Made by a program: the position numbers and the translations under genes. Source: Flavobacterium geliluteum (GTDB lineage Bacteria > Bacteroidota > Bacteroidia > Flavobacteriales > Flavobacteriaceae). Taken from it: 64,000 nucleotides of DNA. The notes under the pieces are model-generated. The model worked only from the letters and a program-made list of their open reading frames with translations, did no database searches and was not told the DNA's origin. The stretch covers positions 1 to 64,000 of the forward strand of contig NZ_JAGFBV010000001.1 in NCBI RefSeq assembly GCF_017948595.1, written 5' to 3'. Positions 1-64,000 of the stretch are shown here, piece after piece (the first letter of the stretch is position 1; each line of letters begins with the position of its first letter).

Positions 1-38
1 ATCTAAAAAGTCTTATGATTACACGTAAAAGATACAAA

Positions 39-74
39 AAAAGGAGCAGAAAACTTTTAGCTTCTACTCCTTTT
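39..74 (-). terminator. Probable terminator of the AsmA-like gene
   Basis: An 8-bp stem (AAAAGGAG at 39-46 with CTCCTTTT at 67-74) is extended inside by a short second helix. Read on the minus strand the stem is followed by a run of seven T. It lies about 105 bp past the stop of the minus-strand AsmA-like gene. The rest of 1-180 shows no gene. Confidence 0.6.
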
Positions 75-180
75 AATTAATAATTATTCTTGAAAAAGAA
101 TTTTGAAAAGACTTTTTCAGTGCCCTCCGATTATGAACAGGTTTTGTATTTCTTGCAAATAAATTAGAATTTGGAATTTC

Positions 181-2934
181 TTACTCATTATCTATAGTTT
201 CTTCCAGATCTTCGGTTTTTCTTCCCACTTTTATTTTCGGATTATTCTGTGTTCCTGTAATGGTAAGCGGAATTCCTAAAATACCGAGAGGCGGCAGTCC
301 CAGGCGCATTTTTAGGTTGAGTTTTCCGTCTAAACTTGTTGTGCCTTCAATTCTGGGTCTAAAGCCCGCAAATTTAAATTTGAAGCGCTCCAGCGTCATG
401 ATATTGTTTTTGACAGTAGTTTTGATTTCTACTTTTGAAATATCAGGATTTTTTAGGGCTTCAGAGCTGGTTTCTTTGCTTACGGCATTAAACATTTTTA
501 GTCCCCTTACTTTTACATCTTTTACAGAAAGTATTCCGCCTCCAACAAGTGAGGGATAAACGGGTTCCATATTACTGTTTAATCTTCCTTTTAATTGATA
601 ATCCAGAGAGACAATTCCTTGTGCTTTTTCGGCTGCGCTGACCATTTTTCTAAAAACTGCAATCTCATTATACGCTCTTTTGACATTAAAATCAGAAGCT
701 TTTATAGTGTAGTCAAACGTTGCTTTTTGAGCCGTTGCCGCTTGATAATTGGCGTTCATGGTAACATTGCATCCAATTAGATTGAAACCTGTATTTTGCA
801 TGCTGAGTTTTCCTTGGTTTATTTTTAGGCTTCCCGTTGCATTATTTAAAGCTAACTGGTCAAAATTTACTTTTTGTGCATTGGCTCTGAATTGCAAATT
901 GAGATTAGACGGAATTACAATCACTCCTGTTTGTCCCTTTTCAGCATTAGCAGCCGTACTTTCTGTTGTTGTTTGTGTCTCAGAAGTATTAGACGATATA
1001 TTCGACATAAATTCATCCACATTAATATATTTTGCGGTAATCGTAAAAGCGCCGCGTAAAACTCCTTTCGCAGAAGTAGCATAATTGAATACATTTTGTA
1101 AATATCCGTTCATTTTAAAGTCGGATTGACCGTATTCGGCAAGGAAACTATTAAAAGACATTTTGTCCTGATTGATTTTGAAAATGCCTTCCTTAATGAT
1201 GAATTTTTTCGGAAGATTCTCAGAAGTGATTCCAATATTTCTCAATTCAAGCGTTCCTTTATTGTACAGTTTGCTGTAATTGCCTTTTTCGGCATCGCTT
1301 TGTTTTCCTTTCAAAACCAAATCAGCTTTTACAAAACCATCCAAATCGAGACCTTTTTGCGAAAAAACTTTATATATTTTATTGATGTCCAATTCGCCTT
1401 TGGCTTTTATATCATAATTTAAATCATCAAAATTGCTCAAATCTGCGGTGACAAAAACAGGTTTTCCTTCAAAAATAAAATGAGTTGGCTTTAGACTTAC
1501 TTTTAAATCCTGAAAAGTTCCTTTTTGGTTGTCGATTCTTGAGTTTACAGTGATATTCGTTATCGGATTTGGGTAATATTTGGTTTTCAAATAACCGTTA
1601 TTCAAATTTACAAAGCCTTTCGTAACTGGAAAGAGATGCTTTTTTTGATCAAATTTTCCATCTACCTTTATGTCTCCTGCCAAACTTCCTTTTAATTCTA
1701 AATCAGGGATTCCTAGAGCTTTATTTAGTTTTTGAAGGTCAATTTTAGCTTTAAAATTACCTTTAATCTCAGGAGAATTGATGCCTTTGATGTAAAAATT
1801 TGATTTTAAATAATCTTGATGAATGTTTAAAGATAAATTTCTGGCATCTATAATCGCAAGTTCCGGATTTAAAGCCGGAAGTTTGGTTTTAAATTCCATA
1901 TTGAAGTTAGAAACTGGAAAAGCACTTTTGTTATAGTTTACAAATCCGTTTTCTATTTTTAAGTCTAAATTTAAATCAGGAGCCAGTTTTTGCGAAGTAA
2001 TGTATTTTCCTTTGAGTGTTAATTGCAAATTGGTGTTCCCTTTTAAATCTGCTTTAGAAAGCCATGTAATATATTTTGGCGGAAACGCTGTAAATACATC
2101 ATGAAGGTCGCTGTTGCTTGATTTTAGTACAAAATCCATATTGTAGCCTTCTTTTAAGATATCAAATTTCCCAATGAAATCGACCAAAAGATCATTGATT
2201 TTTAAGTTGTTTTGCTGGAAAAAGAAGGAAAGCGAATTTATATTTACCTTGGTAATCAGATCGGCATTGATTTTTTTATTTATCAAATACGGCTCATTTT
2301 CATATACAATATTTAACTTTTCAATTTTCGCTTTCGAGTTCAGATCAAAAATTTCCTTATTCAGATCGCCTTTTCCTAAATAATCAAATCCTGCAATATC
2401 AAGAAGTACTTTTGTGGACTGGTCATCGTATCTGACTTTGCTGTTTAAAATTTCGATACGTTCTAGTTTCAAAGCAGTTTCGGTACTGTCTTTTGATTTT
2501 TTTGAAGGTGTTGAGGATTTATAAATATTATAATTTGCCTCTCCATTAGCATTTACTTTTACATTAATAAAAGCATTAGATAAATAAATCTGATCAATTT
2601 TTACCGTTTTGCTAAAAACCAAACTTGCAACGTCAATTCCAAAAGAAACTTCCTTTGCTGTAATGAATTTTTCGTTTTTGTAGGGTGCAGAGCCATTAAG
2701 GTGCAAGCCGGTTAAGGTAAGTGTTAAAGATGGAAAATGATGAAAAAAAGAGACTGAAACATCTTTATAATTGAGTTCGGCACTCAGTTTTTCATTAGCC
2801 GTCTTTTTTATTTGATTCTTTATTTGATCTTCAAAAATAATTGGAGTTAAAAAAAGTAATCCTAAAAATACAGCAAAAGTGATTCCGAGATATTTTGCAG
2901 TTTTTAATAAAATCGACTTAGTTTTAATAAACAT
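181..2934 (-). CDS. AsmA-like family protein
   Basis: 917-residue protein with one N-terminal membrane anchor (about residues 13-33) followed by a very long periplasmic part rich in beta-strand patterns. The N-terminal region resembles the AsmA family, and the last ~250 residues resemble the AsmA C-terminal region (alternating hydrophobic strands, ending with the run GIPLTITGTQNNPKIKVG). AsmA-like proteins are bridge-like envelope proteins tied to lipid transport and outer-membrane homeostasis; the precise role here is not determinable. A Ser/Thr/Glu-rich linker lies around residues 650-670. Transcribed alone; miaE lies 53 bp upstream on the same strand and could be co-transcribed. Family assignment fairly sure, function not. 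Confidence 0.82.
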   Translation of the reverse strand: MFIKTKSILLKTAKYLGITFAVFLGLLFLTPIIFEDQIKNQIKKTANEKLSAELNYKDVSVSFFHHFPSLTLTLTGLHLNGSAPYKNEKFITAKEVSFGIDVASLVFSKTVKIDQIYLSNAFINVKVNANGEANYNIYKSSTPSKKSKDSTETALKLERIEILNSKVRYDDQSTKVLLDIAGFDYLGKGDLNKEIFDLNSKAKIEKLNIVYENEPYLINKKINADLITKVNINSLSFFFQQNNLKINDLLVDFIGKFDILKEGYNMDFVLKSSNSDLHDVFTAFPPKYITWLSKADLKGNTNLQLTLKGKYITSQKLAPDLNLDLKIENGFVNYNKSAFPVSNFNMEFKTKLPALNPELAIIDARNLSLNIHQDYLKSNFYIKGINSPEIKGNFKAKIDLQKLNKALGIPDLELKGSLAGDIKVDGKFDQKKHLFPVTKGFVNLNNGYLKTKYYPNPITNITVNSRIDNQKGTFQDLKVSLKPTHFIFEGKPVFVTADLSNFDDLNYDIKAKGELDINKIYKVFSQKGLDLDGFVKADLVLKGKQSDAEKGNYSKLYNKGTLELRNIGITSENLPKKFIIKEGIFKINQDKMSFNSFLAEYGQSDFKMNGYLQNVFNYATSAKGVLRGAFTITAKYINVDEFMSNISSNTSETQTTTESTAANAEKGQTGVIVIPSNLNLQFRANAQKVNFDQLALNNATGSLKINQGKLSMQNTGFNLIGCNVTMNANYQAATAQKATFDYTIKASDFNVKRAYNEIAVFRKMVSAAEKAQGIVSLDYQLKGRLNSNMEPVYPSLVGGGILSVKDVKVRGLKMFNAVSKETSSEALKNPDISKVEIKTTVKNNIMTLERFKFKFAGFRPRIEGTTSLDGKLNLKMRLGLPPLGILGIPLTITGTQNNPKIKVGRKTEDLEETIDNE

Positions 2935-2987
2935 GATAAAATTTTAGGAGTAAAAAAAAATTAGAAATTGTTACTGTTTTATGGTAA

Positions 2988-3569
2988 TTAGCCATGAACA
3001 GTTTCGTTTTTTCCGTAGTTGGTAATGATAGATCCTTCAAATTCGATCCATTCTTTCCAGCGTTTATCAATGTCTATGTTGTCAGTATATTTTCGGGCAA
3101 ATCCTAAAAAAGTAGTGTAATGACCCGCTTCAGAAATCATTAAATCACGATAAAATTTAGCCAATTCTACGTCTTTTATATTTTCAGAAAGAACTTTAAA
3201 ACGCTCACAACTTCTCGCTTCAATCATGGCAGAGAACAACAGACGATCGCAAAGTGCATCTTTTCGGCTACCATCTTTTTTCATAAATTTAAAAAGTTCA
3301 TTCACATAATGATCTTTTCGTTCGCGCCCCAATGTCAATCCTCTTTTTTTGATAAGATCATGTACCATTTGTAAATGTTCCAGCTCTTCACGGGCGATAA
3401 CAAGCATTTCGGTTACGAGTTCTTCTAACTCAGAATTATAGGTAACCAAGCTAATGGCGTTCGATGCTGCTTTTTGCTCGCACCAAGCGTGGTCGGTTAA
3501 GATTTCTTCGATATTCGATTCTACTATATTCACCCAACGTGGGTCGGTCGCTAATTTTAATCCTAACAT
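2988..3569 (-). CDS. miaE: tRNA-(ms2io6A)-hydroxylase MiaE
   Basis: 193-residue ferritin-like di-iron monooxygenase that hydroxylates the isopentenyl side chain of 2-methylthio-N6-isopentenyladenosine at tRNA position 37. The metal-binding helices are visible: EEILTDHAWCEQKAAS near residues 21-36, a REELEHLQMVH segment, EARSCERF, and SEAGHYTTF. Length agrees with the bacterial family. It sits between the AsmA-like gene and a divergent glycosyltransferase. A TAATTTTG promoter element lies 26 bp upstream of its start, which supports the ATG at 3569. Confidence 0.88.
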   Translation of the reverse strand: MLGLKLATDPRWVNIVESNIEEILTDHAWCEQKAASNAISLVTYNSELEELVTEMLVIAREELEHLQMVHDLIKKRGLTLGRERKDHYVNELFKFMKKDGSRKDALCDRLLFSAMIEARSCERFKVLSENIKDVELAKFYRDLMISEAGHYTTFLGFARKYTDNIDIDKRWKEWIEFEGSIITNYGKNETVHG

Positions 3570-3594
3570 AATGGTATTGAAAAATGGTATGCTG

Positions 3595-3602
3595 CAAAAT
3601 TA
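3595..3602 (-). promoter_or_regulatory. -7 promoter element of miaE
   Basis: The minus strand reads TAATTTTG, a perfect match to the Bacteroidota -7 consensus TAnnTTTG, 26 bp upstream of the miaE start. No good -33 TTG is seen at the usual spacing, so the call rests on the -7 box. Confidence 0.45.
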
Positions 3603-3683
3603 GTCATTTTTACAACCGAAAATTACTAAATAGTGTGTAAATCCGCCTAAAAAAGCATTATTTTGTACCTTGAAACAATTAAA

Positions 3684-4928
3684 ATGAATCAAATAAAAAA
3701 ACTATTAATTATTGGTTTTGTCTGGCCTGAGCCAAATTCTTCCGCAGCGGGAAGCAGGATGATGCAACTGATTGCTATTTTTGCTGCAAATCAATTTGAA
3801 ATAACATTTGCAAGTCCGGCTTTAGATAGCGAATTTATGGTTGATTTAGCTGAATTTGCAGTGACAAAAAAAGCTATCGAACTGAATAACGCCAGTTTTG
3901 ATGCTTTTATCAGAGAGTTAAATCCTGATGTCGTTTTATTTGATCGTTTTATGATCGAAGAGCAATTTGGCTGGCGTGTTGCTGAAAATTGTCCCAAAGC
4001 CATTCGATTATTAGACACCGAAGATTTGCATTGTTTGCGAACAGGAAGGCAAAAAGCTTTCAAAGAAAACAGACCCTTTCAATTAAATGATTTATTGGCT
4101 GAGGAAGTAGCAAAGCGAGAAATTGCCAGTATTTTAAGGTGTGATCTGTCTTTTATTATTTCTGAATTTGAGATGAAGATTTTAGAAGATGTTTTTAAAA
4201 TCAATCGAAGTTTGTTATATTATTTACCTTTTCTGGTAGATGAAATGTTTGAAATTGATTTGGGAAAATTACCTTCTTTTGAAGAAAGAAAGCATTTTGT
4301 TTTCATAGGCAATTTTCTTCATGAACCCAATTGGAACACCGTTCAATATCTAAAAGAATCAATCTGGTCCTTGATTAGGAAACAATTTCCGGAAGCTATT
4401 TTAGAGGTTTATGGAGCATATCCGTCACAAAAAGTTCTGCAGTTGCATCAGCCAAAAGAAGGTTTTTTTATTATGGGAAGAGCCGCAAACGCATGCGAAG
4501 TAGTGAAAAAAACTAAGGTAGTTTTGGCACCAATTCGTTTTGGAGCAGGTTTAAAAGGAAAATTATTAGAAGCCATGCAGTGTGGCACTCCAAGTGTTAC
4601 TACATCAATCGGAGCGGAGGCCATGCATGGGAATTTGTTTTGGAATGGTTTTATTTCGGATAAAGTTGAGGAATTTGCAAACTATGCAATTGAATTGTAC
4701 CAAAATGAAAATCTGTGGCGACAGTCTCAAAAAAACGGAATTGCGATCGTGAACGAATGTTTTCAAAAAAGTCAATTTTCGGATCAGTTAATTGCGGCAA
4801 TTAATGCTTTATTACATGATTGTGAAAACCATCGCCTTCAAAATTTCATGGGAAGTTTGTTGCATCATCATACCTTAAAAAGTACTAAATACATGTCTAA
4901 ATGGATTGAAGCCAAGAATAAAAATTAG
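3684..4928 (+). CDS. Glycosyltransferase, GT-B fold (GT4-like)
   Basis: 414-residue cytoplasmic protein. The N-terminal half begins with a Rossmann-like strand and loop containing GFVWPEPNSSAAGSRM, as in GT-B transferases. The C-terminal half has the sugar-nucleotide-binding region RFGAGLKGKLLEAMQCGTP followed by TSIGAEAM, typical of GT4-like enzymes. Substrate unknown. The frame opens at a TTG at 3663, but that codon lies in the likely promoter region and the ATG at 3684 precedes the conserved N-terminus, so 3684 is chosen. Divergent from miaE and followed by a strong terminator, so it is probably monocistronic. Confidence 0.8.
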   Translation: MNQIKKLLIIGFVWPEPNSSAAGSRMMQLIAIFAANQFEITFASPALDSEFMVDLAEFAVTKKAIELNNASFDAFIRELNPDVVLFDRFMIEEQFGWRVAENCPKAIRLLDTEDLHCLRTGRQKAFKENRPFQLNDLLAEEVAKREIASILRCDLSFIISEFEMKILEDVFKINRSLLYYLPFLVDEMFEIDLGKLPSFEERKHFVFIGNFLHEPNWNTVQYLKESIWSLIRKQFPEAILEVYGAYPSQKVLQLHQPKEGFFIMGRAANACEVVKKTKVVLAPIRFGAGLKGKLLEAMQCGTPSVTTSIGAEAMHGNLFWNGFISDKVEEFANYAIELYQNENLWRQSQKNGIAIVNECFQKSQFSDQLIAAINALLHDCENHRLQNFMGSLLHHHTLKSTKYMSKWIEAKNKN

Positions 4929-4940
4929 GTGTCTGTTTGG

Positions 4941-4990
4941 AAAAATTAAAATCCCCAATTAACTCAAGCTAATCGGGGATTTTAATTTTT
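4941..4990. terminator. Bidirectional terminator between convergent genes
   Basis: A perfect 16-bp inverted repeat (arms 4941-4956 and 4975-4990) has an A/T-rich outer part and a CCCC/GGGG core. It gives a U-tract on either strand and serves both the glycosyltransferase (+) and the M1 peptidase (-). Confidence 0.88.
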
Positions 4991-5000
4991 TTTTTGAAAT

Positions 5001-6848
5001 TTATTTCAACAGACCTTCAACACTTTGAATCGTTGTTTGATGGTAGCCTGATTTGGCTTTTTCAAAAATTTGTTTTGCCCGAACTTTCCCTTCAGGAGTT
5101 TTTACCATTTCTTTATAAAGCGTCATTAAGGAGCCGGTTCTGCTCGTTGCAATCATAAATTGCTCGATTGCAGGATAGGCTACAGTATAATGATGACGGA
5201 TGGCAGGTACAAACCATTGGCGTTTGATCACAAAATTTCCGCCTTTGGTAAAATTAAATTCAGCATCAATAGCAGCCATTTCTTTTGTTGTTATGTCTTC
5301 TGGAAGATGATCTATAAAATGTTGTTTTCCGGTCGTAGAGGTTATTTTTTGACTTAATCCTTTCATGCCTGTTTTTCTCCAGTTTTGCTGAATGATATCT
5401 ATTGCAGCAAAATCATCAGAATGAACTGCCGTAATGTTAGATGGAATTCCAGGCTTGTAAATCCAATCTTCCAGTTTTATTTTATCAGCAATTGCTTTGT
5501 TTCCTTTTATGAGGTTTTCGTTTAAATATTTCACAAAATCTTCTGTTGTGATCGATTGAAAAGCGTGGGCATCAAAATAGTTTTTAATAAAAATATCAAA
5601 TTTTTCACGTCCCACTGTTTGTTCAATTACTTTTAAAAAGTTGTATCCTTTTACATAAGGAATTTCGCTTATTCCATCATCAGGGTTTCTGTTGGTAAGG
5701 CTAACTTTTAAGCGTGTGTCGGGGTTTGTAGGGCTATATTCTGCTACATTAGCATCTAGGTCCGCACGAGTGAGAACGTCTTGCATTTCAGCTTCTTTTT
5801 TACCAAAAATTGCCTCGCCAATTCTATGTTCAACGTAAGTTGTAAAACCTTCGTTTAGCCAAATATCATCCCAGGTTGCATTGGTCACTAAGTTTCCGCT
5901 CCAGCTGTGTCCCAATTCGTGAGCCAATAAGCTTGTCAGCGAGCGATCACCTGCAATAACTCCGGGTGTTAAGAAGGTTAAGTTTGGGTTTTCCATTCCG
6001 CCATAAGGAAAACTCGGCGGTAAAACCAGTACATCGTAACGTCCCCAACGGTACGGACCGTAAAGTTTTTCGGCAGCTACAACCATTTTTCCCAGTTCAG
6101 CAAATTCCCAAGCTGATTTTTTTAACATAGAGGGTTCTGCATAAACACCGGTTCTATTGTCTATAGATTGAAATTCTAAATCGCCAACGGCAATCGCCAT
6201 CAAATAAGACGGAATTGCTTTGTCTTGTTTGAAAGTATAAATTCCGCTGTCATTTTTCTTCTGAGGATTCTCAGCGCTCATTACAGCCAATAAATCGTTA
6301 GGAACTGTAACTTTTGCAGTATACGTAAAACGAACTCCCGGTGAATCCTGACATGGAATCCAGGTTCTGGACCAAATGCTTTCGCCTTGAGAAAAAAGGA
6401 AGGGTTTCTTTTTGTCTGCAGTTTGTTCTGGAGTTAACCATTGCAATGCAACAGCATCTTTTGTCGTTGTATAATAAATATTGACTTTGGTTGTATTGGG
6501 TTCAATTGTAATTTTAAGAGGTTTTCCATGAAATTCAACTTCAGTTCCAAGTTCAAATTTCGTTTCTTTTTCTTCGTCTCCTAAGGTGACTTTGGTAATG
6601 TTTAAGGTGTTTTCGTCAAAAATGATTTCAGTTCCTCTACTGATATTGTCAATTTCCCAAGAAGCTTTTCCTGAAATCGTTTGTGTATCAAAATCAACTT
6701 TGATATCAAGATCTAAATGTTTTACAACGGCAAGTTCCGGTTTAGAGAAGGTGTGTTCATCATTAACTTTTGCTGTTTTTTGTGTGTTGTCTTTTTTCTG
6801 GCAGGATAAAGCGGCCAAAAATAAAGTGAGTAGAACTATTTTTTTCAT
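5001..6848 (-). CDS. M1 family metallopeptidase lipoprotein (LTA4H-like)
   Basis: 615-residue zinc aminopeptidase. Starting at the ATG at 6848 gives a lipoprotein signal peptide with cysteine at residue 16 (LAALSC). The longer frame adds 20 residues before this signal and is rejected. The exopeptidase motif YGGMEN is at about residues 282-287, the zinc motif HELGH at 310-314, and the third ligand is the glutamate of LNEG at 333. Length and the helical C-terminal part fit the leukotriene-A4-hydrolase-like branch. Probably tethered in the envelope and trimming imported peptides. A terminator separates it from pdhC upstream, so it likely has its own promoter. Confidence 0.88.
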   Translation of the reverse strand: MKKIVLLTLFLAALSCQKKDNTQKTAKVNDEHTFSKPELAVVKHLDLDIKVDFDTQTISGKASWEIDNISRGTEIIFDENTLNITKVTLGDEEKETKFELGTEVEFHGKPLKITIEPNTTKVNIYYTTTKDAVALQWLTPEQTADKKKPFLFSQGESIWSRTWIPCQDSPGVRFTYTAKVTVPNDLLAVMSAENPQKKNDSGIYTFKQDKAIPSYLMAIAVGDLEFQSIDNRTGVYAEPSMLKKSAWEFAELGKMVVAAEKLYGPYRWGRYDVLVLPPSFPYGGMENPNLTFLTPGVIAGDRSLTSLLAHELGHSWSGNLVTNATWDDIWLNEGFTTYVEHRIGEAIFGKKEAEMQDVLTRADLDANVAEYSPTNPDTRLKVSLTNRNPDDGISEIPYVKGYNFLKVIEQTVGREKFDIFIKNYFDAHAFQSITTEDFVKYLNENLIKGNKAIADKIKLEDWIYKPGIPSNITAVHSDDFAAIDIIQQNWRKTGMKGLSQKITSTTGKQHFIDHLPEDITTKEMAAIDAEFNFTKGGNFVIKRQWFVPAIRHHYTVAYPAIEQFMIATSRTGSLMTLYKEMVKTPEGKVRAKQIFEKAKSGYHQTTIQSVEGLLK

Positions 6849-6886
6849 TTTATGAAGATTGAATTTGAGAATGAAAATTAAACAAA

Positions 6887-6918
6887 AAATCCCGTTTTGA
6901 ATAAACAAAACGGGATTT
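6887..6918 (-). terminator. Terminator downstream of pdhC
   Basis: A perfect 13-bp stem (AAATCCCGTTTTG at 6887-6899 with its complement at 6906-6918) encloses a 6-nt loop. On the minus strand it is followed by T-rich sequence. It lies 20 bp past the pdhC stop. Confidence 0.85.
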
Positions 6919-6937
6919 AATTATAAAATATCAGGGA

Positions 6938-8590
6938 TTACGCCAGCATTGTAACTGGGCTTTCGATGAATTGTTTTAATGTTTGTAAAAATTGAGCTCC
7001 GGTTGCTCCGTCAATTGTTCTATGGTCACACGCTAATGATAACATCATTGTGTTTCCAACTACAATCTGACCGTTTTTAACTACCGGTTTTTCAACAATC
7101 GCACCTACAGAAAGAATAGCAGAATTTGGTTGGTTGATAATTGAATTGAATTCAGTAATACCAAACATTCCAAGGTTAGATACTGTAAAAGTACTTCCTT
7201 CCATTTCTTGAGGTCCTAATTTTTTGTTTTTAGCTCTTCCTGCTAAATCTCTTACTGATGCACCAATTTGGGATAAACTCATAGCATCTGTAAATTTCAA
7301 TACAGGAACTACTAATCCGTCTTCAACGGCTACAGCAACACCAATATTAACGTGGTGGTTGATGATGATAGCATCTTCTTTCCACTGAGAGTTAATTTTT
7401 GGATGTTTTTTCAATGCTAAAGCACAAGCTTTAATGACCATATCGTTAAAAGAAACTTTTGTTTCAGGAACAGTATTGATTGTCGCTCTTGCCTGCATTG
7501 CTTCATCCATGCTTACTTCGATCACTAAGTTGTAGTGAGGCGCAGTAAACAATGATTCTGCCAAACGTTTTGCGATAATTTTACGCATTTGCGAATTTTT
7601 GATCTCTTCTGTAAACACTTCTCCGGCAGGAACAAAAACTTTTGGTGCAGCAGGAGCGGCAGTTTCAGTTTTTGAAGAAGTTGTAGCTGCAGCAGGTTGA
7701 GTTTGTGCAGATGGAGTAAAGTTTTCGATATCGCTTTTTACGATACGTCCATTTTCTCCGGATCCTTTCACTTGAGTTAATTGAATTCCTTTATCAGAAG
7801 CAATTTTTTTAGCCAAAGGCGAAGCTAAAATTCTTCCTCCATTTGATGAAGAGTCAGCAGTTGCTTCGGTTGCTTTTTCAGCAGCAGGAGCAGTTTTTTC
7901 TTCGGTTGCTGGAGCACTTGCATTTGCAGTTCCTCCGGCAGTATAATTGTCGGCAATTCCAGAAATATCAGTTCCTGCAGGCCCGATAATAGCTAATAAA
8001 CTATCAACAGGAGCAGTGTTTCCTTCTTTAATTCCGATATATAATAATGTTCCGGCATTGAAAGACTCAAACTCCATAGTCGCTTTGTCTGTTTCAATTT
8101 CAGCTAAAATATCGCCTTCTGCAACAGCATCACCTTCTTTTTTCAACCAGGTTGCTACTGTACCTTCCGTCATTGTATCACTCAAACGAGGCATAGTTAC
8201 CACTATCACACCTTTAGGTAATTCAGTTGCTGCTTTTGCAGGAGCAGCAGTTTCTGTTTTAGCTTCAGCAGCAGGAGCTTCTTTAGTTTCTGCTTTTGGA
8301 GCTTCGGCAGCAGGAGCATCGCCACCAGCTAATAATGCTGAAATATCTTCTCCTTCGCTACCAATGATGGCTAATAATGAATCAACAGGCGCAGTTTCTC
8401 CAGCCTGTATTCCGATATGTAAAAGAGTTCCTTCGTTGAAAGACTCAAATTCCATTGTTGCTTTATCTGTTTCAATTTCAGCAAGGATGTCACCTTCGCT
8501 GATTTTGTCGCCTACTTTTTTTAACCAAGTCGCTACCGTTCCTTCCGTCATAGTATCGCTCAAACGAGGCATTGTTACTTTTATCGCCAT
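6938..8590 (-). CDS. pdhC: Pyruvate dehydrogenase E2, dihydrolipoyl acetyltransferase
   Basis: 550-residue core subunit of the pyruvate dehydrogenase complex, transferring acetyl groups from lipoamide to CoA. Two tandem lipoyl domains are visible with the motif ETDKATMEFES and lipoyl lysines at about 43 and 169. They are separated and followed by Ala/Pro/Glu-rich flexible linkers. A peripheral subunit-binding domain spans about 250-290 (ASPLAKKIASDKGI). The C-terminal catalytic domain carries the HxxxDG motif as DHRTIDG near residue 523. The two lipoyl domains are nearly identical at DNA level, which suggests recent duplication or gene conversion. Only 6 bp separate it from pdhA upstream, so they form one operon. 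Confidence 0.95.
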   Translation of the reverse strand: MAIKVTMPRLSDTMTEGTVATWLKKVGDKISEGDILAEIETDKATMEFESFNEGTLLHIGIQAGETAPVDSLLAIIGSEGEDISALLAGGDAPAAEAPKAETKEAPAAEAKTETAAPAKAATELPKGVIVVTMPRLSDTMTEGTVATWLKKEGDAVAEGDILAEIETDKATMEFESFNAGTLLYIGIKEGNTAPVDSLLAIIGPAGTDISGIADNYTAGGTANASAPATEEKTAPAAEKATEATADSSSNGGRILASPLAKKIASDKGIQLTQVKGSGENGRIVKSDIENFTPSAQTQPAAATTSSKTETAAPAAPKVFVPAGEVFTEEIKNSQMRKIIAKRLAESLFTAPHYNLVIEVSMDEAMQARATINTVPETKVSFNDMVIKACALALKKHPKINSQWKEDAIIINHHVNIGVAVAVEDGLVVPVLKFTDAMSLSQIGASVRDLAGRAKNKKLGPQEMEGSTFTVSNLGMFGITEFNSIINQPNSAILSVGAIVEKPVVKNGQIVVGNTMMLSLACDHRTIDGATGAQFLQTLKQFIESPVTMLA

Positions 8591-8596
8591 AATATT

Positions 8597-9595
8597 TTAT
8601 AGTTTATGAGGTGTGAATGGATAGTCTTCTTGTGCGTATACTACGTCATATAGTTGTTGTAATTCTGGATATGGAGATTCTTCGGCAAATTTCACGCATT
8701 CTTCAACCAGATCTTTAACTCTTTGGTCAATTACTTCAATTTCTTCTTCTGTAGCATATTTTTGATCCATAATCACATCCAAAACTTGTGTAATTGGGTC
8801 AATTTTTTTGTATTCTTCTACCTCTTCCTTAGAACGGTACAATTGTGCATCAGACATTGAGTGTCCTCTGTAACGGTATGTTTTCATTTCAAGAAAAGTT
8901 GGTCCATCACCGCGACGCGCTCTATCAATAGCTTCTGTCATGGCTTCGGCTACTTTTACAGGATTCATTCCGTCAACTGGTCCGCAAGGCATTTCATATC
9001 CTAAACCAAGTTTCCAGATGTCTGTATGGTTGGCAGTTCTTTCTACAGATGTTCCCATTGCGTAACCGTTGTTTTCAACGATAAAAACTACAGGTAGTTT
9101 CCATAACATTGCCATGTTAAAAGCTTCGTGTAAAGAGCCTTGTCTTGCAGCTCCATCACCAAAATAGGTCATGGTTACACCGCCAGTTTCAAAATATTTA
9201 TCAGCAAAAGCCAAACCAGCTCCAACCGGAATTTGTCCACCTACGATTCCGTGACCTCCGTAAAAACGGTGTTCTTTAGAGAAAATGTGCATTGAGCCTC
9301 CCATACCTTTAGAAGTTCCCGTAGCTTTTCCCAAAAGTTCAGCCATTACACGTCTGGGATCAACTCCCATACCAATTGGCTGCACGTGATTTCTGTATGC
9401 AGTAATCATTTTGTCTTTGGTCAAATCCATAGCGTGCAAAGCACCCGCTAAAACGGCCTCTTGACCATTATATAAATGGAGAAAACCTCTAACTTTTTGT
9501 TGAATGTATAATGCTGCAAGTTTGTCTTCAAACTTTCTCCAAAGCAGCATGTCTTCGTACCACTTTAAATATACTTCTTTTGTAACTTCTTTCAT
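8597..9595 (-). CDS. pdhA: Pyruvate dehydrogenase E1, alpha-type subunit
   Basis: 332-residue thiamine-pyrophosphate-dependent decarboxylase subunit. The TPP/Mg motif is seen as GDGAARQGSLHEAFNMA followed by ENNGYAMGTS, and the phosphorylation-loop-like region YRYRGHSMSD is present. The frame opens upstream at 9697, but the ATG at 9595 gives the normal N-terminus (MKEVTKEVYLKWYEDM) and the family length. The E1 beta subunit is not in the window and must lie elsewhere. A perfect -7 element about 100 bp upstream suggests the pdhA-pdhC operon starts here rather than at cdd. Confidence 0.93.
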   Translation of the reverse strand: MKEVTKEVYLKWYEDMLLWRKFEDKLAALYIQQKVRGFLHLYNGQEAVLAGALHAMDLTKDKMITAYRNHVQPIGMGVDPRRVMAELLGKATGTSKGMGGSMHIFSKEHRFYGGHGIVGGQIPVGAGLAFADKYFETGGVTMTYFGDGAARQGSLHEAFNMAMLWKLPVVFIVENNGYAMGTSVERTANHTDIWKLGLGYEMPCGPVDGMNPVKVAEAMTEAIDRARRGDGPTFLEMKTYRYRGHSMSDAQLYRSKEEVEEYKKIDPITQVLDVIMDQKYATEEEIEVIDQRVKDLVEECVKFAEESPYPELQQLYDVVYAQEDYPFTPHKL

Positions 9596-9694
9596 CTGAA
9601 TTCTTTCTTTTGCTAAAGTTGTTTGTGTTATCAATTGTTGCCTATAACGCAAAATAGTTTCCTCCCACAAATTTGCGCCCGAAAGGTCGGGATG

Positions 9695-9702
9695 CAAAAA
9701 TA
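9695..9702 (-). promoter_or_regulatory. -7 promoter element of the pdhA-pdhC operon
   Basis: The minus strand reads TATTTTTG, matching TAnnTTTG, about 100 bp upstream of the pdhA start. A small CCCGA/TCGGG hairpin lies just downstream (about 9678-9691), within the predicted leader. Confidence 0.5.
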
Positions 9703-9752
9703 AGACATTCCGTTTAAGAACTAAAATTTAAAAGGTACTTTTTGGCTTTTTT

Positions 9753-10235
9753 TTACAAGAACTTTTTATCAAACATAAAAGGGAGTAGATTTTTTAGGGA
9801 TGCCGATTTGTAAACCTGACCAATTTCGCCCATAAAATAGATTTCGATAGGGTTGTCCTGCTTGATTTCGTATTCTGCTATCGATTGTCGGCAAGAGCCA
9901 CATGGCGGAATTGGAGCTGTGGTTTGGTTGGTATCGGATGCCGCTGTAATTGCCATTTTTAATATTTTAGCTTCTGGGTAAGCAGCTCCTGCATAAAAAA
10001 TAGCGACTCTTTCTGCGCACAAACCAGATGGATAAGCGGCATTCTCCTGATTAGATCCTACAACTATTTTTCCGTTATCTAAAAGTAGGGCAGCACCAAC
10101 TCTAAATTGAGAGTAGGGGGCGTATGCTTTTTTTCGGATTGCAATTGCTTCAGTCATTAAATCCTGAATGTCATTTGATAATTCATCTAAGGTGTCAAAC
10201 ACTAAAAAAGATGATGTAATGCTTATTTCTTTCAT
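9753..10235 (-). CDS. cdd: Cytidine deaminase
   Basis: 160-residue zinc-dependent deaminase of pyrimidine salvage (cytidine or deoxycytidine to uridine). The catalytic CAE motif is in LCAERVAIFYAG and the PCxxC zinc motif in PPCGSCRQ. Substrate-binding FRVGAALL is near the N-terminus. The ATG at 10235 is preferred over the longer frame at 10268, because the latter would start inside the porV terminator hairpin. It lies between the secretion genes and the PDH genes with no functional link. Confidence 0.92.
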   Translation of the reverse strand: MKEISITSSFLVFDTLDELSNDIQDLMTEAIAIRKKAYAPYSQFRVGAALLLDNGKIVVGSNQENAAYPSGLCAERVAIFYAGAAYPEAKILKMAITAASDTNQTTAPIPPCGSCRQSIAEYEIKQDNPIEIYFMGEIGQVYKSASLKNLLPFMFDKKFL

Positions 10236-10254
10236 TGTTTTTAAGGGAAAAAAA

Positions 10255-10285
10255 ATCCAAATTCCCATAAATTAGGAATTTGGAT
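10255..10285 (-). terminator. Terminator of the porU-porV unit
   Basis: An 11-bp perfect stem (ATCCAAATTCC at 10255-10265 with its complement at 10275-10285) is followed on the minus strand by eight T. It lies between the porV stop and the cdd start. Its arm sequence is the same as in the gldJ terminator. Confidence 0.85.
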
Positions 10286-10310
10286 AGATATGTTTTACTG
10301 TTTTGTATTT

Positions 10311-11516
10311 TTAATAAACTTCGTATTTGTCTCCAAAGTTAAAGGTTAAAGAGAAGCGAAGGGTGTTTTCTAAAGGATTTCTGATTTTAGATGCAGAAAA
10401 TAAATAAGAAACATCAACTTTTACAACATTATATTTGAAGCCAGCTCCGAGAGAGAAAAATTTTCTCGCTCCTTTTTCAGGGCTTTCATGAAAATATCCC
10501 GCACGCATAGAAAATGCATCTTGATACGTATATTCTGCTCCCACACTGTAGGTGATTTCTTTTAATTCTTCGCTAGTACCATTTGGAGCGTCTCCAAATG
10601 ATTTAAAGATTCCCGAAACCCAGCCAATGTTTTTGTAATCATTGTAGTTGTTGGTGTCGGCTTCCTGCTGTGTAATGTCTTCAGGGTCAGTAAAATCTCC
10701 ATCATTATTAGTATCTACAGGAGTTCCAGTTCCCGGAGGCGTTGGTACAAGAAGTTTTGCAAATTCTACACTAACTCCAACAGTGTTGTATTCATCCAGA
10801 ATAAAGTCAAAACCAGCTCCCAGTCTTAAATTAGCAGGCAAAAAATTAGAGCTAAAATCGTCATTGTCATAGCTAATTTTTGGACCTAAATTTTGCATAT
10901 TAAAACCAGCTCTCCATCTTCCATTAAAGCTTGTGTAAGCAATTTCTTCAGATTGATAAAATCCTGCAATATCCACGGCAAAAGAACCTGCTGCAGAGGC
11001 ATCAGTGTCTTCTGAAGGAATTTTTAAGTTTGAGCGGATGTATCTCGCTCCGACGGCCATAGAGAACTTTTCGCTTAGTTTTAAAGAGTACGAACCATCA
11101 AGAGCAAATTCATTTGGAGATACTGTTCTTGCAGCTTCATTTGGGTCTCCAGTTGTTCGTAACTCAATATCTCCAAAACCAAAATAACGCAAACTTGCTG
11201 CAAAAGCACTTCGGTCATTTACTTTGTTGTAATAGGTTACCTGACCTAACGAAATATCATTGGCTAAATCTGTTAAATAGGGAGTATAACTCACAGAAAA
11301 TCCTTGCTTATCTACCGAAAAAGCATATTTTGCTGGGTTCCATTGTTGCGAGAATACGTCTGCAGATGTAGCCACACCCTGATCGCCTAAACCGGCTGCT
11401 CTGGCGTCTGCTGCGACTAATAAAAACGGAACTCCTGTCGTAATAGGTCGATTATCTTGAGCCTTTACTTTAAAAAGAATTGTAAAACAAATTAAAAGTA
11501 GAGATATTTTTTTCAT
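10311..11516 (-). CDS. porV: Type IX secretion outer-membrane protein PorV (LptO)
   Basis: 401 residues: signal peptide ending near FKVKAQ, then a FadL-like beta-barrel pattern with a Gly/Phe-rich N-terminal plug region (GVPFLLVAADARAAGLGDQG) that is diagnostic of PorV. In type IX secretion PorV escorts cargo from the translocon and, with PorU, PorQ and PorZ, forms the attachment complex at the outer membrane. It lies 41 bp downstream of porU in the same direction. A loop around residues 255-285 is rich in Asp/Thr/Pro (DTNNDGDFTDPEDI), calcium-site-like. Ends at a strong terminator. Confidence 0.92.
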   Translation of the reverse strand: MKKISLLLICFTILFKVKAQDNRPITTGVPFLLVAADARAAGLGDQGVATSADVFSQQWNPAKYAFSVDKQGFSVSYTPYLTDLANDISLGQVTYYNKVNDRSAFAASLRYFGFGDIELRTTGDPNEAARTVSPNEFALDGSYSLKLSEKFSMAVGARYIRSNLKIPSEDTDASAAGSFAVDIAGFYQSEEIAYTSFNGRWRAGFNMQNLGPKISYDNDDFSSNFLPANLRLGAGFDFILDEYNTVGVSVEFAKLLVPTPPGTGTPVDTNNDGDFTDPEDITQQEADTNNYNDYKNIGWVSGIFKSFGDAPNGTSEELKEITYSVGAEYTYQDAFSMRAGYFHESPEKGARKFFSLGAGFKYNVVKVDVSYLFSASKIRNPLENTLRFSLTFNFGDKYEVY

Positions 11517-11557
11517 TTGTAGACTTAGGGTTTTTTATGGTAAAAATATATATATTA

Positions 11558-14500
11558 TTATAATATGACAAGTTTTTCGTACTTTTCTGCTTTTTTATTT
11601 GTTAAATTTGATTTAACAGTGAGTTTATAAATATAAACTCCTTTGCCTATGCGGTCTCCAAAATCATCTTTGCCGTCCCAGGTTATTTCTCTTGATAAAA
11701 ATCCTTCGGTTGTGATAACTTGGTTTTTTGTCCAGACTACTTTTCCGGTTATGGTCATCACCTGAACCTGAACATCCAGTGGTTCGTAGGGTCTGTTGTG
11801 GGAAAACCAAAATTGGGTGTAAGTAGAAAATGGATTTGGATAATTAAGAACGTGTGTCAATGTAAGGGAATCATCGCCAACGACTACAAATTGTATCTCA
11901 CTTGTTACCGGATTGTTATAAACATCCCAAGCTGTAAAACTTATAGTGTGTATTCCTGCTGCTAAATTTCTTAGCGGGAAACGTAAATTTCCATTGGTGT
12001 AATCGTCTAATTTTGTTTGATAATAATCATTCAAAATATAAGGATTACTAGTGTCTCCGTCTACTATAGCTACAATATCATGGCCGATACCACTTGCAGT
12101 ATTGATTCCGTTTTCGTCTTCAAGAAACGCTAACAGAAACGGAGATTCGTTTGTGATTCCTCCCGAAACAAAAGTTTCATCATTCATATATAACTTCACT
12201 TTTGGACTAATATTGTCTTGAGGTGCATTTTCGTTAATTCCACCTATTTTAATAAGGTTGTTGTACCCAGATTGATTCTCAAAAAGTTGATTTTTTTTCG
12301 AATAAAAACTAATTTTTCCATTATCAAGCGGAATTCTAATATCTCTCGGAACGATAAAACTAAATTCGAAAACACCATTGGTTACAGAAGCATTTCCTCT
12401 AAAAATAGTTTCTCCCAAAGTTTTTAATTGTATAGAAGGACTATTTTCGTCGTTGTTTAAAGTGCTGGTAGTAATTAATTTATCAAAAATGGCAGTAGCT
12501 AATTCTCCGTTGTAATTGCTCAATAAATTATTGTTTTCATCTGTAATTTCTCCCGTGATTTTCATTTTGGCCAATGATTTAAAATCCGGAATGGATTGTG
12601 AAATGGCAATATCATTCACTTTAGTTAAAATAATTTTAGGTTTAGCAATCGCAAGCATCAGGGCAGGATCACCAATATAAAAAACGACATTACTTGATGA
12701 ACTCGGATTTTCATTTTTAGAAAGTCGAAGCGATTCTGCAATTGTTGTGTATTGATTTGAACCATAAGAAAGCAGGTTTTTACCCAAAATGTCATTAAAG
12801 TTTTCAGCATTAAACTGACCAATTTCGCGAATCGTAGTAATCATGGCAATGGCTCCTCCTTTCGGATTCCAGAATGTATATTCTCCTGCAGTTGGGCGAC
12901 TCGGATCGTCAAAACGTGAAAAATCGCAGGTAATCGTTATAAATAAAGGATATTTGAACTGATTGTTTAAGTTTTGCCCATCTGATTTTTCCCAAATACG
13001 TTCGGCTGCTAATCCATCTTCGCCGCCATGACCTAAATAGTTAAAAACGAGCGCACCTTTTTCGAAAGCATTAAAAAAATCGGTTCGGGCTTTAGGGTAT
13101 CTTGATCCTCCTGCAGAAGCTTCCTGTGTGTAGGCGTCCAGAATTATTTTGTCTACATTTAAAAAAGGCTTTTCAGTTGTGATAGCATCAGCCAGAGCAT
13201 TTTGGCGGCTTTGCAACGAGGCATCCGAATTTATGTCGGAATCATCGCTTACAAGAACAAAATTATTGCGCCAGTTACCATACGATTTAATGTCGTGGTA
13301 TTCCAGAACCTTATTGACCAGTTGTTCGGCTTGAGCATTATCCGAAACTAACATTCTGCCCACTGCAATGTCGATTCCTCCAAAAAAAGAAGTTATAATG
13401 CCTTCATCAGCATCCATTAAACCATAAAAATCATCAGAAGCAAAAGAGCTTTCTCCGATGGTATTGCTATTTAAGGAGTGATAGATCGGTACAATGTTGG
13501 TATTATTCGAAATTCTATTTTTATAATCGTACGAGGCGTCTCCAAAAAGATTCAGGTATTTGATTCTTTTTTCAGGAGAAGAAGCGTTGTCATATAGATA
13601 TCTAACGCAATTTCTGATGGCTGCGATATCTTGCTTTCCTGACGAAAACTCCTGGTAGATGTTTTCTAAAGTGACCACTTTTACACTCAGGTTAGAATAA
13701 TTTCGATGAAAAGCGGCTAATTTTTCAGCTTGCGAAAGTAAAAATTTGGGTGTTACAATAAGATAATCAATATCCTGACTGGCGTTTTGATTGTTTTTAA
13801 AAAGTGTTCCTTTTAGATTTTGGTTGGTAATTTTTGATTGATTTTCTTTTAAAGGATTATAATAATCACTCGGATCAATAGCGACATATTTTCTAATTTC
13901 TCCCAAATTTGCTTTAAAGCTAAAACTTGCCTGATTGCTGTTCTGAAAAGAAGATATATTATAAAGGTCTGTAATGTCCCAAATTTGAGCGATTGAAGTG
14001 GCGTTTCCAATTGTATAATTTGCAATTCCTGCTGTTGAGCCTGCTAAATCGTATTGAAATTGAAATTGTTTCCCAATGCCTAGTAATCTTCTTTTGGCAA
14101 TTAAATTGATAAAATCTAAATATCCTTTTGATCCCGGAACTCCATTATTATTGTATGATAATTTTATTTTTAGATTTTCGCTGCCTGTAAAAGTGCTGTT
14201 GGGATTAAGTTTTCCGGAGAAATACTTTGTCTCTGAATTTGTTGTTAAGGCATTAAAAGAGATGTTTCCAATGGTTTGTCCGTTTGATGAAACAGTAAAA
14301 GAAGTTGGTGTAAAAGCCGCCGAAGCCGCTGTTACAGCTATTTTAACAGGCACGGTTAGGTCTATGTTTGGAAAGTTAAAGTCAAATTCCTGCTCTTGAT
14401 TGATGTCAAAGGATTCTCCAAGCCATTGGCGTCCCAGATGTGCAATATTGGTAAGGTCAATTTCGTGATATTGATGGTCGTCGAACGTATTGAGTTCCAG

Positions 14501-15394
14501 AGTGGCGTTTCCGGTTGGTTGGATATTTGCGGCAATTCGCTTCCCGTCACCACCTTGTGTTGTAATGTAATAATAAGATTTAGTGTCGTATAAATTGATG
14601 TTGGTTTGATTTTCATCGCTCCAGGTGTCAATACCTTCTGCGTAAAAAAGAATAAAGTCGTCATTGCCAAAATTGCCGTCACTTTCGCCCATTATTTGAA
14701 TCGCATTTTCCGTCAAATCCTCGGGATAAAAGCTGCTGTTTGCCAACGGAAGCATTTTTCCGCCATTTCCATAGATTTTTATTCTCCTTGGGTCAGATTT
14801 TGTAACATCAAAACCTAAACTTTGCAGAAATTGTCTAGAAATTTTATAAACACCCGATTTTTCAACATAAAAACGATACCAATCTCCAGAAGCTAAAACA
14901 GAATTTGTGATGAGAGCCGTTTTTTGAAAAGAAGAATTGTTGCTGTTTCTTGCATTAGAATTATTGATAGTATACGAGAAAGATTTTACTTTTTTAAAAC
15001 CATTTCCGTCAGAGATAATTGGTGATAAGGATATAAAAGTTTGTTTTTTATCTCTGGAATTTACCGTTTTGAGCGTTTCATTAACGCTTTTAGGAATATT
15101 TTCACGAGATAAATCTCCTAATTCAGCTACAGGAATTGATTCGTATAAAATATTCAAAATTTCGATTGTGCTGCTGTTATTATAGTTGGCTTCTTCTACT
15201 TTTAGCAGTAACATTATGTTTTTTTTTGTAGTATCGAACCTAAAACCGCTCCCAGAAAAGTACGGAATAGTAAATTTTGATTCTCCAAACCCCATTTCTC
15301 TTTTGGTTTGCCAATCTATTGTAAAAGCGCCATTTATCTGGGAAAATGAGATAATTGGGAGGAGAAAAAAGTATAAGATTAAGGTTTGTTTCAT
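11558..15394 (-). CDS. porU: Type IX secretion system C-terminal signal peptidase PorU
   Basis: About 1278-residue gingipain-type (peptidase family C25) sortase. It removes the C-terminal signal domain of secreted cargo at the cell surface and links cargo to surface lipid. The signal peptide starts at the ATG at 15394 (MKQTLILYFFLLPIISFSQ); the ATG 15 bp upstream is less likely. The catalytic pair is visible as His in YLGHGGEDG (residue 789) and Cys in ITITCDFSRF (823). A C-terminal domain with an FxYPNPF-like motif (NYPNPF) and the GKGVYIYKL turn shows it carries its own T9SS-type CTD. Divergent from gldJ. Confidence 0.93.
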   Translation of the reverse strand: MKQTLILYFFLLPIISFSQINGAFTIDWQTKREMGFGESKFTIPYFSGSGFRFDTTKKNIMLLLKVEEANYNNSSTIEILNILYESIPVAELGDLSRENIPKSVNETLKTVNSRDKKQTFISLSPIISDGNGFKKVKSFSYTINNSNARNSNNSSFQKTALITNSVLASGDWYRFYVEKSGVYKISRQFLQSLGFDVTKSDPRRIKIYGNGGKMLPLANSSFYPEDLTENAIQIMGESDGNFGNDDFILFYAEGIDTWSDENQTNINLYDTKSYYYITTQGGDGKRIAANIQPTGNATLELNTFDDHQYHEIDLTNIAHLGRQWLGESFDINQEQEFDFNFPNIDLTVPVKIAVTAASAAFTPTSFTVSSNGQTIGNISFNALTTNSETKYFSGKLNPNSTFTGSENLKIKLSYNNNGVPGSKGYLDFINLIAKRRLLGIGKQFQFQYDLAGSTAGIANYTIGNATSIAQIWDITDLYNISSFQNSNQASFSFKANLGEIRKYVAIDPSDYYNPLKENQSKITNQNLKGTLFKNNQNASQDIDYLIVTPKFLLSQAEKLAAFHRNYSNLSVKVVTLENIYQEFSSGKQDIAAIRNCVRYLYDNASSPEKRIKYLNLFGDASYDYKNRISNNTNIVPIYHSLNSNTIGESSFASDDFYGLMDADEGIITSFFGGIDIAVGRMLVSDNAQAEQLVNKVLEYHDIKSYGNWRNNFVLVSDDSDINSDASLQSRQNALADAITTEKPFLNVDKIILDAYTQEASAGGSRYPKARTDFFNAFEKGALVFNYLGHGGEDGLAAERIWEKSDGQNLNNQFKYPLFITITCDFSRFDDPSRPTAGEYTFWNPKGGAIAMITTIREIGQFNAENFNDILGKNLLSYGSNQYTTIAESLRLSKNENPSSSSNVVFYIGDPALMLAIAKPKIILTKVNDIAISQSIPDFKSLAKMKITGEITDENNNLLSNYNGELATAIFDKLITTSTLNNDENSPSIQLKTLGETIFRGNASVTNGVFEFSFIVPRDIRIPLDNGKISFYSKKNQLFENQSGYNNLIKIGGINENAPQDNISPKVKLYMNDETFVSGGITNESPFLLAFLEDENGINTASGIGHDIVAIVDGDTSNPYILNDYYQTKLDDYTNGNLRFPLRNLAAGIHTISFTAWDVYNNPVTSEIQFVVVGDDSLTLTHVLNYPNPFSTYTQFWFSHNRPYEPLDVQVQVMTITGKVVWTKNQVITTEGFLSREITWDGKDDFGDRIGKGVYIYKLTVKSNLTNKKAEKYEKLVIL

Positions 15395-15544
15395 ATTCAA
15401 AGAAAACAAAAATAATTTAAATTAATTTAAGTAAGTAAAAATATAGTATTTCATGTTATAGTAAATAATAAAAAGTATATTTTTGCGTTCGTAACTATAG
15501 GTTATTTTTCTGCAAAAAACAGTTAAATAAAATTAATTAGAACA

Positions 15545-15584
15545 GGTGTTGCTAATTAAATGTTAATTATTATATTGCAGCACC
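15545..15584 (+). promoter_or_regulatory. gldJ promoter embedded in a nested inverted repeat
   Basis: TTG at 15549-15551 and TATATTG at 15571-15577 are separated by 19 nt, which fits the Bacteroidota -33/-7 arrangement with one missing T in the -7 box. The same stretch forms a nested palindrome: outer arms GGTGTTGC and GCAGCACC with one mismatch, inner arms TAATTAA and TTAATTA perfect. A second perfect -7 box (TATTTTTG) is at 15478-15485. Confidence 0.42.
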
Positions 15585-15602
15585 TAAATTTATCACCTAC
15601 GA

Positions 15603-17285
15603 ATGAGTATGAAAGTAAACAAAATTGTGGCCTTGCAATTTATGATGTCAATGGTATTGATGTTGGGCACGGCTAGTTGTAGCAAAAAATCAAGTTCTAG
15701 CAATGCTTCTAGAGCAACTGGTTGGGACGTTGACAGTCAAAATGGAACTGCTGCTAGAAATGCAGGAAAAAAACAACAGGCTGGTCCTGGTTTAGTTTTT
15801 GTTGAAGGAGGTACATTTACTATGGGTAAAGTACAGGATGATGTTATGCATGATTGGAATAACACACCAACTCAACAGCACGTTCAATCATTTTACATGG
15901 ATGAAACAGAAGTAACCAATGGTATGTATCTTGAGTACCTAGAATGGTTAAAGAAAGTTTTTCCACCAACAGAAGAAAATTACAAAAACATTTACGAAGG
16001 AGCTTCTCCGGATACTTTAGTATGGAGAAACAGATTAGGTTATAACGAAACGATGACAAATAACTATTTGAGACATCCTTCTTATGCCAACTATCCTGTT
16101 GTAGGTGTAAACTGGATTCAGGCAACTGAGTTTAGTAAATGGAGAACTGACCGTGTAAACGAAGCAGTTTTAGAAAAAAATGGCTACCTTAAGAAAGGGG
16201 CTAAAACACAAGATGTAACTGCTGAAAGTATTTTTAATACTGAAACTTACGTTGCTTCTCCAACAAGTACTTACGGAGGAAACGAAGAGCTTGTTTTGAA
16301 GAAAAATCAAAGAGGAAAAAGACCTAAGGCTGGAAAAGATGGTGTAGAAGAAAAGAATGTGTACGCACAACGTTCTTCAGGAGTTATCTTGCCGGAATAT
16401 AGATTGCCTACAGAAGCTGAGTGGGAATATGCCGCTGCCGCAGATGTTGGACAAAGAGAATATAACATCTACAAAGGACAAAAGAAATATCCTTGGTCTG
16501 GAGATTATACACGTTCGTCAAAACGTAAAAATAAAGGAGATCAATTGGCTAACTTTAAACAAGGAAACGGTGATTACGGTGGAATTGCAGGTTGGTCTGA
16601 CGATGGAGCTGATATCACTAACGGCGTAAAAAGTTATGCTCCTAATGATTTCGGATTGTACGATATGGCAGGTAACGTTGCAGAATGGGTACAAGACGTT
16701 TACAGACCTATGATCGATAACGAGGCGAATGATTTTAACTACTTTAGAGGTAACCTTTATGGTAAAAATAAAATTGGTAAAGACGGAAAAATTGAAATTG
16801 TTACAAAAGATAACATTAAATATGATACTTTAAGCAATGGTAAGATTGTAGCAAGAAACCTTCCGGGTGAAATTGTTCAAGTACCGGTTGATGAGCAGGA
16901 AACATATTTGAGACAAAACTTTAGTACAAGTGATAATATCAATTATAGAGATGGTGATAAACAATCCTCTAAGTATTTTGATTTTGGAGATGAAGCAGAA
17001 AACAAAGCAGATCAAGCGATGTATAACTCGCCAAAACACAATGTAACTACAGACAGTTTAGGTACAATGATTAGAAAGTACGACAAATCAAGCAAGCGTA
17101 CTACTTTGATCGATGATAATGTAAGAGTCTACAAAGGAGGTTCTTGGAGAGATAGAGCCTATTGGTTAGATCCAGCTCAAAGAAGATATTTCCCTCAGGA
17201 TATGGCTACTGATTATATCGGATTTAGATGTGCAATGTCTAGAGTAGGTTCAAAATCTGAAAAAAGAAAATCACCAAGGAATTAA
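15603..17285 (+). CDS. gldJ: Gliding motility lipoprotein GldJ
   Basis: 560-residue outer-membrane lipoprotein of the gliding/type IX secretion apparatus. The lipoprotein signal is MLGTASCSKK with cysteine at 26. The mature part has the formylglycine-generating-enzyme/SUMF1 fold: FVEGGTFTMGK, MDETEVTNGMYLEYLEW, YRLPTEAEWEYAA, GLYDMAGNVAEWVQD and a terminal RVYKGGSWRDRAYWL...GFRC. GldJ is known to be needed for stability of GldK in the gliding ring. An internal start at 15609 is equally possible. Followed by its own terminator and then murF; it faces away from porU, so secretion genes lie on both sides of a 208-bp control region. Confidence 0.95.
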   Translation: MSMKVNKIVALQFMMSMVLMLGTASCSKKSSSSNASRATGWDVDSQNGTAARNAGKKQQAGPGLVFVEGGTFTMGKVQDDVMHDWNNTPTQQHVQSFYMDETEVTNGMYLEYLEWLKKVFPPTEENYKNIYEGASPDTLVWRNRLGYNETMTNNYLRHPSYANYPVVGVNWIQATEFSKWRTDRVNEAVLEKNGYLKKGAKTQDVTAESIFNTETYVASPTSTYGGNEELVLKKNQRGKRPKAGKDGVEEKNVYAQRSSGVILPEYRLPTEAEWEYAAAADVGQREYNIYKGQKKYPWSGDYTRSSKRKNKGDQLANFKQGNGDYGGIAGWSDDGADITNGVKSYAPNDFGLYDMAGNVAEWVQDVYRPMIDNEANDFNYFRGNLYGKNKIGKDGKIEIVTKDNIKYDTLSNGKIVARNLPGEIVQVPVDEQETYLRQNFSTSDNINYRDGDKQSSKYFDFGDEAENKADQAMYNSPKHNVTTDSLGTMIRKYDKSSKRTTLIDDNVRVYKGGSWRDRAYWLDPAQRRYFPQDMATDYIGFRCAMSRVGSKSEKRKSPRN

Positions 17286-17311
17286 GTTTTTTAAAATTCC
17301 AAAAAAATAGT

Positions 17312-17357
17312 AAATCCAAATTCCTAGACTGAATATTTCAGTCAGGAATTTGGATTT
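17312..17357 (+). terminator. Terminator of gldJ
   Basis: A 13-bp perfect outer stem (AAATCCAAATTCC at 17312-17324 with its complement at 17345-17357) encloses an inner GACTGAA/TTCAGTC helix. It is followed by a T-run. The outer arm is the same sequence as in the porV terminator 7 kb away. Confidence 0.9.
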
Positions 17358-17406
17358 TTTTTGTAGAAACTTTTCTATTTTTACATTCCATAAAAAATCT
17401 TTATAA

Positions 17407-18693
17407 ATGAATATTCAAGAAATTCATAACCTGTTTCTAAAATGCAAATCGATATCAATAGATACGCGAAAAATAGAGAAGGACTCAATGTTTTGTGCTA
17501 TTAAAGGAGAAAACTTTGATGCTAATACTTTTGCTCAAGAAGCACTAGACCGAGGCGCTTTATATGTCATTATCGATAACCCTGCTTATTTTATAGATCA
17601 GAGAACTATTTTGGTTCAGAACAGTTTAGAGACATTGCAGGAATTGGCAAAATTTCATCGTTTGTTTTTAAAATTGCCTATCATTGCTTTAACAGGCAGT
17701 AATGGTAAAACGACAACCAAAGAGCTTATTAATGTAGTTTTGGCTAAAAAATACAAGACCAAAGCTACTGTAGGCAACTTAAATAATCATATTGGAGTTC
17801 CCTTGACTTTATTGTCATTTACATCAGAAACAGAGATAGGTATTGTAGAGATGGGTGCAAATCATAAAAAAGAAATTGAGTTTTTATGTGAAATTGCACA
17901 ACCTGATTACGGCTATATCACCAATTTTGGAAAGGCCCATTTAGAAGGTTTCGGAGGTGTTGAAGGCGTAATCGTGGGAAAAAGTGAGATGTACCAATAT
18001 CTTAGGAATAGCAAAAAAATGGCTTTCGTAAATCTTGAAGACCCGATTCAGGTAGAAAAATCGCATGATATAAAATCTTTTACTTTCGGAATCAATAATG
18101 AGCATGCTGACGTAAATATCAAAAAAGTTGCGGCAAATCCTTTTGTTGTCATAGACTACAATGATTTTGCTGTAAAGTCTCACTTGATAGGTCTTTACAA
18201 TTCAAATAACATCAATACTGCGGTAACAATTGGGCATTTTTTTGAGGTAGACAACGCATCTATACAATCGGCGATAGAAGGATATATTCCAGAAAATAAT
18301 AGATCTCAGATGCTTAAAAAAGACAGTAACGAAATAATTCTCGATGCGTACAATGCCAATCCGAGCAGTATGGCAGTAGCAATTGCTAACTTTTTGCAAT
18401 TGGATAGCCATAATAAAATAATGATTTTGGGCGATATGTTTGAACTCGGTGAAGAGAGTCATCAAGAGCACAAAGCTATTGTAGATTCAGTATCAAATCA
18501 AGAAAAATCTGTATGTTATTTTATTGGTAAAGCTTTTTTTGAGAATAAAATTTCAAGCGATATACTTCATTTTTTTGAAACTTTTGAGTCTTTTGCGACC
18601 TATCTAAAAACTATTAATTTTAGTAAAAATACAATTCTAATTAAAGGTTCAAGAGGTATGGCTCTGGAAAGAACATTAGAATATGTCGCATAA
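17407..18693 (+). CDS. murF: UDP-N-acetylmuramoyl-tripeptide--D-alanyl-D-alanine ligase MurF
   Basis: 428-residue ATP-dependent Mur ligase that adds D-Ala-D-Ala to the UDP-MurNAc-tripeptide in peptidoglycan precursor synthesis. Visible elements: N-terminal IDTRKIEKDSMFCAIKG, ATP-binding ALTGSNGKTTTKEL (about residues 96-109), IGVPLTLL, EMGANHKKEIEFL and the C-terminal DAYNANPSSM motif, then ILGDMFELG. Length is slightly shorter than in E. coli, as usual in Bacteroidota. Isolated from the other mur genes, sitting between gldJ and the glucan locus and closed by a terminator. Confidence 0.95.
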   Translation: MNIQEIHNLFLKCKSISIDTRKIEKDSMFCAIKGENFDANTFAQEALDRGALYVIIDNPAYFIDQRTILVQNSLETLQELAKFHRLFLKLPIIALTGSNGKTTTKELINVVLAKKYKTKATVGNLNNHIGVPLTLLSFTSETEIGIVEMGANHKKEIEFLCEIAQPDYGYITNFGKAHLEGFGGVEGVIVGKSEMYQYLRNSKKMAFVNLEDPIQVEKSHDIKSFTFGINNEHADVNIKKVAANPFVVIDYNDFAVKSHLIGLYNSNNINTAVTIGHFFEVDNASIQSAIEGYIPENNRSQMLKKDSNEIILDAYNANPSSMAVAIANFLQLDSHNKIMILGDMFELGEESHQEHKAIVDSVSNQEKSVCYFIGKAFFENKISSDILHFFETFESFATYLKTINFSKNTILIKGSRGMALERTLEYVA

Positions 18694-18710
18694 TGCTAAA
18701 AATAACGCAA

Positions 18711-18751
18711 AAGAAAAGCCATCTTGTTTTTTTTTCAGGATGGCTTTTCTT
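18711..18751. terminator. Bidirectional terminator between murF and the glucan-locus regulator
   Basis: A 16-bp inverted repeat (arms 18711-18726 and 18736-18751, one G-U pair) flanks a T-rich loop and has A/T-rich outer ends. It sits between two convergent genes and ends at the stop of the regulator. Confidence 0.8.
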
Positions 18752-21631
18752 TTAGATACTCATTAAAAAACCAATTAAGTTTTCTTTTTTATTAAGGCCA
18801 AGTTTTTTTCTTAATCGATATCGAGCCAATTCAACGCCTCCGGTCGAGATATTCATAATTTCGGCAATTTCCTTGGTAGACATATTCATTAGTAAATACG
18901 TTGACAAATCCAGCTCTCGCGGCGAGATTGTTGGGTATTTTTCTTTGAGTCTTTTTAGGAAATCAAAATGTACATTTTTGATGTGTTTTTCTAGATCTTT
19001 CCAGCTTTTATCGGTATTCACCTCCTTTACAATGCTTTTATGTAATTTATTAAACTCAGATTTTGTGCTGTCATCTAAGTTGTGTGTGTCAATATCTTTT
19101 ATTTTCTGAATAATACCGTTTAATACTTTGTTCTTTTTTACAACCTGTAAAGAATTGTTAACCAATTCTTTATCTTTTGCGAGAATTTTTATTTGAAGCT
19201 TGTCATTTTTAAGTTTTTCAATCTCTTTTTCAAGTTCATGTTGTTCATGTCTAATTTTGGATTCTTTTTCCAAATAAAGCCTTCTTTGCTCAATCGTCTC
19301 GTAATATTTATTGGTTCTGATTTTTACTTTTATTCGATTGGTAGTATAATAGATTGCCGCTAAAATCAATATAAAATAAGTTAGATAAGCTAGAAAATGT
19401 CTGTACCACGGCGGCGAAATAGTGAAATTAATTTCTGAAACGTTAGACTCTACACCATAACTGTTTTTTGCCTTAATTTTCATAGTGTAATTTCCTTCTC
19501 TCAAGTTGGTGTATTCTTTAATCGAAATAGTAGACCAATTGCGCCAGTTTTCCTCAAATGGTTCTAGTTTATAAGAGTACATAACGTTTTCCTGATTTTC
19601 GAAAGTGGGAGACGAAAAGGTAAATTTTACGTGATTAGAGCTGTAAGGTAATTCAAATTCTTCTTTATCGGTGGTAAGATTCCCTGTTATAATAGTATCT
19701 TCTGGGAACGAAAAACTTTCGATAAAAGCCCTAGGTTTGGTTATAAAACTATTTGAAATTTTTGAGTCATAATGTGTTAATCCATCCGTTAATCCTATAA
19801 AAATATTATTAGGATCAATTGCATTTATAGAAATGTAATTGTTTACTAAATTGCCGGTTAAGTTAGAAAAAGGAGCTTCCTTTTGATGATATGTTCCATC
19901 TGATTTTTTTTCTAAAACGCCCAGTGACTCATTATAGGCATACCATAAATTACCATAAGCATCCTCAATCAAAGCTTTTAACGTAGGTGTCTTTGTAAAC
20001 AAAGCTGATGTTTTTTTGTCTTCAAAAAAGCCTTCCTGCTCTTTACTATATCTGTAAAAGTGGTTTTTGGTTTGAAAATAAACCTTATTATTGATCGATT
20101 GTAAGCTGCCGATTCCTTTGCGCTGTGAGGAAATTCCAGTATGTTTTTTAATAAATTCAAAACTCTTTAAGTCCTCCGAAAGGGTCATTTGGTACAAATA
20201 ATTATCTTTCTTGAGCCATAAATAATTCTCGTCAAGTTCAATTTCAAACGTATTGGTAGTTTGGTCAAATCCGGCCACTTGATTGACATAATCGATCCCG
20301 TTGGGAGCACTTTTAAATACCGAAAAGCCATTATAGCTTTCTCCAATAATATAACCGGGACGCTTAGGGATCGCTTTAAAACCAAAATATCCTTTGCTGT
20401 CCAGTATTTTGGCAACTCTGTTTTGTTCTATCACTAGCGCACCATTGTTACTGGCGCACAGTAAAGTATTGTTGATCACCTGTATGTTCCAGGCCTGTGC
20501 AATTGTTCCTTCTATGCGATAAAAAGGCTCGTCCTTAAATGATTTGCTCCACGGGTGGTAAAATAAGCCCTGATTTGTGGCCACATACAAGTTGTTATTA
20601 TGCACGACAGAAGCATAAACGGTACCGATGTTATAACTATAATCAAAATAGGTAAAAGGGGAGTTTTCGTTAATAAAAGTGATTCCGTTATCAAGTCCCA
20701 GCCAGACATTGTTCTTGTTGTCTACAAAGGAAGTAAGCACCGTATTGTTTTGAAGTCCTTTTTGTCTGTTTAAGTGTTGAATAATCTTTCCGTTTAAATC
20801 ACAAATTATGATGCCATTGAGTACTGTATTAAGCACAATAAATTTGTTTTTTATGATAGATCCGCCAAGCGAGGTGTTTTTTTTAATAAAGCTATTGGCT
20901 TCTGTCTCCCATGATTTTATAGATTTGCCATCACTTATAAAAAGTCCTTTTTCGAGAGAGGCAAGAATCAATTTATTATTAGAAAGAGGAAATACTGCCC
21001 AAATTTCTTTATCGTTAAAAAATTCAGATCCTGGCACTGCGATTAATTTGCCGTTTTTGTATTCCAGAATTCCTAGTGATTTGTCCTGAAAGTAAAGTTT
21101 GTTATTGATTAAAAATGAAAATTGAAATTTCTTTGGGGCATCGATGAAACGAAGTTTGTCATTTTTATAAAAAAACACTTTCGTGAAAGATTGAAAGATG
21201 ACTTCGCCTTTATATATGTGTATTCTCCAAATTAGGTTAATATTTTTGCTGTCTTTCTTACTGATTAAATTTGATAAAGAAAAATACTTTAATTCTCCTT
21301 TTTCGTTGCTTTTAAAAAAACCAAATTCGTTATTTCCTCCTACAAATATTTTTCCTGAGTCATCAATTTTCAAACTTCTAATTGCGGTGCTATTCGGGAG
21401 TGAATATTTGTGCCAAGTAGATCCGTCAAACTTTATTAAACCACTATTATTTGCAAAATATAGGTTCCCATTTGTGTCCTGATCTATATTCCAGTTTTGA
21501 GTTCCGCCTTTATAATCGGTTCTTTTGTAGTTTTTGATGGCAGGAAGTCCAATATCTTTCACTTGGCCAAAAAGGGCAACTGAGAATAGTGTAAAAAAAC
21601 CAATAATAAAATATGATTTTATCATTTTCAT
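18752..21631 (-). CDS. Membrane-bound propeller/Y_Y_Y/LuxR-type regulator of the glucan locus
   Basis: 959 residues: signal/anchor at the N-terminus (ATG at 21631 or 21625), a large periplasmic part with repeated beta-propeller blades (for example NGNLYFANNSGLIKFDGS, NKNNVWLGLDNGITFINE), and a Y_Y_Y domain ending near NFTISPPW (about 670-742). One transmembrane helix spans about 745-762, followed by a coiled coil with low-complexity Lys/Glu (764-860) and a LuxR-type helix-turn-helix at 899-959 (SPRELDLSTYLLMNMSTKEI). It has no histidine kinase or receiver domain, so it should act as a one-component sensor carrying its own DNA-binding domain at the membrane. Divergent from susC, so it is the likely activator of the locus, sensing a glucan oligosaccharide. 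Confidence 0.85.
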   Translation of the reverse strand: MKMIKSYFIIGFFTLFSVALFGQVKDIGLPAIKNYKRTDYKGGTQNWNIDQDTNGNLYFANNSGLIKFDGSTWHKYSLPNSTAIRSLKIDDSGKIFVGGNNEFGFFKSNEKGELKYFSLSNLISKKDSKNINLIWRIHIYKGEVIFQSFTKVFFYKNDKLRFIDAPKKFQFSFLINNKLYFQDKSLGILEYKNGKLIAVPGSEFFNDKEIWAVFPLSNNKLILASLEKGLFISDGKSIKSWETEANSFIKKNTSLGGSIIKNKFIVLNTVLNGIIICDLNGKIIQHLNRQKGLQNNTVLTSFVDNKNNVWLGLDNGITFINENSPFTYFDYSYNIGTVYASVVHNNNLYVATNQGLFYHPWSKSFKDEPFYRIEGTIAQAWNIQVINNTLLCASNNGALVIEQNRVAKILDSKGYFGFKAIPKRPGYIIGESYNGFSVFKSAPNGIDYVNQVAGFDQTTNTFEIELDENYLWLKKDNYLYQMTLSEDLKSFEFIKKHTGISSQRKGIGSLQSINNKVYFQTKNHFYRYSKEQEGFFEDKKTSALFTKTPTLKALIEDAYGNLWYAYNESLGVLEKKSDGTYHQKEAPFSNLTGNLVNNYISINAIDPNNIFIGLTDGLTHYDSKISNSFITKPRAFIESFSFPEDTIITGNLTTDKEEFELPYSSNHVKFTFSSPTFENQENVMYSYKLEPFEENWRNWSTISIKEYTNLREGNYTMKIKAKNSYGVESNVSEINFTISPPWYRHFLAYLTYFILILAAIYYTTNRIKVKIRTNKYYETIEQRRLYLEKESKIRHEQHELEKEIEKLKNDKLQIKILAKDKELVNNSLQVVKKNKVLNGIIQKIKDIDTHNLDDSTKSEFNKLHKSIVKEVNTDKSWKDLEKHIKNVHFDFLKRLKEKYPTISPRELDLSTYLLMNMSTKEIAEIMNISTGGVELARYRLRKKLGLNKKENLIGFLMSI

Positions 21632-21975
21632 AATTTTTTCAAGGTATTTGATGTTTTTTATTGTAATTAGCTTATTTTTAGATATATAGTTTGGTTATAT
21701 GTCTACTATTTCGATGTAGATGTACTATTTTTAGATAAAAATAAACATAATTGTTTGATGTAGTGTTTATTTTGTTGACTTAACATTTCTCTAACAATAT
21801 AAAAATATAATTAAAATATTGATTTATAAATGTTTATAAAAAAATTGATGTGTTTTTGTAGCGTATTAATATTACGTTTGATGTGTTTTTGTAATGAAAA
21901 TTAATTATAAATAGTGAAAATTTAAGTTTATTATTGCATCAAATTACTAATTAATTAACCAAAATTTTTAGAAAA
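21632..21975. promoter_or_regulatory. Divergent control region of the glucan locus
   Basis: 344 bp, strongly AT-rich, with no gene. It contains an inverted repeat TCTAC-N9-GTAGA at 21702-21720, a direct repeat TATTTTTAGATA at 21673-21684 and 21726-21737, and a second longer direct repeat at 21845-21893 (listed separately). A -7-like TATTATTG is seen about 35 bp before susC. It must hold promoters for both the regulator and susC. Confidence 0.6.
21845..21893 (+). repeat. Paired 16-bp direct repeat, candidate operator
   Basis: TTGATGTGTTTTTGTA occurs exactly at 21845-21860 and again at 21878-21893, 33 bp apart (about three helical turns). A palindromic TAATATTA core lies between the copies. 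It sits 80-130 bp upstream of susC and is a candidate site for the divergent LuxR-type regulator. Confidence 0.5.
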
Positions 21976-24900
21976 ATGAAATTAACAAAATTACTTATTT
22001 TTTGTATTTCGTCTCTATTGTTTTCTGTTGTCGCAGTAGCACAGGATGTTACGGTAAATGGAATTATAAATGACGAAAGTGGCTTACCCGTCCCTGGGGC
22101 AACAATTTTAATCAAAGGAACAACTAAAGCAACTGCTTCTGACTTCGATGGAAAATTTCAAATAAATGTTCCATCTAATGGTACATTGACAATTAGTTTT
22201 GTAGGATATAATACGATTAATGAAGCTGTAGACGGAAGGACTAAAATTACCTTTCAATTAAGGCCAGAATCTCAAAGCTTAAACGAGGTTGTTGTTGTTG
22301 GATACGGTACACAAAAGAAAAGTGTCGTAACAGGAGCAATTTCTAGTGTAAAAGCAAAAGATTTAGAAAGTTTACCTATCACAAGAATCGAACAATCTTT
22401 ACAAGGAAGGGTTTCAGGGGTTTCTATTGCTGCAAATGCAGGTCAGCCAGGATCGGCTTCTACAATCAGGATTCGTGGTTTTACTACTCTTAATAATAAC
22501 GATCCTTTATGGGTAGTAGACGGTGTAATGATCGACAACGGTGGTATTGGGTACTTGAATCAATCTGATATTGAATCTATCGAGGTGCTAAAAGATGGTG
22601 CTTCGGGAGCAATTTACGGTTCTCGTGCTGCTGCGGGGGTTATCTTGGTAACGACCAAAAAAGGTAAATCAGGAAAGATTTCTGTAAATTATACAGGTTT
22701 TTCAGGAGTATCTCAAGCGGCAAAGAAAATTGATTTGCTTGATGCATCACAGTATGTTACCATCATGAATGAGGCTTACACGAACGGTGGAAGACCGGCG
22801 CCTTATTCTACAACTACTAATTACGGTAAAGGTACTAACTGGCAAGATGCTATTTTTAATAACAATGCACAACGTACTTCTCATGAATTAAGTTTTAGTG
22901 GAGGAAATGATACTTCAACATTCTATATGTCTTTCGGATTATTAGACCAAGAAGGGATCGTAACCTCTGAAATTTCAAATTATACTAGAAAAAACATTCG
23001 TTTAAACTCGACTCATAAATTAGGAAAATATTTTAAAGTTGGTCAGACTTTAGGTTACTCTCATGAAAAAACGATTGGTGTTGGAAACACAAATGATGAA
23101 TTTGGTGGGCCTTTGTCTTCAGCAATTAACTTAGATCCATTGACTCCAATTATCGAGACAAATCCAAATCAACCGATCTATCAAAATAATCCGAATGCTC
23201 TTAAAGACGCAAACGGAAATTACTATGGTATTTCGACAATTGTAACGCAAGAAAATACTAACCCATTGGCATATACACAAACAAGATTGGGTAATAATGA
23301 TTTTGCTGATAATTTTGTTGGTAATGTTTTTGGTGAGGTTGAAATTTTACCAGGTTTAAAATTTAAATCTGCAGCAGGTGGTAAATTAGCGTTTTTTGGT
23401 TCTGATAACTTTACTCCAGTGTTTTTCTTAAACGGAGCTACTAAAAGAGATAAAAATGAATTGTTCAGATCATACAAAAAATCTTTTAGCTGGAACTGGG
23501 AGAATACTTTAAATTATGCTAAGAAATTAGGTGATCATAACTTTAGTGTTTTACTTGGTAAAGGTACATACGTAGACAATATTTCATCTGGTAACGATGT
23601 AACTTATCAAGGGGTGCCTGCAACAACGCATGCTGAAGCTTCTTTTAACGTTGAAGTTCCTATTACAGATAAAATTGCTAATGCGTATAGCTCACAAGCG
23701 TATGAGCACAGAGTAGAGTCTTTGTTTGGAAGATTAAATTACGATTATAAAGAGAAATATATTTTTACCGGAATTATCCGTCGTGACGGTTCTACTAGAT
23801 TTGGACCAAATCATAAATACGGAACTTTCCCTTCTGTATCTGCAGGTTGGGTACCATCTAAAGAAGGATTCTGGGGAGAAAATAATGCGATCACTTCATT
23901 AAAAATTAGAGGAGGTTACGGTGTAACTGGAAATGACTCTTCTCCTGATTTCTTATATATTTCTACTGTTGGAATTAAGAGAAACTATACAATTGGAGGA
24001 ACACCAATTCCGGGACAAAGTCCAAACGCAATTCCTAACCCTGATTTAAAATGGGAAGAAACAAAACAAGCCAATATTGGGTTTGAGATGAGTTTCTTAC
24101 GTGATTTTAACTTAACGGTAGATTTATTCAACAAAAAAACAGATGGTATTATTATGCCAGTTCCTAATCCTGGTTATGTTGGAGCATCAGGAGATTCTTA
24201 TGCTAACTTAGCTAGTATGGAAAATAAAGGTATTGATGTTGAATTAGGGTACCGTAAAAAAATTGGTGCTTTGAATCTTTCGGTTAATGGTAACTTCTCT
24301 TATATCAAAAATGAAATCACTTATCTAGACAAGGGAGTTAATTTTATAGCTGGTGATGAGACCGTACAATCTAGTTCTTACGAAATAAACAGAACACAAG
24401 TAGGTCAAGCTTACAATTCATTCTACGGGTTTAAAACAAATGGTATTTTTCAAACTCAGGCAGAAATTGATTCCTATCAAAATGCTGCAGGAGTAGTAAT
24501 TCAGCCAAATGCTAAACCGGGAGATTTCCGTTGGCAAGATCTAAACGGAGATGGTAAAATTGCAGCAGAAGATAGAACTTTCTTAGGGACTTCATTGCCT
24601 AAATATACTTATGGTCTTACTTTGAACTTAGATTACAAAGGAATTGATTTATTAGTTTTTGGTCAAGGAGCAGGTGGAAATAAAATCTACCAAGGTTTAA
24701 GAAGGTTAGATATCATTAATGCAAATTACCAAACAGAAGTTTTAGGTCGTTGGACAGGACCGGGATCAACAAACAGTTATCCAAGAGTTACTACTGATGA
24801 TACAAACAGAAACTTCAGTAATCCATCAGATTTTAATTTACAGAAAGGTGATTTCTTTAGATTCAAAACGATTCAGGTTGGATATTCTCTTCCATCAGAT

Positions 24901-25098
24901 TTGATCAATAAAATCTCTTTGCAAAAAGTTAGATTTTATTTAACAGGTGAAAACCTTTTCACAATCACAAAATATAATGGTTTTGATCCAGAAGTTGGAG
25001 GCCCTACAGCGTCAGGAATGGACAATGTACAAGGTGTTGACAGAGGTTACTATCCTCAAGCAAAATCGTATATGTTAGGTGTTAATTTGCAATTTTAA
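21976..25098 (+). CDS. SusC/RagA-family TonB-dependent outer-membrane receptor
   Basis: 1040 residues. Signal peptide ending near VAVAQ, then a carboxypeptidase-regulatory-like domain at about 24-105 (NGIINDESGLPVPGATILIK), a plug starting with LNEVVVVGYGTQKKSVVTG, and the SusC signature region DNGGIGYLNQSDIESIEVLKDGASGAIYGSRAA split across the plug end. A beta-barrel follows to a C-terminal aromatic end (LGVNLQF). It imports oligosaccharides with energy from TonB, capped by the SusD lipoprotein encoded 17 bp downstream. The enzymes of the locus suggest beta-glucan oligosaccharides as ligand; that is inferred from context only. Confidence 0.93.
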   Translation: MKLTKLLIFCISSLLFSVVAVAQDVTVNGIINDESGLPVPGATILIKGTTKATASDFDGKFQINVPSNGTLTISFVGYNTINEAVDGRTKITFQLRPESQSLNEVVVVGYGTQKKSVVTGAISSVKAKDLESLPITRIEQSLQGRVSGVSIAANAGQPGSASTIRIRGFTTLNNNDPLWVVDGVMIDNGGIGYLNQSDIESIEVLKDGASGAIYGSRAAAGVILVTTKKGKSGKISVNYTGFSGVSQAAKKIDLLDASQYVTIMNEAYTNGGRPAPYSTTTNYGKGTNWQDAIFNNNAQRTSHELSFSGGNDTSTFYMSFGLLDQEGIVTSEISNYTRKNIRLNSTHKLGKYFKVGQTLGYSHEKTIGVGNTNDEFGGPLSSAINLDPLTPIIETNPNQPIYQNNPNALKDANGNYYGISTIVTQENTNPLAYTQTRLGNNDFADNFVGNVFGEVEILPGLKFKSAAGGKLAFFGSDNFTPVFFLNGATKRDKNELFRSYKKSFSWNWENTLNYAKKLGDHNFSVLLGKGTYVDNISSGNDVTYQGVPATTHAEASFNVEVPITDKIANAYSSQAYEHRVESLFGRLNYDYKEKYIFTGIIRRDGSTRFGPNHKYGTFPSVSAGWVPSKEGFWGENNAITSLKIRGGYGVTGNDSSPDFLYISTVGIKRNYTIGGTPIPGQSPNAIPNPDLKWEETKQANIGFEMSFLRDFNLTVDLFNKKTDGIIMPVPNPGYVGASGDSYANLASMENKGIDVELGYRKKIGALNLSVNGNFSYIKNEITYLDKGVNFIAGDETVQSSSYEINRTQVGQAYNSFYGFKTNGIFQTQAEIDSYQNAAGVVIQPNAKPGDFRWQDLNGDGKIAAEDRTFLGTSLPKYTYGLTLNLDYKGIDLLVFGQGAGGNKIYQGLRRLDIINANYQTEVLGRWTGPGSTNSYPRVTTDDTNRNFSNPSDFNLQKGDFFRFKTIQVGYSLPSDLINKISLQKVRFYLTGENLFTITKYNGFDPEVGGPTASGMDNVQGVDRGYYPQAKSYMLGVNLQF

Positions 25099-25115
25099 TT
25101 AAAAAATAAAATATT

Positions 25116-26633
25116 ATGAAACTGATAAGTTTTAAACAATCGTTAGTCGCTTTTGGAGTGTTATTAACACTTGGAGCGTGTGATACCGACGAAAAATTAG
25201 AGGTAAAAGGAGATGGAGTAGTATTAGAAACTGATTTTTATAGAAACGAAACAGAAGCTTATTCTGGTTTGGTGGCGGCCTATGATAAAGTAGGTAAATT
25301 TGCCGGATCTATGGAAACTGCTCCTTTGTTATTCTTAAATTCTGCTTCAGATGATTTTTATGCAGGTGGAGGTAATTCAGGTGACCAACCAGGTCTTCAG
25401 GTGGCTTCAAATTATACGGTAAGCCCTAGTAATATTCCCCCGGCAATATGGTCTAACTATTACCAAGGTGTTTTTAGATGTAATGTTATGATTCAAAAAC
25501 TTCCTGGAGTTCCTATGGATGCTGCTAAAAAAGCAAGATTCATGGCCGAAGTAAAAACATTACGTGCTTATTATTATTTTGACATTGTTAGAATGTTCAA
25601 GAACGTTCCTTTGATCTTAGTACCGCTTAGTAAAGCAGAAGTTCCTAACGTTTTGCAGGCAAAACCGGCAGATGTTTATGCGCAAATTGAAAAAGATTTA
25701 AATGAAGCAATTGCAGATTTACCAATTACAATTCCAGCGAGTGAATCAGGACGTTTTTCACAAGGAGCTGCTATAGCACTTTTAGGAAAAGTTTATTTAT
25801 ACGATAATAAAAAAGCTGAAGCTGCTGCTGAATTGGCAAAAGTAAATGGTACTCCGGGCCAAATGAGCAGTTATGGTTATAAATTAATGCCAGCTTTTGC
25901 TGACTTATGGAATCATGCTAATAAATTTAATACAGAATCTATTTTCGAGATTGCTTATTCAGATAAATCAAATGCTGATTGGGGTAATTTTGAGACTGGT
26001 AATGATGAAGGAAATGTTGCCGCTCAATTAATGGGTATGAGAGATTATGCCAGAACAGCTACAGGAGTTACAGCTGGTTTGCCTGATTATATCAATGGTT
26101 GGGGCTTCATGGTAGTTACAACCGATTTGGCAAATGCATTAAGTACAGATCCACGTTTTGCTTCTACAATTTTTGATGCTAATGCAGAAAAAGCTGCTGG
26201 ACGTATAACATTTACAGATAGTTATAACGAAACAGGATATCATTTTATAAAATATGCAGCAGTAAATGCCGATATCAAAGCGACGAATCCTTTCCTTAAT
26301 TTTGCTATCAATACCTATATCATTCGTTTAGCTGACACCTATTTGTTAGAAGCTGAAGCATTAGGCGGAACAGGAGCAAGAGCACAAGCACTTTTAGACG
26401 CTGTGAGAGCTAGAGTTGGTTTACCATCTGTACCAGTATCTTTAGCTGCAATATATGCAGAAAGAAGGTTAGAATTGGCTGGAGAAGGTCACCGTTGGTA
26501 TGACTTAGTGAGAACTGGTCAAGCTGCTTCTAAATTGGCATTCAAAGGTTTTACTGCAGGTAAAAATGAAGCATTCCCAATTCCATATAGTGAGTTCAAT
26601 AATACCAAAATGGTTCAAAACGATCAATATTAA
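25116..26633 (+). CDS. SusD/RagB-family surface glycan-binding lipoprotein
   Basis: 505-residue lipoprotein (lipobox LTLGACDTDE, cysteine about residue 22) forming the lid on the SusC transporter. Family features: helical TPR-like N-terminal half with AYSGLVAAYDKVGKF, the MAEVKTLRAYYYFDIVRMF segment, and the C-terminal IYAERRLELAGEGHRWYDLVR block followed by FPIPYSEFNN. Pairs with the preceding susC. No SusE/SusF-like glycan-binding gene follows; instead a terminator hairpin comes before the first glycoside hydrolase. Confidence 0.93.
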   Translation: MKLISFKQSLVAFGVLLTLGACDTDEKLEVKGDGVVLETDFYRNETEAYSGLVAAYDKVGKFAGSMETAPLLFLNSASDDFYAGGGNSGDQPGLQVASNYTVSPSNIPPAIWSNYYQGVFRCNVMIQKLPGVPMDAAKKARFMAEVKTLRAYYYFDIVRMFKNVPLILVPLSKAEVPNVLQAKPADVYAQIEKDLNEAIADLPITIPASESGRFSQGAAIALLGKVYLYDNKKAEAAAELAKVNGTPGQMSSYGYKLMPAFADLWNHANKFNTESIFEIAYSDKSNADWGNFETGNDEGNVAAQLMGMRDYARTATGVTAGLPDYINGWGFMVVTTDLANALSTDPRFASTIFDANAEKAAGRITFTDSYNETGYHFIKYAAVNADIKATNPFLNFAINTYIIRLADTYLLEAEALGGTGARAQALLDAVRARVGLPSVPVSLAAIYAERRLELAGEGHRWYDLVRTGQAASKLAFKGFTAGKNEAFPIPYSEFNNTKMVQNDQY

Positions 26634-26754
26634 AAATTAAGAAATTTTAAGTTAATAGTCCAAATGAATTTATTTGAAAGACCAATTTGAAAATTTTGAT
26701 CTTCCGGAATAAATTCGATCAAGATGTTAGTTTGAGTTTAAGTTTGGTTAGTAG

Positions 26755-26786
26755 AATAGCCCATATTCTTTAGATTATGGGCTATT
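26755..26786 (+). terminator. Terminator after susCD
   Basis: An 11-bp perfect stem (AATAGCCCATA at 26755-26765 with its complement at 26776-26786) is followed by TTTTTA. It separates the transporter pair from the enzyme genes. Confidence 0.8.
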
Positions 26787-26815
26787 TTTAAATCAAGTCG
26801 GCTAATTCAAAAAAA

Positions 26816-26823
26816 TAGATTTG
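26816..26823 (+). promoter_or_regulatory. -7 promoter element upstream of the GH30 genes
   Basis: TAGATTTG matches TAnnTTTG and lies between the susCD terminator and the first GH30 start, about 30 bp from it. No clear -33 TTG is present, as would suit an activator-dependent promoter. Confidence 0.4.
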
Positions 26824-26853
26824 TAAAAAAGTCTTATTACTAAAACATGCACA

Positions 26854-28317
26854 ATGAAAAAAATTGGCTTTATAATTACGAGTTGTTTATGTTTTTCTTT
26901 GGCTGTTTTTTCACAGCAAAAGAGTCAAAAGCATTTACAGAAATTTACAACAACCAACAAAAAAATCACTGTTTATACTACAGCAGCAGATACGAAATTA
27001 AGGTTAACCCCTACAGATAATTTAAGTTTTACAGCCTCGCAGCAACCCACAGAAACAGAAATTTCTGTTTTTGTAGAACCTTCAAAACAATTTCAGAGTT
27101 TTCTTGGAATAGGTGGCGCGATTACTGATGCAAGTGCAGAAATTTTTGCAAACTTATCAAAAGAAAAACAAACCGAATTCTTAAACGCTTATTACGATAC
27201 CCAAAAAGGAATCGGATATTCATTGCTAAGAACAACTATTCAGAGTTCTGATTTTAGCAGCGGAAGCTATTCTTATATCGAAGAAGGCGACAAAGAGTTA
27301 AAGACTTTCTCTATTGAGCATGATCGCAAATACCGCATTCCGATGATTAAAGCGGCCATTAAAACGGCTGGCGGAAAGTTAGTCACTTACGCAGCACCTT
27401 GGTCACCAAACGCTTTCATGAAAAGCAATAAAAATGTGTTAAAGGGCGGAACATTGTTGCCAGAGTTTTTTCAACCTTGGGCAAATTTTTATGCCAAATT
27501 TATAAAAGAATACAATAAAGAAGGGATTCCGATCTGGGGAACATCTGTTCAAAACGAACCAATGGCTACCCAAAAGTGGGAGTCATGCCTTTATACTGCC
27601 GAGTCAGAAAGAGATTTCTTGAAAAGCTACCTTGGGCCAACGCTTAAAAAAGAAGGTTTAGGAAGTGTAAAAATCATTGCTTGGGATCATAATCGAGATT
27701 TAATGGTACACAGAGCCAATGTTATTTTTTCTGATCCGGAAGCTTCAAAATATGTTTGGGGAATGGGCTTTCATTGGTATGAAACCTGGACTGGAGCACA
27801 ACCTCTTTTCGAAAACGTAGCAAAAGTGCACGAAGCTTATCCTGACAAAAAATTACTTTTTACCGAGGGTTGTGTAGAGAAATTTGATGCGGCAAAATAT
27901 CAGTTTTGGCCAAATGCAGAGAGATACGGGTCTTCAATGATTCATGATTTTAATAACGGAACTGTAGGTTGGACAGACTGGAATATTTTATTAGACCAAT
28001 TTGGAGGGCCAAATCATGTAGGCAATTTTTGTTTCGCGCCCATACATGCCGACACAACAACAGGAGAGCTTATTTACACACCATCTTATTATTATATTGG
28101 GCATTTCTCAAAATTTATTCGCCCAAATGCAGTGAGAGTAAGTACATCAGTGAGCAGAAGTTACCTCATAAGTACTTCTTTTTTGAATACGGATGGTAAA
28201 ATGGCAACAGTAGTAATGAATCATACGGATAATGAGATTATGTACAATTTTATTATTGCAGCAGAAAAAACAGTTGTAAAAATTCCAGCACACGCCATTC
28301 AAACATTAGTATATTAA
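26854..28317 (+). CDS. Glycoside hydrolase family 30 enzyme, copy 1
   Basis: 487 residues with a cleavable signal peptide ending near LAVFSQQ. (beta/alpha)8 barrel plus beta-side domain of clan GH-A. Acid/base glutamate in VQNEPMA (about E235) and nucleophile in LLFTEGCVE (about E338); FHWYETW and GWTDWNILLDQFGGPNH are further family blocks. Annotated relatives are glucosylceramidase-like, but in Bacteroidota glucan loci such enzymes are typically beta-1,6-glucanases or exo-beta-1,6-glucosidases (subfamily GH30_3 or nearby). That activity is inferred from context. First gene of the enzyme cluster, 82 bp upstream of a close paralogue. Confidence 0.9.
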   Translation: MKKIGFIITSCLCFSLAVFSQQKSQKHLQKFTTTNKKITVYTTAADTKLRLTPTDNLSFTASQQPTETEISVFVEPSKQFQSFLGIGGAITDASAEIFANLSKEKQTEFLNAYYDTQKGIGYSLLRTTIQSSDFSSGSYSYIEEGDKELKTFSIEHDRKYRIPMIKAAIKTAGGKLVTYAAPWSPNAFMKSNKNVLKGGTLLPEFFQPWANFYAKFIKEYNKEGIPIWGTSVQNEPMATQKWESCLYTAESERDFLKSYLGPTLKKEGLGSVKIIAWDHNRDLMVHRANVIFSDPEASKYVWGMGFHWYETWTGAQPLFENVAKVHEAYPDKKLLFTEGCVEKFDAAKYQFWPNAERYGSSMIHDFNNGTVGWTDWNILLDQFGGPNHVGNFCFAPIHADTTTGELIYTPSYYYIGHFSKFIRPNAVRVSTSVSRSYLISTSFLNTDGKMATVVMNHTDNEIMYNFIIAAEKTVVKIPAHAIQTLVY

Positions 28318-28398
28318 ACATTCTCAGAAAGTCGGGTCTTGATTTTTTTAACCCAGATTTTATAACTGCTAATTAGCTTTAAAATTTTTGAAAATACA

Positions 28399-29868
28399 AT
28401 GAAATCAATCAGTAGCATTTTAATAATTCCAGTACTATTTCTGCAATTAAGTTGCTCTTCATTAAAAAATGGGCAAGCTTCTGGCGTTTCTTCATTCAAT
28501 TCAAATAAAAAAATTCAAGTTTATACAACAGCCGAAAATTCAAATTTAAAATTGTCTTTATCGAATGATTTTATTTCCAAAATAGATTCAGAACAAAAAG
28601 AAGCGACTGTCTCCATAACGGTAGATGCCACAAAAACCTTTCAGACTTTTCTAGGAATTGGAGGCGCCATTACAGATGCAAGTGCCGAAGTCTTTGCCAA
28701 ATTGCCTTCACAAAAGCAGCAGGAATTCCTGACAGCTTATTATGATAAAAACAAAGGAATTGGTTACTCTTTGGCGAGAACCAACATTCATAGTTGTGAT
28801 TTTAGTAGCGAGAGTTACACTTATATTCAGGAAGGGGATAAAGATTTGAAAACTTTCACTATTGATCACGATAGAAAATATCGAATTCCATTACTTAAAA
28901 AAGCAATTCAGACAGCTGGTGGTAAGCTAACTTTATTCGTGAGTCCCTGGAGTCCTCCAGCCTTTATGAAAGATAATAATGATATTTTGCATGGAGGCGT
29001 TTTGCTACCTGAGTTTGCACAATCTTGGGCAAATTATTATGCCAAATTTATAAAAGAATACGAAAAAGAGGGAATCCCAATCTGGGGATTAACCATCCAG
29101 AATGAGCCAATGGCAAGTCAGCGTTGGGAGTCTTGTATTTATACTCCTGAAGCCGAGAGAGATTTCCTGAAAAATTTTCTGGGGCCAACTTTAGCCAATC
29201 AAGGGCTGGGTTCTAAAAAAATAATTATCTGGGATCATAATCGTGGCGAAATGCTAGAGAAAAGAGCGCAACTTGTTTTTTCAGATCCTGAAGTTTCAAA
29301 GTACGCTTGGGGAATTGGATTTCACTGGTATGAAACATGGAATGGCGGGCCACCAAAATTCGAATCTGTAGCGAAGGTTTATGAAGCTTTTCCAACTAAA
29401 AATTTAATTTTTACAGAAGGTTGCGTAGAGCGATTTGATACTGTCAAATATCAATTTTGGGGAAATGCTGAGCGCTACGGTCTCAACATGATTAATGATT
29501 TTAATAATGGGACTGTGGGTTGGACAGATTGGAATATTCTTTTAGACCAAAACGGCGGACCCAATCATGTTGGCAATTTTTGTTTTGCTCCTATACATGC
29601 CGATACCAATTCGGGAGAATTAATTTTCACTCCGATGTATTATTATATCGGACATTTTTCAAAATTTATTCGTCCAGGTGCCAAAAGAATCAATCAAAAA
29701 TTAAATGATGCAGCATTATTGAGCACGTCATTTAAAAACTCAGACGGAAAAATAATAACCGTTGTCATGAATCAATCAGATAAAGAAATGGTTTATGAAC
29801 TAGCTTCTGATTTGCAAAAAAATACAATTACAATACCGGCGCATGCCATGCAAACTCTTATTTATTAG
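28399..29868 (+). CDS. Glycoside hydrolase family 30 enzyme, copy 2 (lipoprotein)
   Basis: 489 residues, clearly paralogous to the preceding gene across its whole length, with acid/base E in IQNEPMAS (about E236) and nucleophile E in LIFTEGCVE (about E340). Unlike copy 1 it carries a lipobox (FLQLSCSSL, cysteine about residue 19), so it is predicted to be membrane-anchored while copy 1 is soluble. The pair could therefore act on the same linkage in different places, for instance surface versus periplasm. It arose by tandem duplication. Confidence 0.9.
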   Translation: MKSISSILIIPVLFLQLSCSSLKNGQASGVSSFNSNKKIQVYTTAENSNLKLSLSNDFISKIDSEQKEATVSITVDATKTFQTFLGIGGAITDASAEVFAKLPSQKQQEFLTAYYDKNKGIGYSLARTNIHSCDFSSESYTYIQEGDKDLKTFTIDHDRKYRIPLLKKAIQTAGGKLTLFVSPWSPPAFMKDNNDILHGGVLLPEFAQSWANYYAKFIKEYEKEGIPIWGLTIQNEPMASQRWESCIYTPEAERDFLKNFLGPTLANQGLGSKKIIIWDHNRGEMLEKRAQLVFSDPEVSKYAWGIGFHWYETWNGGPPKFESVAKVYEAFPTKNLIFTEGCVERFDTVKYQFWGNAERYGLNMINDFNNGTVGWTDWNILLDQNGGPNHVGNFCFAPIHADTNSGELIFTPMYYYIGHFSKFIRPGAKRINQKLNDAALLSTSFKNSDGKIITVVMNQSDKEMVYELASDLQKNTITIPAHAMQTLIY

Positions 29869-29903
29869 AGTTTTTTATTATCATATTAATTTAAAAGTTT
29901 AAA

Positions 29904-32168
29904 ATGAAAAATGCTATTTTACTCCTTTCTGCTTTCCTAATTTGTGGAGCAGGATGGAGCCAGGAAACCAAAAACAAAAAAGCAGATATTGATGCTAAAG
30001 TTGCATCATTATTATCAAAAATGACATTAGAAGAAAAAGTGGGACAGATGACTCAAATTACGGTTACCGTTTTTGAAGATCCCGCAAAACCCGGTTATTT
30101 TGATGCTGCAAAACTAAAACAAGGAATTCAGGATTATCATATTGGTTCTATTCTGAATGTGCCAAACCCTGGTGCGCCAACGACTAAAAGATGGCAGGAA
30201 ACCATGACTGCGATAACTAATGAAGCCAATAAAACGAGGCTTAAAATTCCGGTTTTGTATGGTATAGATGCTATTCATGGTGCCAGTTATACGGCCGGAG
30301 CCACTTTATTTCCTCAGCAAATTGGGTTGGCAGCAACTTTTAATACTAATTTGGTAAAACGTGGTGCCGAAATCTCTGCTTACGAGACCAGAGCATCTTC
30401 TATTCCTTGGGTTTTTTCCCCAGATTTAGATTTTCCTAGAAATCCAGCTTGGTCAAGAATGTGGGAATCTTTTGGCGAGGATGCCTATTTATCTGCTCAG
30501 ATGGCCGTGGCTTTGGTGGACGGTTTTGAGAGAAATGATGTAGGATCAAAATATAGTGTTGCCTCATGTATGAAACATTACATTGGTTACGGAAGCACTA
30601 CAACAGGAAAAGACAGGACGCCAAGTATTATCCCGGAACGTATTTTGAGACAGTACGATTTAACCATTTATGAGGCGGCAATAAAAGCCGGAGCAAAAAG
30701 TGTGATGGTGAGTTCGGGCGAAATTAATGGCACACCAGTGCATTCTAGTAAACATTTGCTTACCGATATTCTAAAAAACGAATTGGGTTTTAAAGGGGTT
30801 GTCGTAACCGACTGGAAAGATATTATTTACCTCAATACACGACACAAAGTTGCCGAAACCAAAAGAGACGCTGTTCGTATTGCGGTAATGGCAGGAATTG
30901 ATATGAGCATGGTGCCAGAAGAGTTTTCTTTCTACACCGATTTGGTAGATTTGGTTCAAAAAGGAGAGGTGCCAATGTCCCGAATTGATGATGCTGTAAC
31001 GCGTATTTTAAGAATGAAGTTCGAATTGAATTTGTTCGAGAATACGGTAGCGAATTTAAAAGATTACCCAAAATTTGGTTCTGAAGAACACATTTTGGAA
31101 GCTTACAAAACAGCTGCCGAATCGATTACTTTATTAAAAAACAAGGATGCTGTTTTGCCTTTAAACAAAACGGATAAAATTCTGGTAACGGGAGCAACAG
31201 CCAACAGTATGAAATACTTAAATGGAGGCTGGTCTTACAATTGGCAAGGCGAAAACTCTGATGTATACGCTGCTGATAAATCGACTATTCTGGAAGCATT
31301 TCAAAATAAATTAGGCAAAGAAAATGTGTTGTATACTCCCGGCGCTGATTTAGAAAAAGAGGATGATGCCGAAATTGCAAAAGCAGTTGAATTGGCCAAA
31401 AATGCATCCAAAATAGTATTGTGTTTGGGAGAGAAAAATTATACAGAGACTCCAGGAGACATCAGCGATATTTACATTAGTAAGTCACAAATTAAATTAG
31501 CGCAGGCTTTATCCAAATTAAATAAGCCGATTGTTTTGGTTTTAAATGAAGGAAGACCAAGATTAATCAGTGATTTTGAAGACAAAATGAGTGCCGTAGT
31601 ACAATGTTATTTACCAGGAAACGAAGGAGGACGAGCATTAGTTGATATTTTGTACGGAGATGTAAATCCGAGTGGAAGATTGCCTTATAACTACCCGAGA
31701 TACCCTAATTCATTAGAAAAATACAATCGAAAATATACCGAAAGCATTTCTGAAAATGAACAAAATAACGATGCCAAATACGAAAAAAGCTATTTGCCTC
31801 AGTTTGAATTCGGAACGGGATTGTCTTACACGACTTTTGCTTATTCAAATTTAAAAATTGATAAAACAGAAATCAGTACTACAGACGAAATTCAGGTTTC
31901 GGTTGATGTTACAAACTCAGGGAAAAGAGCAGGTAAAGAGTCGGTTTTACTCTATTTGTCTGATAATTTTGCTTCGATTACACCAGAAGTAAAAGCGTTA
32001 AAAAGATTCGAAAAAATCAGTTTAGAGCCAAACGAAACCAAAACAGTAAAGTTTACATTGAACCAAAAAGATCTTCAATTTGTCAATCAGGACTTAAAAT
32101 GGATTGCTGAAAAAGGAACATTTACAATTCAGATTTCAAACTTGAAAAAAGATTTTTTATTAAAATAA
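29904..32168 (+). CDS. Glycoside hydrolase family 3 beta-glucosidase, copy 1
   Basis: 754 residues with a signal peptide (MKNAILLLSAFLICGAGWSQ). N-terminal GH3 barrel with YGIDAIHGASYTAGATLFPQ and nucleophile aspartate in GVVVTDWKDI (about D303), then the alpha/beta sandwich with LVLNEGRPRLI, and a C-terminal fibronectin-III-like domain. Probably releases glucose from beta-linked gluco-oligosaccharides in the periplasm. It follows GH30 copy 2 by 35 bp and is closed by a strong terminator, so the GH30-GH30-GH3 genes form one unit. Confidence 0.92.
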   Translation: MKNAILLLSAFLICGAGWSQETKNKKADIDAKVASLLSKMTLEEKVGQMTQITVTVFEDPAKPGYFDAAKLKQGIQDYHIGSILNVPNPGAPTTKRWQETMTAITNEANKTRLKIPVLYGIDAIHGASYTAGATLFPQQIGLAATFNTNLVKRGAEISAYETRASSIPWVFSPDLDFPRNPAWSRMWESFGEDAYLSAQMAVALVDGFERNDVGSKYSVASCMKHYIGYGSTTTGKDRTPSIIPERILRQYDLTIYEAAIKAGAKSVMVSSGEINGTPVHSSKHLLTDILKNELGFKGVVVTDWKDIIYLNTRHKVAETKRDAVRIAVMAGIDMSMVPEEFSFYTDLVDLVQKGEVPMSRIDDAVTRILRMKFELNLFENTVANLKDYPKFGSEEHILEAYKTAAESITLLKNKDAVLPLNKTDKILVTGATANSMKYLNGGWSYNWQGENSDVYAADKSTILEAFQNKLGKENVLYTPGADLEKEDDAEIAKAVELAKNASKIVLCLGEKNYTETPGDISDIYISKSQIKLAQALSKLNKPIVLVLNEGRPRLISDFEDKMSAVVQCYLPGNEGGRALVDILYGDVNPSGRLPYNYPRYPNSLEKYNRKYTESISENEQNNDAKYEKSYLPQFEFGTGLSYTTFAYSNLKIDKTEISTTDEIQVSVDVTNSGKRAGKESVLLYLSDNFASITPEVKALKRFEKISLEPNETKTVKFTLNQKDLQFVNQDLKWIAEKGTFTIQISNLKKDFLLK

Positions 32169-32180
32169 ATCATAACTATT

Positions 32181-32209
32181 CCTCCAAGGTTTTCTCAAAA
32201 CTTTGGAGG
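32181..32209 (+). terminator. Terminator after the first GH3 gene
   Basis: A 13-bp stem (CCTCCAAGGTTTT at 32181-32193 with its complement at 32197-32209, one wobble pair) has a 3-nt loop and is followed by a T-run. Confidence 0.87.
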
Positions 32210-32253
32210 TTTTAATTTGAATGCCAATAAAGTTCCGTTTTTAAATACATAAA

Positions 32254-33993
32254 ATGAAGAAACTAATTTTTATACTTCAACTATTGATTTCGATCGCGTC
32301 TTTTGCGCAAGGTTTTTTGCATAGAGACGGTCAAAATATTGTTGATGGCAACGGAAAAAATGTAGTATTAAGAGGTCTCGGACTAGGAGGCTGGATGGTG
32401 CAGGAAGGATACATGCTACAAACGCAGTCTTTCGCTAGTCCGCAATATGTTATCAGGCAGAAAATTCAGGATGTTATTGGAGAAGAAGGAACAAAAGAAT
32501 TTTATGCGGCCTACAAAGCAAACGGAATTACAAAGAGAGATATTGACTCGCTGGCAGTTTGGGGGTTTAATTCGGTTCGATTGCCAATGCACTATAATTT
32601 ATACACGCCTCCAGTTGAAGCCGAGAAAAATGGTCAAATAACTTGGCTCGAAGAAGGTTTTACCATGACGGATAATTTGCTAAAATGGTGTGCCGAAAAC
32701 AAAATGTACCTTATTCTCGACTTACACGCTGCTCCGGGCGGACAAGGAAATGATGCTGCGATTTCGGATTATGATACCACAAAACCATCGCTTTGGCAAA
32801 GTGAAGCCAATCAGAAAAAAATGATTGCGTTATGGAAAAAATTAGCGGCTCGTTACATGAATAATTCCTGGATAGGTGCTTACGACATTATCAACGAACC
32901 GAACTGGAATTTTACCGGAAGCAACAAAAATGGCTGCGATGAAAACGCCAACGGTCCTTTAAGAGAATTAATGATTGCGGTTACCAAAGCGATTCGCGAA
33001 GTTGATACGAATCATTTAATTTTTATCGAAGGAAATTGCTGGGGTAACAATTACAACGGAATTTTTCCTCTATGGGATGAAAATATGGCGTTGAGTTTTC
33101 ATAAATATTGGAACTACAATACAACAGGTTCTATCCAGAAAATGCTCGATTACAGAAAACAATATAATGTTCCGATTTGGTTGGGTGAAAGCGGAGAGAA
33201 CTCCAATGTTTGGTTTAAAGAAGCCATTTCGCTTGTCGAAAATAATAATATTGGCTGGGCTTTTTGGCCGATGAAAAAAATAGAAAATATTGCAGGCGTA
33301 ACGTCAGTGAATAAAATTCCTGAATACGATGTTTTATTAAAGTATTGGAAAGAGGGCGGTACAAAACCATCTGTTGATTTCGCTAAAAAAGCATTACTAA
33401 AAATGGCCGATAATTACAAAATGGAAAACCTGACCGTAAAACCAGATGTTATTGATGCGATGTTCAGACAAGTGCAAACCAACGATACAAAACCATATAA
33501 AAAACATTTAATTCCGGGTAAGATTCCGGCAACAGAATATGATTTGGGAACCAGTGAAACGGCTTATTCTGATAAGGATTTTATAAATTATCGAGTAGAA
33601 ACAGGTAATTTTGAGGAGTGGAATAAAGGAAACATGATGCGAAACGATGGGGTTGATATTTTACCTTGCAAGGATTCAGGTTCAAATGGATATCAGGTTT
33701 CCTTTATCGAAGATGGCGAGTGGTTGCTGTTTACGACAGAGGTTGCTAAAACTAAAACATACAAAGTGTCGATTCGGTATTCGAGCGCAAAAAATGATGG
33801 TAAAATTTATTTTGAAATAGAAAAAGGCAAAAGATCAGAAAGTATAGCGCTTCCTGCAACTGGCTCAGATACTAATTGGAAAACGATCACTTTATCAGGA
33901 CTTCAATTAAATTCCGGAATCAATAAAATTAAGATCGTTTTCGAAAAAGGAGGTTTCAATCTGAATTATCTGGACTTTAAAACTGAAAAATAA
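32254..33993 (+). CDS. Glycoside hydrolase family 5 glucanase with C-terminal CBM6-like domain
   Basis: 579 residues. Signal peptide ending near SIASFAQG; GH5 barrel with acid/base E in DIINEPNW (about E215) and nucleophile E in PIWLGESGEN (about E312). The start of the mature protein (GLGLGGWMVQEGYML) resembles exo-beta-1,3-glucanase-type GH5 enzymes. The last ~150 residues form a beta-sandwich with FIEDGEWLLFTTEV and a terminal FNLNYLDF, like family 6 carbohydrate-binding modules. Probably cleaves beta-1,3- or mixed beta-glucan. It stands between two terminators or gaps, so it may have its own promoter. Confidence 0.87.
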   Translation: MKKLIFILQLLISIASFAQGFLHRDGQNIVDGNGKNVVLRGLGLGGWMVQEGYMLQTQSFASPQYVIRQKIQDVIGEEGTKEFYAAYKANGITKRDIDSLAVWGFNSVRLPMHYNLYTPPVEAEKNGQITWLEEGFTMTDNLLKWCAENKMYLILDLHAAPGGQGNDAAISDYDTTKPSLWQSEANQKKMIALWKKLAARYMNNSWIGAYDIINEPNWNFTGSNKNGCDENANGPLRELMIAVTKAIREVDTNHLIFIEGNCWGNNYNGIFPLWDENMALSFHKYWNYNTTGSIQKMLDYRKQYNVPIWLGESGENSNVWFKEAISLVENNNIGWAFWPMKKIENIAGVTSVNKIPEYDVLLKYWKEGGTKPSVDFAKKALLKMADNYKMENLTVKPDVIDAMFRQVQTNDTKPYKKHLIPGKIPATEYDLGTSETAYSDKDFINYRVETGNFEEWNKGNMMRNDGVDILPCKDSGSNGYQVSFIEDGEWLLFTTEVAKTKTYKVSIRYSSAKNDGKIYFEIEKGKRSESIALPATGSDTNWKTITLSGLQLNSGINKIKIVFEKGGFNLNYLDFKTEK

Positions 33994-34134
33994 CAGGTTC
34001 AGAATAATTTGATTGTGTTAAAAAAAAAGCAATGTTCACGGTAAGTTAAAGTGGGTAACTAATTATTTTATTACATTAGTTTTTCCGTAAAGCAGGATAA
34101 ATAAAGAAGCTTTACCATTAAAATTATGTACAAT

Positions 34135-34974
34135 ATGAAAACAAAGAAAACGTTGCTTTTTTTTATGATGCTATTTTTGGTTAGCATTTCAAATTATGGT
34201 CAAAATCTCAAAATGATGACCTATAATATTCGTCTTAATGTTGCTTCAGATGGCGAAAATGCATGGCCTAATCGAAAAGATTTTTTTATTTCTCAAATAC
34301 AATTTTACAGCCCCGATATTTTGGGTGTTCAAGAAGCAACACCTGGTCAAGTTACCGAAATTGCTGCTTCGTTGCCCAATTATAGTAAATTCGGAATGGC
34401 AAGAGAGGGTGAGGGGAAAGGAGAGGCAAGTACGATTTATTATAAAAAAGACCGTTTTCAGGTGCAGGATTCCAACACGTTTTGGCTTTCTGAAACGCCC
34501 GATAAAATATCGATGGGTTGGGATGCGGCTTGTCATCGAGTTTGTACGTATGGGTTGTTTAAAGATGTAAAAACTAAAAAACTATTTTGGGTTTTTAACA
34601 CACATTTAGATCATGTTGGTAATGAAGCGAGAATCAAAGGAGTAGAATTGATTCTTTCAAAAATTGAAGCCTTAAACACTAAAAATTATCCTGTGTTTTT
34701 AATGGGTGATCTTAATTCAGAACCTAATACGCCACAAATTGCCGCAATCAAAAAAGTAATGAATGACACAAAAGAGGTTTCAGTAGAAAAACCATTTGGT
34801 CCTGTCGGAACTTTTAATAATTTTGAACACAACAAACCAGTAAAATTAGAAATAGATTATATTTTTATTTCAAAAAATAGTGAACTAAAAGTTCAAAAGC
34901 ATGCCGTTTTAAGTGACGCGATTGATCTAAAATACCCTTCGGATCACTTACCGGTTTTTATCGAAATTAATTAA
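34135..34974 (+). CDS. Secreted endonuclease/exonuclease/phosphatase-fold hydrolase
   Basis: About 279 residues with a signal peptide (an ATG three codons upstream is possible). EEP-fold motifs: MMTYNIRLNVASDGENAW, DILGVQEATPGQV, NTHLDHVGNEAR, FLMGDLNSEPNTP and the terminal PSDHLPVFIEI. Such secreted EEP proteins often sit inside Bacteroidota carbohydrate loci; substrates could be phosphodiesters or phosphorylated glycans, but none is shown here. Its stop is 7 bp before the ATG of the second GH3, so the two are translationally coupled. Confidence 0.85.
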   Translation: MKTKKTLLFFMMLFLVSISNYGQNLKMMTYNIRLNVASDGENAWPNRKDFFISQIQFYSPDILGVQEATPGQVTEIAASLPNYSKFGMAREGEGKGEASTIYYKKDRFQVQDSNTFWLSETPDKISMGWDAACHRVCTYGLFKDVKTKKLFWVFNTHLDHVGNEARIKGVELILSKIEALNTKNYPVFLMGDLNSEPNTPQIAAIKKVMNDTKEVSVEKPFGPVGTFNNFEHNKPVKLEIDYIFISKNSELKVQKHAVLSDAIDLKYPSDHLPVFIEIN

Positions 34975-34981
34975 ATTGAAA

Positions 34982-37210
34982 ATGAAGAGAATAACCACAA
35001 TGACCCTGTTGATGGTGTCCTTATTTGCCACTGCGCAGCAAGAAACAATAGATCAAAAAGTGAATACTTTATTGAAGAAAATGACTATTGAAGAGAAAAT
35101 AGGCCAACTCAATCAGTACACGGGAGACAACTCGGCTACGGGGCCTATTACCATAAATCCAAACAAACAAGCCGAAATAAAAGGAGGTTTGGTGGGCTCG
35201 ATGCTCAATGTCATCGGAACAACTTACACCAGAAAATATCAGGAATTAGCGATGCAATCCCGCCTTAAAATCCCGATGTTATTTGGTCAGGATGTGATTC
35301 ATGGTTATAAAACTACATTTCCAATTCCGCTAGCAGAAGCTGCCAGTTGGGATTTGCAAGCCATCGAATTGGCTGCCAGAGTTGCGGCCACAGAAGCCTC
35401 CGCAAGCGGAATTCACTGGACATTTGCTCCTATGGTAGATATTGGTCGTGATCCTCGCTGGGGACGTGTGATGGAAGGCGCCGGAGAGGATACTTATTTG
35501 GGTTCTAAAATTGCGTATGCAAGAGTAAAAGGTTTTCAGGGCAGTAAATTAGGCGATTTAAACTCGGTTATGGCGTGTGTAAAACATTTTGCAGCCTATG
35601 GAGCAGCAACAGGCGGAAGAGATTATAACTCGGTTGATATGAGCGAAAGAATGTTGTTCGAAACGTATTTGCCGCCTTTTAAAGCGGCCTTAGATGCCGG
35701 TGCCGCTACGTTTATGAATTCTTTTAATGACCTTAACGGGATTCCTGCAACAGGAAATGTTTATTTGCAAAGAGATATTTTAAAAGGAAAATGGAACTTT
35801 CAAGGGTTTGTTGTATCAGACTGGGGTTCTATAGGAGAAATGGTCGCTCACGGTTACGCAAAAGACAACAAACAAGCTGCTCTTGCTGCCATTACAGCAG
35901 GAAGTGACATGGATATGGAAAGCAATGCTTATCGCTATAATCTGGCCGATCTTGTTAAAGAAAATAAGGTTTCGATTGATTTGATTGATGATGCTGTACG
36001 AAGAATTCTTCGCAAAAAATTTGAGTTGGGTCTCTTTGATGATCCTTACCGTTATTCGGATGCAAAAAGAGCCGAAAAAGCATTAAACGATCCGGAGAAT
36101 AGAGTAGCAGCTCGCGAAATGGCGAAGAAAAGTATCGTTTTATTAAAAAACGAAAACGAGACATTGCCACTTTCTAAAAACCTGAAAACGATAGCTTTCA
36201 TCGGCCCGATGGTCAAAGAATACAAAGCCAATATGGGTTTTTGGGCGGTTGAATTGCCAGAAGTGGATTATAATAAATGGATCGTTTCGCAATGGGATGG
36301 TTTCCAAAATAAAGTAGGTAAAAATACCAAGCTCCTTTATGCAAAAGGCTGCGAGGTTGAGGGAGATAACAAAAGCGGTTTTGCCGAAGCTGTCGCAATC
36401 GCCCAACAAGCAGATGTTGTGGTTTTGAGTATTGGAGAAAGACACGATATGAGTGGTGAAGCAAAAAGCAGAAGCGACCTTCATTTGCCTGGTGTTCAGG
36501 AAGATTTGGTAAAAGCCATTGCTGCAACAGGAAAGCCAGTTGTTGTTCTGATCAACGCTGGAAGACCGCTTATCTTCAACTGGACCGCAGACAATGTTCC
36601 TGCCGTTGTGTATACCTGGTGGCTGGGTACAGAAGCCGGAAATGCAATCGCCGATGTATTGTTTGGAGATTACAATCCGTCTGGAAAATTACCGATGACT
36701 TTTCCTAGAGAGGTTGGGCAGGTTCCTATTTATTACAATCATTTTAGTACGGGAAGACCACCCGCTGACGAAAATGCTAAGGGCTATGTTTCTTCGTATA
36801 TTGATCTAAAAAACTCGCCTAAATTTCCTTTCGGATATGGTTTGAGTTATACTAAATTCAATTATTCAGGTTTAAAATTATCTTCGGTAAAAATGAAGAG
36901 AGACGAAGCTATTAAAGTTTCTTTTCAATTATCGAATGTTGGAAAAGTAGCAGGAGAAGAAGTGGTGCAATTGTATCTCAAAGACAAATTTGGTTCTGTC
37001 GTGAGACCAGTTTTAGAACTGAAAGATTTTCAAAAAGTAAAATTAAATGTAGGAGAATCTAAAACGATCGAATTTACAATTGACAAAGAAAAGTTATCTT
37101 TTTATAACAATAAATTAGAATGGGGGCCAGAAGCTGGAGATTTCGAGCTGATGATTGGCACCTCATCAGCAGATAGTAAACTTAAATCTGACTTTGAGTT
37201 AGTAGATTAG
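34982..37210 (+). CDS. bglX: Glycoside hydrolase family 3 beta-glucosidase (BglX-like), copy 2
   Basis: 742 residues. The open frame begins at a TTG, but the ATG at 34982 starts the signal peptide (MKRITTMTLLMVSLFATAQ) and is chosen. Blocks FGQDVIHGYKTTFPIPLAEA, VDIGRDPRWGRVMEGAGED, nucleophile D in GFVVSDWGSIGEM (about D280), MTFPREVGQVPIYYNH and the FN3-like C-terminus mark a BglX-type periplasmic beta-glucosidase. Only distantly related to the GH3 earlier in the locus, so the two probably differ in linkage or chain-length preference. Last gene of the glucan locus. Confidence 0.92.
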   Translation: MKRITTMTLLMVSLFATAQQETIDQKVNTLLKKMTIEEKIGQLNQYTGDNSATGPITINPNKQAEIKGGLVGSMLNVIGTTYTRKYQELAMQSRLKIPMLFGQDVIHGYKTTFPIPLAEAASWDLQAIELAARVAATEASASGIHWTFAPMVDIGRDPRWGRVMEGAGEDTYLGSKIAYARVKGFQGSKLGDLNSVMACVKHFAAYGAATGGRDYNSVDMSERMLFETYLPPFKAALDAGAATFMNSFNDLNGIPATGNVYLQRDILKGKWNFQGFVVSDWGSIGEMVAHGYAKDNKQAALAAITAGSDMDMESNAYRYNLADLVKENKVSIDLIDDAVRRILRKKFELGLFDDPYRYSDAKRAEKALNDPENRVAAREMAKKSIVLLKNENETLPLSKNLKTIAFIGPMVKEYKANMGFWAVELPEVDYNKWIVSQWDGFQNKVGKNTKLLYAKGCEVEGDNKSGFAEAVAIAQQADVVVLSIGERHDMSGEAKSRSDLHLPGVQEDLVKAIAATGKPVVVLINAGRPLIFNWTADNVPAVVYTWWLGTEAGNAIADVLFGDYNPSGKLPMTFPREVGQVPIYYNHFSTGRPPADENAKGYVSSYIDLKNSPKFPFGYGLSYTKFNYSGLKLSSVKMKRDEAIKVSFQLSNVGKVAGEEVVQLYLKDKFGSVVRPVLELKDFQKVKLNVGESKTIEFTIDKEKLSFYNNKLEWGPEAGDFELMIGTSSADSKLKSDFELVD

Positions 37211-37221
37211 AAGTAAGAGGT

Positions 37222-37289
37222 AATTGGCGTTATTGATTTTATAAAGGTGCTATTTTAGTACATTGTGTATAAAATCGATAGCGCCAATT
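37222..37289. repeat. Long inverted repeat overlapping a small gene's 3' end
   Basis: Two 22-nt arms (37222-37243 and 37268-37289) are complementary except for two positions that pair as G-U. The right arm is the 3' coding part of the 85-residue gene on the minus strand. Read on the plus strand, the left arm encodes almost the same peptide (IGVIDFI versus IGAIDFI) and then reaches a stop. It could terminate both converging genes, but looks like a remnant of an inverted duplication. Confidence 0.7.
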
Positions 37290-37507
37290 CCTTTATAAGA
37301 AGCAAAAAGGGCTTTGTCAAAAGCCTCGCGTTTTGCTTTTTTATCTTTGTTCTCATTCTCAACGATCATTTCGTTAAAAATGCGCTCCTGTTCTTCGCTA
37401 TATTTCATCGAAGCTTCTAAGAGATAAGTCTTAGAAACATAGCCAAAAGAGGTGAGAATTTTGGTGGTGATTTTCTGATTTATTTTTTTTGTAAAATTGC
37501 TAATCAT
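37250..37507 (-). CDS. Small conserved-looking hypothetical protein
   Basis: 85 residues, basic N-terminus and highly charged middle (KYSEEQERIFNEMIVENENKDKK), ending IGAIDFIHNVLK. No recognised family. An internal ATG at residue 34 would give a 52-residue product. Support for a real gene is indirect: a reasonable codon pattern, its place in a convergent gap, and the fact that its 3' end also occurs as an inverted partial copy next door. The function is unknown. Confidence 0.5.
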   Translation of the reverse strand: MISNFTKKINQKITTKILTSFGYVSKTYLLEASMKYSEEQERIFNEMIVENENKDKKAKREAFDKALFASYKGIGAIDFIHNVLK

Positions 37508-37766
37508 ATCGCTTTCATTGACTTTCGTGTGTTCTTTTCATCAGATAACAACCATTTTTCTTTCAAATGTGTTATTATGAAGCAATGTACTTATTTTTTT
37601 AATTTGATTTTAATTTTAAGTAAAATTTGTGATCTCAAGAAACTTTTTTTTTCTTTAATTATAATAATAAGTAGCTTGTTTCTAAAAGTGATCCCGATTG
37701 TAGAAAATTAAGTTAAATTGCATCTTCAAAGAGCAGTCAGAAATTCTGGCAGTAAACAAAAAAACA

Positions 37767-38522
37767 ATGTTACAAGGAGTGATAGAAAACAATGCAAATT
37801 ACCAACCCGGACTTTCTATAGATTGTGTCATTTTTGGTTTCCATGACAATCAGCTTAAAGTTTTACTACTCAAAACGCCTTTTGAAAGCAAATGGTCTTT
37901 GCCAGGTGGTTTTGTGCCAATTGATGAAGACATCGATACCGCCGCTGTGACAGTTCTGAATGTGCGCACAGGTATAGAAGGTATTTTTTTGAGGCAATTT
38001 GCTGTTTTCGGAAAAGTAAAACGCAATGACAAACATTTTAATGATACTGTTTTAGACTACCTTAAAATTCCTCAACAAGAAGTTAAATGGTTCACTCAGC
38101 GATTTATAACTATTGGGTATTACGCCTTGGTCGATTTTTTGAAAGCAGTTCCGCAGAAAGGAAATCATCAGGAAACCATCTCATGGATTGATCACAAAGA
38201 AGTGCCGGAACTCATACTAGATCACAAAGAAATTCTCGATAAAGCGCTTGATACCCTTCGTACAGAACTGAATTTAATGCCAATTGGATACAATCTTTTG
38301 CCCGAAAAATTTACGATTCCCGAACTTCAAAAGTTGTACGAAACTATCTTGGATAGAAAGCTAGACAGGAGAAATTTTCTCCGCAAAATAACCCACATCG
38401 GCATCTTGAACAAGCTTGACGAAAAGAAAAGCAACGTTGCCCACAAAGCCCCTAATTTGTATAGTTTTGATACACAAAAATACCAAGAAGTACTTAAAAA
38501 CGGATTGAATCAGGGCTGGTAG
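37767..38522 (+). CDS. Nudix-domain transcriptional regulator (NrtR/AraR-like)
   Basis: 251 residues: Nudix fold at about 1-140 followed by a winged-helix domain (LLPEKFTIPELQKLYETIL, then RRNFLRKITHIGIL). The Nudix box begins normally (G48-x5-E54), but the catalytic REUxEE positions are replaced (TVLNVR at 62-67), so it should bind but not hydrolyse a nucleotide-sugar-like ligand. Proteins of this build control sugar or NAD metabolism in Bacteroidota. Its position just after the beta-glucan locus suggests, but does not prove, a role in sugar use. Its 3' end overlaps the convergent alkB by 13 bp. Confidence 0.83.
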   Translation: MLQGVIENNANYQPGLSIDCVIFGFHDNQLKVLLLKTPFESKWSLPGGFVPIDEDIDTAAVTVLNVRTGIEGIFLRQFAVFGKVKRNDKHFNDTVLDYLKIPQQEVKWFTQRFITIGYYALVDFLKAVPQKGNHQETISWIDHKEVPELILDHKEILDKALDTLRTELNLMPIGYNLLPEKFTIPELQKLYETILDRKLDRRNFLRKITHIGILNKLDEKKSNVAHKAPNLYSFDTQKYQEVLKNGLNQGW

Positions 38523-39127
38523 CCCACAATAGTTCGAAAAGTCAGGTTTACTCTGGGTTTAAAAATGGTCTTGGTAGGAGGCAAACGATGCAGCCAGTGT
38601 GTTTGTGTGGTGTCTTTCATGACCAACACACTGCCATGTTCTAGTACTAAAGAAACCGTTTCTTTGCTCTCTTTATGCTTGAAAGCAAACTTGCGCTCGG
38701 CACCAAAACTCACCGAGGCAATGGCACCATTTTTCTTTAAATCCTTCTCACCATCACTGTGCCACGCCATGCCTTCCTCGCCAGAATGATACAAATTAAG
38801 CAAACACGAGTTGAATGTTTCTCCTGTTTTTTCCTCAATAATCGCTTTCAATTCCAGTAAGGCCGCCGTCCAAGGCAGGGCTTTTTTGGTGGTGTTAGAA
38901 TAAGTATATTCAAAACCTACATCGCCGTACCACGCCACTTTTCTTTTGGTAATAATGAGTTTTCCAAAGATCACCGCTTCGTCATTTTTCCATTCGATAG
39001 TATTCAGCAAAACATCACAATAATGATCAGAAGATGCTCTGTCAAATAGTTTTCCGTAGTAATTTACGGTACCGTCTTTAGGAAGTAAGTTCGTTGTTGG
39101 TTCTGTTTCGAGGTTAAATAAGTCCAT
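38510..39127 (-). CDS. alkB: Alpha-ketoglutarate-dependent DNA dealkylase AlkB
   Basis: 205-residue Fe(II)/2-oxoglutarate dioxygenase that reverses 1-methyladenine and 3-methylcytosine damage. Iron ligands H123 and D125 in AWHSDGEKDL and distal H180 in THWLHRLPP; 2OG-binding arginines in PRVNLTFR. The HWLHRLP and PRVNLTFR blocks resemble the ALKBH2/ALKBH3 branch more than E. coli AlkB. It overlaps the upstream Ada-type metal-binding gene by 14 bp and is thus part of an alkylation-repair operon. Confidence 0.92.
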   Translation of the reverse strand: MDLFNLETEPTTNLLPKDGTVNYYGKLFDRASSDHYCDVLLNTIEWKNDEAVIFGKLIITKRKVAWYGDVGFEYTYSNTTKKALPWTAALLELKAIIEEKTGETFNSCLLNLYHSGEEGMAWHSDGEKDLKKNGAIASVSFGAERKFAFKHKESKETVSLVLEHGSVLVMKDTTQTHWLHRLPPTKTIFKPRVNLTFRTIVGYQP

Positions 39128-39359
39128 TTTTCCAGTTTAGGTATTCGGTTTTCATGCAGTGTCCACAAGGTCTAAAGCCGTTTTGTCTGGCTTCATTTTC
39201 AGACAAAAAGAAAACTCGGTTTTCACGTTTCATTCTTTTGCCAGAAGCACATTTTAATGTACCATAGATTCTTAGTTTTCGGTTGCCACCGAAGCAAATT
39301 TCGTGATTTTTAATTTTAATCAGGAGATTTGAATTTGAAATTTCATTATGTATAATCAT
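39114..39359 (-). CDS. Stand-alone Ada-type metal-binding domain protein
   Basis: 81 residues matching only the N-terminal metal-binding domain of Ada: TLKCASGKRM, NRVFFLSENEARQNGFRPCGHCM. Cysteines are at 22, 37, 65 and 68. The CxxC at 65-68 is as in Ada, while the first pair is arranged differently from the usual Cys-x3-Cys. In Ada this domain repairs methylphosphotriesters by self-methylation and switches on transcription. Here it is cut free from the AraC/methyltransferase part, which is encoded 1.5 kb upstream. Overlaps alkB by 14 bp, so the two are translationally coupled. Confidence 0.82.
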   Translation of the reverse strand: MIIHNEISNSNLLIKIKNHEICFGGNRKLRIYGTLKCASGKRMKRENRVFFLSENEARQNGFRPCGHCMKTEYLNWKNGLI

Positions 39360-39379
39360 TTTTTTTAAGTTAGAAAGGT

Positions 39380-39503
39380 ACTGAGGTGCTAAGGTTAAAA
39401 AAATAGAGCTGTTTGACTTTTCTTAGCTGATTATCTTAGTGCCTCAGTAACTTAGCGCCTCAGCATCTTAGTAACTCAGCATCTTAGCAACTCAGTCCCT
39501 TAA
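39380..39503. repeat. 8-bp-period CTTAG/CTCAG tandem repeat with inverted half
   Basis: From 39435 to 39506 units run with exact 8-bp spacing, alternating CTTAG and CTCAG plus three variable bases (nine units, the last degenerate). At about 39374-39396 three units lie in the opposite orientation, so 39380-39393 can pair with 39435-39448 (two mismatches). Non-coding and located between two genes. The same 8-mer family recurs at 53069. Confidence 0.75.
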
Positions 39504-39504
39504 A

Positions 39505-40218
39505 TCAAGACAACGCATCATGAAAAATAATGCCTACTGTATGTCGTTCGCCACTGTGTATTTCACTCACGCCATGTTTCATATTTACACGATAATAGCC
39601 TTTTGTGCCTTTTACAGGTCTGAAATTGGTGGTAAAAATCAAAAGATCTCCCTTTTTGGGTTGCAATACAATCGCTTTAGACTGTGCACGGGGCGTTTGT
39701 TCGGTCAATACAAATTGGCCTCCTGTAAAATCTTCATCGGGTTCGTTTAAGAAAAGCACTGTTTGAATGGGGAAATAAACCGCTCCGTACAAATCCTGAT
39801 GCAGCGTATTAAAACCACCTTTACCATATTTTAAAATTAGAACCGTTGCTTTCTGTTGATTATTGGCGTGACATTGCTGTAGTAATTCTTTGTGTGTGTC
39901 AGGAAAAAAAGTGTCAATATTTAAGACTTTCATCCACGCATTGGCAATGGGTGCCAGTTTAGGATAAAGTGATGTTCGAAGAGTCTGAATCAGATTGGGT
40001 AGCGGATAATCAAAATATTTGTATTCACCCAAACCAAAACGGTAACGCTCCATTACAACTGTTTTTCGGTACAAAGTTGGGGTAGCATAATTGGTTTTTA
40101 AGGCCTCGCATTGTTCATCAGTGATCACATTAGGAACAATAGCAAATCCTTTTTGGTGCAGGTCTTCGGTTATACTTTCCCAATGAAGGGCAGCTATTTT
40201 TTGAGAGGTTTTTTGCAT
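39505..40218 (-). CDS. 2OG-Fe(II) oxygenase (prolyl-hydroxylase-like fold)
   Basis: 237 residues from the ATG at 40218; the frame extends 16 codons further but without a plausible N-terminus. Double-stranded beta-helix dioxygenase with iron-binding HQD (FNTLHQDLYGAVYF), distal His and 2OG-binding Arg in HSGERHTVGIIFHD, and FTGGQFVLTEQ between them. In many proteobacteria and Bacteroidota a gene of this kind accompanies ada and alkB, so a role in alkylation response is suggested by context; the substrate is unknown. Downstream of the 21-bp repeat array. Confidence 0.83.
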   Translation of the reverse strand: MQKTSQKIAALHWESITEDLHQKGFAIVPNVITDEQCEALKTNYATPTLYRKTVVMERYRFGLGEYKYFDYPLPNLIQTLRTSLYPKLAPIANAWMKVLNIDTFFPDTHKELLQQCHANNQQKATVLILKYGKGGFNTLHQDLYGAVYFPIQTVLFLNEPDEDFTGGQFVLTEQTPRAQSKAIVLQPKKGDLLIFTTNFRPVKGTKGYYRVNMKHGVSEIHSGERHTVGIIFHDALS

Positions 40219-40309
40219 GGTAGTAATTTTAAATAATGAATTAAAAGGTATAAAATAATGATACAAAGGAGTTGTTTATAGTTCGAATGAATTTCTATGA
40301 CCCATTGGA

Positions 40310-40855
40310 GGGGCTATGTACAGCATCCGAGTGGTTCTGAGATAAACTGATGGGATATTTACAAGCTTGGTTGCGGTTCTGGATAGCATTGTTGCGATCT
40401 AGAACCCTACCATTGGGGTTCTATCAAGGTCGGTTGGGGTTCTGAGCTCCTCCGATGGGGTTCTGAACCGTAATGATGAGGTTCAGAACCCCAGCCACGG
40501 GGTTTAGAACCCAACCAATGGGGTTCGCAACCTAACTCACGGGGTTCTGAACCAAAGCTACGGGTCTTACAACCCCGCCGGAGTAGCTTAGAACCCCAAC
40601 GGAGAGGTTCAGAACCGCACTGACGTGGTTCGGAACCTCAATAACGGGGTTTGGAACCCCAATAATGGGGTTCATAACCTCACTGATGGGGTCTAGAACC
40701 GCAACGACGGGGTTTGGAACCCCAATGATGGAGTCTGGAACCTCAACGACGGGGTTTGGAACCGCAATGATGGGGTTCGAAACCTCAACGACGGGGTTTA
40801 GAACCGCACTGATGGGGTTCGGAACCCCAAATTTTAGGTTCAGAAGGGTAAAACT
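40310..40855. repeat. 21-bp tandem repeat array (about 26 units)
   Basis: The sequence resolves into about 26 consecutive 21-bp units with no insertion or deletion, although substitutions are frequent, especially at the left end. The consensus is GGGGTTTGGAACCNCAATGAT with an imperfect palindrome GGTTC/GAACC in each unit. No frame stays open through it on either strand. It fills most of the 696-bp gap between ada and the oxygenase; the remaining 40219-40309 and 40856-40914 show nothing else. Confidence 0.9.
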
Positions 40856-40914
40856 TGATGATTTGACTTAAAAATGGGGTGGCTGGCATTAAAAATACCA
40901 TTCCAAGATTGCCT

Positions 40915-41781
40915 TTAAGGAGAAAAAGCACCTGCGTCCAGATCAGACTGAGCGCTTTCCCACCCAATTATAGCGGTTTTTCGGGTGTTTCCCCACATGT
41001 ATCCGCCAAAAGTACCCGTAGACTGAATCACACGATGACACGGAATTAAAAAGGCGACAGGATTGCTGCCAATTGCCGTGCCCACCGCTCGTGAGGCATT
41101 GGGTTTTGCTATTTTTTGTGCAATTGTACCATAAGTAGCAAGCTGCCCCATGGGTATTTTTAGCAAGGTTTCCCAAACTTTCAACTGAAAATCGGTTCCT
41201 TTTAAGTGTAGTTTTATTTCAGATAATGTACTCCAGTCATTCTGGAAAATAGCGAGGGCATTTTGTTGCACACCATCTGATTTTTGTTCGAATGTTGCAT
41301 TAGAAAATTGTTGTTGTAATCCGATTAGTCCCGCGATTTCATCTTCGGCGAAAGCCATAAAACAAATGCCTTTTGAGGTAGAAGCCACGATAATATTCCC
41401 GAAAGGGCTTTGGGCAAAACTATAGCGGATAGACAGGTTTTTGCCGCTATTTTTGTATTCGGCAGGGGTCATGCCTTCTATTTTTATAAATAAATCATGA
41501 AGGCGGCTGGTGCCCGAAAGACCGGTCTCAAAAGCGGCATCAAATAAGGTGGCTTGCTGATTGTCTTTGAGTATTTTTTTGGCATGCTCGACACTGATGT
41601 ACTGCAAAAACTTCTTCGGACTCGTGCCTGCCCACTCGGTAAACAACCGCTGAAAGTGAAACGGACTTAAATGTACTTTTTCTGCCACCTCATCTAGATT
41701 GGGTTGCGTTTTAAAGTGCGTCTTGATATACTCGATAGCAGCAGCAATGCGATTGTAATTGATGTTTTCCTGTGTGTTCAT
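40915..41781 (-). CDS. ada: Ada-type AraC regulator and O6-methylguanine-DNA methyltransferase
   Basis: 288 residues: AraC-type helix-turn-helix at about 8-110 (LDEVAEKVHLSPFHFQRLF), then the methyltransferase domain with acceptor Cys248 in LIPCHRVIQ and GTAIGSNP. The N-terminal phosphotriester-repair domain of classical Ada is absent; an equivalent is encoded separately at 39114-39359. It should repair O6-methylguanine and activate the neighbouring repair genes. The C-terminus (SAQSDLDAGAFSP) is a short extension beyond the usual family end. Likely first gene of the repair cluster, although a repeat array separates it from the next gene. Confidence 0.92.
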   Translation of the reverse strand: MNTQENINYNRIAAAIEYIKTHFKTQPNLDEVAEKVHLSPFHFQRLFTEWAGTSPKKFLQYISVEHAKKILKDNQQATLFDAAFETGLSGTSRLHDLFIKIEGMTPAEYKNSGKNLSIRYSFAQSPFGNIIVASTSKGICFMAFAEDEIAGLIGLQQQFSNATFEQKSDGVQQNALAIFQNDWSTLSEIKLHLKGTDFQLKVWETLLKIPMGQLATYGTIAQKIAKPNASRAVGTAIGSNPVAFLIPCHRVIQSTGTFGGYMWGNTRKTAIIGWESAQSDLDAGAFSP

Positions 41782-41938
41782 TTTTTTTCCATTTTATAAA
41801 GCAAAGATCGATTGGTTTCTCTGGTTATAAAATCCGAAACTTGCTGAGTTCTATAACCGAGAAGAGTATTAGGATTTATGCAAAGTTGGCTATATTTTGC
41901 TTGCAAAGTCACAAATAGGTAAACATGGTGGTCATTTT

Positions 41939-41966
41939 TGTCATCCTGACGAAGGAAGGATCTTCG
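41939..41966. repeat. Short interspersed palindromic element (GTCATCCTGACGAAGG type)
   Basis: Contains TCATCCTGACGAAGGAAGGA with ATCCT/AGGAT arms. I remember very similar strings scattered through Flavobacteriia genomes; this was not checked. It lies in the 240-bp gap 41782-42021, where nothing else but the hairpin at 41997 was seen. Confidence 0.5.
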
Positions 41967-41996
41967 CAAGTAAATCGGCAAAGATTAGGGAGTTTT

Positions 41997-42027
41997 AAAT
42001 AAAACTTTGCCAACAAAAGTTTTATTT
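41997..42027 (-). terminator. Possible terminator hairpin at the end of the WG-repeat gene
   Basis: A perfect 12-bp stem (AAATAAAACTTT at 41997-42008 with its complement at 42016-42027) has a 7-nt loop and overlaps the gene's stop codon. There is no long T-run after it on the minus strand, so it may be a weak terminator. Confidence 0.5.
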
Positions 42028-43101
42028 AAGCGCCTTTTTTCCCGACGAAACACTGATTAATTGATACCCTTTTTCGGTTCTTAGAAACTCAAAATGATCC
42101 TGAGTATAGTCTTTCTTATCCTGATTTGAAATGACGATGTTTTTTACGGGATATTGCCAATCTTTTGGTTCATTACAATTATTGAAATACGTTTTGTATT
42201 CGCTGGTTTCAAAAATAAATTTATTTAATCCATCTGAGGAAACAAAATAATCTGTTTTCGCAGCATTTAGTTCCTGTAATTTTAGTTTTATAAAAGTATA
42301 ATTCTGGCCGATAAATTTAGTTTTGGATGCAGTTACCCAACCGTTTGGCTCTTTCCAATAGGTAATTTTGTCAAAAGAATTTTTTATTAAATTGTCTTTG
42401 GATACATCCGAGAGTAAATTGTTTTTGAGCCATGCTTTAAACTCCTTATCAAAATTGATGAACGAATAATAGAGTCCGTCAACGCCAAGGAAATGATCTC
42501 TTGTAGGATCTGGATTTTGTTCTTTTGATTTTTCTAAAGAATAAAAATTGAGTTCATCAGTGTAGGCAAAATTTTCAACTAATACTTTGTTCGTGGTGTC
42601 AATAAGATATTCTTTACCGCCAGACCAGAAATAATGTTCTCCATCTTGTGTTTTTGTAGCATCTTTTAGGGCGATGATCATTCCGTTTCTAACCCTTGTT
42701 ATGTTACTGTATTGGGCTGGAATTACAATTTTTCCATCGCTATTAAACAAGCCCATTTTGTCTGTTTTATAATCTTTAAAACGAATAAAACCTTCGTTTT
42801 CGCAATCGGGACCATTGTCATAAATGTACAAGCTATCGCGACCGACTATTTTGCCCGATTTTGTAAGGTAATAACTTTTCCAGGTTGCGTTAGTTTCCTC
42901 TGAAACCACCATAATAGCATCAAATTTATGAGCAATAGTCATACCCATAAATTTTGGTGCTATTTTGATGTTGCCGTTGCTGTCCTTAAAGCCTGTGAGT
43001 GTAGAGTCTGTATTCTGAAAAGCAATCCAAGTGTCTTTGTTTTGGGCAAATGTATTAAAAGTGAAACAGACAAATATATAAAGAGGGATAAATTGTTTCA
43101 T
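42022..43101 (-). CDS. Secreted WG-repeat protein
   Basis: 359 residues with a signal peptide (MKQFIPLYIFVCFTFNTFAQ). At least two WG-type repeats are seen: GFKDSNGNIKIAPKFMGM and GLFNSDGKIVIPAQYSN, each with the DG/NGK-(V/I)-x-I-P/A-x-x-(Y/F) pattern. The C-terminal half is not recognised. WG repeats are beta-hairpin units of unknown ligand, common in Bacteroidota. It starts 16 bp downstream of the HNH nuclease stop in the same direction, so it may be co-transcribed with the ATPase-HNH pair, but its export signal makes a direct part in intracellular defence unlikely. Confidence 0.72.
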   Translation of the reverse strand: MKQFIPLYIFVCFTFNTFAQNKDTWIAFQNTDSTLTGFKDSNGNIKIAPKFMGMTIAHKFDAIMVVSEETNATWKSYYLTKSGKIVGRDSLYIYDNGPDCENEGFIRFKDYKTDKMGLFNSDGKIVIPAQYSNITRVRNGMIIALKDATKTQDGEHYFWSGGKEYLIDTTNKVLVENFAYTDELNFYSLEKSKEQNPDPTRDHFLGVDGLYYSFINFDKEFKAWLKNNLLSDVSKDNLIKNSFDKITYWKEPNGWVTASKTKFIGQNYTFIKLKLQELNAAKTDYFVSSDGLNKFIFETSEYKTYFNNCNEPKDWQYPVKNIVISNQDKKDYTQDHFEFLRTEKGYQLISVSSGKKALK

Positions 43102-43117
43102 ATAATTGATTTACTTT

Positions 43118-44002
43118 TTACTGTTTTAATAATTCTTTAATTATATCATGCTTAAATTTGCTAAACGGTCTTTTATGATACTCTTCTTCTTTAATTTCAA
43201 TTCCAAAAATCATCCTGCATGCTTCTTCTTCAGACATAGAAAGTCCTGAAAATGTTTTATTCAGTAAAATGTCTAAATAATTGTTTGAATATTTATAACG
43301 AAGATCTAGCAAGTCTTTCAGTTCTTTTTCAGAATGAGCATCGTAAATTTCTTTTGTTTTATTAAATTTTAATGTTTCCTTCGTTTTTATATGTTCTACA
43401 TTTATTTTCATTTTAAAATCATTTAAGGAATGATAGTCATAGCTAAATGTAAATTCATTTTTGTCAAAATAAGGATGATTCATTTTATCTAGGGCTGTTA
43501 ACCAATCAAAACTTTTAGAAGCCCCTTTTATATGATTGCAAGAATGACAACTTGGAATTAAATTATAAAAAGATAATGCTAAAATTGGAAATTCTCCTTT
43601 TGGAAACCAATGATCTAGTTCTGCTCTTGCATTATTGCCTCCAAAGTATAAAGTATAATTTCTGTTGCAATACAAACAGGTATCAATGTTTAATAGGTTT
43701 AAAAATTCTTTGTTTGGAAAACTACCATAACCTGTTTGAATGAAAAAGCTCTTGATTAATTCAATTTGGTGTTTTGAAAATTGTTTCTTTTTATACTCTT
43801 CATGAATTTCAATTAAACGCTCTGGTTTTCCGGTTATCAATTCTAATTTGTGCTTTTCTAAAAAAGTAATGAACTCTTTGCATATATTCTTAATTTTATT
43901 ATTTCTTTTGATATATCCGTTCGAAATTAGAGTTTCAAAAGTGTCTAAAACTTTTTCATGATGAAATTTAACAGCTTCGGATGTTGGATTTATTGTAATC
44001 AT
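43118..44002 (-). CDS. HNH endonuclease, PtuB-like partner of the ATPase
   Basis: 294 residues. The HNH/zinc region is at about 109-160: CLYC, then AELDHWFPKGEFP with the catalytic-type Asp-His, then FYNLIPSCHSCNHIKG. N-terminal ~100 residues and C-terminal ~130 residues are helical and charged, with no recognised domain. Such proteins pair with ABC-type ATPases in the Septu defence system and in related toxin modules. It starts inside the ATPase stop codon (TAATG overlap), which shows tight translational coupling. Very AT-rich, as is its partner. The Septu link is inferred from domain order. Confidence 0.82.
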   Translation of the reverse strand: MITINPTSEAVKFHHEKVLDTFETLISNGYIKRNNKIKNICKEFITFLEKHKLELITGKPERLIEIHEEYKKKQFSKHQIELIKSFFIQTGYGSFPNKEFLNLLNIDTCLYCNRNYTLYFGGNNARAELDHWFPKGEFPILALSFYNLIPSCHSCNHIKGASKSFDWLTALDKMNHPYFDKNEFTFSYDYHSLNDFKMKINVEHIKTKETLKFNKTKEIYDAHSEKELKDLLDLRYKYSNNYLDILLNKTFSGLSMSEEEACRMIFGIEIKEEEYHKRPFSKFKHDIIKELLKQ

Positions 44003-46260
44003 TATATACCAAATTTAGATTTTAAAAAATCAATTTCTTTTCTGGCTAATTCTTTTTGAAAATCTTTGCCTCCTTTTAATTCATCAATCATTTCCGCTAA
44101 TTTCATTTTTAAAATTGGCTCATCAATTAGTTCAATAATTTGTTTGTGATGATTGTACTCATCTTGACTTAGTTGATAAAGTTCCTGAGATTTACTGTCT
44201 TTTTTATAGTTTTCTAAATTAATCCATTTTATCGTATCTTCAATCTTAGCTTTTGCAAAATCTCCCATTAAACCGTTATCGATAAAAAAACTATCTGCTA
44301 ATAAATCGGTAATGTTTGCGCCAAAAGACTTTTTTGGTTTGTTTTCAGTATCAAGAATAACCGTTTTACCATTCTCTTTTTTTAAATAAATAATATTACC
44401 ATTAGGAATGTCTGATAATGTTAAAGGGTCGTGAGTTGTAAATATGATTTGTATTCTCAATCCAATAAATATTTTGGGTAAAATTTTTATTAATGTGTTG
44501 ACAAACATTTTTTTCCATTTAGGATGTAGTCCTAAATCTGCCTCATCTAAGAATAAAATTGCAGGTAAATCAACATTAGTATTTATTTCTTTGTTGTCAT
44601 GTAATAATGAAATAAGATTAAAAATCATTTCTTCACCTGAACTTAAAATAATATTTGGAAAAAAATTAATAAATTGATGATAATCTGATTTAAACAATTT
44701 GGTTAGTTCAAAATAAAATTTTTCGTATAAATCTAAAATAGTTACAGCGGTAGTGAAATTAACTATAACTTTACAATTACCATCTAATATTACATTATCA
44801 TTATCTGCAATTGACTTTTCAAAATTTACAGAGAAATCAATTAATAAATCGAAAGGAAATACTATATCTGCTTTTTTGTTATTTATATCAAGAAAATAAA
44901 AATTGTTTTTAAGTAATTTAAGTATTTCAATAGAACTGTTTATATTTTCTAAATTTTCAAAATCTTCTAAATTTTTAATTTTTGGAAAAATATTGGTTTT
45001 TTCTGGATTAAAAATTAAATCAGTTATATAGCGCATCAATTCAAGAACCAAAAAATCAATTGTTTGCATGTAATTAGATTCATTCGCTGAATATTTTGAT
45101 GTTTTTGAACGAAAAAAATCATTAATCATATCAAATGTTGATAATGTATTTTGAACTTCTGTTTCTAAGATTTCTCTATATTGATAACTAGCATTCTTAA
45201 ATGGATAATGTTTAATAGAATTAGTGGCTACTATGTTACTTTTATGAAATTCTATATTTATTTTTTTAAAAACAGGTAATGAATAGTCATCAAGAATATC
45301 TGTAATTTCTTTATTTGATAACATTTTCATCCATCTTTTTAGTTGAGTATTTTTATAAAATGAAAATGTAAAATCAGAATTATAAAACTTAAATTTCTGA
45401 GAATTTAAATCGTTTAATATTTGACTCATTAAAGATAAATCCAATGAGTTAGCTTGATTTTTATGTATTCTATTATCGCTTAAATAATTTGAAAAATAGA
45501 TAGGAAAACCATAAAACTGAGACTTTTCATTTTTAGCTTTAAAGTTTTTAGAAATGATTTTAAAATCACTTTCTAAATCAAAAAATGAATAATATTTAAT
45601 TTCTTCAGTTTCTTCAATAATAAAAAACACACATTCTTCTTCGCCAGTTCTTACAGGTATTAATTGATTAAATAATTTTGTTAATAAACTAGTTTTACCA
45701 GTTCCATTTTCACCAACAATAGCTGAAACCAATGCGATGTCTTCGCCGAAAAAGTGCTCGATAAAATTTGGATTTGGTTTACAAATTAATTCAACAGAGT
45801 TTTCATCATAAGATTCGATGCAGTAAGTATTCCTGCCACCTAAATTGATTATTTGAGGTTTCTCAAATAAAAATTCGTGATTATGAATATATACAGCTAC
45901 AATTTTTGAGGAATGTCTACTCATATCAAATATGTCATTTTTTAAAAAATCACCAATGTAAGATTGGCTGTTTATTTTATGAATTCCGTATCCAAAAAGG
46001 ATTAATAGTTTGAGATTTTCGAGAGGTCTAAAATCTCTAATAGGATTATTTCTTAAGTCTAGTTCTTTTAAATTTTCAAACTCTTTTACAAAATCAATGT
46101 TCGTTATTTTATTTTCAAATAGATTGAGCGAAATGACTTTGTCATTGTCATCTATTTTGTAAGTATTTCTGTTTTTAAAATGAAAAAAATCATCAATGGT
46201 TGAGAGGTTTAACTCAAATCCTAATGTCTTTTCTAAATTTAAAATACTAATGGGCTTCAT
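44002..46260 (-). CDS. LRR-bearing ABC/OLD-type ATPase, PtuA-like
   Basis: 752 residues. About residues 41-92 look like short leucine-rich repeats (VISLNLFENKITNI, LKELDLRNNPIRDF, LENLKLLILFG). Walker A is GENGTGKTS at 183-191, an ABC-signature-like SSGEE is at about 540-544, Walker B AILFLDEADLGLHP at 567-580, and the H-loop FTTHD at about 607-611. Between them lies a long AT-rich helical insert. This is the architecture of SMC/ABC-like ATPases such as PtuA, with an unusual LRR N-terminus. Together with the overlapping HNH gene it suggests a Septu-like antiphage system that senses phage and triggers nucleic-acid cleavage. Function inferred, not shown. Confidence 0.82.
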   Translation of the reverse strand: MKPISILNLEKTLGFELNLSTIDDFFHFKNRNTYKIDDNDKVISLNLFENKITNIDFVKEFENLKELDLRNNPIRDFRPLENLKLLILFGYGIHKINSQSYIGDFLKNDIFDMSRHSSKIVAVYIHNHEFLFEKPQIINLGGRNTYCIESYDENSVELICKPNPNFIEHFFGEDIALVSAIVGENGTGKTSLLTKLFNQLIPVRTGEEECVFFIIEETEEIKYYSFFDLESDFKIISKNFKAKNEKSQFYGFPIYFSNYLSDNRIHKNQANSLDLSLMSQILNDLNSQKFKFYNSDFTFSFYKNTQLKRWMKMLSNKEITDILDDYSLPVFKKINIEFHKSNIVATNSIKHYPFKNASYQYREILETEVQNTLSTFDMINDFFRSKTSKYSANESNYMQTIDFLVLELMRYITDLIFNPEKTNIFPKIKNLEDFENLENINSSIEILKLLKNNFYFLDINNKKADIVFPFDLLIDFSVNFEKSIADNDNVILDGNCKVIVNFTTAVTILDLYEKFYFELTKLFKSDYHQFINFFPNIILSSGEEMIFNLISLLHDNKEINTNVDLPAILFLDEADLGLHPKWKKMFVNTLIKILPKIFIGLRIQIIFTTHDPLTLSDIPNGNIIYLKKENGKTVILDTENKPKKSFGANITDLLADSFFIDNGLMGDFAKAKIEDTIKWINLENYKKDSKSQELYQLSQDEYNHHKQIIELIDEPILKMKLAEMIDELKGGKDFQKELARKEIDFLKSKFGI

Positions 46261-46384
46261 AATAAAAAGATTTATTCAAATATATAAAAAGCAAGACCTG
46301 TATTTTTATGGATTGCCATAATTTGTAAAATTATTACTAAAAAACAGAGTTTTAAAAATAATTGTCTTTTTTTAAACGCGATGT

Positions 46385-46495
46385 GCGTGAGGGATAGCAG
46401 CAAGCTACCGAAGTAGCGCGGATAGCCCGACAGCCTTTAAGAAATGGCCCAATGAGCGCAAAGTATATTGGGCCGTTTTTTAAAGGTTGGCACGC
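46385..46495. ncRNA. Structured intergenic element, candidate RNA or mobile repeat
   Basis: A nested fold can be drawn by eye. Outer arms GCGTG (46385-46389) and CACGC (46491-46495) close it. Hairpin A is GCTAC-CGAA-GTAGC (46404-46417). Helix B pairs CAGCCTTTAA (46431-46440) with TTAAAGGTTG (46480-46489) and is capped by GGCCCAAT/ATTGGGCC (46446-46474). It lies in the 362-bp gap between the ATPase gene and ahcY and is more GC-rich than its surroundings. I recall similar text in other Flavobacterium intergenic regions, not verified. Strand unknown. Confidence 0.6.
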
Positions 46496-46538
46496 CCGGA
46501 TTATTTTAGATTTTAGATTGATGTATAATTAAAAAACA

Positions 46539-46570
46539 AAACCCGACAGGTTTTAAAATCTGTCGGGTTT
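46539..46570 (-). terminator. Terminator of ahcY
   Basis: An 11-bp perfect stem (AAACCCGACAG at 46539-46549 with its complement at 46560-46570) is followed on the minus strand by T-rich sequence, 52 bp past the ahcY stop. Confidence 0.85.
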
Positions 46571-46622
46571 GATATAGACAATCGAAGAAATCTAAAATCA
46601 GAAATCTTCAATCTAAAATTAT

Positions 46623-47939
46623 TTAGTATCTGTAGTATTCTGGTTTAAATGGACCTTGAACTTCTACACCAATGTACGCAGCTTGATCGTCACGTAAAGT
46701 TTCTAACTCAACGCCTAATTTTGCTAGGTGCAAAGCAGCTACTTTTTCATCTAAATGTTTTGGTAACATGTAAACTTCGTTTTTGTAAGCAGCACTGTTT
46801 TTCCATAGCTCGATTTGAGCCAAAGTTTGGTTGGTAAATGAGTTACTCATTACAAAACTTGGGTGACCTGTAGCACAACCAAGATTTACCAAACGACCTT
46901 CTGCAAGAATGATGATGTCTTTTCCAGCGATAGTATATTTGTCTACTTGTGGTTTGATTTCGATTTTTGATGCACCGTGGTTTTTGTTCAACCAAGCCAT
47001 ATCAATTTCGTTATCAAAGTGTCCGATGTTACAAACAACGGTTTTGTCTTTCATTTGCTCGAAGTGAGAACCTAGAACGATGTCTTTGTTTCCGGTTGTG
47101 GTTACGATAATATCGGCAGTTGCAATAACAGTGTTTAGTTTTTTTACTTCAAAACCGTCCATTGCAGCTTGTAAAGCACAAATTGGGTCGATTTCTGTAA
47201 CAGTTACAATAGAACCTGCACCTCTAAAAGAAGCAGCAGTTCCTTTTCCAACGTCACCGTATCCGCAAACGATTACTCTTTTTCCAGCCAACATTAGGTC
47301 TGTTGCACGACGTACAGCATCTACAGCAGATTCTTTACAACCGTATTTGTTATCAAATTTAGATTTAGTAACCGAGTCATTTACATTAATTGCAGGCATT
47401 GGCAATGTTCCCGCTTTTACTCTTTCGTAAAGTCTGTGAACACCAGTTGTAGTTTCTTCAGACAATCCTTTTATTCCAGGAACCAATTCTGGGAAACGGT
47501 CGATCACCATGTTGGTTAAATCTCCACCATCATCAAGGATCATGTTCAATGGTTTTCTGTCTTCACCAAAGAATAAAGTTTGCTCGATACACCAGTCAAA
47601 CGATTCTTCGTCAAGACCTTTCCAAGCATATACTTGGATACCTGCAGCAGCAATAGCAGCAGCAGCCTGATCTTGTGTAGAGAAAATGTTACAAGAAGAC
47701 CAAGTAACTTCTGCACCAAGAGCGATTAAAGTTTCGATCAAAACTGCAGTCTGGATAGTCATGTGCAAACATCCGGCGATACGAGCACCTGCAAGCGGTT
47801 GTTCGTCTTTATATTCAGCACGAAGTGCCATTAAACCTGGCATTTCAGCTTCAGCTAGTTCAATTTCTTTTCTTCCCCAAGCCGCTAGAGAGATGTCTTT
47901 TACTTTGAAAGCCACATAAGGCGTTGTTGTAGTACTCAT
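46623..47939 (-). CDS. ahcY: Adenosylhomocysteinase
   Basis: 438-residue NAD-dependent enzyme hydrolysing S-adenosylhomocysteine to adenosine and homocysteine, recycling the by-product of SAM-dependent methylation. The ATG at 47939 is preferred over one 12 codons upstream because the protein then begins near the normal N-terminus ([18 protein letters not shown]). Visible: [17 protein letters not shown], the substrate region [19 protein letters not shown]-binding [15 protein letters not shown], and the C-terminal [14 protein letters not shown] -7 promoter box lies 34 bp upstream. Confidence 0.95.
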
Positions 47940-47972
47940 TATATAGTATATTTGTATATTGTAAAATTTTTG

Positions 47973-47980
47973 CAAATTTA
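47973..47980 (-). promoter_or_regulatory. -7 promoter element of ahcY
   Basis: The minus strand reads TAAATTTG, a perfect TAnnTTTG, 34 bp upstream of the chosen ATG. It supports the shorter start because the longer frame would begin at this box. Confidence 0.55.
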
Positions 47981-48099
47981 CGGAATAGCTTTTTAATTTT
48001 GGCTACTTTCTTTAAGATTTGTGAAATGTTTAATCACTTAATCTTTTGCATCTTAGATAAATATTTGATTGTTGTACTGCTCATATTCAGACTAAGAAG

Positions 48100-48175
48100 C
48101 TAATCCTGCTGTCCGCTGTATCTTTTCCTGGCTAAAGAAGCCAGAAAAAGGATGCCGCTCCCATCAGGGCTAAAA
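48100..48175. repeat. Structured interspersed element
   Basis: Contains a long hairpin at 48122-48150: CTTTT plus CTGGCT pairing with AGCCAG plus AAAAG, one mismatch, 5-nt loop. It is flanked by CCTGCTGTCCGCTG on the left and CCGCTCCCATCAGGGCTAAA on the right. It stands out by GC content in the 308-bp gap 47940-48247, which otherwise shows only the ahcY promoter. Similar text is, in my memory, dispersed in Flavobacterium genomes. Confidence 0.55.
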
Positions 48176-48247
48176 ATTAAAATGTACGAGAACTTTTGGT
48201 TTCAAAATACTTTCAGTAGACAGCTATAATTCATAATTAGAAAAAGA

Positions 48248-48892
48248 ATGCCTTTATATCAAACCATACAGTGTAACGCAACCACCAAAATTCTAGTTTG
48301 GAAAATAACCGAATCGTATGAGGAGTTATTCAGTAAGGTAACGCTAAAAGAACAAACGCAAATTAGACTTAGCGGCATGAAGTCTGAGCTGCACCAACGT
48401 GCTTTTTTGAGTGTTCGCATGCTGATTCAGGAAGTGGGTTTTACCGACCACGATTTGCATTATGATGAATTTGGGAAACCTCATTTTGATTGTCAACATC
48501 ATATTTCGATTACGCATTCACATCATTTTGCAGCCATTATTATTAGTCTGGAAACAGTAGGAATTGATGTAGAATTACAGCGTGACAAAATTCTCCGTAT
48601 TGCCGATAAATTTGTAGAGACTGAAACAAGTTACCTAAACACTCAAAACAGTTCTGATCTTGTGCGGGAATTAACCGTGATTTGGGGAGCCAAAGAAGCT
48701 ATTTTTAAAATAAGAAACGAAAAAGGAATCAGTTTTAAGGATCACATTCAGGTTGAAGCTTTTTCTTTAGATGAAAATCAAACTCACGCCAGCCTTCATT
48801 TTGAAGGTTTGATCAAAGATTTTGAAGTCAATTATGTAGAAATAGAGAATTTTACTTTAGTCTATGCTTTTGAGAAGCGTGAATCGTTTTAG
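48248..48892 (+). CDS. 4'-phosphopantetheinyl transferase superfamily protein
   Basis: 214 residues. The Mg/CoA-binding motif GIDVELQRDKI (about residues 97-107) and the WGAKEAIFKIRNEKG block are the signatures of Sfp/AcpT-type transferases, which move phosphopantetheine from CoA to carrier proteins. SITHSHHFAAIII precedes the motif as usual. Carrier partner not evident nearby. It is divergent from ahcY and 46 bp upstream of the GGGP synthase gene. Confidence 0.88.
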   Translation: MPLYQTIQCNATTKILVWKITESYEELFSKVTLKEQTQIRLSGMKSELHQRAFLSVRMLIQEVGFTDHDLHYDEFGKPHFDCQHHISITHSHHFAAIIISLETVGIDVELQRDKILRIADKFVETETSYLNTQNSSDLVRELTVIWGAKEAIFKIRNEKGISFKDHIQVEAFSLDENQTHASLHFEGLIKDFEVNYVEIENFTLVYAFEKRESF

Positions 48893-48938
48893 TTTTTAAT
48901 AAAATTGCATTAAAAAAACTTTTACTTTTACGCCCAAT

Positions 48939-49664
48939 ATGCAACAAAAATTACCCAATATTTATCAGCAAATTATCCAGGCGAAGTGCGATGGGCAAAA
49001 GTTACTCGCGATTCTTTTGGATCCGGATAAAATCGATTTAGAAAAATTAGATCAGTTAGTATTAAAAATAAATACATCGCCAGCTACTCATATTTTTGTA
49101 GGGGGAAGTATTGTTCAATCAACTATTTTAGAAGAATTGATTGGTAAATTAAAACAAAAAACATCTTTACCTCTTGTTTTGTTTCCGGGAGATCCGAGTC
49201 AGATTTCGCCTCAGGCAGATGCCATCTTGTTCTTATCATTATTGTCAGGCCGAAATCCGGATTATTTGATTGAATACCATGTAAAAGCAGCTCCAATTTT
49301 AAAAAACACAAATCTTGAAGTAATCTCTACAGGATATATTTTGATAGAAAGTGGCGCAGAAACTGCCGTTGCCAGAGTAAGCAAAACGGAACCTCTGGAG
49401 AGAGAAAATACCGATTTGGTTTTGGCTACAGCACAAGCAGGAGAAATGTTAGGCAATAAATTAATGTATTTAGAAGCAGGCAGTGGCGCTAAAAAGGCAG
49501 TTCCTTTGAACATTGTTCAGCTTGTTTCTCAAAATCTTAAAATCCCTGTCATTGTTGGAGGAGGAATTGTAGATTTGCAGGGAATTCAAAATGCGCACGA
49601 AGCAGGAGCCGATCTGGTTGTTATAGGAACCGCTTTTGAAAATAATATTCATTTTTTTGATTAG
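48939..49664 (+). CDS. Geranylgeranylglyceryl phosphate synthase family protein (PcrB/GGGPS)
   Basis: 241-residue TIM-barrel prenyltransferase joining a polyprenyl diphosphate to glycerol-1-phosphate. Motifs: LAILLDPDKID, THIFVGGSIVQ, LVLFPGDPSQISPQADAILF split in the middle, MYLEAGSGAKKAVP and IPVIVGGGIVD. The family is archaeal in the main, but also occurs in Bacteroidota. The physiological product in these bacteria is unclear. It precedes pnuC by 20 bp and so probably heads a pnuC-nadR-arfB unit. Confidence 0.88.
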   Translation: MQQKLPNIYQQIIQAKCDGQKLLAILLDPDKIDLEKLDQLVLKINTSPATHIFVGGSIVQSTILEELIGKLKQKTSLPLVLFPGDPSQISPQADAILFLSLLSGRNPDYLIEYHVKAAPILKNTNLEVISTGYILIESGAETAVARVSKTEPLERENTDLVLATAQAGEMLGNKLMYLEAGSGAKKAVPLNIVQLVSQNLKIPVIVGGGIVDLQGIQNAHEAGADLVVIGTAFENNIHFFD

Positions 49665-49684
49665 AAGAACTTAAAAAAGTATAA

Positions 49685-50308
49685 ATGTTTGAATATTTTT
49701 TTGCCCAATATAGAGAGTATCCCACATTTGATATAGTGCTGGAAATTGTGGCTGTAATCTTTGGTTTGCTGAGTGTCTGGTATGCCAAAAAAGATAATAT
49801 TCTGGTATTTCCAACTGGTATAGTTAGCACATTGATTTATGTGTATTTGCTCTGGAAATGGACTTTGTGGGGCGATATGATGATCAACGGATATTATTTT
49901 GTAATGAGTATTTACGGTCTCTATCACTGGACAAGAAAAAAAGGCGATGTTGTGGCGTTTCCTATTTCCAGGGCGACTAAAAAGGAATTGATTATTGGGA
50001 TAGGTATTTTTAGTGCAACTTTTATATTTGTGGCTCTGATCTATCATTTTTTTAATAAGTTTACCAATTGGTATTCGTATGTTGATACATTCCTTACGGG
50101 TATTTTTTTCGTAGGAATGTGGCTTATGGCCAAAAGAAAAATCGAGAATTGGATATTATGGATTATAGGAGATATAATTTCGATTCCTTTATATTTTGCT
50201 AAAGGAGTTACTTTTACCAGTTTTCAGTACTTAGTATTTACAATTATTGCCATTTTTGGCTATTTAGAATGGAAAAAAACCTTAGACAGCAAAAAACAAA
50301 TATCCTAA
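49685..50308 (+). CDS. pnuC: PnuC-family vitamin transporter
   Basis: 207 residues with about seven membrane helices and the family pattern of Trp/Tyr-rich loops (VWYAKKDNILVFPTGIVST, YGLYHWTRKK, NWILWIIGDIISIPLYF). PnuC proteins are facilitators for nicotinamide riboside, with relatives for riboflavin or thiamine. The next gene, overlapping by 40 bp, encodes a NadR-type kinase that would trap nicotinamide riboside as NMN, which favours that substrate. A TPP-riboswitch-controlled receptor downstream leaves thiamine as an alternative. Confidence 0.85.
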   Translation: MFEYFFAQYREYPTFDIVLEIVAVIFGLLSVWYAKKDNILVFPTGIVSTLIYVYLLWKWTLWGDMMINGYYFVMSIYGLYHWTRKKGDVVAFPISRATKKELIIGIGIFSATFIFVALIYHFFNKFTNWYSYVDTFLTGIFFVGMWLMAKRKIENWILWIIGDIISIPLYFAKGVTFTSFQYLVFTIIAIFGYLEWKKTLDSKKQIS

Positions 50309-52383
50309 AAATTGCTTTATTTGGCCCTGAAAGTACAGGGAAAACGACATTGGCAAAACAGCTTGCTGCACACTATAAAACGCAGTGGGTTCCTGAGTTT
50401 GCGCGTGATTATTTGCAAAAAAAGTGGGAAGAGAGTAAGCAAACCTGTGTTCTTGAGGATTTGATGCCTATCGCATACGGGCAAGTAGCATTAGAAAATG
50501 AAAAGTTAGCAACGGCAAAAGACTTTTTGTTTTGTGATACCAATTTGATGCTTACTAAAGTTTTTTCAGAGATTTATTATGATTTTTGTGATCCTTTACT
50601 CAACGAAGCCGCTGTCGAACACGAATATGATTTGTATTTTTTGACAGATATTGATGTGCCTTGGGAAAAGGATGATTTGAGAGATGATCCTGTAAAAAGA
50701 GATACTTTTTTTTCGATTTTCAAGCAAACCTTGATAGATAAAAACATTCCTTTTATTACAATTTCAGGCAATAAAGAAACACGGTTAGAAAAAGCAATTC
50801 ATTGTGTAGAAGGTTTGGTTAAAGCAAAAAAACTTGAACTTTCATCTGCCGATTTTGTTCAAATTTATGAGCATGGAATTTCTTTAGATTCGATACAAAA
50901 ACAATTAAAAATATTTCAAAAAGGAATCGCTAAAAGCAAATTAATAAGTCCGGCTACTATAGGTAACGGAATTTTGAGTTTGTCTGAAGTTGAGTTTCAA
51001 GAAAAAGCTACCTTTTTTGATGATAAAAAGAAGAATTTGAAACTTCAAAAATTTGTTCCTGCTTCTGGCGCTGCGAGCAGGATGTTTAAGTTTTTAAGTG
51101 TTTTTTTGGAGGATTTTAACAGCAAGAAAGAAACGATTAATGCTTACATTAATAGAAAAAAAGACACCGAATTGCCCATTTTTATTGTAGCAATGGAGAA
51201 ATTTCCTTTTTTTGATGCAGTAAACAAAAAGCTTCATGAGATTTATCCTGATTTTGAAACTCTCAAAAGAGATACTAAAAATTATTATTTTATAAAAATA
51301 TTGTTGTCTTCTGATTATTTTGATTTTGCCAATAAACCAAAAGCAGTATTGCCATTTCATTTGTATGATGATCATCTTGCAAATCCAATTGAGGAACATT
51401 TAAACGAGTGTGTTTATTATGCAAGTGCTAATCAAGTTTCGAATTTACACTTTACAGTTTCAGAAGCACATCAAAATCAGTTTGAAGAAGCGATTGCCGC
51501 TGTAAAGAGCGAAATTGAAGCCGCATCAAAAATCAAAATGGAGATCAGTTATTCGTACCAAAATAGAGGCACAGATTCTGTTACAGTAGACAAAGAGAAT
51601 AATTTTGTCCGCAATAAAAATGGGGCATTAATTTTTAGACCAGGTGGCCATGGAGCTCTTATTGAAAACCTGAATAAACTTGATGCAGATGTTATTTTTG
51701 TTAAAAATATAGACAACGTTATACAGGGAGATGTAGAAGTGATAGCCTTGTATAAAAAAGCTTTAGCAGGAATTTTGCTTGAGTTGCAGCAACAGATTTT
51801 TAGTTATTTGCACCGTATCGAAAACAATAAAATAACCGAAAATGATATAGCGGATATTCTTTTATTTTTGAAAGAAAAACTGAATATCGAAATAACGACT
51901 TATTTTTATAAATTTACTTTTGAGAATAAAATTAATGTAATCAAAGAGATTTTGGACAGACCCATTCGTGTTTGCGGAATGGTAAAAAATGAGGGAGAAC
52001 CGGGAGGCGGACCGTTTTGGGTTCAAAATGAAGAAGGTAAAATGTCGCTACAAATCGTAGAGACTTCACAAGTAGATTTAGCAAACAAGAGACAACAGTC
52101 GATTTTAGTCTCAGCGACACATTTTAATCCAGTTGATTTGGTTTGTGGAATCAAAAACTATAAAAAACAAAAGTTTGATTTGACTCAGTTTGTAGATCAT
52201 ACAACTGGTTTTATTGTTGAAAAAAGTGTTGAAGGCAGAACAGTAAAAAGTTATGAATTACCAGGACTGTGGAATGGCGCAATGGCCAATTGGCTGACGG
52301 TTTTTGCGGCGGTTCCGCTGATGACTTTTAATCCCGTAAAAACAGTAAACGATTTATTAAAACCTGCTCATCAACCTCACTAA
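50269..52383 (+). CDS. NadR-type kinase fused to a DUF4301 domain
   Basis: 704 residues. Residues ~13-190 form a P-loop kinase (ALFGPESTGKTTLAKQLA; QWVPEFARDYLQKKW; FLFCDTNLMLTKVFSE), like the ribosylnicotinamide-kinase half of NadR. From ~196 on is DUF4301: ISLDSIQKQLKIFQKGI, KLQKFVPASGAASRMFKFL, FRPGGHGALIENLNKL, IFVKNIDNVIQGD, and RVCGMVKNEGEPGGGPFW. The last blocks resemble UDP-sugar-pyrophosphorylase-like nucleotidyltransferases; that is my reading. It overlaps pnuC by 40 bp and its stop overlaps the arfB start (TAATG). Confidence 0.82.
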   Translation: MEKNLRQQKTNILKIALFGPESTGKTTLAKQLAAHYKTQWVPEFARDYLQKKWEESKQTCVLEDLMPIAYGQVALENEKLATAKDFLFCDTNLMLTKVFSEIYYDFCDPLLNEAAVEHEYDLYFLTDIDVPWEKDDLRDDPVKRDTFFSIFKQTLIDKNIPFITISGNKETRLEKAIHCVEGLVKAKKLELSSADFVQIYEHGISLDSIQKQLKIFQKGIAKSKLISPATIGNGILSLSEVEFQEKATFFDDKKKNLKLQKFVPASGAASRMFKFLSVFLEDFNSKKETINAYINRKKDTELPIFIVAMEKFPFFDAVNKKLHEIYPDFETLKRDTKNYYFIKILLSSDYFDFANKPKAVLPFHLYDDHLANPIEEHLNECVYYASANQVSNLHFTVSEAHQNQFEEAIAAVKSEIEAASKIKMEISYSYQNRGTDSVTVDKENNFVRNKNGALIFRPGGHGALIENLNKLDADVIFVKNIDNVIQGDVEVIALYKKALAGILLELQQQIFSYLHRIENNKITENDIADILLFLKEKLNIEITTYFYKFTFENKINVIKEILDRPIRVCGMVKNEGEPGGGPFWVQNEEGKMSLQIVETSQVDLANKRQQSILVSATHFNPVDLVCGIKNYKKQKFDLTQFVDHTTGFIVEKSVEGRTVKSYELPGLWNGAMANWLTVFAAVPLMTFNPVKTVNDLLKPAHQPH

Positions 52384-52787
52384 TGGATATCGAGAAAATT
52401 ATATCAGAATTGAGTTTTAAAGCCGTTAGAAGCAGTGGGGCCGGAGGACAGAATGTAAACAAAGTTTCCTCAAAAGTAGTTTTGACTTTTGATGTGAATG
52501 CTTCGCAAGCACTAACTGACCTGGAAAAAGCACTTCTTTTAATCAATATAGCACCACGTTTGACAACGGAAAACATTCTAATTTTAAATTGTGACGAAGA
52601 CAGGAGTCAGCTTAAAAATAAAGAGATTGTCGTAAAACGTTTTCTGGATATCATTAAAAAAGGATTGTTTGTACCTAAAGTCAGAAAAGCAACTAAGGTT
52701 CCTAAAGCCGCGATTAGAAAGCGTATCAAAGACAAAAAAAACAATTCGGATATTAAACAATCACGCCGAAAACCGAACTTAGATTAA
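52383..52787 (+). CDS. arfB: Alternative ribosome-rescue peptidyl-tRNA hydrolase ArfB
   Basis: 134 residues. The GGQ catalytic motif lies in RSSGAGGQNVNKVSSKV (about residues 16-32), as in release factors, and the basic tail (KVRKATKVPKAAIRKRIKDK) inserts into the mRNA tunnel of stalled ribosomes. It hydrolyses peptidyl-tRNA on non-stop ribosomes. Start codon overlaps the stop of the preceding gene, so translation is coupled. End of the unit. Confidence 0.9.
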   Translation: MDIEKIISELSFKAVRSSGAGGQNVNKVSSKVVLTFDVNASQALTDLEKALLLINIAPRLTTENILILNCDEDRSQLKNKEIVVKRFLDIIKKGLFVPKVRKATKVPKAAIRKRIKDKKNNSDIKQSRRKPNLD

Positions 52788-52842
52788 ATTCCAATTGAAA
52801 CCTACATGAAGTTAGTTTTTTTTGGAATTTGGAATTTAATTT

Positions 52843-52871
52843 TTGGAATTTGTTTTTTAACACTACATTTG
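52843..52871 (+). promoter_or_regulatory. Promoter of the TPP-controlled receptor gene
   Basis: TTG at 52843-52845 and a perfect TACATTTG at 52864-52871 are separated by 18 nt, and the riboswitch begins immediately downstream. The -33 part lies in a TTTGGAATTT-rich repeat stretch. Confidence 0.6.
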
Positions 52872-52874
52872 CAT

Positions 52875-52955
52875 CGTCTCAAAGGGGTGCTCTAAATAAC
52901 GAGCTGAGATCATACCCAAAGAACCTGAGCGAGTAATGTTGCTAAGGGAAAAAAC
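52875..52955 (+). promoter_or_regulatory. TPP (thiamine pyrophosphate) riboswitch, THI element
   Basis: The conserved core is plainly visible: AAAGGGGTGCTC, then GCTGAGATCATACCC, AAAGAACCTGA, and GTAATGTTGCTAAGGGA. These are the family's P2-J-P3 and P4-P5 landmarks (CTGAGA, ATACCC, ACCTGA, AATG-AAGGGA). It lies about 95 nt before the TonB receptor start. No clear intrinsic terminator follows, so control of translation initiation is more likely than transcription attenuation. Confidence 0.93.
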
Positions 52956-53032
52956 GACAAATTATAGTGTAGAAACTTACTATGTCGTGAAACACATTTA
53001 TTAATTTAACAAAAGAATAATTCCCCCTTTTA

Positions 53033-53050
53033 TTCGTAATTTTTTACGGA
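53033..53050 (+). promoter_or_regulatory. Hairpin abutting the receptor start codon
   Basis: TTCGTAA (53033-53039) pairs with TTACGGA (53044-53050, one G-U) around a 4-nt loop. The last base of the stem is the A of the ATG. It may be part of the riboswitch expression platform. Confidence 0.4.
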
Positions 53051-55257
53051 TGAAAACTTTTTTTTTACGTGCTAAGGCACAAAGTTACAAAGGTTCTAAG
53101 GTTGTAAATCTTAAATCTATTCTCTTTCTTCTTTCTTCTATTTTTTGTTCTCTTTTTTCTTTTGCTCAGGAGCAGGATTCAACCAAAGTTAATTCTCTGG
53201 ATGAGGTATTGGTTTCTGCCGTTCGTGTAACGATCAAAACGCCGGTTAGTTTCAGTAATTTAGATAAAAAAGACATCAAATCCAGAAACTTAGGTCAGGA
53301 TATTCCAATTCTAATGAATTATCTGCCGTCTGTAGTCACTACTTCTGACGCCGGAAATGGTTTTGGATACACCGGAATTCGAGTGCGTGGTAGCGATGCT
53401 ACAAGGGTCAATGTTACGATAAACGGAATTCCGTATAATGATGCCGAAAGTCAGGGCACTTTTTGGGTAAATATGCCCGATTTTGCTTCTTCTTTAGAGA
53501 GTTTGCAATTGCAACGAGGAGTTGGAACTTCTACCAACGGTTCGGGTGCTTTTGGAGCTAGTTTGAATATGTTGACCGATAATTATGCGACGAAGGCCAA
53601 TGGCGAAATCTCCAATTCTGTTGGGAGTTTTAATTCTCGAAAACATACTGTGAAATTTAGTTCAGGTTTGCTAAATGATCATTTTGAGTTGGCAGGTCGC
53701 TTGTCAAACCTAAAATCAGAGGGTTACATTGACAGAGCAAGTTCTGATTTGAAATCGTATTTTTTGCAAGGAACTTACGTTGGAAAAACGACTTTGATAA
53801 AAGCATTAGTTTTTGGAGGAACCGAAAAAACGTATCAGTCCTGGAACGGAATTGATGCTAAAACGTTAGCAGAAAACAGAACTTTTAATTCTGCTGGAAA
53901 ATTTACAGATGAGGCTGGAAATATTCGTTTCTATGATAACGAAACCGATAATTACCAGCAAGATCATTATCAATTGCATTGGAGCGAATCGATTTCGGAT
54001 AATTGGAGCAGTACTTTGGCCTTTCATTATACCAAAGGAAAAGGATTTTACGAAAATTACAAAGAAGATGCCGATATGGCTGATTATAATTTGCAGCCAG
54101 TAGGCTTGGTCACTACCACCGATTTGGTGCGTCAGAAGTGGTTGGACAATAATTTTTATGGAACCACATTTTCATTAAAATATAAAAACAAAAAACTTGA
54201 TGCTATTTTAGGTGGAGGTTGGAACAAATACGAAGGAGATCATTTTGGAAAAGTAATCTGGGCAAGATACGCTTCACAATCGGAGTTGGGAGATCATTAT
54301 TACGATGATTTTTCGACGAAAACCGATGGTAATATTTTCGCCAAAGCGAATTATCAATTCACAGAAAAATTAAGCTTTTATGGTGATTTGCAATATAGAA
54401 ATGTACAGTACAAAGCAAATAGTGTAGAAACAGGTCTTGTTGATGACAGTTTTAATTTCTTCAATCCAAAAGCGGGGTTGAATTACGAATTGAATCAAAA
54501 AAACACACTTTATTTTTCGTATGCCAGAGCCAATCGTGAGCCTAACAGAACCGATTATGAAGGCGGAAATGTAAAACCAGAAAAGCTAAACGATTTTGAA
54601 TTAGGTTGGAGACTCGTTACAGAAAAGCTACAATTGAATACCAATTTCTATTACATGGCATACAAAGACCAGTTGGTTCTTACCGGAGAATTAAACGATG
54701 TGGGTTCGCCATTGCGTGCCAACAGTGGTGACAGTTATAGATTAGGAATTGAGATTGATGCCACGCTTCAGCTTTCTGAAAAATGGTTTTTACAGCCTAA
54801 CGTTACGTTAAGTCAAAACAAGAACAAGGATTTTTATTTTACTAGAGATGGTGTTTTGCAGAATTTAGGAGCGACCAATATTGCTTTTTCGCCAGAAATT
54901 ATTGCAGGAAATCGTTTGACTTTTATGCCAATTAAAAGTATGCAATTGTCGTTACTATCAAAATTCGTTGGAGAACAATTTATGGGTAATATAGATTCTA
55001 ATGTTTCAAAACTCGATAGTTATTTTGTAAATGATCTAAATGTTTCTTACGAATTTAAACCCAAAACCATTTTTAAATCAATACTGCTATCGGCTTTAGT
55101 CAATAATATTTTTGATCTAAAATACGAAAGCAACGGATTTTTCTATACGTACGATGATGATTACTCTAATCCTCCAGCGATTACAACGATCGAAGAGGCG
55201 GGTTATTATCCGCAAGCAGGAACCAATTTCTTAATGGGATTGACCTTGAAATTTTAA
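53050..55257 (+). CDS. TonB-dependent outer-membrane receptor, probable thiamine uptake
   Basis: 735 residues. Signal peptide hydrophobic core LKSILFLLSSIFCSLFSFAQ after an unusually long basic n-region. Plug domain from about 45 (SLDEVLVSAVRVTIKTPVSF; GFGYTGIRVRGSDATRVNVT), beta-barrel to the C-terminal FLMGLTLKF. No SusC-type N-terminal extra domain. The TPP riboswitch upstream points to thiamine or its phosphates as the ligand; this is inference from regulation. Codons 7-20 are made of the 8-bp repeat listed separately, and there is no alternative in-frame start after it. Followed by a strong terminator. Confidence 0.88.
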   Translation: MKTFFLRAKAQSYKGSKVVNLKSILFLLSSIFCSLFSFAQEQDSTKVNSLDEVLVSAVRVTIKTPVSFSNLDKKDIKSRNLGQDIPILMNYLPSVVTTSDAGNGFGYTGIRVRGSDATRVNVTINGIPYNDAESQGTFWVNMPDFASSLESLQLQRGVGTSTNGSGAFGASLNMLTDNYATKANGEISNSVGSFNSRKHTVKFSSGLLNDHFELAGRLSNLKSEGYIDRASSDLKSYFLQGTYVGKTTLIKALVFGGTEKTYQSWNGIDAKTLAENRTFNSAGKFTDEAGNIRFYDNETDNYQQDHYQLHWSESISDNWSSTLAFHYTKGKGFYENYKEDADMADYNLQPVGLVTTTDLVRQKWLDNNFYGTTFSLKYKNKKLDAILGGGWNKYEGDHFGKVIWARYASQSELGDHYYDDFSTKTDGNIFAKANYQFTEKLSFYGDLQYRNVQYKANSVETGLVDDSFNFFNPKAGLNYELNQKNTLYFSYARANREPNRTDYEGGNVKPEKLNDFELGWRLVTEKLQLNTNFYYMAYKDQLVLTGELNDVGSPLRANSGDSYRLGIEIDATLQLSEKWFLQPNVTLSQNKNKDFYFTRDGVLQNLGATNIAFSPEIIAGNRLTFMPIKSMQLSLLSKFVGEQFMGNIDSNVSKLDSYFVNDLNVSYEFKPKTIFKSILLSALVNNIFDLKYESNGFFYTYDDDYSNPPAITTIEEAGYYPQAGTNFLMGLTLKF
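53069..53108 (+). repeat. 8-bp tandem repeat inside the receptor's signal-peptide region
   Basis: Five consecutive 8-bp units (GTGCTAAG, GCACAAAG, TTACAAAG, GTTCTAAG, GTTGTAAA) are the reverse complement of the CTTAG-type repeat seen at 39435. They are translated as part of the receptor's n-region. Confidence 0.75.
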
Positions 55258-55263
55258 TTCATT

Positions 55264-55300
55264 AAAAAAGCCTGAAAGTTTTTGTTTTTCAGGCTTTTTT
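55264..55300. terminator. Bidirectional terminator
   Basis: A perfect 14-bp stem (AAAAAAGCCTGAAA at 55264-55277 with its complement at 55287-55300) has T-runs on both strands. It serves the TonB receptor (+) and the Rieske-like lipoprotein gene (-). Confidence 0.9.
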
Positions 55301-55301
55301 T

Positions 55302-55715
55302 TTAGTTATAAACATTGATCAAAGTTCCGTTTACCGAAACGCGATATTGTTTTAGTGGATACTCTTTTTTGCCAAGACCCGTAAAAAGGCTGTATTCTTC
55401 TTTATCGCAGGAACAAACTGCATTGATGCCGTTTATTGTCATGGCAACACACGAATTCAAGGATTGGTTTGGACAAGCCGCATCAAAAGCATTGTAACCG
55501 CTTCCGGTATTAAAAATTATAATACCTTTTGCGCCGTAATTAGGTACAATGACAGCATTGCTTACAAATTTTAAATTAGAATAAGTAGGCAGATTCATGT
55601 CTACCGAAAAATTTACGGTATAATTGGGTATATTGGGATTGTTATTGCTCCTTTCGCCATCGCCACAAGAAAAAAATGTAACAGCAAGCAGTAGGAAAAG
55701 ATAGGTTTTTTTCAT
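55302..55715 (-). CDS. Rieske-like lipoprotein with degenerate iron-sulfur ligands
   Basis: 137 residues; lipobox VTFFSCGDGE (cysteine about residue 17). The mature part resembles a small Rieske fold: GIIIFNTGSGYNAFDAACPN followed by AVCSCDKEEYSLFTG and PLKQYRVSVNGTLINV. In true Rieske proteins the ligands are CxH and CxxH. Here the histidine positions read Asn and Asp (CPN and CSCD), so cluster binding is doubtful. Transcribed alone on the minus strand. Family by resemblance only. Confidence 0.65.
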   Translation of the reverse strand: MKKTYLFLLLAVTFFSCGDGERSNNNPNIPNYTVNFSVDMNLPTYSNLKFVSNAVIVPNYGAKGIIIFNTGSGYNAFDAACPNQSLNSCVAMTINGINAVCSCDKEEYSLFTGLGKKEYPLKQYRVSVNGTLINVYN

Positions 55716-55807
55716 TATTTTATAGTGTATTAGTGAAACAAAATTAAATTATTTAGTTTTGAAAACTATATGATTAACATATAATTATGTACTATTAAAA
55801 ATAATAG

Positions 55808-55815
55808 TATATTTG
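55808..55815 (+). promoter_or_regulatory. -7 promoter element of greA
   Basis: TATATTTG is a perfect TAnnTTTG, about 55 bp upstream of the greA start and followed by the leader hairpin. Confidence 0.55.
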
Positions 55816-55822
55816 TAATAAG

Positions 55823-55847
55823 AAATCCCGTCCTGATGGGATTTTTT
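55823..55847 (+). terminator. Terminator-like hairpin in the greA leader
   Basis: AAATCCC (55823-55829) pairs with GGGATTT (55838-55844) and is followed by TTT. It lies between the -7 box and the greA ATG, so it would act as an attenuator rather than ending an upstream gene (the upstream gene runs away from it). Confidence 0.5.
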
Positions 55848-55870
55848 GTATTTATATAAACGATGAAGTT

Positions 55871-56347
55871 ATGAGTAAAGTATCTTATTATACAGCAGAA
55901 GGGTTAAAAAAATTAAAAGATGAATTGGAGCACTTAAAAAGTGTGATGCGTCCTAAGGCTTCTCAAGATATTGCAGAGGCAAGAGATAAAGGTGATTTGT
56001 CTGAAAATGCAGAATATGATGCAGCCAAAGAAGCACAGGGATTGCTTGAAATGAGAATTTCGAAGCTGGAAGAGGTGTATTCGAACGCACGATTGATTGA
56101 TGAATCGCAATTAGATGTTTCTAAAGCGTTGGTGCTTTCTAATGTAAAAATTAAGAATCAAAGCAACGGAATGGAAATGACTTATACTTTGGTTGCCGAA
56201 AGTGAAGCGGATCTTAAAACAGGAAAAATATCTGTAACTTCTCCTATTGGGAAAGGTTTACTGGGAAAATCTGTTGGAGAAGTAGCTGAAATAACAGTTC
56301 CTAATGGAATTTTGAAATTTGAAATTCTTGAAATCTCTCGCGATTAG
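55871..56347 (+). CDS. greA: Transcription elongation factor GreA
   Basis: 158 residues, the normal family length. N-terminal coiled-coil with YYTAEGLKKLKDELEHLKSV and the acidic tip DLSENAEYDAAKEAQG, which stimulates RNA cleavage by backtracked RNA polymerase. C-terminal domain with ISVTSPIGKGLLGKSVGE. A three-codon frame (ATG AAG TTA TGA) ends inside the greA start codon. HIT-family gene follows 51 bp later. Confidence 0.95.
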   Translation: MSKVSYYTAEGLKKLKDELEHLKSVMRPKASQDIAEARDKGDLSENAEYDAAKEAQGLLEMRISKLEEVYSNARLIDESQLDVSKALVLSNVKIKNQSNGMEMTYTLVAESEADLKTGKISVTSPIGKGLLGKSVGEVAEITVPNGILKFEILEISRD

Positions 56348-56382
56348 TCATTGCGAGCAACGAAGCAATCTCACTATAGTGA
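56347..56382. repeat. Short interspersed element plus 12-bp palindrome
   Basis: GTCATTGCGAGCAACGAAGC (56347-56366) is of a kind often found dispersed in bacterial intergenic DNA. It is followed by a perfect 12-bp palindrome, TCACTATAGTGA (56371-56382). It occupies the greA-HIT gap. Confidence 0.5.
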
Positions 56383-56398
56383 TTTTTAAAAATAAACA

Positions 56399-56788
56399 AT
56401 GAGCAGCATATTTACCAAAATAGTAAACGGAGAGATTCCAAGTTATAAAATAGCTGAGGATGATAATTTTCTTGCTTTTCTGGATGTAAATCCAAATGCA
56501 AAAGGACATACCTTGTGCATTCCTAAACAAGAAATTGATAAAATTTTTGATATCGAAGACGATTTATATTTAGGTCTAATGGCGTTTGCCAAAAAAATTG
56601 CAGTAGCGTTAGAGAAAACAGTTCCATGCAAACGTGTAGGTATGGCAGTTGTAGGTCTTGAAGTCCCACATGCCCACGTACATCTAATTCCGTTGAACGA
56701 AATGGACGAGATGCGTTTTCAAAATAAAGTATCACTTTCTAAAGAAGAATTTGAAATTTTAGCTAAAAATATTCAGGCAAATTTGTAA
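56399..56788 (+). CDS. HIT-family nucleotide-binding hydrolase
   Basis: 129 residues. The histidine triad is HAHVHLIPL (H91, H93, H95), preceded by the conserved TKIVNGEIPSYKI and NPNAKGHTLCIPK blocks. Members hydrolyse AMP-linked compounds such as adenosine phosphoramidates or dinucleoside polyphosphates; the exact substrate is not predictable. Located directly after greA. Confidence 0.9.
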   Translation: MSSIFTKIVNGEIPSYKIAEDDNFLAFLDVNPNAKGHTLCIPKQEIDKIFDIEDDLYLGLMAFAKKIAVALEKTVPCKRVGMAVVGLEVPHAHVHLIPLNEMDEMRFQNKVSLSKEEFEILAKNIQANL

Positions 56789-56812
56789 AAAGCGTATTAA
56801 AATATAAGAAAT

Positions 56813-56848
56813 AAAAAGTGTAGTGAAAGTAATTTTACTACACTTTTT
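56813..56848. terminator. Bidirectional terminator
   Basis: A perfect 12-bp stem (AAAAAGTGTAGT at 56813-56824 with its complement at 56837-56848) overlaps the histidine kinase stop codon and separates it from the convergent HIT gene. Confidence 0.85.
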
Positions 56849-57986
56849 TATTTAGCTGAATCTGAAAAGTAGTTCCTTTTCCAATCTCAGAATGCAGTAC
56901 TTTTATTTTTCCGTTATGATATTCTTCAACGATTCGTTTTGTTAGAGAAAGACCCAGTCCCCAGCCACGTTTTTTGGTGGTAAAGCCAGGTTCAAATATG
57001 GTTTTGAATTGCTTTTTTGAAATTCCCGTACCCGAATCTTTTACATTAATTTTTATATGATGGTGGTCTTGCTCAATTTGAAGATCAAGTGTTCCTTTTC
57101 CTTTCATGGCATCAATTGCATTTTTTACCAAATTTTCTATCGTCCAGCTGTGTAATATTGGGTTTATCATGGCAAAAACAGGTTCTTTTGGCGTGTGATA
57201 AGAAAAATTAACTTGCTTAGAAAAACGAGATTGCAAATAATTAAAAGTGTTTAAAGTCACAGCAATAATATCCTGTGATTCCAGTACAGGAACAGATCCT
57301 ATTTTAGAAAAACGATCCGTAATGGTTTGCAGTCTTTCAATGTCTTTCTCTATTTCTACAGTGATTGACTCATCTATGTTTTCTGATTTTAACAATTCTA
57401 CCCATCCGATAAGAGAGGATAAAGGTGTCCCAATTTGATGGGCTGTTTCTTTTGCCATTCCAGCCCAAAGTTTGTTCTGAGTAGCCATTTTGGTGCTTTT
57501 ATAAAAATTGTAAATCAAAGCAATAAATAAAAAGATAATCAGCAGCAAGGCTATCGGATAATATTTTAATTTATTAAGTAACTCCGAGTTTCCATAATAC
57601 AATTCCTGATATTTTCCAGGTGCATATTCGATCACAATTGGAGTGTTTTCGTTTTTTAAACTTTTCAAAAACGACATGGTTTTTTTTTCATCTTTCAGAA
57701 TTTCTTCAGGAACATTTCGGGTACTTAAAATCTTTCCGTACATCGTCAAAATGACAGGAATAGAGGTGTTGTTACTCGAAATTTGGAGAGGCAGATCAAG
57801 ATCGGTATTTTCGTCGGCGTTAATTAAGGCAATTTGGGCATTTGCCAAAAGCTTCATTTTTACACGTTCTTCATTTTTAAAAATTTGAAAAAAGATATAA
57901 GTGTTCCAGAGAATCAGAGAAATGATTGAAAAGGATATAAAAATAATGATCCAACGGGTGGTATTTCTTGGTTCAGAAAATTGCAT
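56838..57986 (-). CDS. Orphan sensor histidine kinase
   Basis: 382 residues. Transmembrane helices at about 11-34 and 141-161 flank a ~105-residue periplasmic sensor. H-box ETAHQIGTPLSSLIGW (phospho-accepting H183), N-box IENLVKNAIDAM, G-boxes VKDSGTGIS and RGWGLGLSLTKRIVEEY. The H-box HQIGTPL variant is typical of Bacteroidota kinases. No response regulator gene lies nearby, so its partner and signal are unknown. Confidence 0.9.
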   Translation of the reverse strand: MQFSEPRNTTRWIIIFISFSIISLILWNTYIFFQIFKNEERVKMKLLANAQIALINADENTDLDLPLQISSNNTSIPVILTMYGKILSTRNVPEEILKDEKKTMSFLKSLKNENTPIVIEYAPGKYQELYYGNSELLNKLKYYPIALLLIIFLFIALIYNFYKSTKMATQNKLWAGMAKETAHQIGTPLSSLIGWVELLKSENIDESITVEIEKDIERLQTITDRFSKIGSVPVLESQDIIAVTLNTFNYLQSRFSKQVNFSYHTPKEPVFAMINPILHSWTIENLVKNAIDAMKGKGTLDLQIEQDHHHIKINVKDSGTGISKKQFKTIFEPGFTTKKRGWGLGLSLTKRIVEEYHNGKIKVLHSEIGKGTTFQIQLNKKV

Positions 57987-58100
57987 AAACTAATTTTGAG
58001 GTATAAATATAACGAATTAAACACAGCAAATATTTTATGGGCTTCTAAACATTTTTTGCTTTTAAATCTAAAACTATTTCTCTGACTTAAACGATTTATC

Positions 58101-58108
58101 TATTTTTG
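58101..58108 (+). promoter_or_regulatory. -7 promoter element of the flavin-reductase-like gene
   Basis: TATTTTTG matches TAnnTTTG, 40 bp before the start codon; no clear -33 box. Confidence 0.45.
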
Positions 58109-58147
58109 CAGTTATCAAAATGAGATTCGGTTAAAACCAACAAAAAT

Positions 58148-59023
58148 ATGATTAGCATTAATCCAAAAGAGATTCCGACCGCAAAATTACAAGGTTACCT
58201 ACAAAGTGCTATTGGGCCTAGACCTATTGCTTTTGCAAGTACTATAAGCGCAAAAGGGATTCCCAATTTGTCACCGTTTAGTTTCTTTAATGTATTTAGT
58301 GCCAATCCGCCAATTTTAGTTTTTTCTCCATCGCGTCGCGTGCGTGACAATACGATTAAACATACTTTAATCAATGCCGAGGCTACTGGCGAAGTTGTGA
58401 TAAATGTGGTCAATTATGATTTGGTACAACAAACCTCGTTGGCAAGCACTGAATATGGTGATGGAGTGAATGAGTTTTTGAAAGCGGGTCTTACACAAAT
58501 TCCGTCTGATTTGGTAAAACCATACAGAGTTAAGGAATCTCCAGTACAGTTTGAGTGCAAAGTCACGCAAATTATTCCGCTTGGAACAGAAGGCGGAGCG
58601 GGAAATTTAATTTTATGCGAAGTGGTAAAAATTCATATTCATGAATCGATTTTAGACGAAAACGGTGCTATTGATCAACACAAGATAGATTTGGTTTCGA
58701 GATTAGGAAGTAATTGGTACTCAAGGTCTAATCAAGGGCTTTTTGAAGTGCCAAAACCACTTACTACTTTGGGTGTTGGGGTAGATGCGATTCCAAATTT
58801 TATCAAAGAAAGTACGGTTTTTAATGGTAATGATCTCGGAAAATTAGGAAATATTGAAGCCTTGCCTACAACAGAAGAAGTTAGTATATTTGTGAAAGAA
58901 AATTTTTCTGTAAAAGGAGTTTTAAGTTCAGATGATCAGGAAAAAATTCATTTAGAAGCAAAAAAATATCTCAATAAAGACGATATTGCATCGGCTTGGA
59001 AAGTGCTTTTAGCCAAAAAATAA
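58148..59023 (+). CDS. Flavin reductase-like, FMN-binding split-barrel protein
   Basis: 291 residues. The split-barrel part is at about 8-200, with LQSAIGPRPIAFASTISAKG, NLSPFSFFNVFSANPPILVF and GEVVINVVNY, as in flavoredoxin and the DIM6/NTAB family. The last ~80 residues are a helical extension (EVSIFVKENFSVKGVLSSDD) not usual in short flavin reductases. Probably a cytoplasmic NAD(P)H-flavin oxidoreductase; substrate unknown. Followed 30 bp later by a DUF3127 gene. Confidence 0.83.
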   Translation: MISINPKEIPTAKLQGYLQSAIGPRPIAFASTISAKGIPNLSPFSFFNVFSANPPILVFSPSRRVRDNTIKHTLINAEATGEVVINVVNYDLVQQTSLASTEYGDGVNEFLKAGLTQIPSDLVKPYRVKESPVQFECKVTQIIPLGTEGGAGNLILCEVVKIHIHESILDENGAIDQHKIDLVSRLGSNWYSRSNQGLFEVPKPLTTLGVGVDAIPNFIKESTVFNGNDLGKLGNIEALPTTEEVSIFVKENFSVKGVLSSDDQEKIHLEAKKYLNKDDIASAWKVLLAKK

Positions 59024-59053
59024 GAAAAGAAACAATAATAAATAAAGAAGAAG

Positions 59054-59425
59054 ATGGAAGTTACAGGAAAAGTAAAAGTGGTTAATCCAGAGCAACAAGT
59101 TAGCGCTGCATTCAAAAAAAGAGAGTTGGTTGTTACAACAGACGAGCAATATCCTCAACATATCTTAATCGAATTTACTCAGGATAAATGTGATTTATTA
59201 AGTAGCTACAAACAAGGTGAAGCAGTAAAAGTTTCTATTAATTTAAGAGGAAGAGAGTGGGTAAATCCACAGGGAGAAACAAGGTATTTTAATAGTATTC
59301 AAGGGTGGAGAATCGAAAGATTGGCACCGGAAGGTCCTGCTCAGACGCCACCAATGCCGGCAGCAGAAGCTTTTGCACCTGCTACGAATTTAAATGAAGA
59401 TGAGCCAGACGATTTACCTTTCTAA
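59054..59425 (+). CDS. DUF3127 family protein
   Basis: 123 residues. OB-fold-like small protein with QHILIEFTQDKCDLLSSY, VKVSINLRGREW and YFNSIQGWRIERL, ending in a Pro/Ala-rich linker and an acidic tail DEPDDLPF. The acidic, Phe-ending tail is reminiscent of single-stranded DNA-binding proteins, whose tips recruit partners; this is my comparison, not a known function. Confidence 0.8.
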   Translation: MEVTGKVKVVNPEQQVSAAFKKRELVVTTDEQYPQHILIEFTQDKCDLLSSYKQGEAVKVSINLRGREWVNPQGETRYFNSIQGWRIERLAPEGPAQTPPMPAAEAFAPATNLNEDEPDDLPF

Positions 59426-59454
59426 AAAAGATTAAATCTCAAATAATAAATTCC

Positions 59455-59495
59455 AAATTCCAAATCATTACAAGTGCATTTGGGATTTGGAATTT
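59455..59495 (+). terminator. Terminator of the DUF3127 gene
   Basis: A 12-bp perfect stem (AAATTCCAAATC at 59455-59466 with its complement at 59484-59495) is followed by TTT. It belongs to the recurrent TTCCAAATTCC-type intergenic motif. Confidence 0.8.
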
Positions 59496-59575
59496 TTTGT
59501 TTTGAAAATTAAGTAAACACATTTTAAAATTTGGAATTTCAAATATTGGAATTTCTACGGTTATTTTTTTAAAAG

Positions 59576-60223
59576 ATGCATTATATATTTGAAGAGTTGT
59601 TTTTTCCACCAGTTTCAGAAGCCGATGAGGACGGAATTCTTGCTGTCGGTGGTGATTTGTCTCCTGCACGTTTAGAATTGGCTTATAAAAACGGTATTTT
59701 TCCTTGGTTTAATGAGGGAGAACCCATTCTTTGGTGGGCGCCAGATCCACGAATGGTATTATTTTTTGATGAATTAATCGTGTCAAAAAGTATGCGAAAA
59801 ATTCTAAAAAGTAATCAGTTTAAGCTGACTTTTAATCAAAATTTTGCAGCTGTTATTTCAAACTGCCAGAAAATAAAACGAGATGGTCAAAACGGAACCT
59901 GGATTTCAAACAAAATGATTGATGCCTATTGCCAATTGAATGCGCAAGGCCTTGCAAAATCGGTTGAGGTTTGGCAGGATGACGTTCTGGTTGGAGGTTT
60001 GTACGGCATAGATTTAGGAGTTGTTTTTTGCGGTGAAAGTATGTTTTCTAAAGTGTCGAATGCTTCAAAAGTAGCTTTTATTGCCTTGGTTGAACATTTA
60101 AAAAAAGAGAATTACAAATTATTGGATTGTCAGGTTTACAATCCTCATTTAGAGAGTTTAGGCTGCCGCGAAATCGATCGTGAGGAGTTTATGTCTATTT
60201 TAGAAAATAAGAAGGCATTTTAA
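59576..60223 (+). CDS. aat: Leucyl/phenylalanyl-tRNA--protein transferase
   Basis: 215 residues. N-degron pathway enzyme that adds Leu or Phe to proteins with N-terminal Arg or Lys. Motifs: FPPVSEADEDGILAVGGDL, YKNGIFPWFNEGEPILWWAP, WISNKMIDAYCQL, EVWQDDVLVGGLYGIDLG, FCGESMFSKVSNASK and a terminal LLDCQVYNPHLESLGCREI. Length and motif order are normal for the family. Convergent with the thiamine genes with only 22 bp between stops. Confidence 0.93.
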   Translation: MHYIFEELFFPPVSEADEDGILAVGGDLSPARLELAYKNGIFPWFNEGEPILWWAPDPRMVLFFDELIVSKSMRKILKSNQFKLTFNQNFAAVISNCQKIKRDGQNGTWISNKMIDAYCQLNAQGLAKSVEVWQDDVLVGGLYGIDLGVVFCGESMFSKVSNASKVAFIALVEHLKKENYKLLDCQVYNPHLESLGCREIDREEFMSILENKKAF

Positions 60224-60245
60224 AGATCAACTGTATTGTTTTTTG

Positions 60246-60956
60246 TTAAAAATTTAATTTTCTAAAACTCCAATTCATAGTATTAAAAAGCACTAATTCG
60301 TTCCTTAAAGTTGGTAATTCCAAAATTAATTTTAATGTTTCATGTGCCATCATGCTGCCAATAATTCCGGGTAAAGTTCCTAAAACTCCATTCAAATTAC
60401 AATTCGGAACTTCTTTTGAGTCAGGTATTTCCGGAAATAAATCCCGAAGATTTTTGCTTTCATGGTGATTAAAAACAGCTACCTGACCTTCAAAATTTAA
60501 AATACTTCCATACACCAATGGCTTTTGTAATTTTACACAAGTATCGTTAACCAAATAACGTGTAGCAAAATTATCAGAACCATCAACAATTACATCGTAT
60601 TGTTGCATAATTTGGTCAGCATTTTGAGCCGTTAATTTTTCAGGAATGGCTACGACTTCAATCAACGGATTGAGCGCCGAAGTTTTTGCTTTTGCGACAG
60701 TCGCTTTCAACGCTCCAATTTCATTCTCACTATATAAAATTTGCCTGTGCAGATTATGAATTTCGATACTGTCAAAATCCATAATGCCTATACAACCAAC
60801 GCCTGCGGTGGCAATGTATTGCAAAATAGGGCAACCTAAACCGCCAGCACCAATGACCAAAACACTGGATTTTTTGAGTTTTTCTTGGCCTTCCTCTCCA
60901 ATTTCGGGCAGTATGGTTTGTCGATTATAACGTAAAAATTCTTGAATAATACTCAT
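60246..60956 (-). CDS. thiF: ThiF/MoeB-type adenylyltransferase
   Basis: 236 residues. Nucleotide-binding VIGAGGLGCPILQYIATAGV, the MDFDSIEIHNLHRQILY block, VDGSDNFATRYLVND and the cysteine-bearing PNCNLNGVLGTLPGIIGS. It should adenylate the C-terminus of the sulfur carrier ThiS for thiazole synthesis. The two CxxC zinc pairs of classical ThiF are not present. Last gene of the thiD-thiE-thiG-thiH cluster, 33 bp after thiH. MoeB-type function cannot be excluded by sequence alone; the context argues for ThiF. Confidence 0.88.
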   Translation of the reverse strand: MSIIQEFLRYNRQTILPEIGEEGQEKLKKSSVLVIGAGGLGCPILQYIATAGVGCIGIMDFDSIEIHNLHRQILYSENEIGALKATVAKAKTSALNPLIEVVAIPEKLTAQNADQIMQQYDVIVDGSDNFATRYLVNDTCVKLQKPLVYGSILNFEGQVAVFNHHESKNLRDLFPEIPDSKEVPNCNLNGVLGTLPGIIGSMMAHETLKLILELPTLRNELVLFNTMNWSFRKLNF

Positions 60957-60989
60957 CTTGGTAAAATATATTTTGTGAAATGTAAGAGG

Positions 60990-62111
60990 TTAGATTTGTT
61001 GGAAGAAACTCTTGGTCCAATCTTTCCAAACTGGTTCATAGCCTTTTTGAGTAATGATTTTGGCAATTTCTTGTGCTGAACGCTCGTCGCTAATTTCAAA
61101 TTGTTCCAAAGATTGTGGGTCTACAGCATAGCCACCCGGATTTGTTTTAGAGCCAGCACTCATGCTCGTAACTCCAATTGGAATAATATTATTTCTGAAT
61201 TTTTCATTTTCTCGGGTAGAAATCGAAATCTCTAAATCTTCATTCCACAGGCGATAGGCACAAATAAGTTGCGTTAAATCTTTATCATCCATAATAAAAT
61301 TAGGCTCAATAATGCCTTCTGCAGGACGCAATCTCGGGAAAGAAACAGCATATTTGGTTTGCCAATATTCTTTTTGCAAATAATCTAAATGTAAAGCATT
61401 AAAGAAACTATCGGTACGCCAATCTTCCAGTCCTAATAAAACCCCTAAACCTATTTTATGAATTCCTGCAGTTCCAATTCTGTCGGGTGTTTCGAGGCGA
61501 AAATCGAAGTTTGATTTTTTACCTTTTGTGTGGTATTTTTTGTAAACTTGCTGATGATAGGTTTCCTGATAAACCAAAACTGAGTATACGCCAGCCTGAT
61601 GCAATTGCTCATATTCTTCGGTAGAAAGAGGCTGTACTTCTACAGAAATTAGAGAAAAAGTATTTTTAATTTGGCTGATAGCTTTCAAAAAATATTGAAT
61701 ATTCACGGTATAATTTGCCTCGCCAGTGACCAGCAAGATATGATCAAAACCTGCTGTTTTAAGAGCTGCCAGTTCTAGTTCGATTTCCGCTTCAGAAAGT
61801 GTTTTTCGTTTGATTTTATTATCCAAACTAAAACCACAATAGGTGCAAATATTTTGACATTCATTACTCAAATAAAGCGGTGCATACATTTGAATCGTTT
61901 TGCCGAAGCGTTTTTTCGTTATTTCGTGACATTCCTGAGCCATTTGCTCCAGATACGATTGCGCAGCGGGAGAAATTAAGTTTAAAAAATCGTCTAGATT
62001 TCTTTTGGTCTTGCCCAAAGATCGCTCAACATCTTGCGCTGATGTTTGGTATATTTTTTTCTGAACAGCATCCCAATTATACTGATCAAAAACCCACTTG
62101 AATGTTTTCAT
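60990..62111 (-). CDS. thiH: 2-iminoacetate synthase (tyrosine lyase)
   Basis: 373 residues from the ATG at 62111 (a start 12 codons upstream gives a non-conserved extension). Radical-SAM cluster motif ECQNICTYCGF with cysteines at about 85, 89 and 92; LLVTGEANY and SVEVQPLSTEEYEQL follow; C-terminal GAGSKTNPGGY-like region reads SMSAGSKTNPGGYA. Cleaves tyrosine to dehydroglycine for the thiazole ring. Works with ThiG encoded just upstream. Confidence 0.95.
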   Translation of the reverse strand: MKTFKWVFDQYNWDAVQKKIYQTSAQDVERSLGKTKRNLDDFLNLISPAAQSYLEQMAQECHEITKKRFGKTIQMYAPLYLSNECQNICTYCGFSLDNKIKRKTLSEAEIELELAALKTAGFDHILLVTGEANYTVNIQYFLKAISQIKNTFSLISVEVQPLSTEEYEQLHQAGVYSVLVYQETYHQQVYKKYHTKGKKSNFDFRLETPDRIGTAGIHKIGLGVLLGLEDWRTDSFFNALHLDYLQKEYWQTKYAVSFPRLRPAEGIIEPNFIMDDKDLTQLICAYRLWNEDLEISISTRENEKFRNNIIPIGVTSMSAGSKTNPGGYAVDPQSLEQFEISDERSAQEIAKIITQKGYEPVWKDWTKSFFQQI

Positions 62112-62164
62112 TTTTTTTATTTTCGTGCTAGTATTTTTAAAAGTCACATGCTATTTTAAAAGTT

Positions 62165-62941
62165 TTATTCATACAAAAATGCCGTCAATGGACTAGAAGC
62201 GATAGCGTGATTTTGCTGATTTGCCAGTTTAGCTTCAAATGCTTTTCTGCCAGCAATCACCGCTTCTTTAAACGCTTCTGCCATAAGTTTTGGATTCCCG
62301 GCAATGGCAATGGCGGTATTTACCAAAACGGCATCAGCACCTATTTCCATTGCTTTTGCAGCATCAGAAGGAGCGCCAATTCCCGCATCTACAATCACAG
62401 GAACTTTACTTTGTTCGATAATAATTTCTAAAAAATCTAATGTTTTTAGACCTTTGTTACTGCCAATAGGAGATCCTAATGGCATTACGGCCGTTGTTCC
62501 TGCATTTTCTAAATGTTTGCATAAAACAGGATCTGCATGAACATAAGGCAATACAAAAAAACCTAGTTTGGCCAGTTCTTCTGTGGCTTTTAGGGTTTCT
62601 ATAGGGTCAGGCATTAAATATTTTGGGTCAGGATGAATCTCCAGTTTTACCCAGTTGGTTTCGAGTGCCTCGCGTGCTAATTGTGCTGCAAAAACAGCGT
62701 CTTTAGCATTTCTTGCACCAGAAGTATTGGGCAATAAATGAATATTTGGATGTTGCAAATGTGATAAGAGAACATCTGTTTCGGTTTCAAGATCGATTCG
62801 TTTTAGGGCCACCGTTACCAACTCACTTCCCGAGGCCAAAATAGATTGCTCCATTTCTTTATTCGAACCAAATTTTCCTGTTCCTAAAAATAGGCGAGAG
62901 GTTAAGGTTTTGTCTCCAATATTAAACAATGATGTTTGCAT
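62165..62941 (-). CDS. thiG: Thiazole synthase
   Basis: 258-residue TIM barrel condensing 1-deoxyxylulose-5-phosphate, dehydroglycine and ThiS-thiocarboxylate into the thiazole phosphate. Schiff-base lysine in [30 protein letters not shown] and [20 protein letters not shown] are the phosphate-binding blocks. Its start overlaps the thiE end by 20 bp, so it is translationally coupled. Confidence 0.95.
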
Positions 62942-63560
62942 ATAATTTTTCGTTAAGTTGTTGAATCAGTTTTTCTTTTTGAGAGCTTTTTGTAATCATC
63001 CCGGAAACGGCAACACGATGAACTCCTGTAGTAATGAGGCTTTCTATATTTTCTAAAGTAATCCCTCCAATAGCATAAATAGGGATCTGGATATCTTCTG
63101 CTTTCAATTTATTAAAAATATAAGCATAACCTTCAATTCCTAAAATTGGACTCAGTTTTTCCTTGGTTTCTGTAAATTGAAAAGGCCCTAAACCGATATA
63201 ATCGCAACCATTTTGTGTCTGAAAAACGATATCTTCAAAGGTGTTGGCTGTGGCGCCGATAATTTTGGTGGTTCCTAAAAAAGTTCGTGCTTCTGTAATT
63301 TTCATGTCGGTTAAACCCAAATGAACACCATCGGCAGCGATCTGCTGGGCGAGATAAACATCGTCATTGATGATAAAGTGGGCGAGATATTCTTCGCACA
63401 AAAATTTTACTGATTCTGCTAAAGCAAAAGTGTTTTTTTCGGTTTGATTTTTAAACCGCATTTGTATCCATTCACAGCCAGCGTCCAGTGCTTGATGAAT
63501 ATTATACAATTGTTCTTCGATTGTTTTTCCTTGCGAGATGTATTGCAGTTTAGGGTACAT
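62922..63560 (-). CDS. thiE: Thiamine-phosphate synthase
   Basis: 212-residue TIM barrel joining the pyrimidine pyrophosphate and thiazole phosphate. [29 protein letters not shown] and [14 protein letters not shown] are recognisable, as is [14 protein letters not shown] at the C-terminal phosphate site. It overlaps thiD by 11 bp upstream and thiG by 20 bp downstream. Confidence 0.93.
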
Positions 63561-64000
63561 AATGATATCCGATTAAAGTTGTGGAGGAATTCAGGTATTT
63601 TTCGATATAAATTTTGGCATTTTTACAAGCTTTTTCAACAGATTGACCGAGTGCTAAATTGGCTGTGATAGCGGAAGAAAGTACACAGCCTGAACCGTGT
63701 TTCTCGTAACAAATAGTAGCAGAGGGCAGGAGTTTATGGGTTTCATTTTGTAGATACAAATAATCGGTTCCAACTTCTTCAGCATTGTGTCCTCCTTTTA
63801 ATAAAATTGGGGTAGTACTATCTTTTTTTGCCTCAAAATTACCCGAAAGGAAGTCAGGAAAAAGTTGTCTTATTTCGTTATAATTTGGTGTTATCAAATC
63901 TATTTTGGATAAAATGGCTTCTAATAATTCTTGGTTTTTAATCGAAATAAAATCAAATTCAGTAGAGGATTTTAAGACCGTATCCCATACGATTTTTGTG
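63550..64000 (-). CDS. thiD: Hydroxymethylpyrimidine (phospho)kinase, C-terminal part
   Basis: Partial; the frame is open to the window's edge and its start lies beyond 64000. Visible 149 residues include LITPNYNEIRQLF, ILLKGGHNAEEVGTDYLY, the anion-hole region YEKHGSGCVLSSAITANLA and a helical end. This is the ribokinase-fold kinase phosphorylating HMP and HMP-P. It heads the thiE-thiG-thiH-thiF part of the operon seen here; a thiC or thiS gene further upstream is likely but outside the window. Confidence 0.9.
   Translation of the reverse strand, partial: TKIVWDTVLKSSTEFDFISIKNQELLEAILSKIDLITPNYNEIRQLFPDFLSGNFEAKKDSTTPILLKGGHNAEEVGTDYLYLQNETHKLLPSATICYEKHGSGCVLSSAITANLALGQSVEKACKNAKIYIEKYLNSSTTLIGYHYVP

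Follow-up and report, generated by a model that had tools for sequence, protein, structure and literature searches.

The window analysed here is a 64,000-nucleotide stretch of the Flavobacterium geliluteum genome, and between a defence-like gene pair and ahcY it holds a short segment that raises a simple question: is it an RNA gene, a terminator or a mobile repeat? All of these genes lie on the - strand. Of the pair itself (43118-46260, -), one member is an ATPase whose N-terminal part includes an LRR stretch and the other is HNH-like; PADLOC returned PDC-M62A/B as the best models and PtuA/PtuB as weaker ones, and the HNH match of the second protein is slightly below the Pfam cut-off. A sequence-only reading had pictured an outer helix, a CGAA-capped hairpin and a two-tier helix joined in a junction-like fold, and all of these parts are present. 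The outer helix P1 pairs GCGTG at 46385-46389 with CACGC at 46491-46495 (+), and the two-tier hairpin P4 spans approximately 46431-46489, with GGCCCAAT/ATTGGGCC at its upper end. The predicted RNA fold of 46385-46495 (+) has -55.5 kcal/mol and a z of -9.0, which none of 200 shuffles equals, against a z of -3.5 for the opposite (-) strand, while folding of 46385-46497 with DNA parameters gives -6.0 (+) and -2.8 (-). The GC content also differs from the surroundings, as that reading had remarked (53% vs 35% in the whole window, where 0.6% of stretches of the same length reach this value). Its right end (46495) falls two bases short of the conserved unit, which ends at 46497 (CACGCCC) and is followed by about seven bases that are conserved more weakly. 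Low-complexity filler of the TTTAGATT type occupies 46498-46520 of the window and is also seen in the right flanks of the elements in L010, L011, L017 and L028.

Two sets of loci were used for comparison. Alignment A1, the source of model R1, comprises 35 of 36 loci, the truncated copy in L006 being left out; the second set was chosen by a pattern spanning the core and P3 only. The features referred to below are as follows.

46385..46497 (+): whole element, long-P4 form, a predicted three-way junction (fold, covariation and an R1 match of 132.6 bits at 46383-46499, a score to be read with the window sequence being one of the 35 used to build R1)
46385..46389 (+): P1, 5′ strand (GCGTG), from fold and covariation, with 5/5 P1 pairs changed on both sides in the second set
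46391..46401 (+): core, 5′ half GGGATAGCAGC (P2 GGG and internal loop), A1 columns mostly invariant or nearly so
46404..46417 (+): P3, short hairpin GCTAC-CGAA-GTAGC, from fold and covariation
46418..46430 (+): core, 3′ half GCGGATAGCCCGA (P2 CCC), from A1 conservation and covariation
46431..46489 (+): P4, long hairpin with A-tract and T-tract beside a GC-rich stretch, 17/18 P4 pairs changed on both sides in the second set
46491..46495 (+): P1, 3′ strand (CACGC), then CC, from fold and covariation
46540..46570 (-): separate hairpin AACCCGACAG...CTGTCGGGTT adjoining ahcY, outside the element, from sequence
48098..48175 (-): Flavo-1 copy of the classical form, related to the element (75.9 bits vs a cut-off of 42)

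In A1, 27 of the 35 pairs have changed on both sides, compared with 11.5 in shuffles, and 98.0% of cells pair, a share that falls to 46.2% or less once the partner is slid. R1 matches all 80 stretches of the second set, 79 over their whole length and one truncated at the end of its locus. The second-set alignment has 85 rows, since L309 contributes one more element and four weak echoes on the opposite strand are counted with the 80 stretches. Here 26/35 pairs have changed on both sides, with two reservations: fitting this alignment to the model favours the structure, and some records may duplicate first-set genomes. The P1 and P4 counts listed above are the same with or without the four echo rows, and once these echoes are set aside no P2 pair has changed on both sides in the second set. 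The comparison shows a constant core, predicted to be a three-way junction, and arms that vary freely in sequence yet stay paired.

The sequence-only reading expected near-identical text in other Flavobacterium intergenic regions, and copies were indeed found: BLAST located seven places in the element's own genome, the window element counted, and within the genus 78 of 150 genomes gave a match when five candidates per genome were scored. Together with the compensatory changes, also looked for at its suggestion, they support its broad description as a dispersed RNA or mobile repeat. R1 found 23 places in the same genome at E<=0.1 (150 of 1631 candidates scored), namely six full copies, one truncated copy, one half copy, three opposite-strand echoes and 12 shorter relatives that share P1 and the GGG/CCC core with the window element, their P3 being long and their P4 short. 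The exact core and P3 pattern is present in at least 118 stretches of public genome contigs, and the 80 listed are all titled Flavobacterium but one, titled [Flexibacter]. Under strict filters, relatives of the junction were detected in 19/99 genomes of the order and 21/198 of the phylum, extending to other families, orders and one further class within the phylum. Over the classified elements P3 measures 23-116 nt and P4 10-72 nt. Plasmid and phage records gave no match by BLAST at E<=1e-5, nor did viral contigs by the exact pattern. Contigs C19, C21 and C25 of genome G374 carry model matches of about 150 nt lying 480-780 bases from the contig starts, possibly adjoining an assembly-breaking repeat. 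An origin by chance or assembly artefact, to which we give practically no weight, is refuted by the z of the fold, unequalled among the 200 shuffles, by the genus-wide copies, by the covariation and by the 118 or more pattern stretches in public contigs. The window element is real, repeated, structurally conserved and, as follows, related to a known but unexplained family.

That family is Flavo-1 (RF01705). The window element lies below every Rfam cut-off, its best overlap being BTnc005, far under the cut-off; the Flavo-1 model (gathering cut-off 42 bits) gives no match to it at E<=10 and none on the elements of eight loci at E<=5. The kinship appears in the core. A consensus comparison of A1 with Flavo-1 copies places the conserved internal loop of Flavo-1, GATNGNAGYGG / GCGGANAGC, in the window element, and classical copies read AGCCC-GATNG-N-AGYGG...GCGGATAGC-GGG, that is, the same internal loop with the P2 pairs reversed. 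The core GGGATAGNAG...GCGGATAGCCC inside a GCGTG/CACGC helix is common to the window element and the 12 shorter relatives of the same genome, and at 6 of these 12 places the Flavo-1 cut-off is passed, which indicates continuity via intermediates. Flavo-1 itself has 123 matches in this genome, 109 of them above the cut-off (150 of 1180 candidates scored). Two strong copies 300 bp apart (L115 and L116, G000:C11:24680-24759 and 24377-24456) lie inside an ORF predicted by a simple caller. Judged by core sequence and predicted fold, the window element is a long-armed (long-P4) variant of Flavo-1 which the Flavo-1 model misses, and which is undescribed relative to literature searches and Rfam 15; a published MITE of Cardinium is a different element.

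The copies are not placed at random with respect to genes. In the first 35 loci the gene on the 3′ side is antisense to the element in 31. Nine of the 80 second-set loci were too close to the slice ends to be assigned, and the other 71 show the arrangements (E, element) -E- in 32, +E- in 29, +E+ in 6 and -E+ in 4. The 3′-side gene is thus antisense in 61/71 loci, or in 28 of 35 gene groups when loci are collapsed by similarity of the right-hand protein (one-sided binomial, 2.5e-4). The largest of these 35 groups have 10 and 7 members, and the commonest Pfam families among the 61 antisense genes are ExbD (10 proteins) and CorA (7). Where the flanking genes converge, the right one is the closer in 25/29 loci and 10/13 groups. 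The stop codon of the antisense gene is within 20 nt in 37/61 loci and 12/28 groups; in the other 16 groups it is more than 20 nt away, sometimes beyond another hairpin. Close junctions, read in gene sense, run from the stop codon through a few mostly A/T bases into approximately T[TCA][TA]GGGCGTG. ORFs came from a simple script, not a trained gene finder, and the same caller put the right-hand gene antisense in 36/40 long-P4 forms, 18/29 other GGG/CCC forms and 12/20 classical Flavo-1 copies (the classical control comes from the window's genome, with 23 of 30 loci located, three of them inside predicted ORFs). Given this contrast, the orientation bias is not an artefact of the gene caller. 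Across these loci the element shows a preferred antisense orientation, with its predicted P4 end near the gene 3′ end.

The layout of P4 would be terminator-like on both strands, and the element could be a module at gene ends that is not mobile at all, spread by descent and recombination, with P4 selected as the terminator of the right-hand gene. Its position just after stop codons (37/61 within 20 nt) and the retention of orthologous positions across species suit such a module, which would however have no need of the conserved P1-P2-P3 core, and the 71 loci involve as many as 35 right-hand gene groups. At the window locus, the separate hairpin at 46540-46570 is likely the ahcY terminator. AACCCGA is found close to the ahcY 3′ end in 19/30 loci, whether the element is present or absent. 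A simple terminator scan (loops of 3-8) flagged nothing in 46200-46700, and the same scan also missed this hairpin.

Which strand carries the preserved fold can be read from the mismatches. Among 119 long P4 arms, isolated stem mismatches on the element's strand are G-T/T-G in 72 cases and A-C/C-A in 8; after dropping arms more than 70% alike the counts are 21 vs 1 (30 arms), and at 60% they are 8 vs 1 (12 arms). A cruder count with loops included points in the same direction (G-T 109, A-C 35; 59 arms). Of the 119 arms, 57 have their longest T run on the + strand and 3 on the - strand, the rest being equal. The mismatch bias and the T runs thus mark the + strand, opposite to the transcript of the adjoining gene, as the strand with the preserved fold, a pairing preference that runs against a terminator selected for that gene. 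Selection on the T-tract could explain part of the wobble asymmetry; T-G vs C-A mismatches, which are less easily due to such selection, number 13 vs 4, a small sample. Wobble is the same for RNA and single-stranded DNA and does not tell them apart. In long-P3 arms no wobble asymmetry was seen (6 vs 5; 32 arms).

The strong covariation and the tolerance of G-T on one strand only are what selection on RNA gives, so a structured RNA (sRNA or 3′-UTR element) transcribed from the + strand, as Rfam types Flavo-1, has to be weighed; a protein or ligand would be bound by the core and the transcript would stop at P4, in keeping with the T runs that are longer on + (57 vs 3 of 119 arms). Several points stand in its way, and we consider it rather unlikely. 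In 61/71 loci the + strand runs antisense to the gene it adjoins, and a left gene in the + direction occurs in 35/71 only; promoter-like conservation is lacking from the 20 bases immediately left of 73 copies; and a transcript ending at the P4 T-tract would lose the 3′ strand of P1, yet P1 covaries in 5/5 pairs. A published remark on Flavo-1 and transcribed regions, within a transcriptome study, also counts against it (PMC9723704).

Turnover can be followed at fixed sites compared between species. At the L013 site we examined 30 loci returned from 147 matching genomes, where the query held the element, so that carriers are favoured and their share is not a frequency: 16 have the long-P4 form directly behind the stop codon, 2 have another form and 12 have none. 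The P4 arms of the 16 carriers fall, by motif and by eye, into four families that are unlike one another and still paired. Mapped on a tree of the neighbouring gene in which 9 of 27 inner branches are open, the site requires at least 10 presence changes and, among carriers, 7 changes of P4 family. In L202, a long-P3 Flavo-1-like form replaces the long-P4 form at this site, with position and orientation unchanged. Behind ahcY, the best 30 of 140 matching genomes hold the element in 7 loci, the window's own counted; these were found by pattern within about 420 nt, all have the orientation seen in the window, and the one in L170 is a long-P3 form. This count drops a head-like hit in L162 as chance, adds L154 from its tail and leaves out looser opposite-strand head-like hits in L150, L156 and L166. 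The loci L239, L258, L274, L279, L297, L303 and L307 share one right-hand gene, and their arms are mostly very different and near-perfectly paired.

At both the L013 and ahcY sites, then, close relatives have the same site with and without the element, the mark of a mobile element. The comparison establishes several copies per genome and presence or absence at one position among related species, and mobility in the evolutionary sense is well supported by these alignments. The comparison revealed neither a clean empty site nor a target duplication; the flanks of the L013 site are too divergent, so presence and absence could also stem from recombination or deletion. For a non-mobile terminator module, at least 10 presence changes among 30 loci are hard to accommodate, and we regard that reading as improbable.

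If the element moves, an enzyme in trans would be expected to move it, and one-strand folding would suit HUH enzymes. The element could be of the REP type, moved by a TnpA_REP (RAYT) of Bacteroidetes subclass 2.6, a special case of the explanation we prefer, with which its probability overlaps. Subclass 2.6 belongs to the same phylum, and its general description matches: it is flanked by ‘atypical secondary structures’ that recur at other places of the genome (PMC6006769). The search found no consistent Y1/RAYT neighbour, and no mobilising enzyme was identified among the loci searched. In the element's own genome, no core lies within about 1.5 kb of 10 Y1 transposase and reverse transcriptase loci by pattern; one Flavo-1 match (45.8 bits), missed by that pattern, is about 270 bp from one of three similar IS200 copies, which we judged to be chance. 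Across nine genomes, core pattern pairs occurred at 0/30 RAYT and 1/30 Y1 loci, a pattern whose sensitivity on positive controls was 27/36 and 14/30. R1, which detects more than the pattern, matched 4 of 68 Y1/RAYT loci (221 kb), at 54.5 bits in L206, 27 in L212, 26 in L380 and 17 in L222. Three matches of at least 25.8 bits compare with about one predicted from the density in the window's genome, and Flavo-1 is above its cut-off near 1 of 20 such loci, as its density predicts; there is no clear association. The match in L206 (2578-2714), the sole strong one of the 68, lies some 0.5 kb past a RAYT gene that shares 88% identity with the one in the window's genome.

One strong and two weak R1 matches near 3 of 30 RAYT relatives (L206, L212, L222) can be set to the credit of a RAYT. 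On the other side, the pattern was found at 0 of these 30 and R1 left 27 without a match (the 30 being the best loci among those of 99 matching genomes), and the two 2.6-like loci inspected in the element's own genome carry a different repeat; movement by this enzyme strikes us as quite improbable. Those two loci (L043 and L044; G000:C90 and C112) hold RAYT-like Y1 genes (HIHL, YIHYNP) with decayed tandem remnants, are flanked by CTCGTTGCAAACGAGCACC / GTCGCGTTACAAACGC and have relatives in 99/199 genomes of the genus; they are a candidate subclass 2.6 REPtron. A retron-like and a ribozyme reading were set aside on the architecture; the search of reverse transcriptase loci found no core.

A mobile repeat seems to describe the element better than a conventional RNA gene does, and we lean, modestly, towards a non-autonomous dispersed repeat of the Flavo-1 superfamily with a long arm resembling a terminator. 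Copies would arise via machinery that acts in trans and strand-specifically, recognising the core as folded on one strand, with single-stranded DNA as the first choice of substrate and an RNA intermediate as the second, and they would be kept where P4, with its two-way-terminator layout, can act as or beside the terminator of the gene. More tentatively, one may imagine Flavo-1 as a whole to be a mobile superfamily at the DNA level, in which the folded three-way-junction strand is the substrate of trans-acting machinery, the long-P4 branch integrates antisense behind stop codons, and the arms are rewritten at a given locus yet keep their near-perfect pairing, as though one half served as the template for the other. 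If mobile, the element would be a recurrent shaper of gene ends across a large environmental genus.

Three known systems invite comparison with such a repeat. Bidirectional intrinsic terminators consist of an A-tract, a GC stem and a T-tract and are found near gene 3′ ends, a layout and position that P4 shares; unlike them, the element has a conserved junction core and P1, and a simple terminator scan does not flag it. The REP repeats of TnpA_REP subclass 2.6 are likewise dispersed, hairpin-forming and intergenic in Bacteroidetes, as far as their published outline goes (PMC6006769). The element differs in not lying consistently beside RAYT genes and, by inspection of A1, in having no GT[AG]G at the hairpin foot, a motif that the same outline says subclass 2.6 repeats also lack (PMC6006769).

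Flavo-1, the third of these, was described in 2010 (Weinberg et al.; PMC2864571, Table 1). In a 2022 review its entry stands among the most abundant sRNA families with the function left blank (PMC9029176), and the transcriptome study, where it deals with the family, could not place it (PMC9723704). Both forms occur in the same genome and have the core internal loop (GATNGNAGYGG ... RCGGANAGC) around hairpin P3, and the intermediates combine P1 and the GGG/CCC P2 of the window element with the long P3 of Flavo-1. The window element differs from classical Flavo-1 in its GGG/CCC rather than CCC/GGG P2, in a short P3 of 5 bp where Flavo-1 has the long CCUUUU...AAAAG hairpin, and in its long P4; the 76-position Flavo-1 model is without the outer helix P1 and the second arm P4, and the gene-end orientation bias was not seen in 20 classical copies of the window's genome. 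The sequence-only reading could not extend to the kinship with Flavo-1, to where and in which direction copies lie at gene 3′ ends, or to the pairing being strand-specific. Through the long-P4 variant Flavo-1 gains boundaries, an outer helix that covaries and a second arm; it can also be assigned a strand and a place with respect to genes, and there are sites at which related species differ. With those features the choice between RNA gene, terminator and mobile repeat becomes testable.
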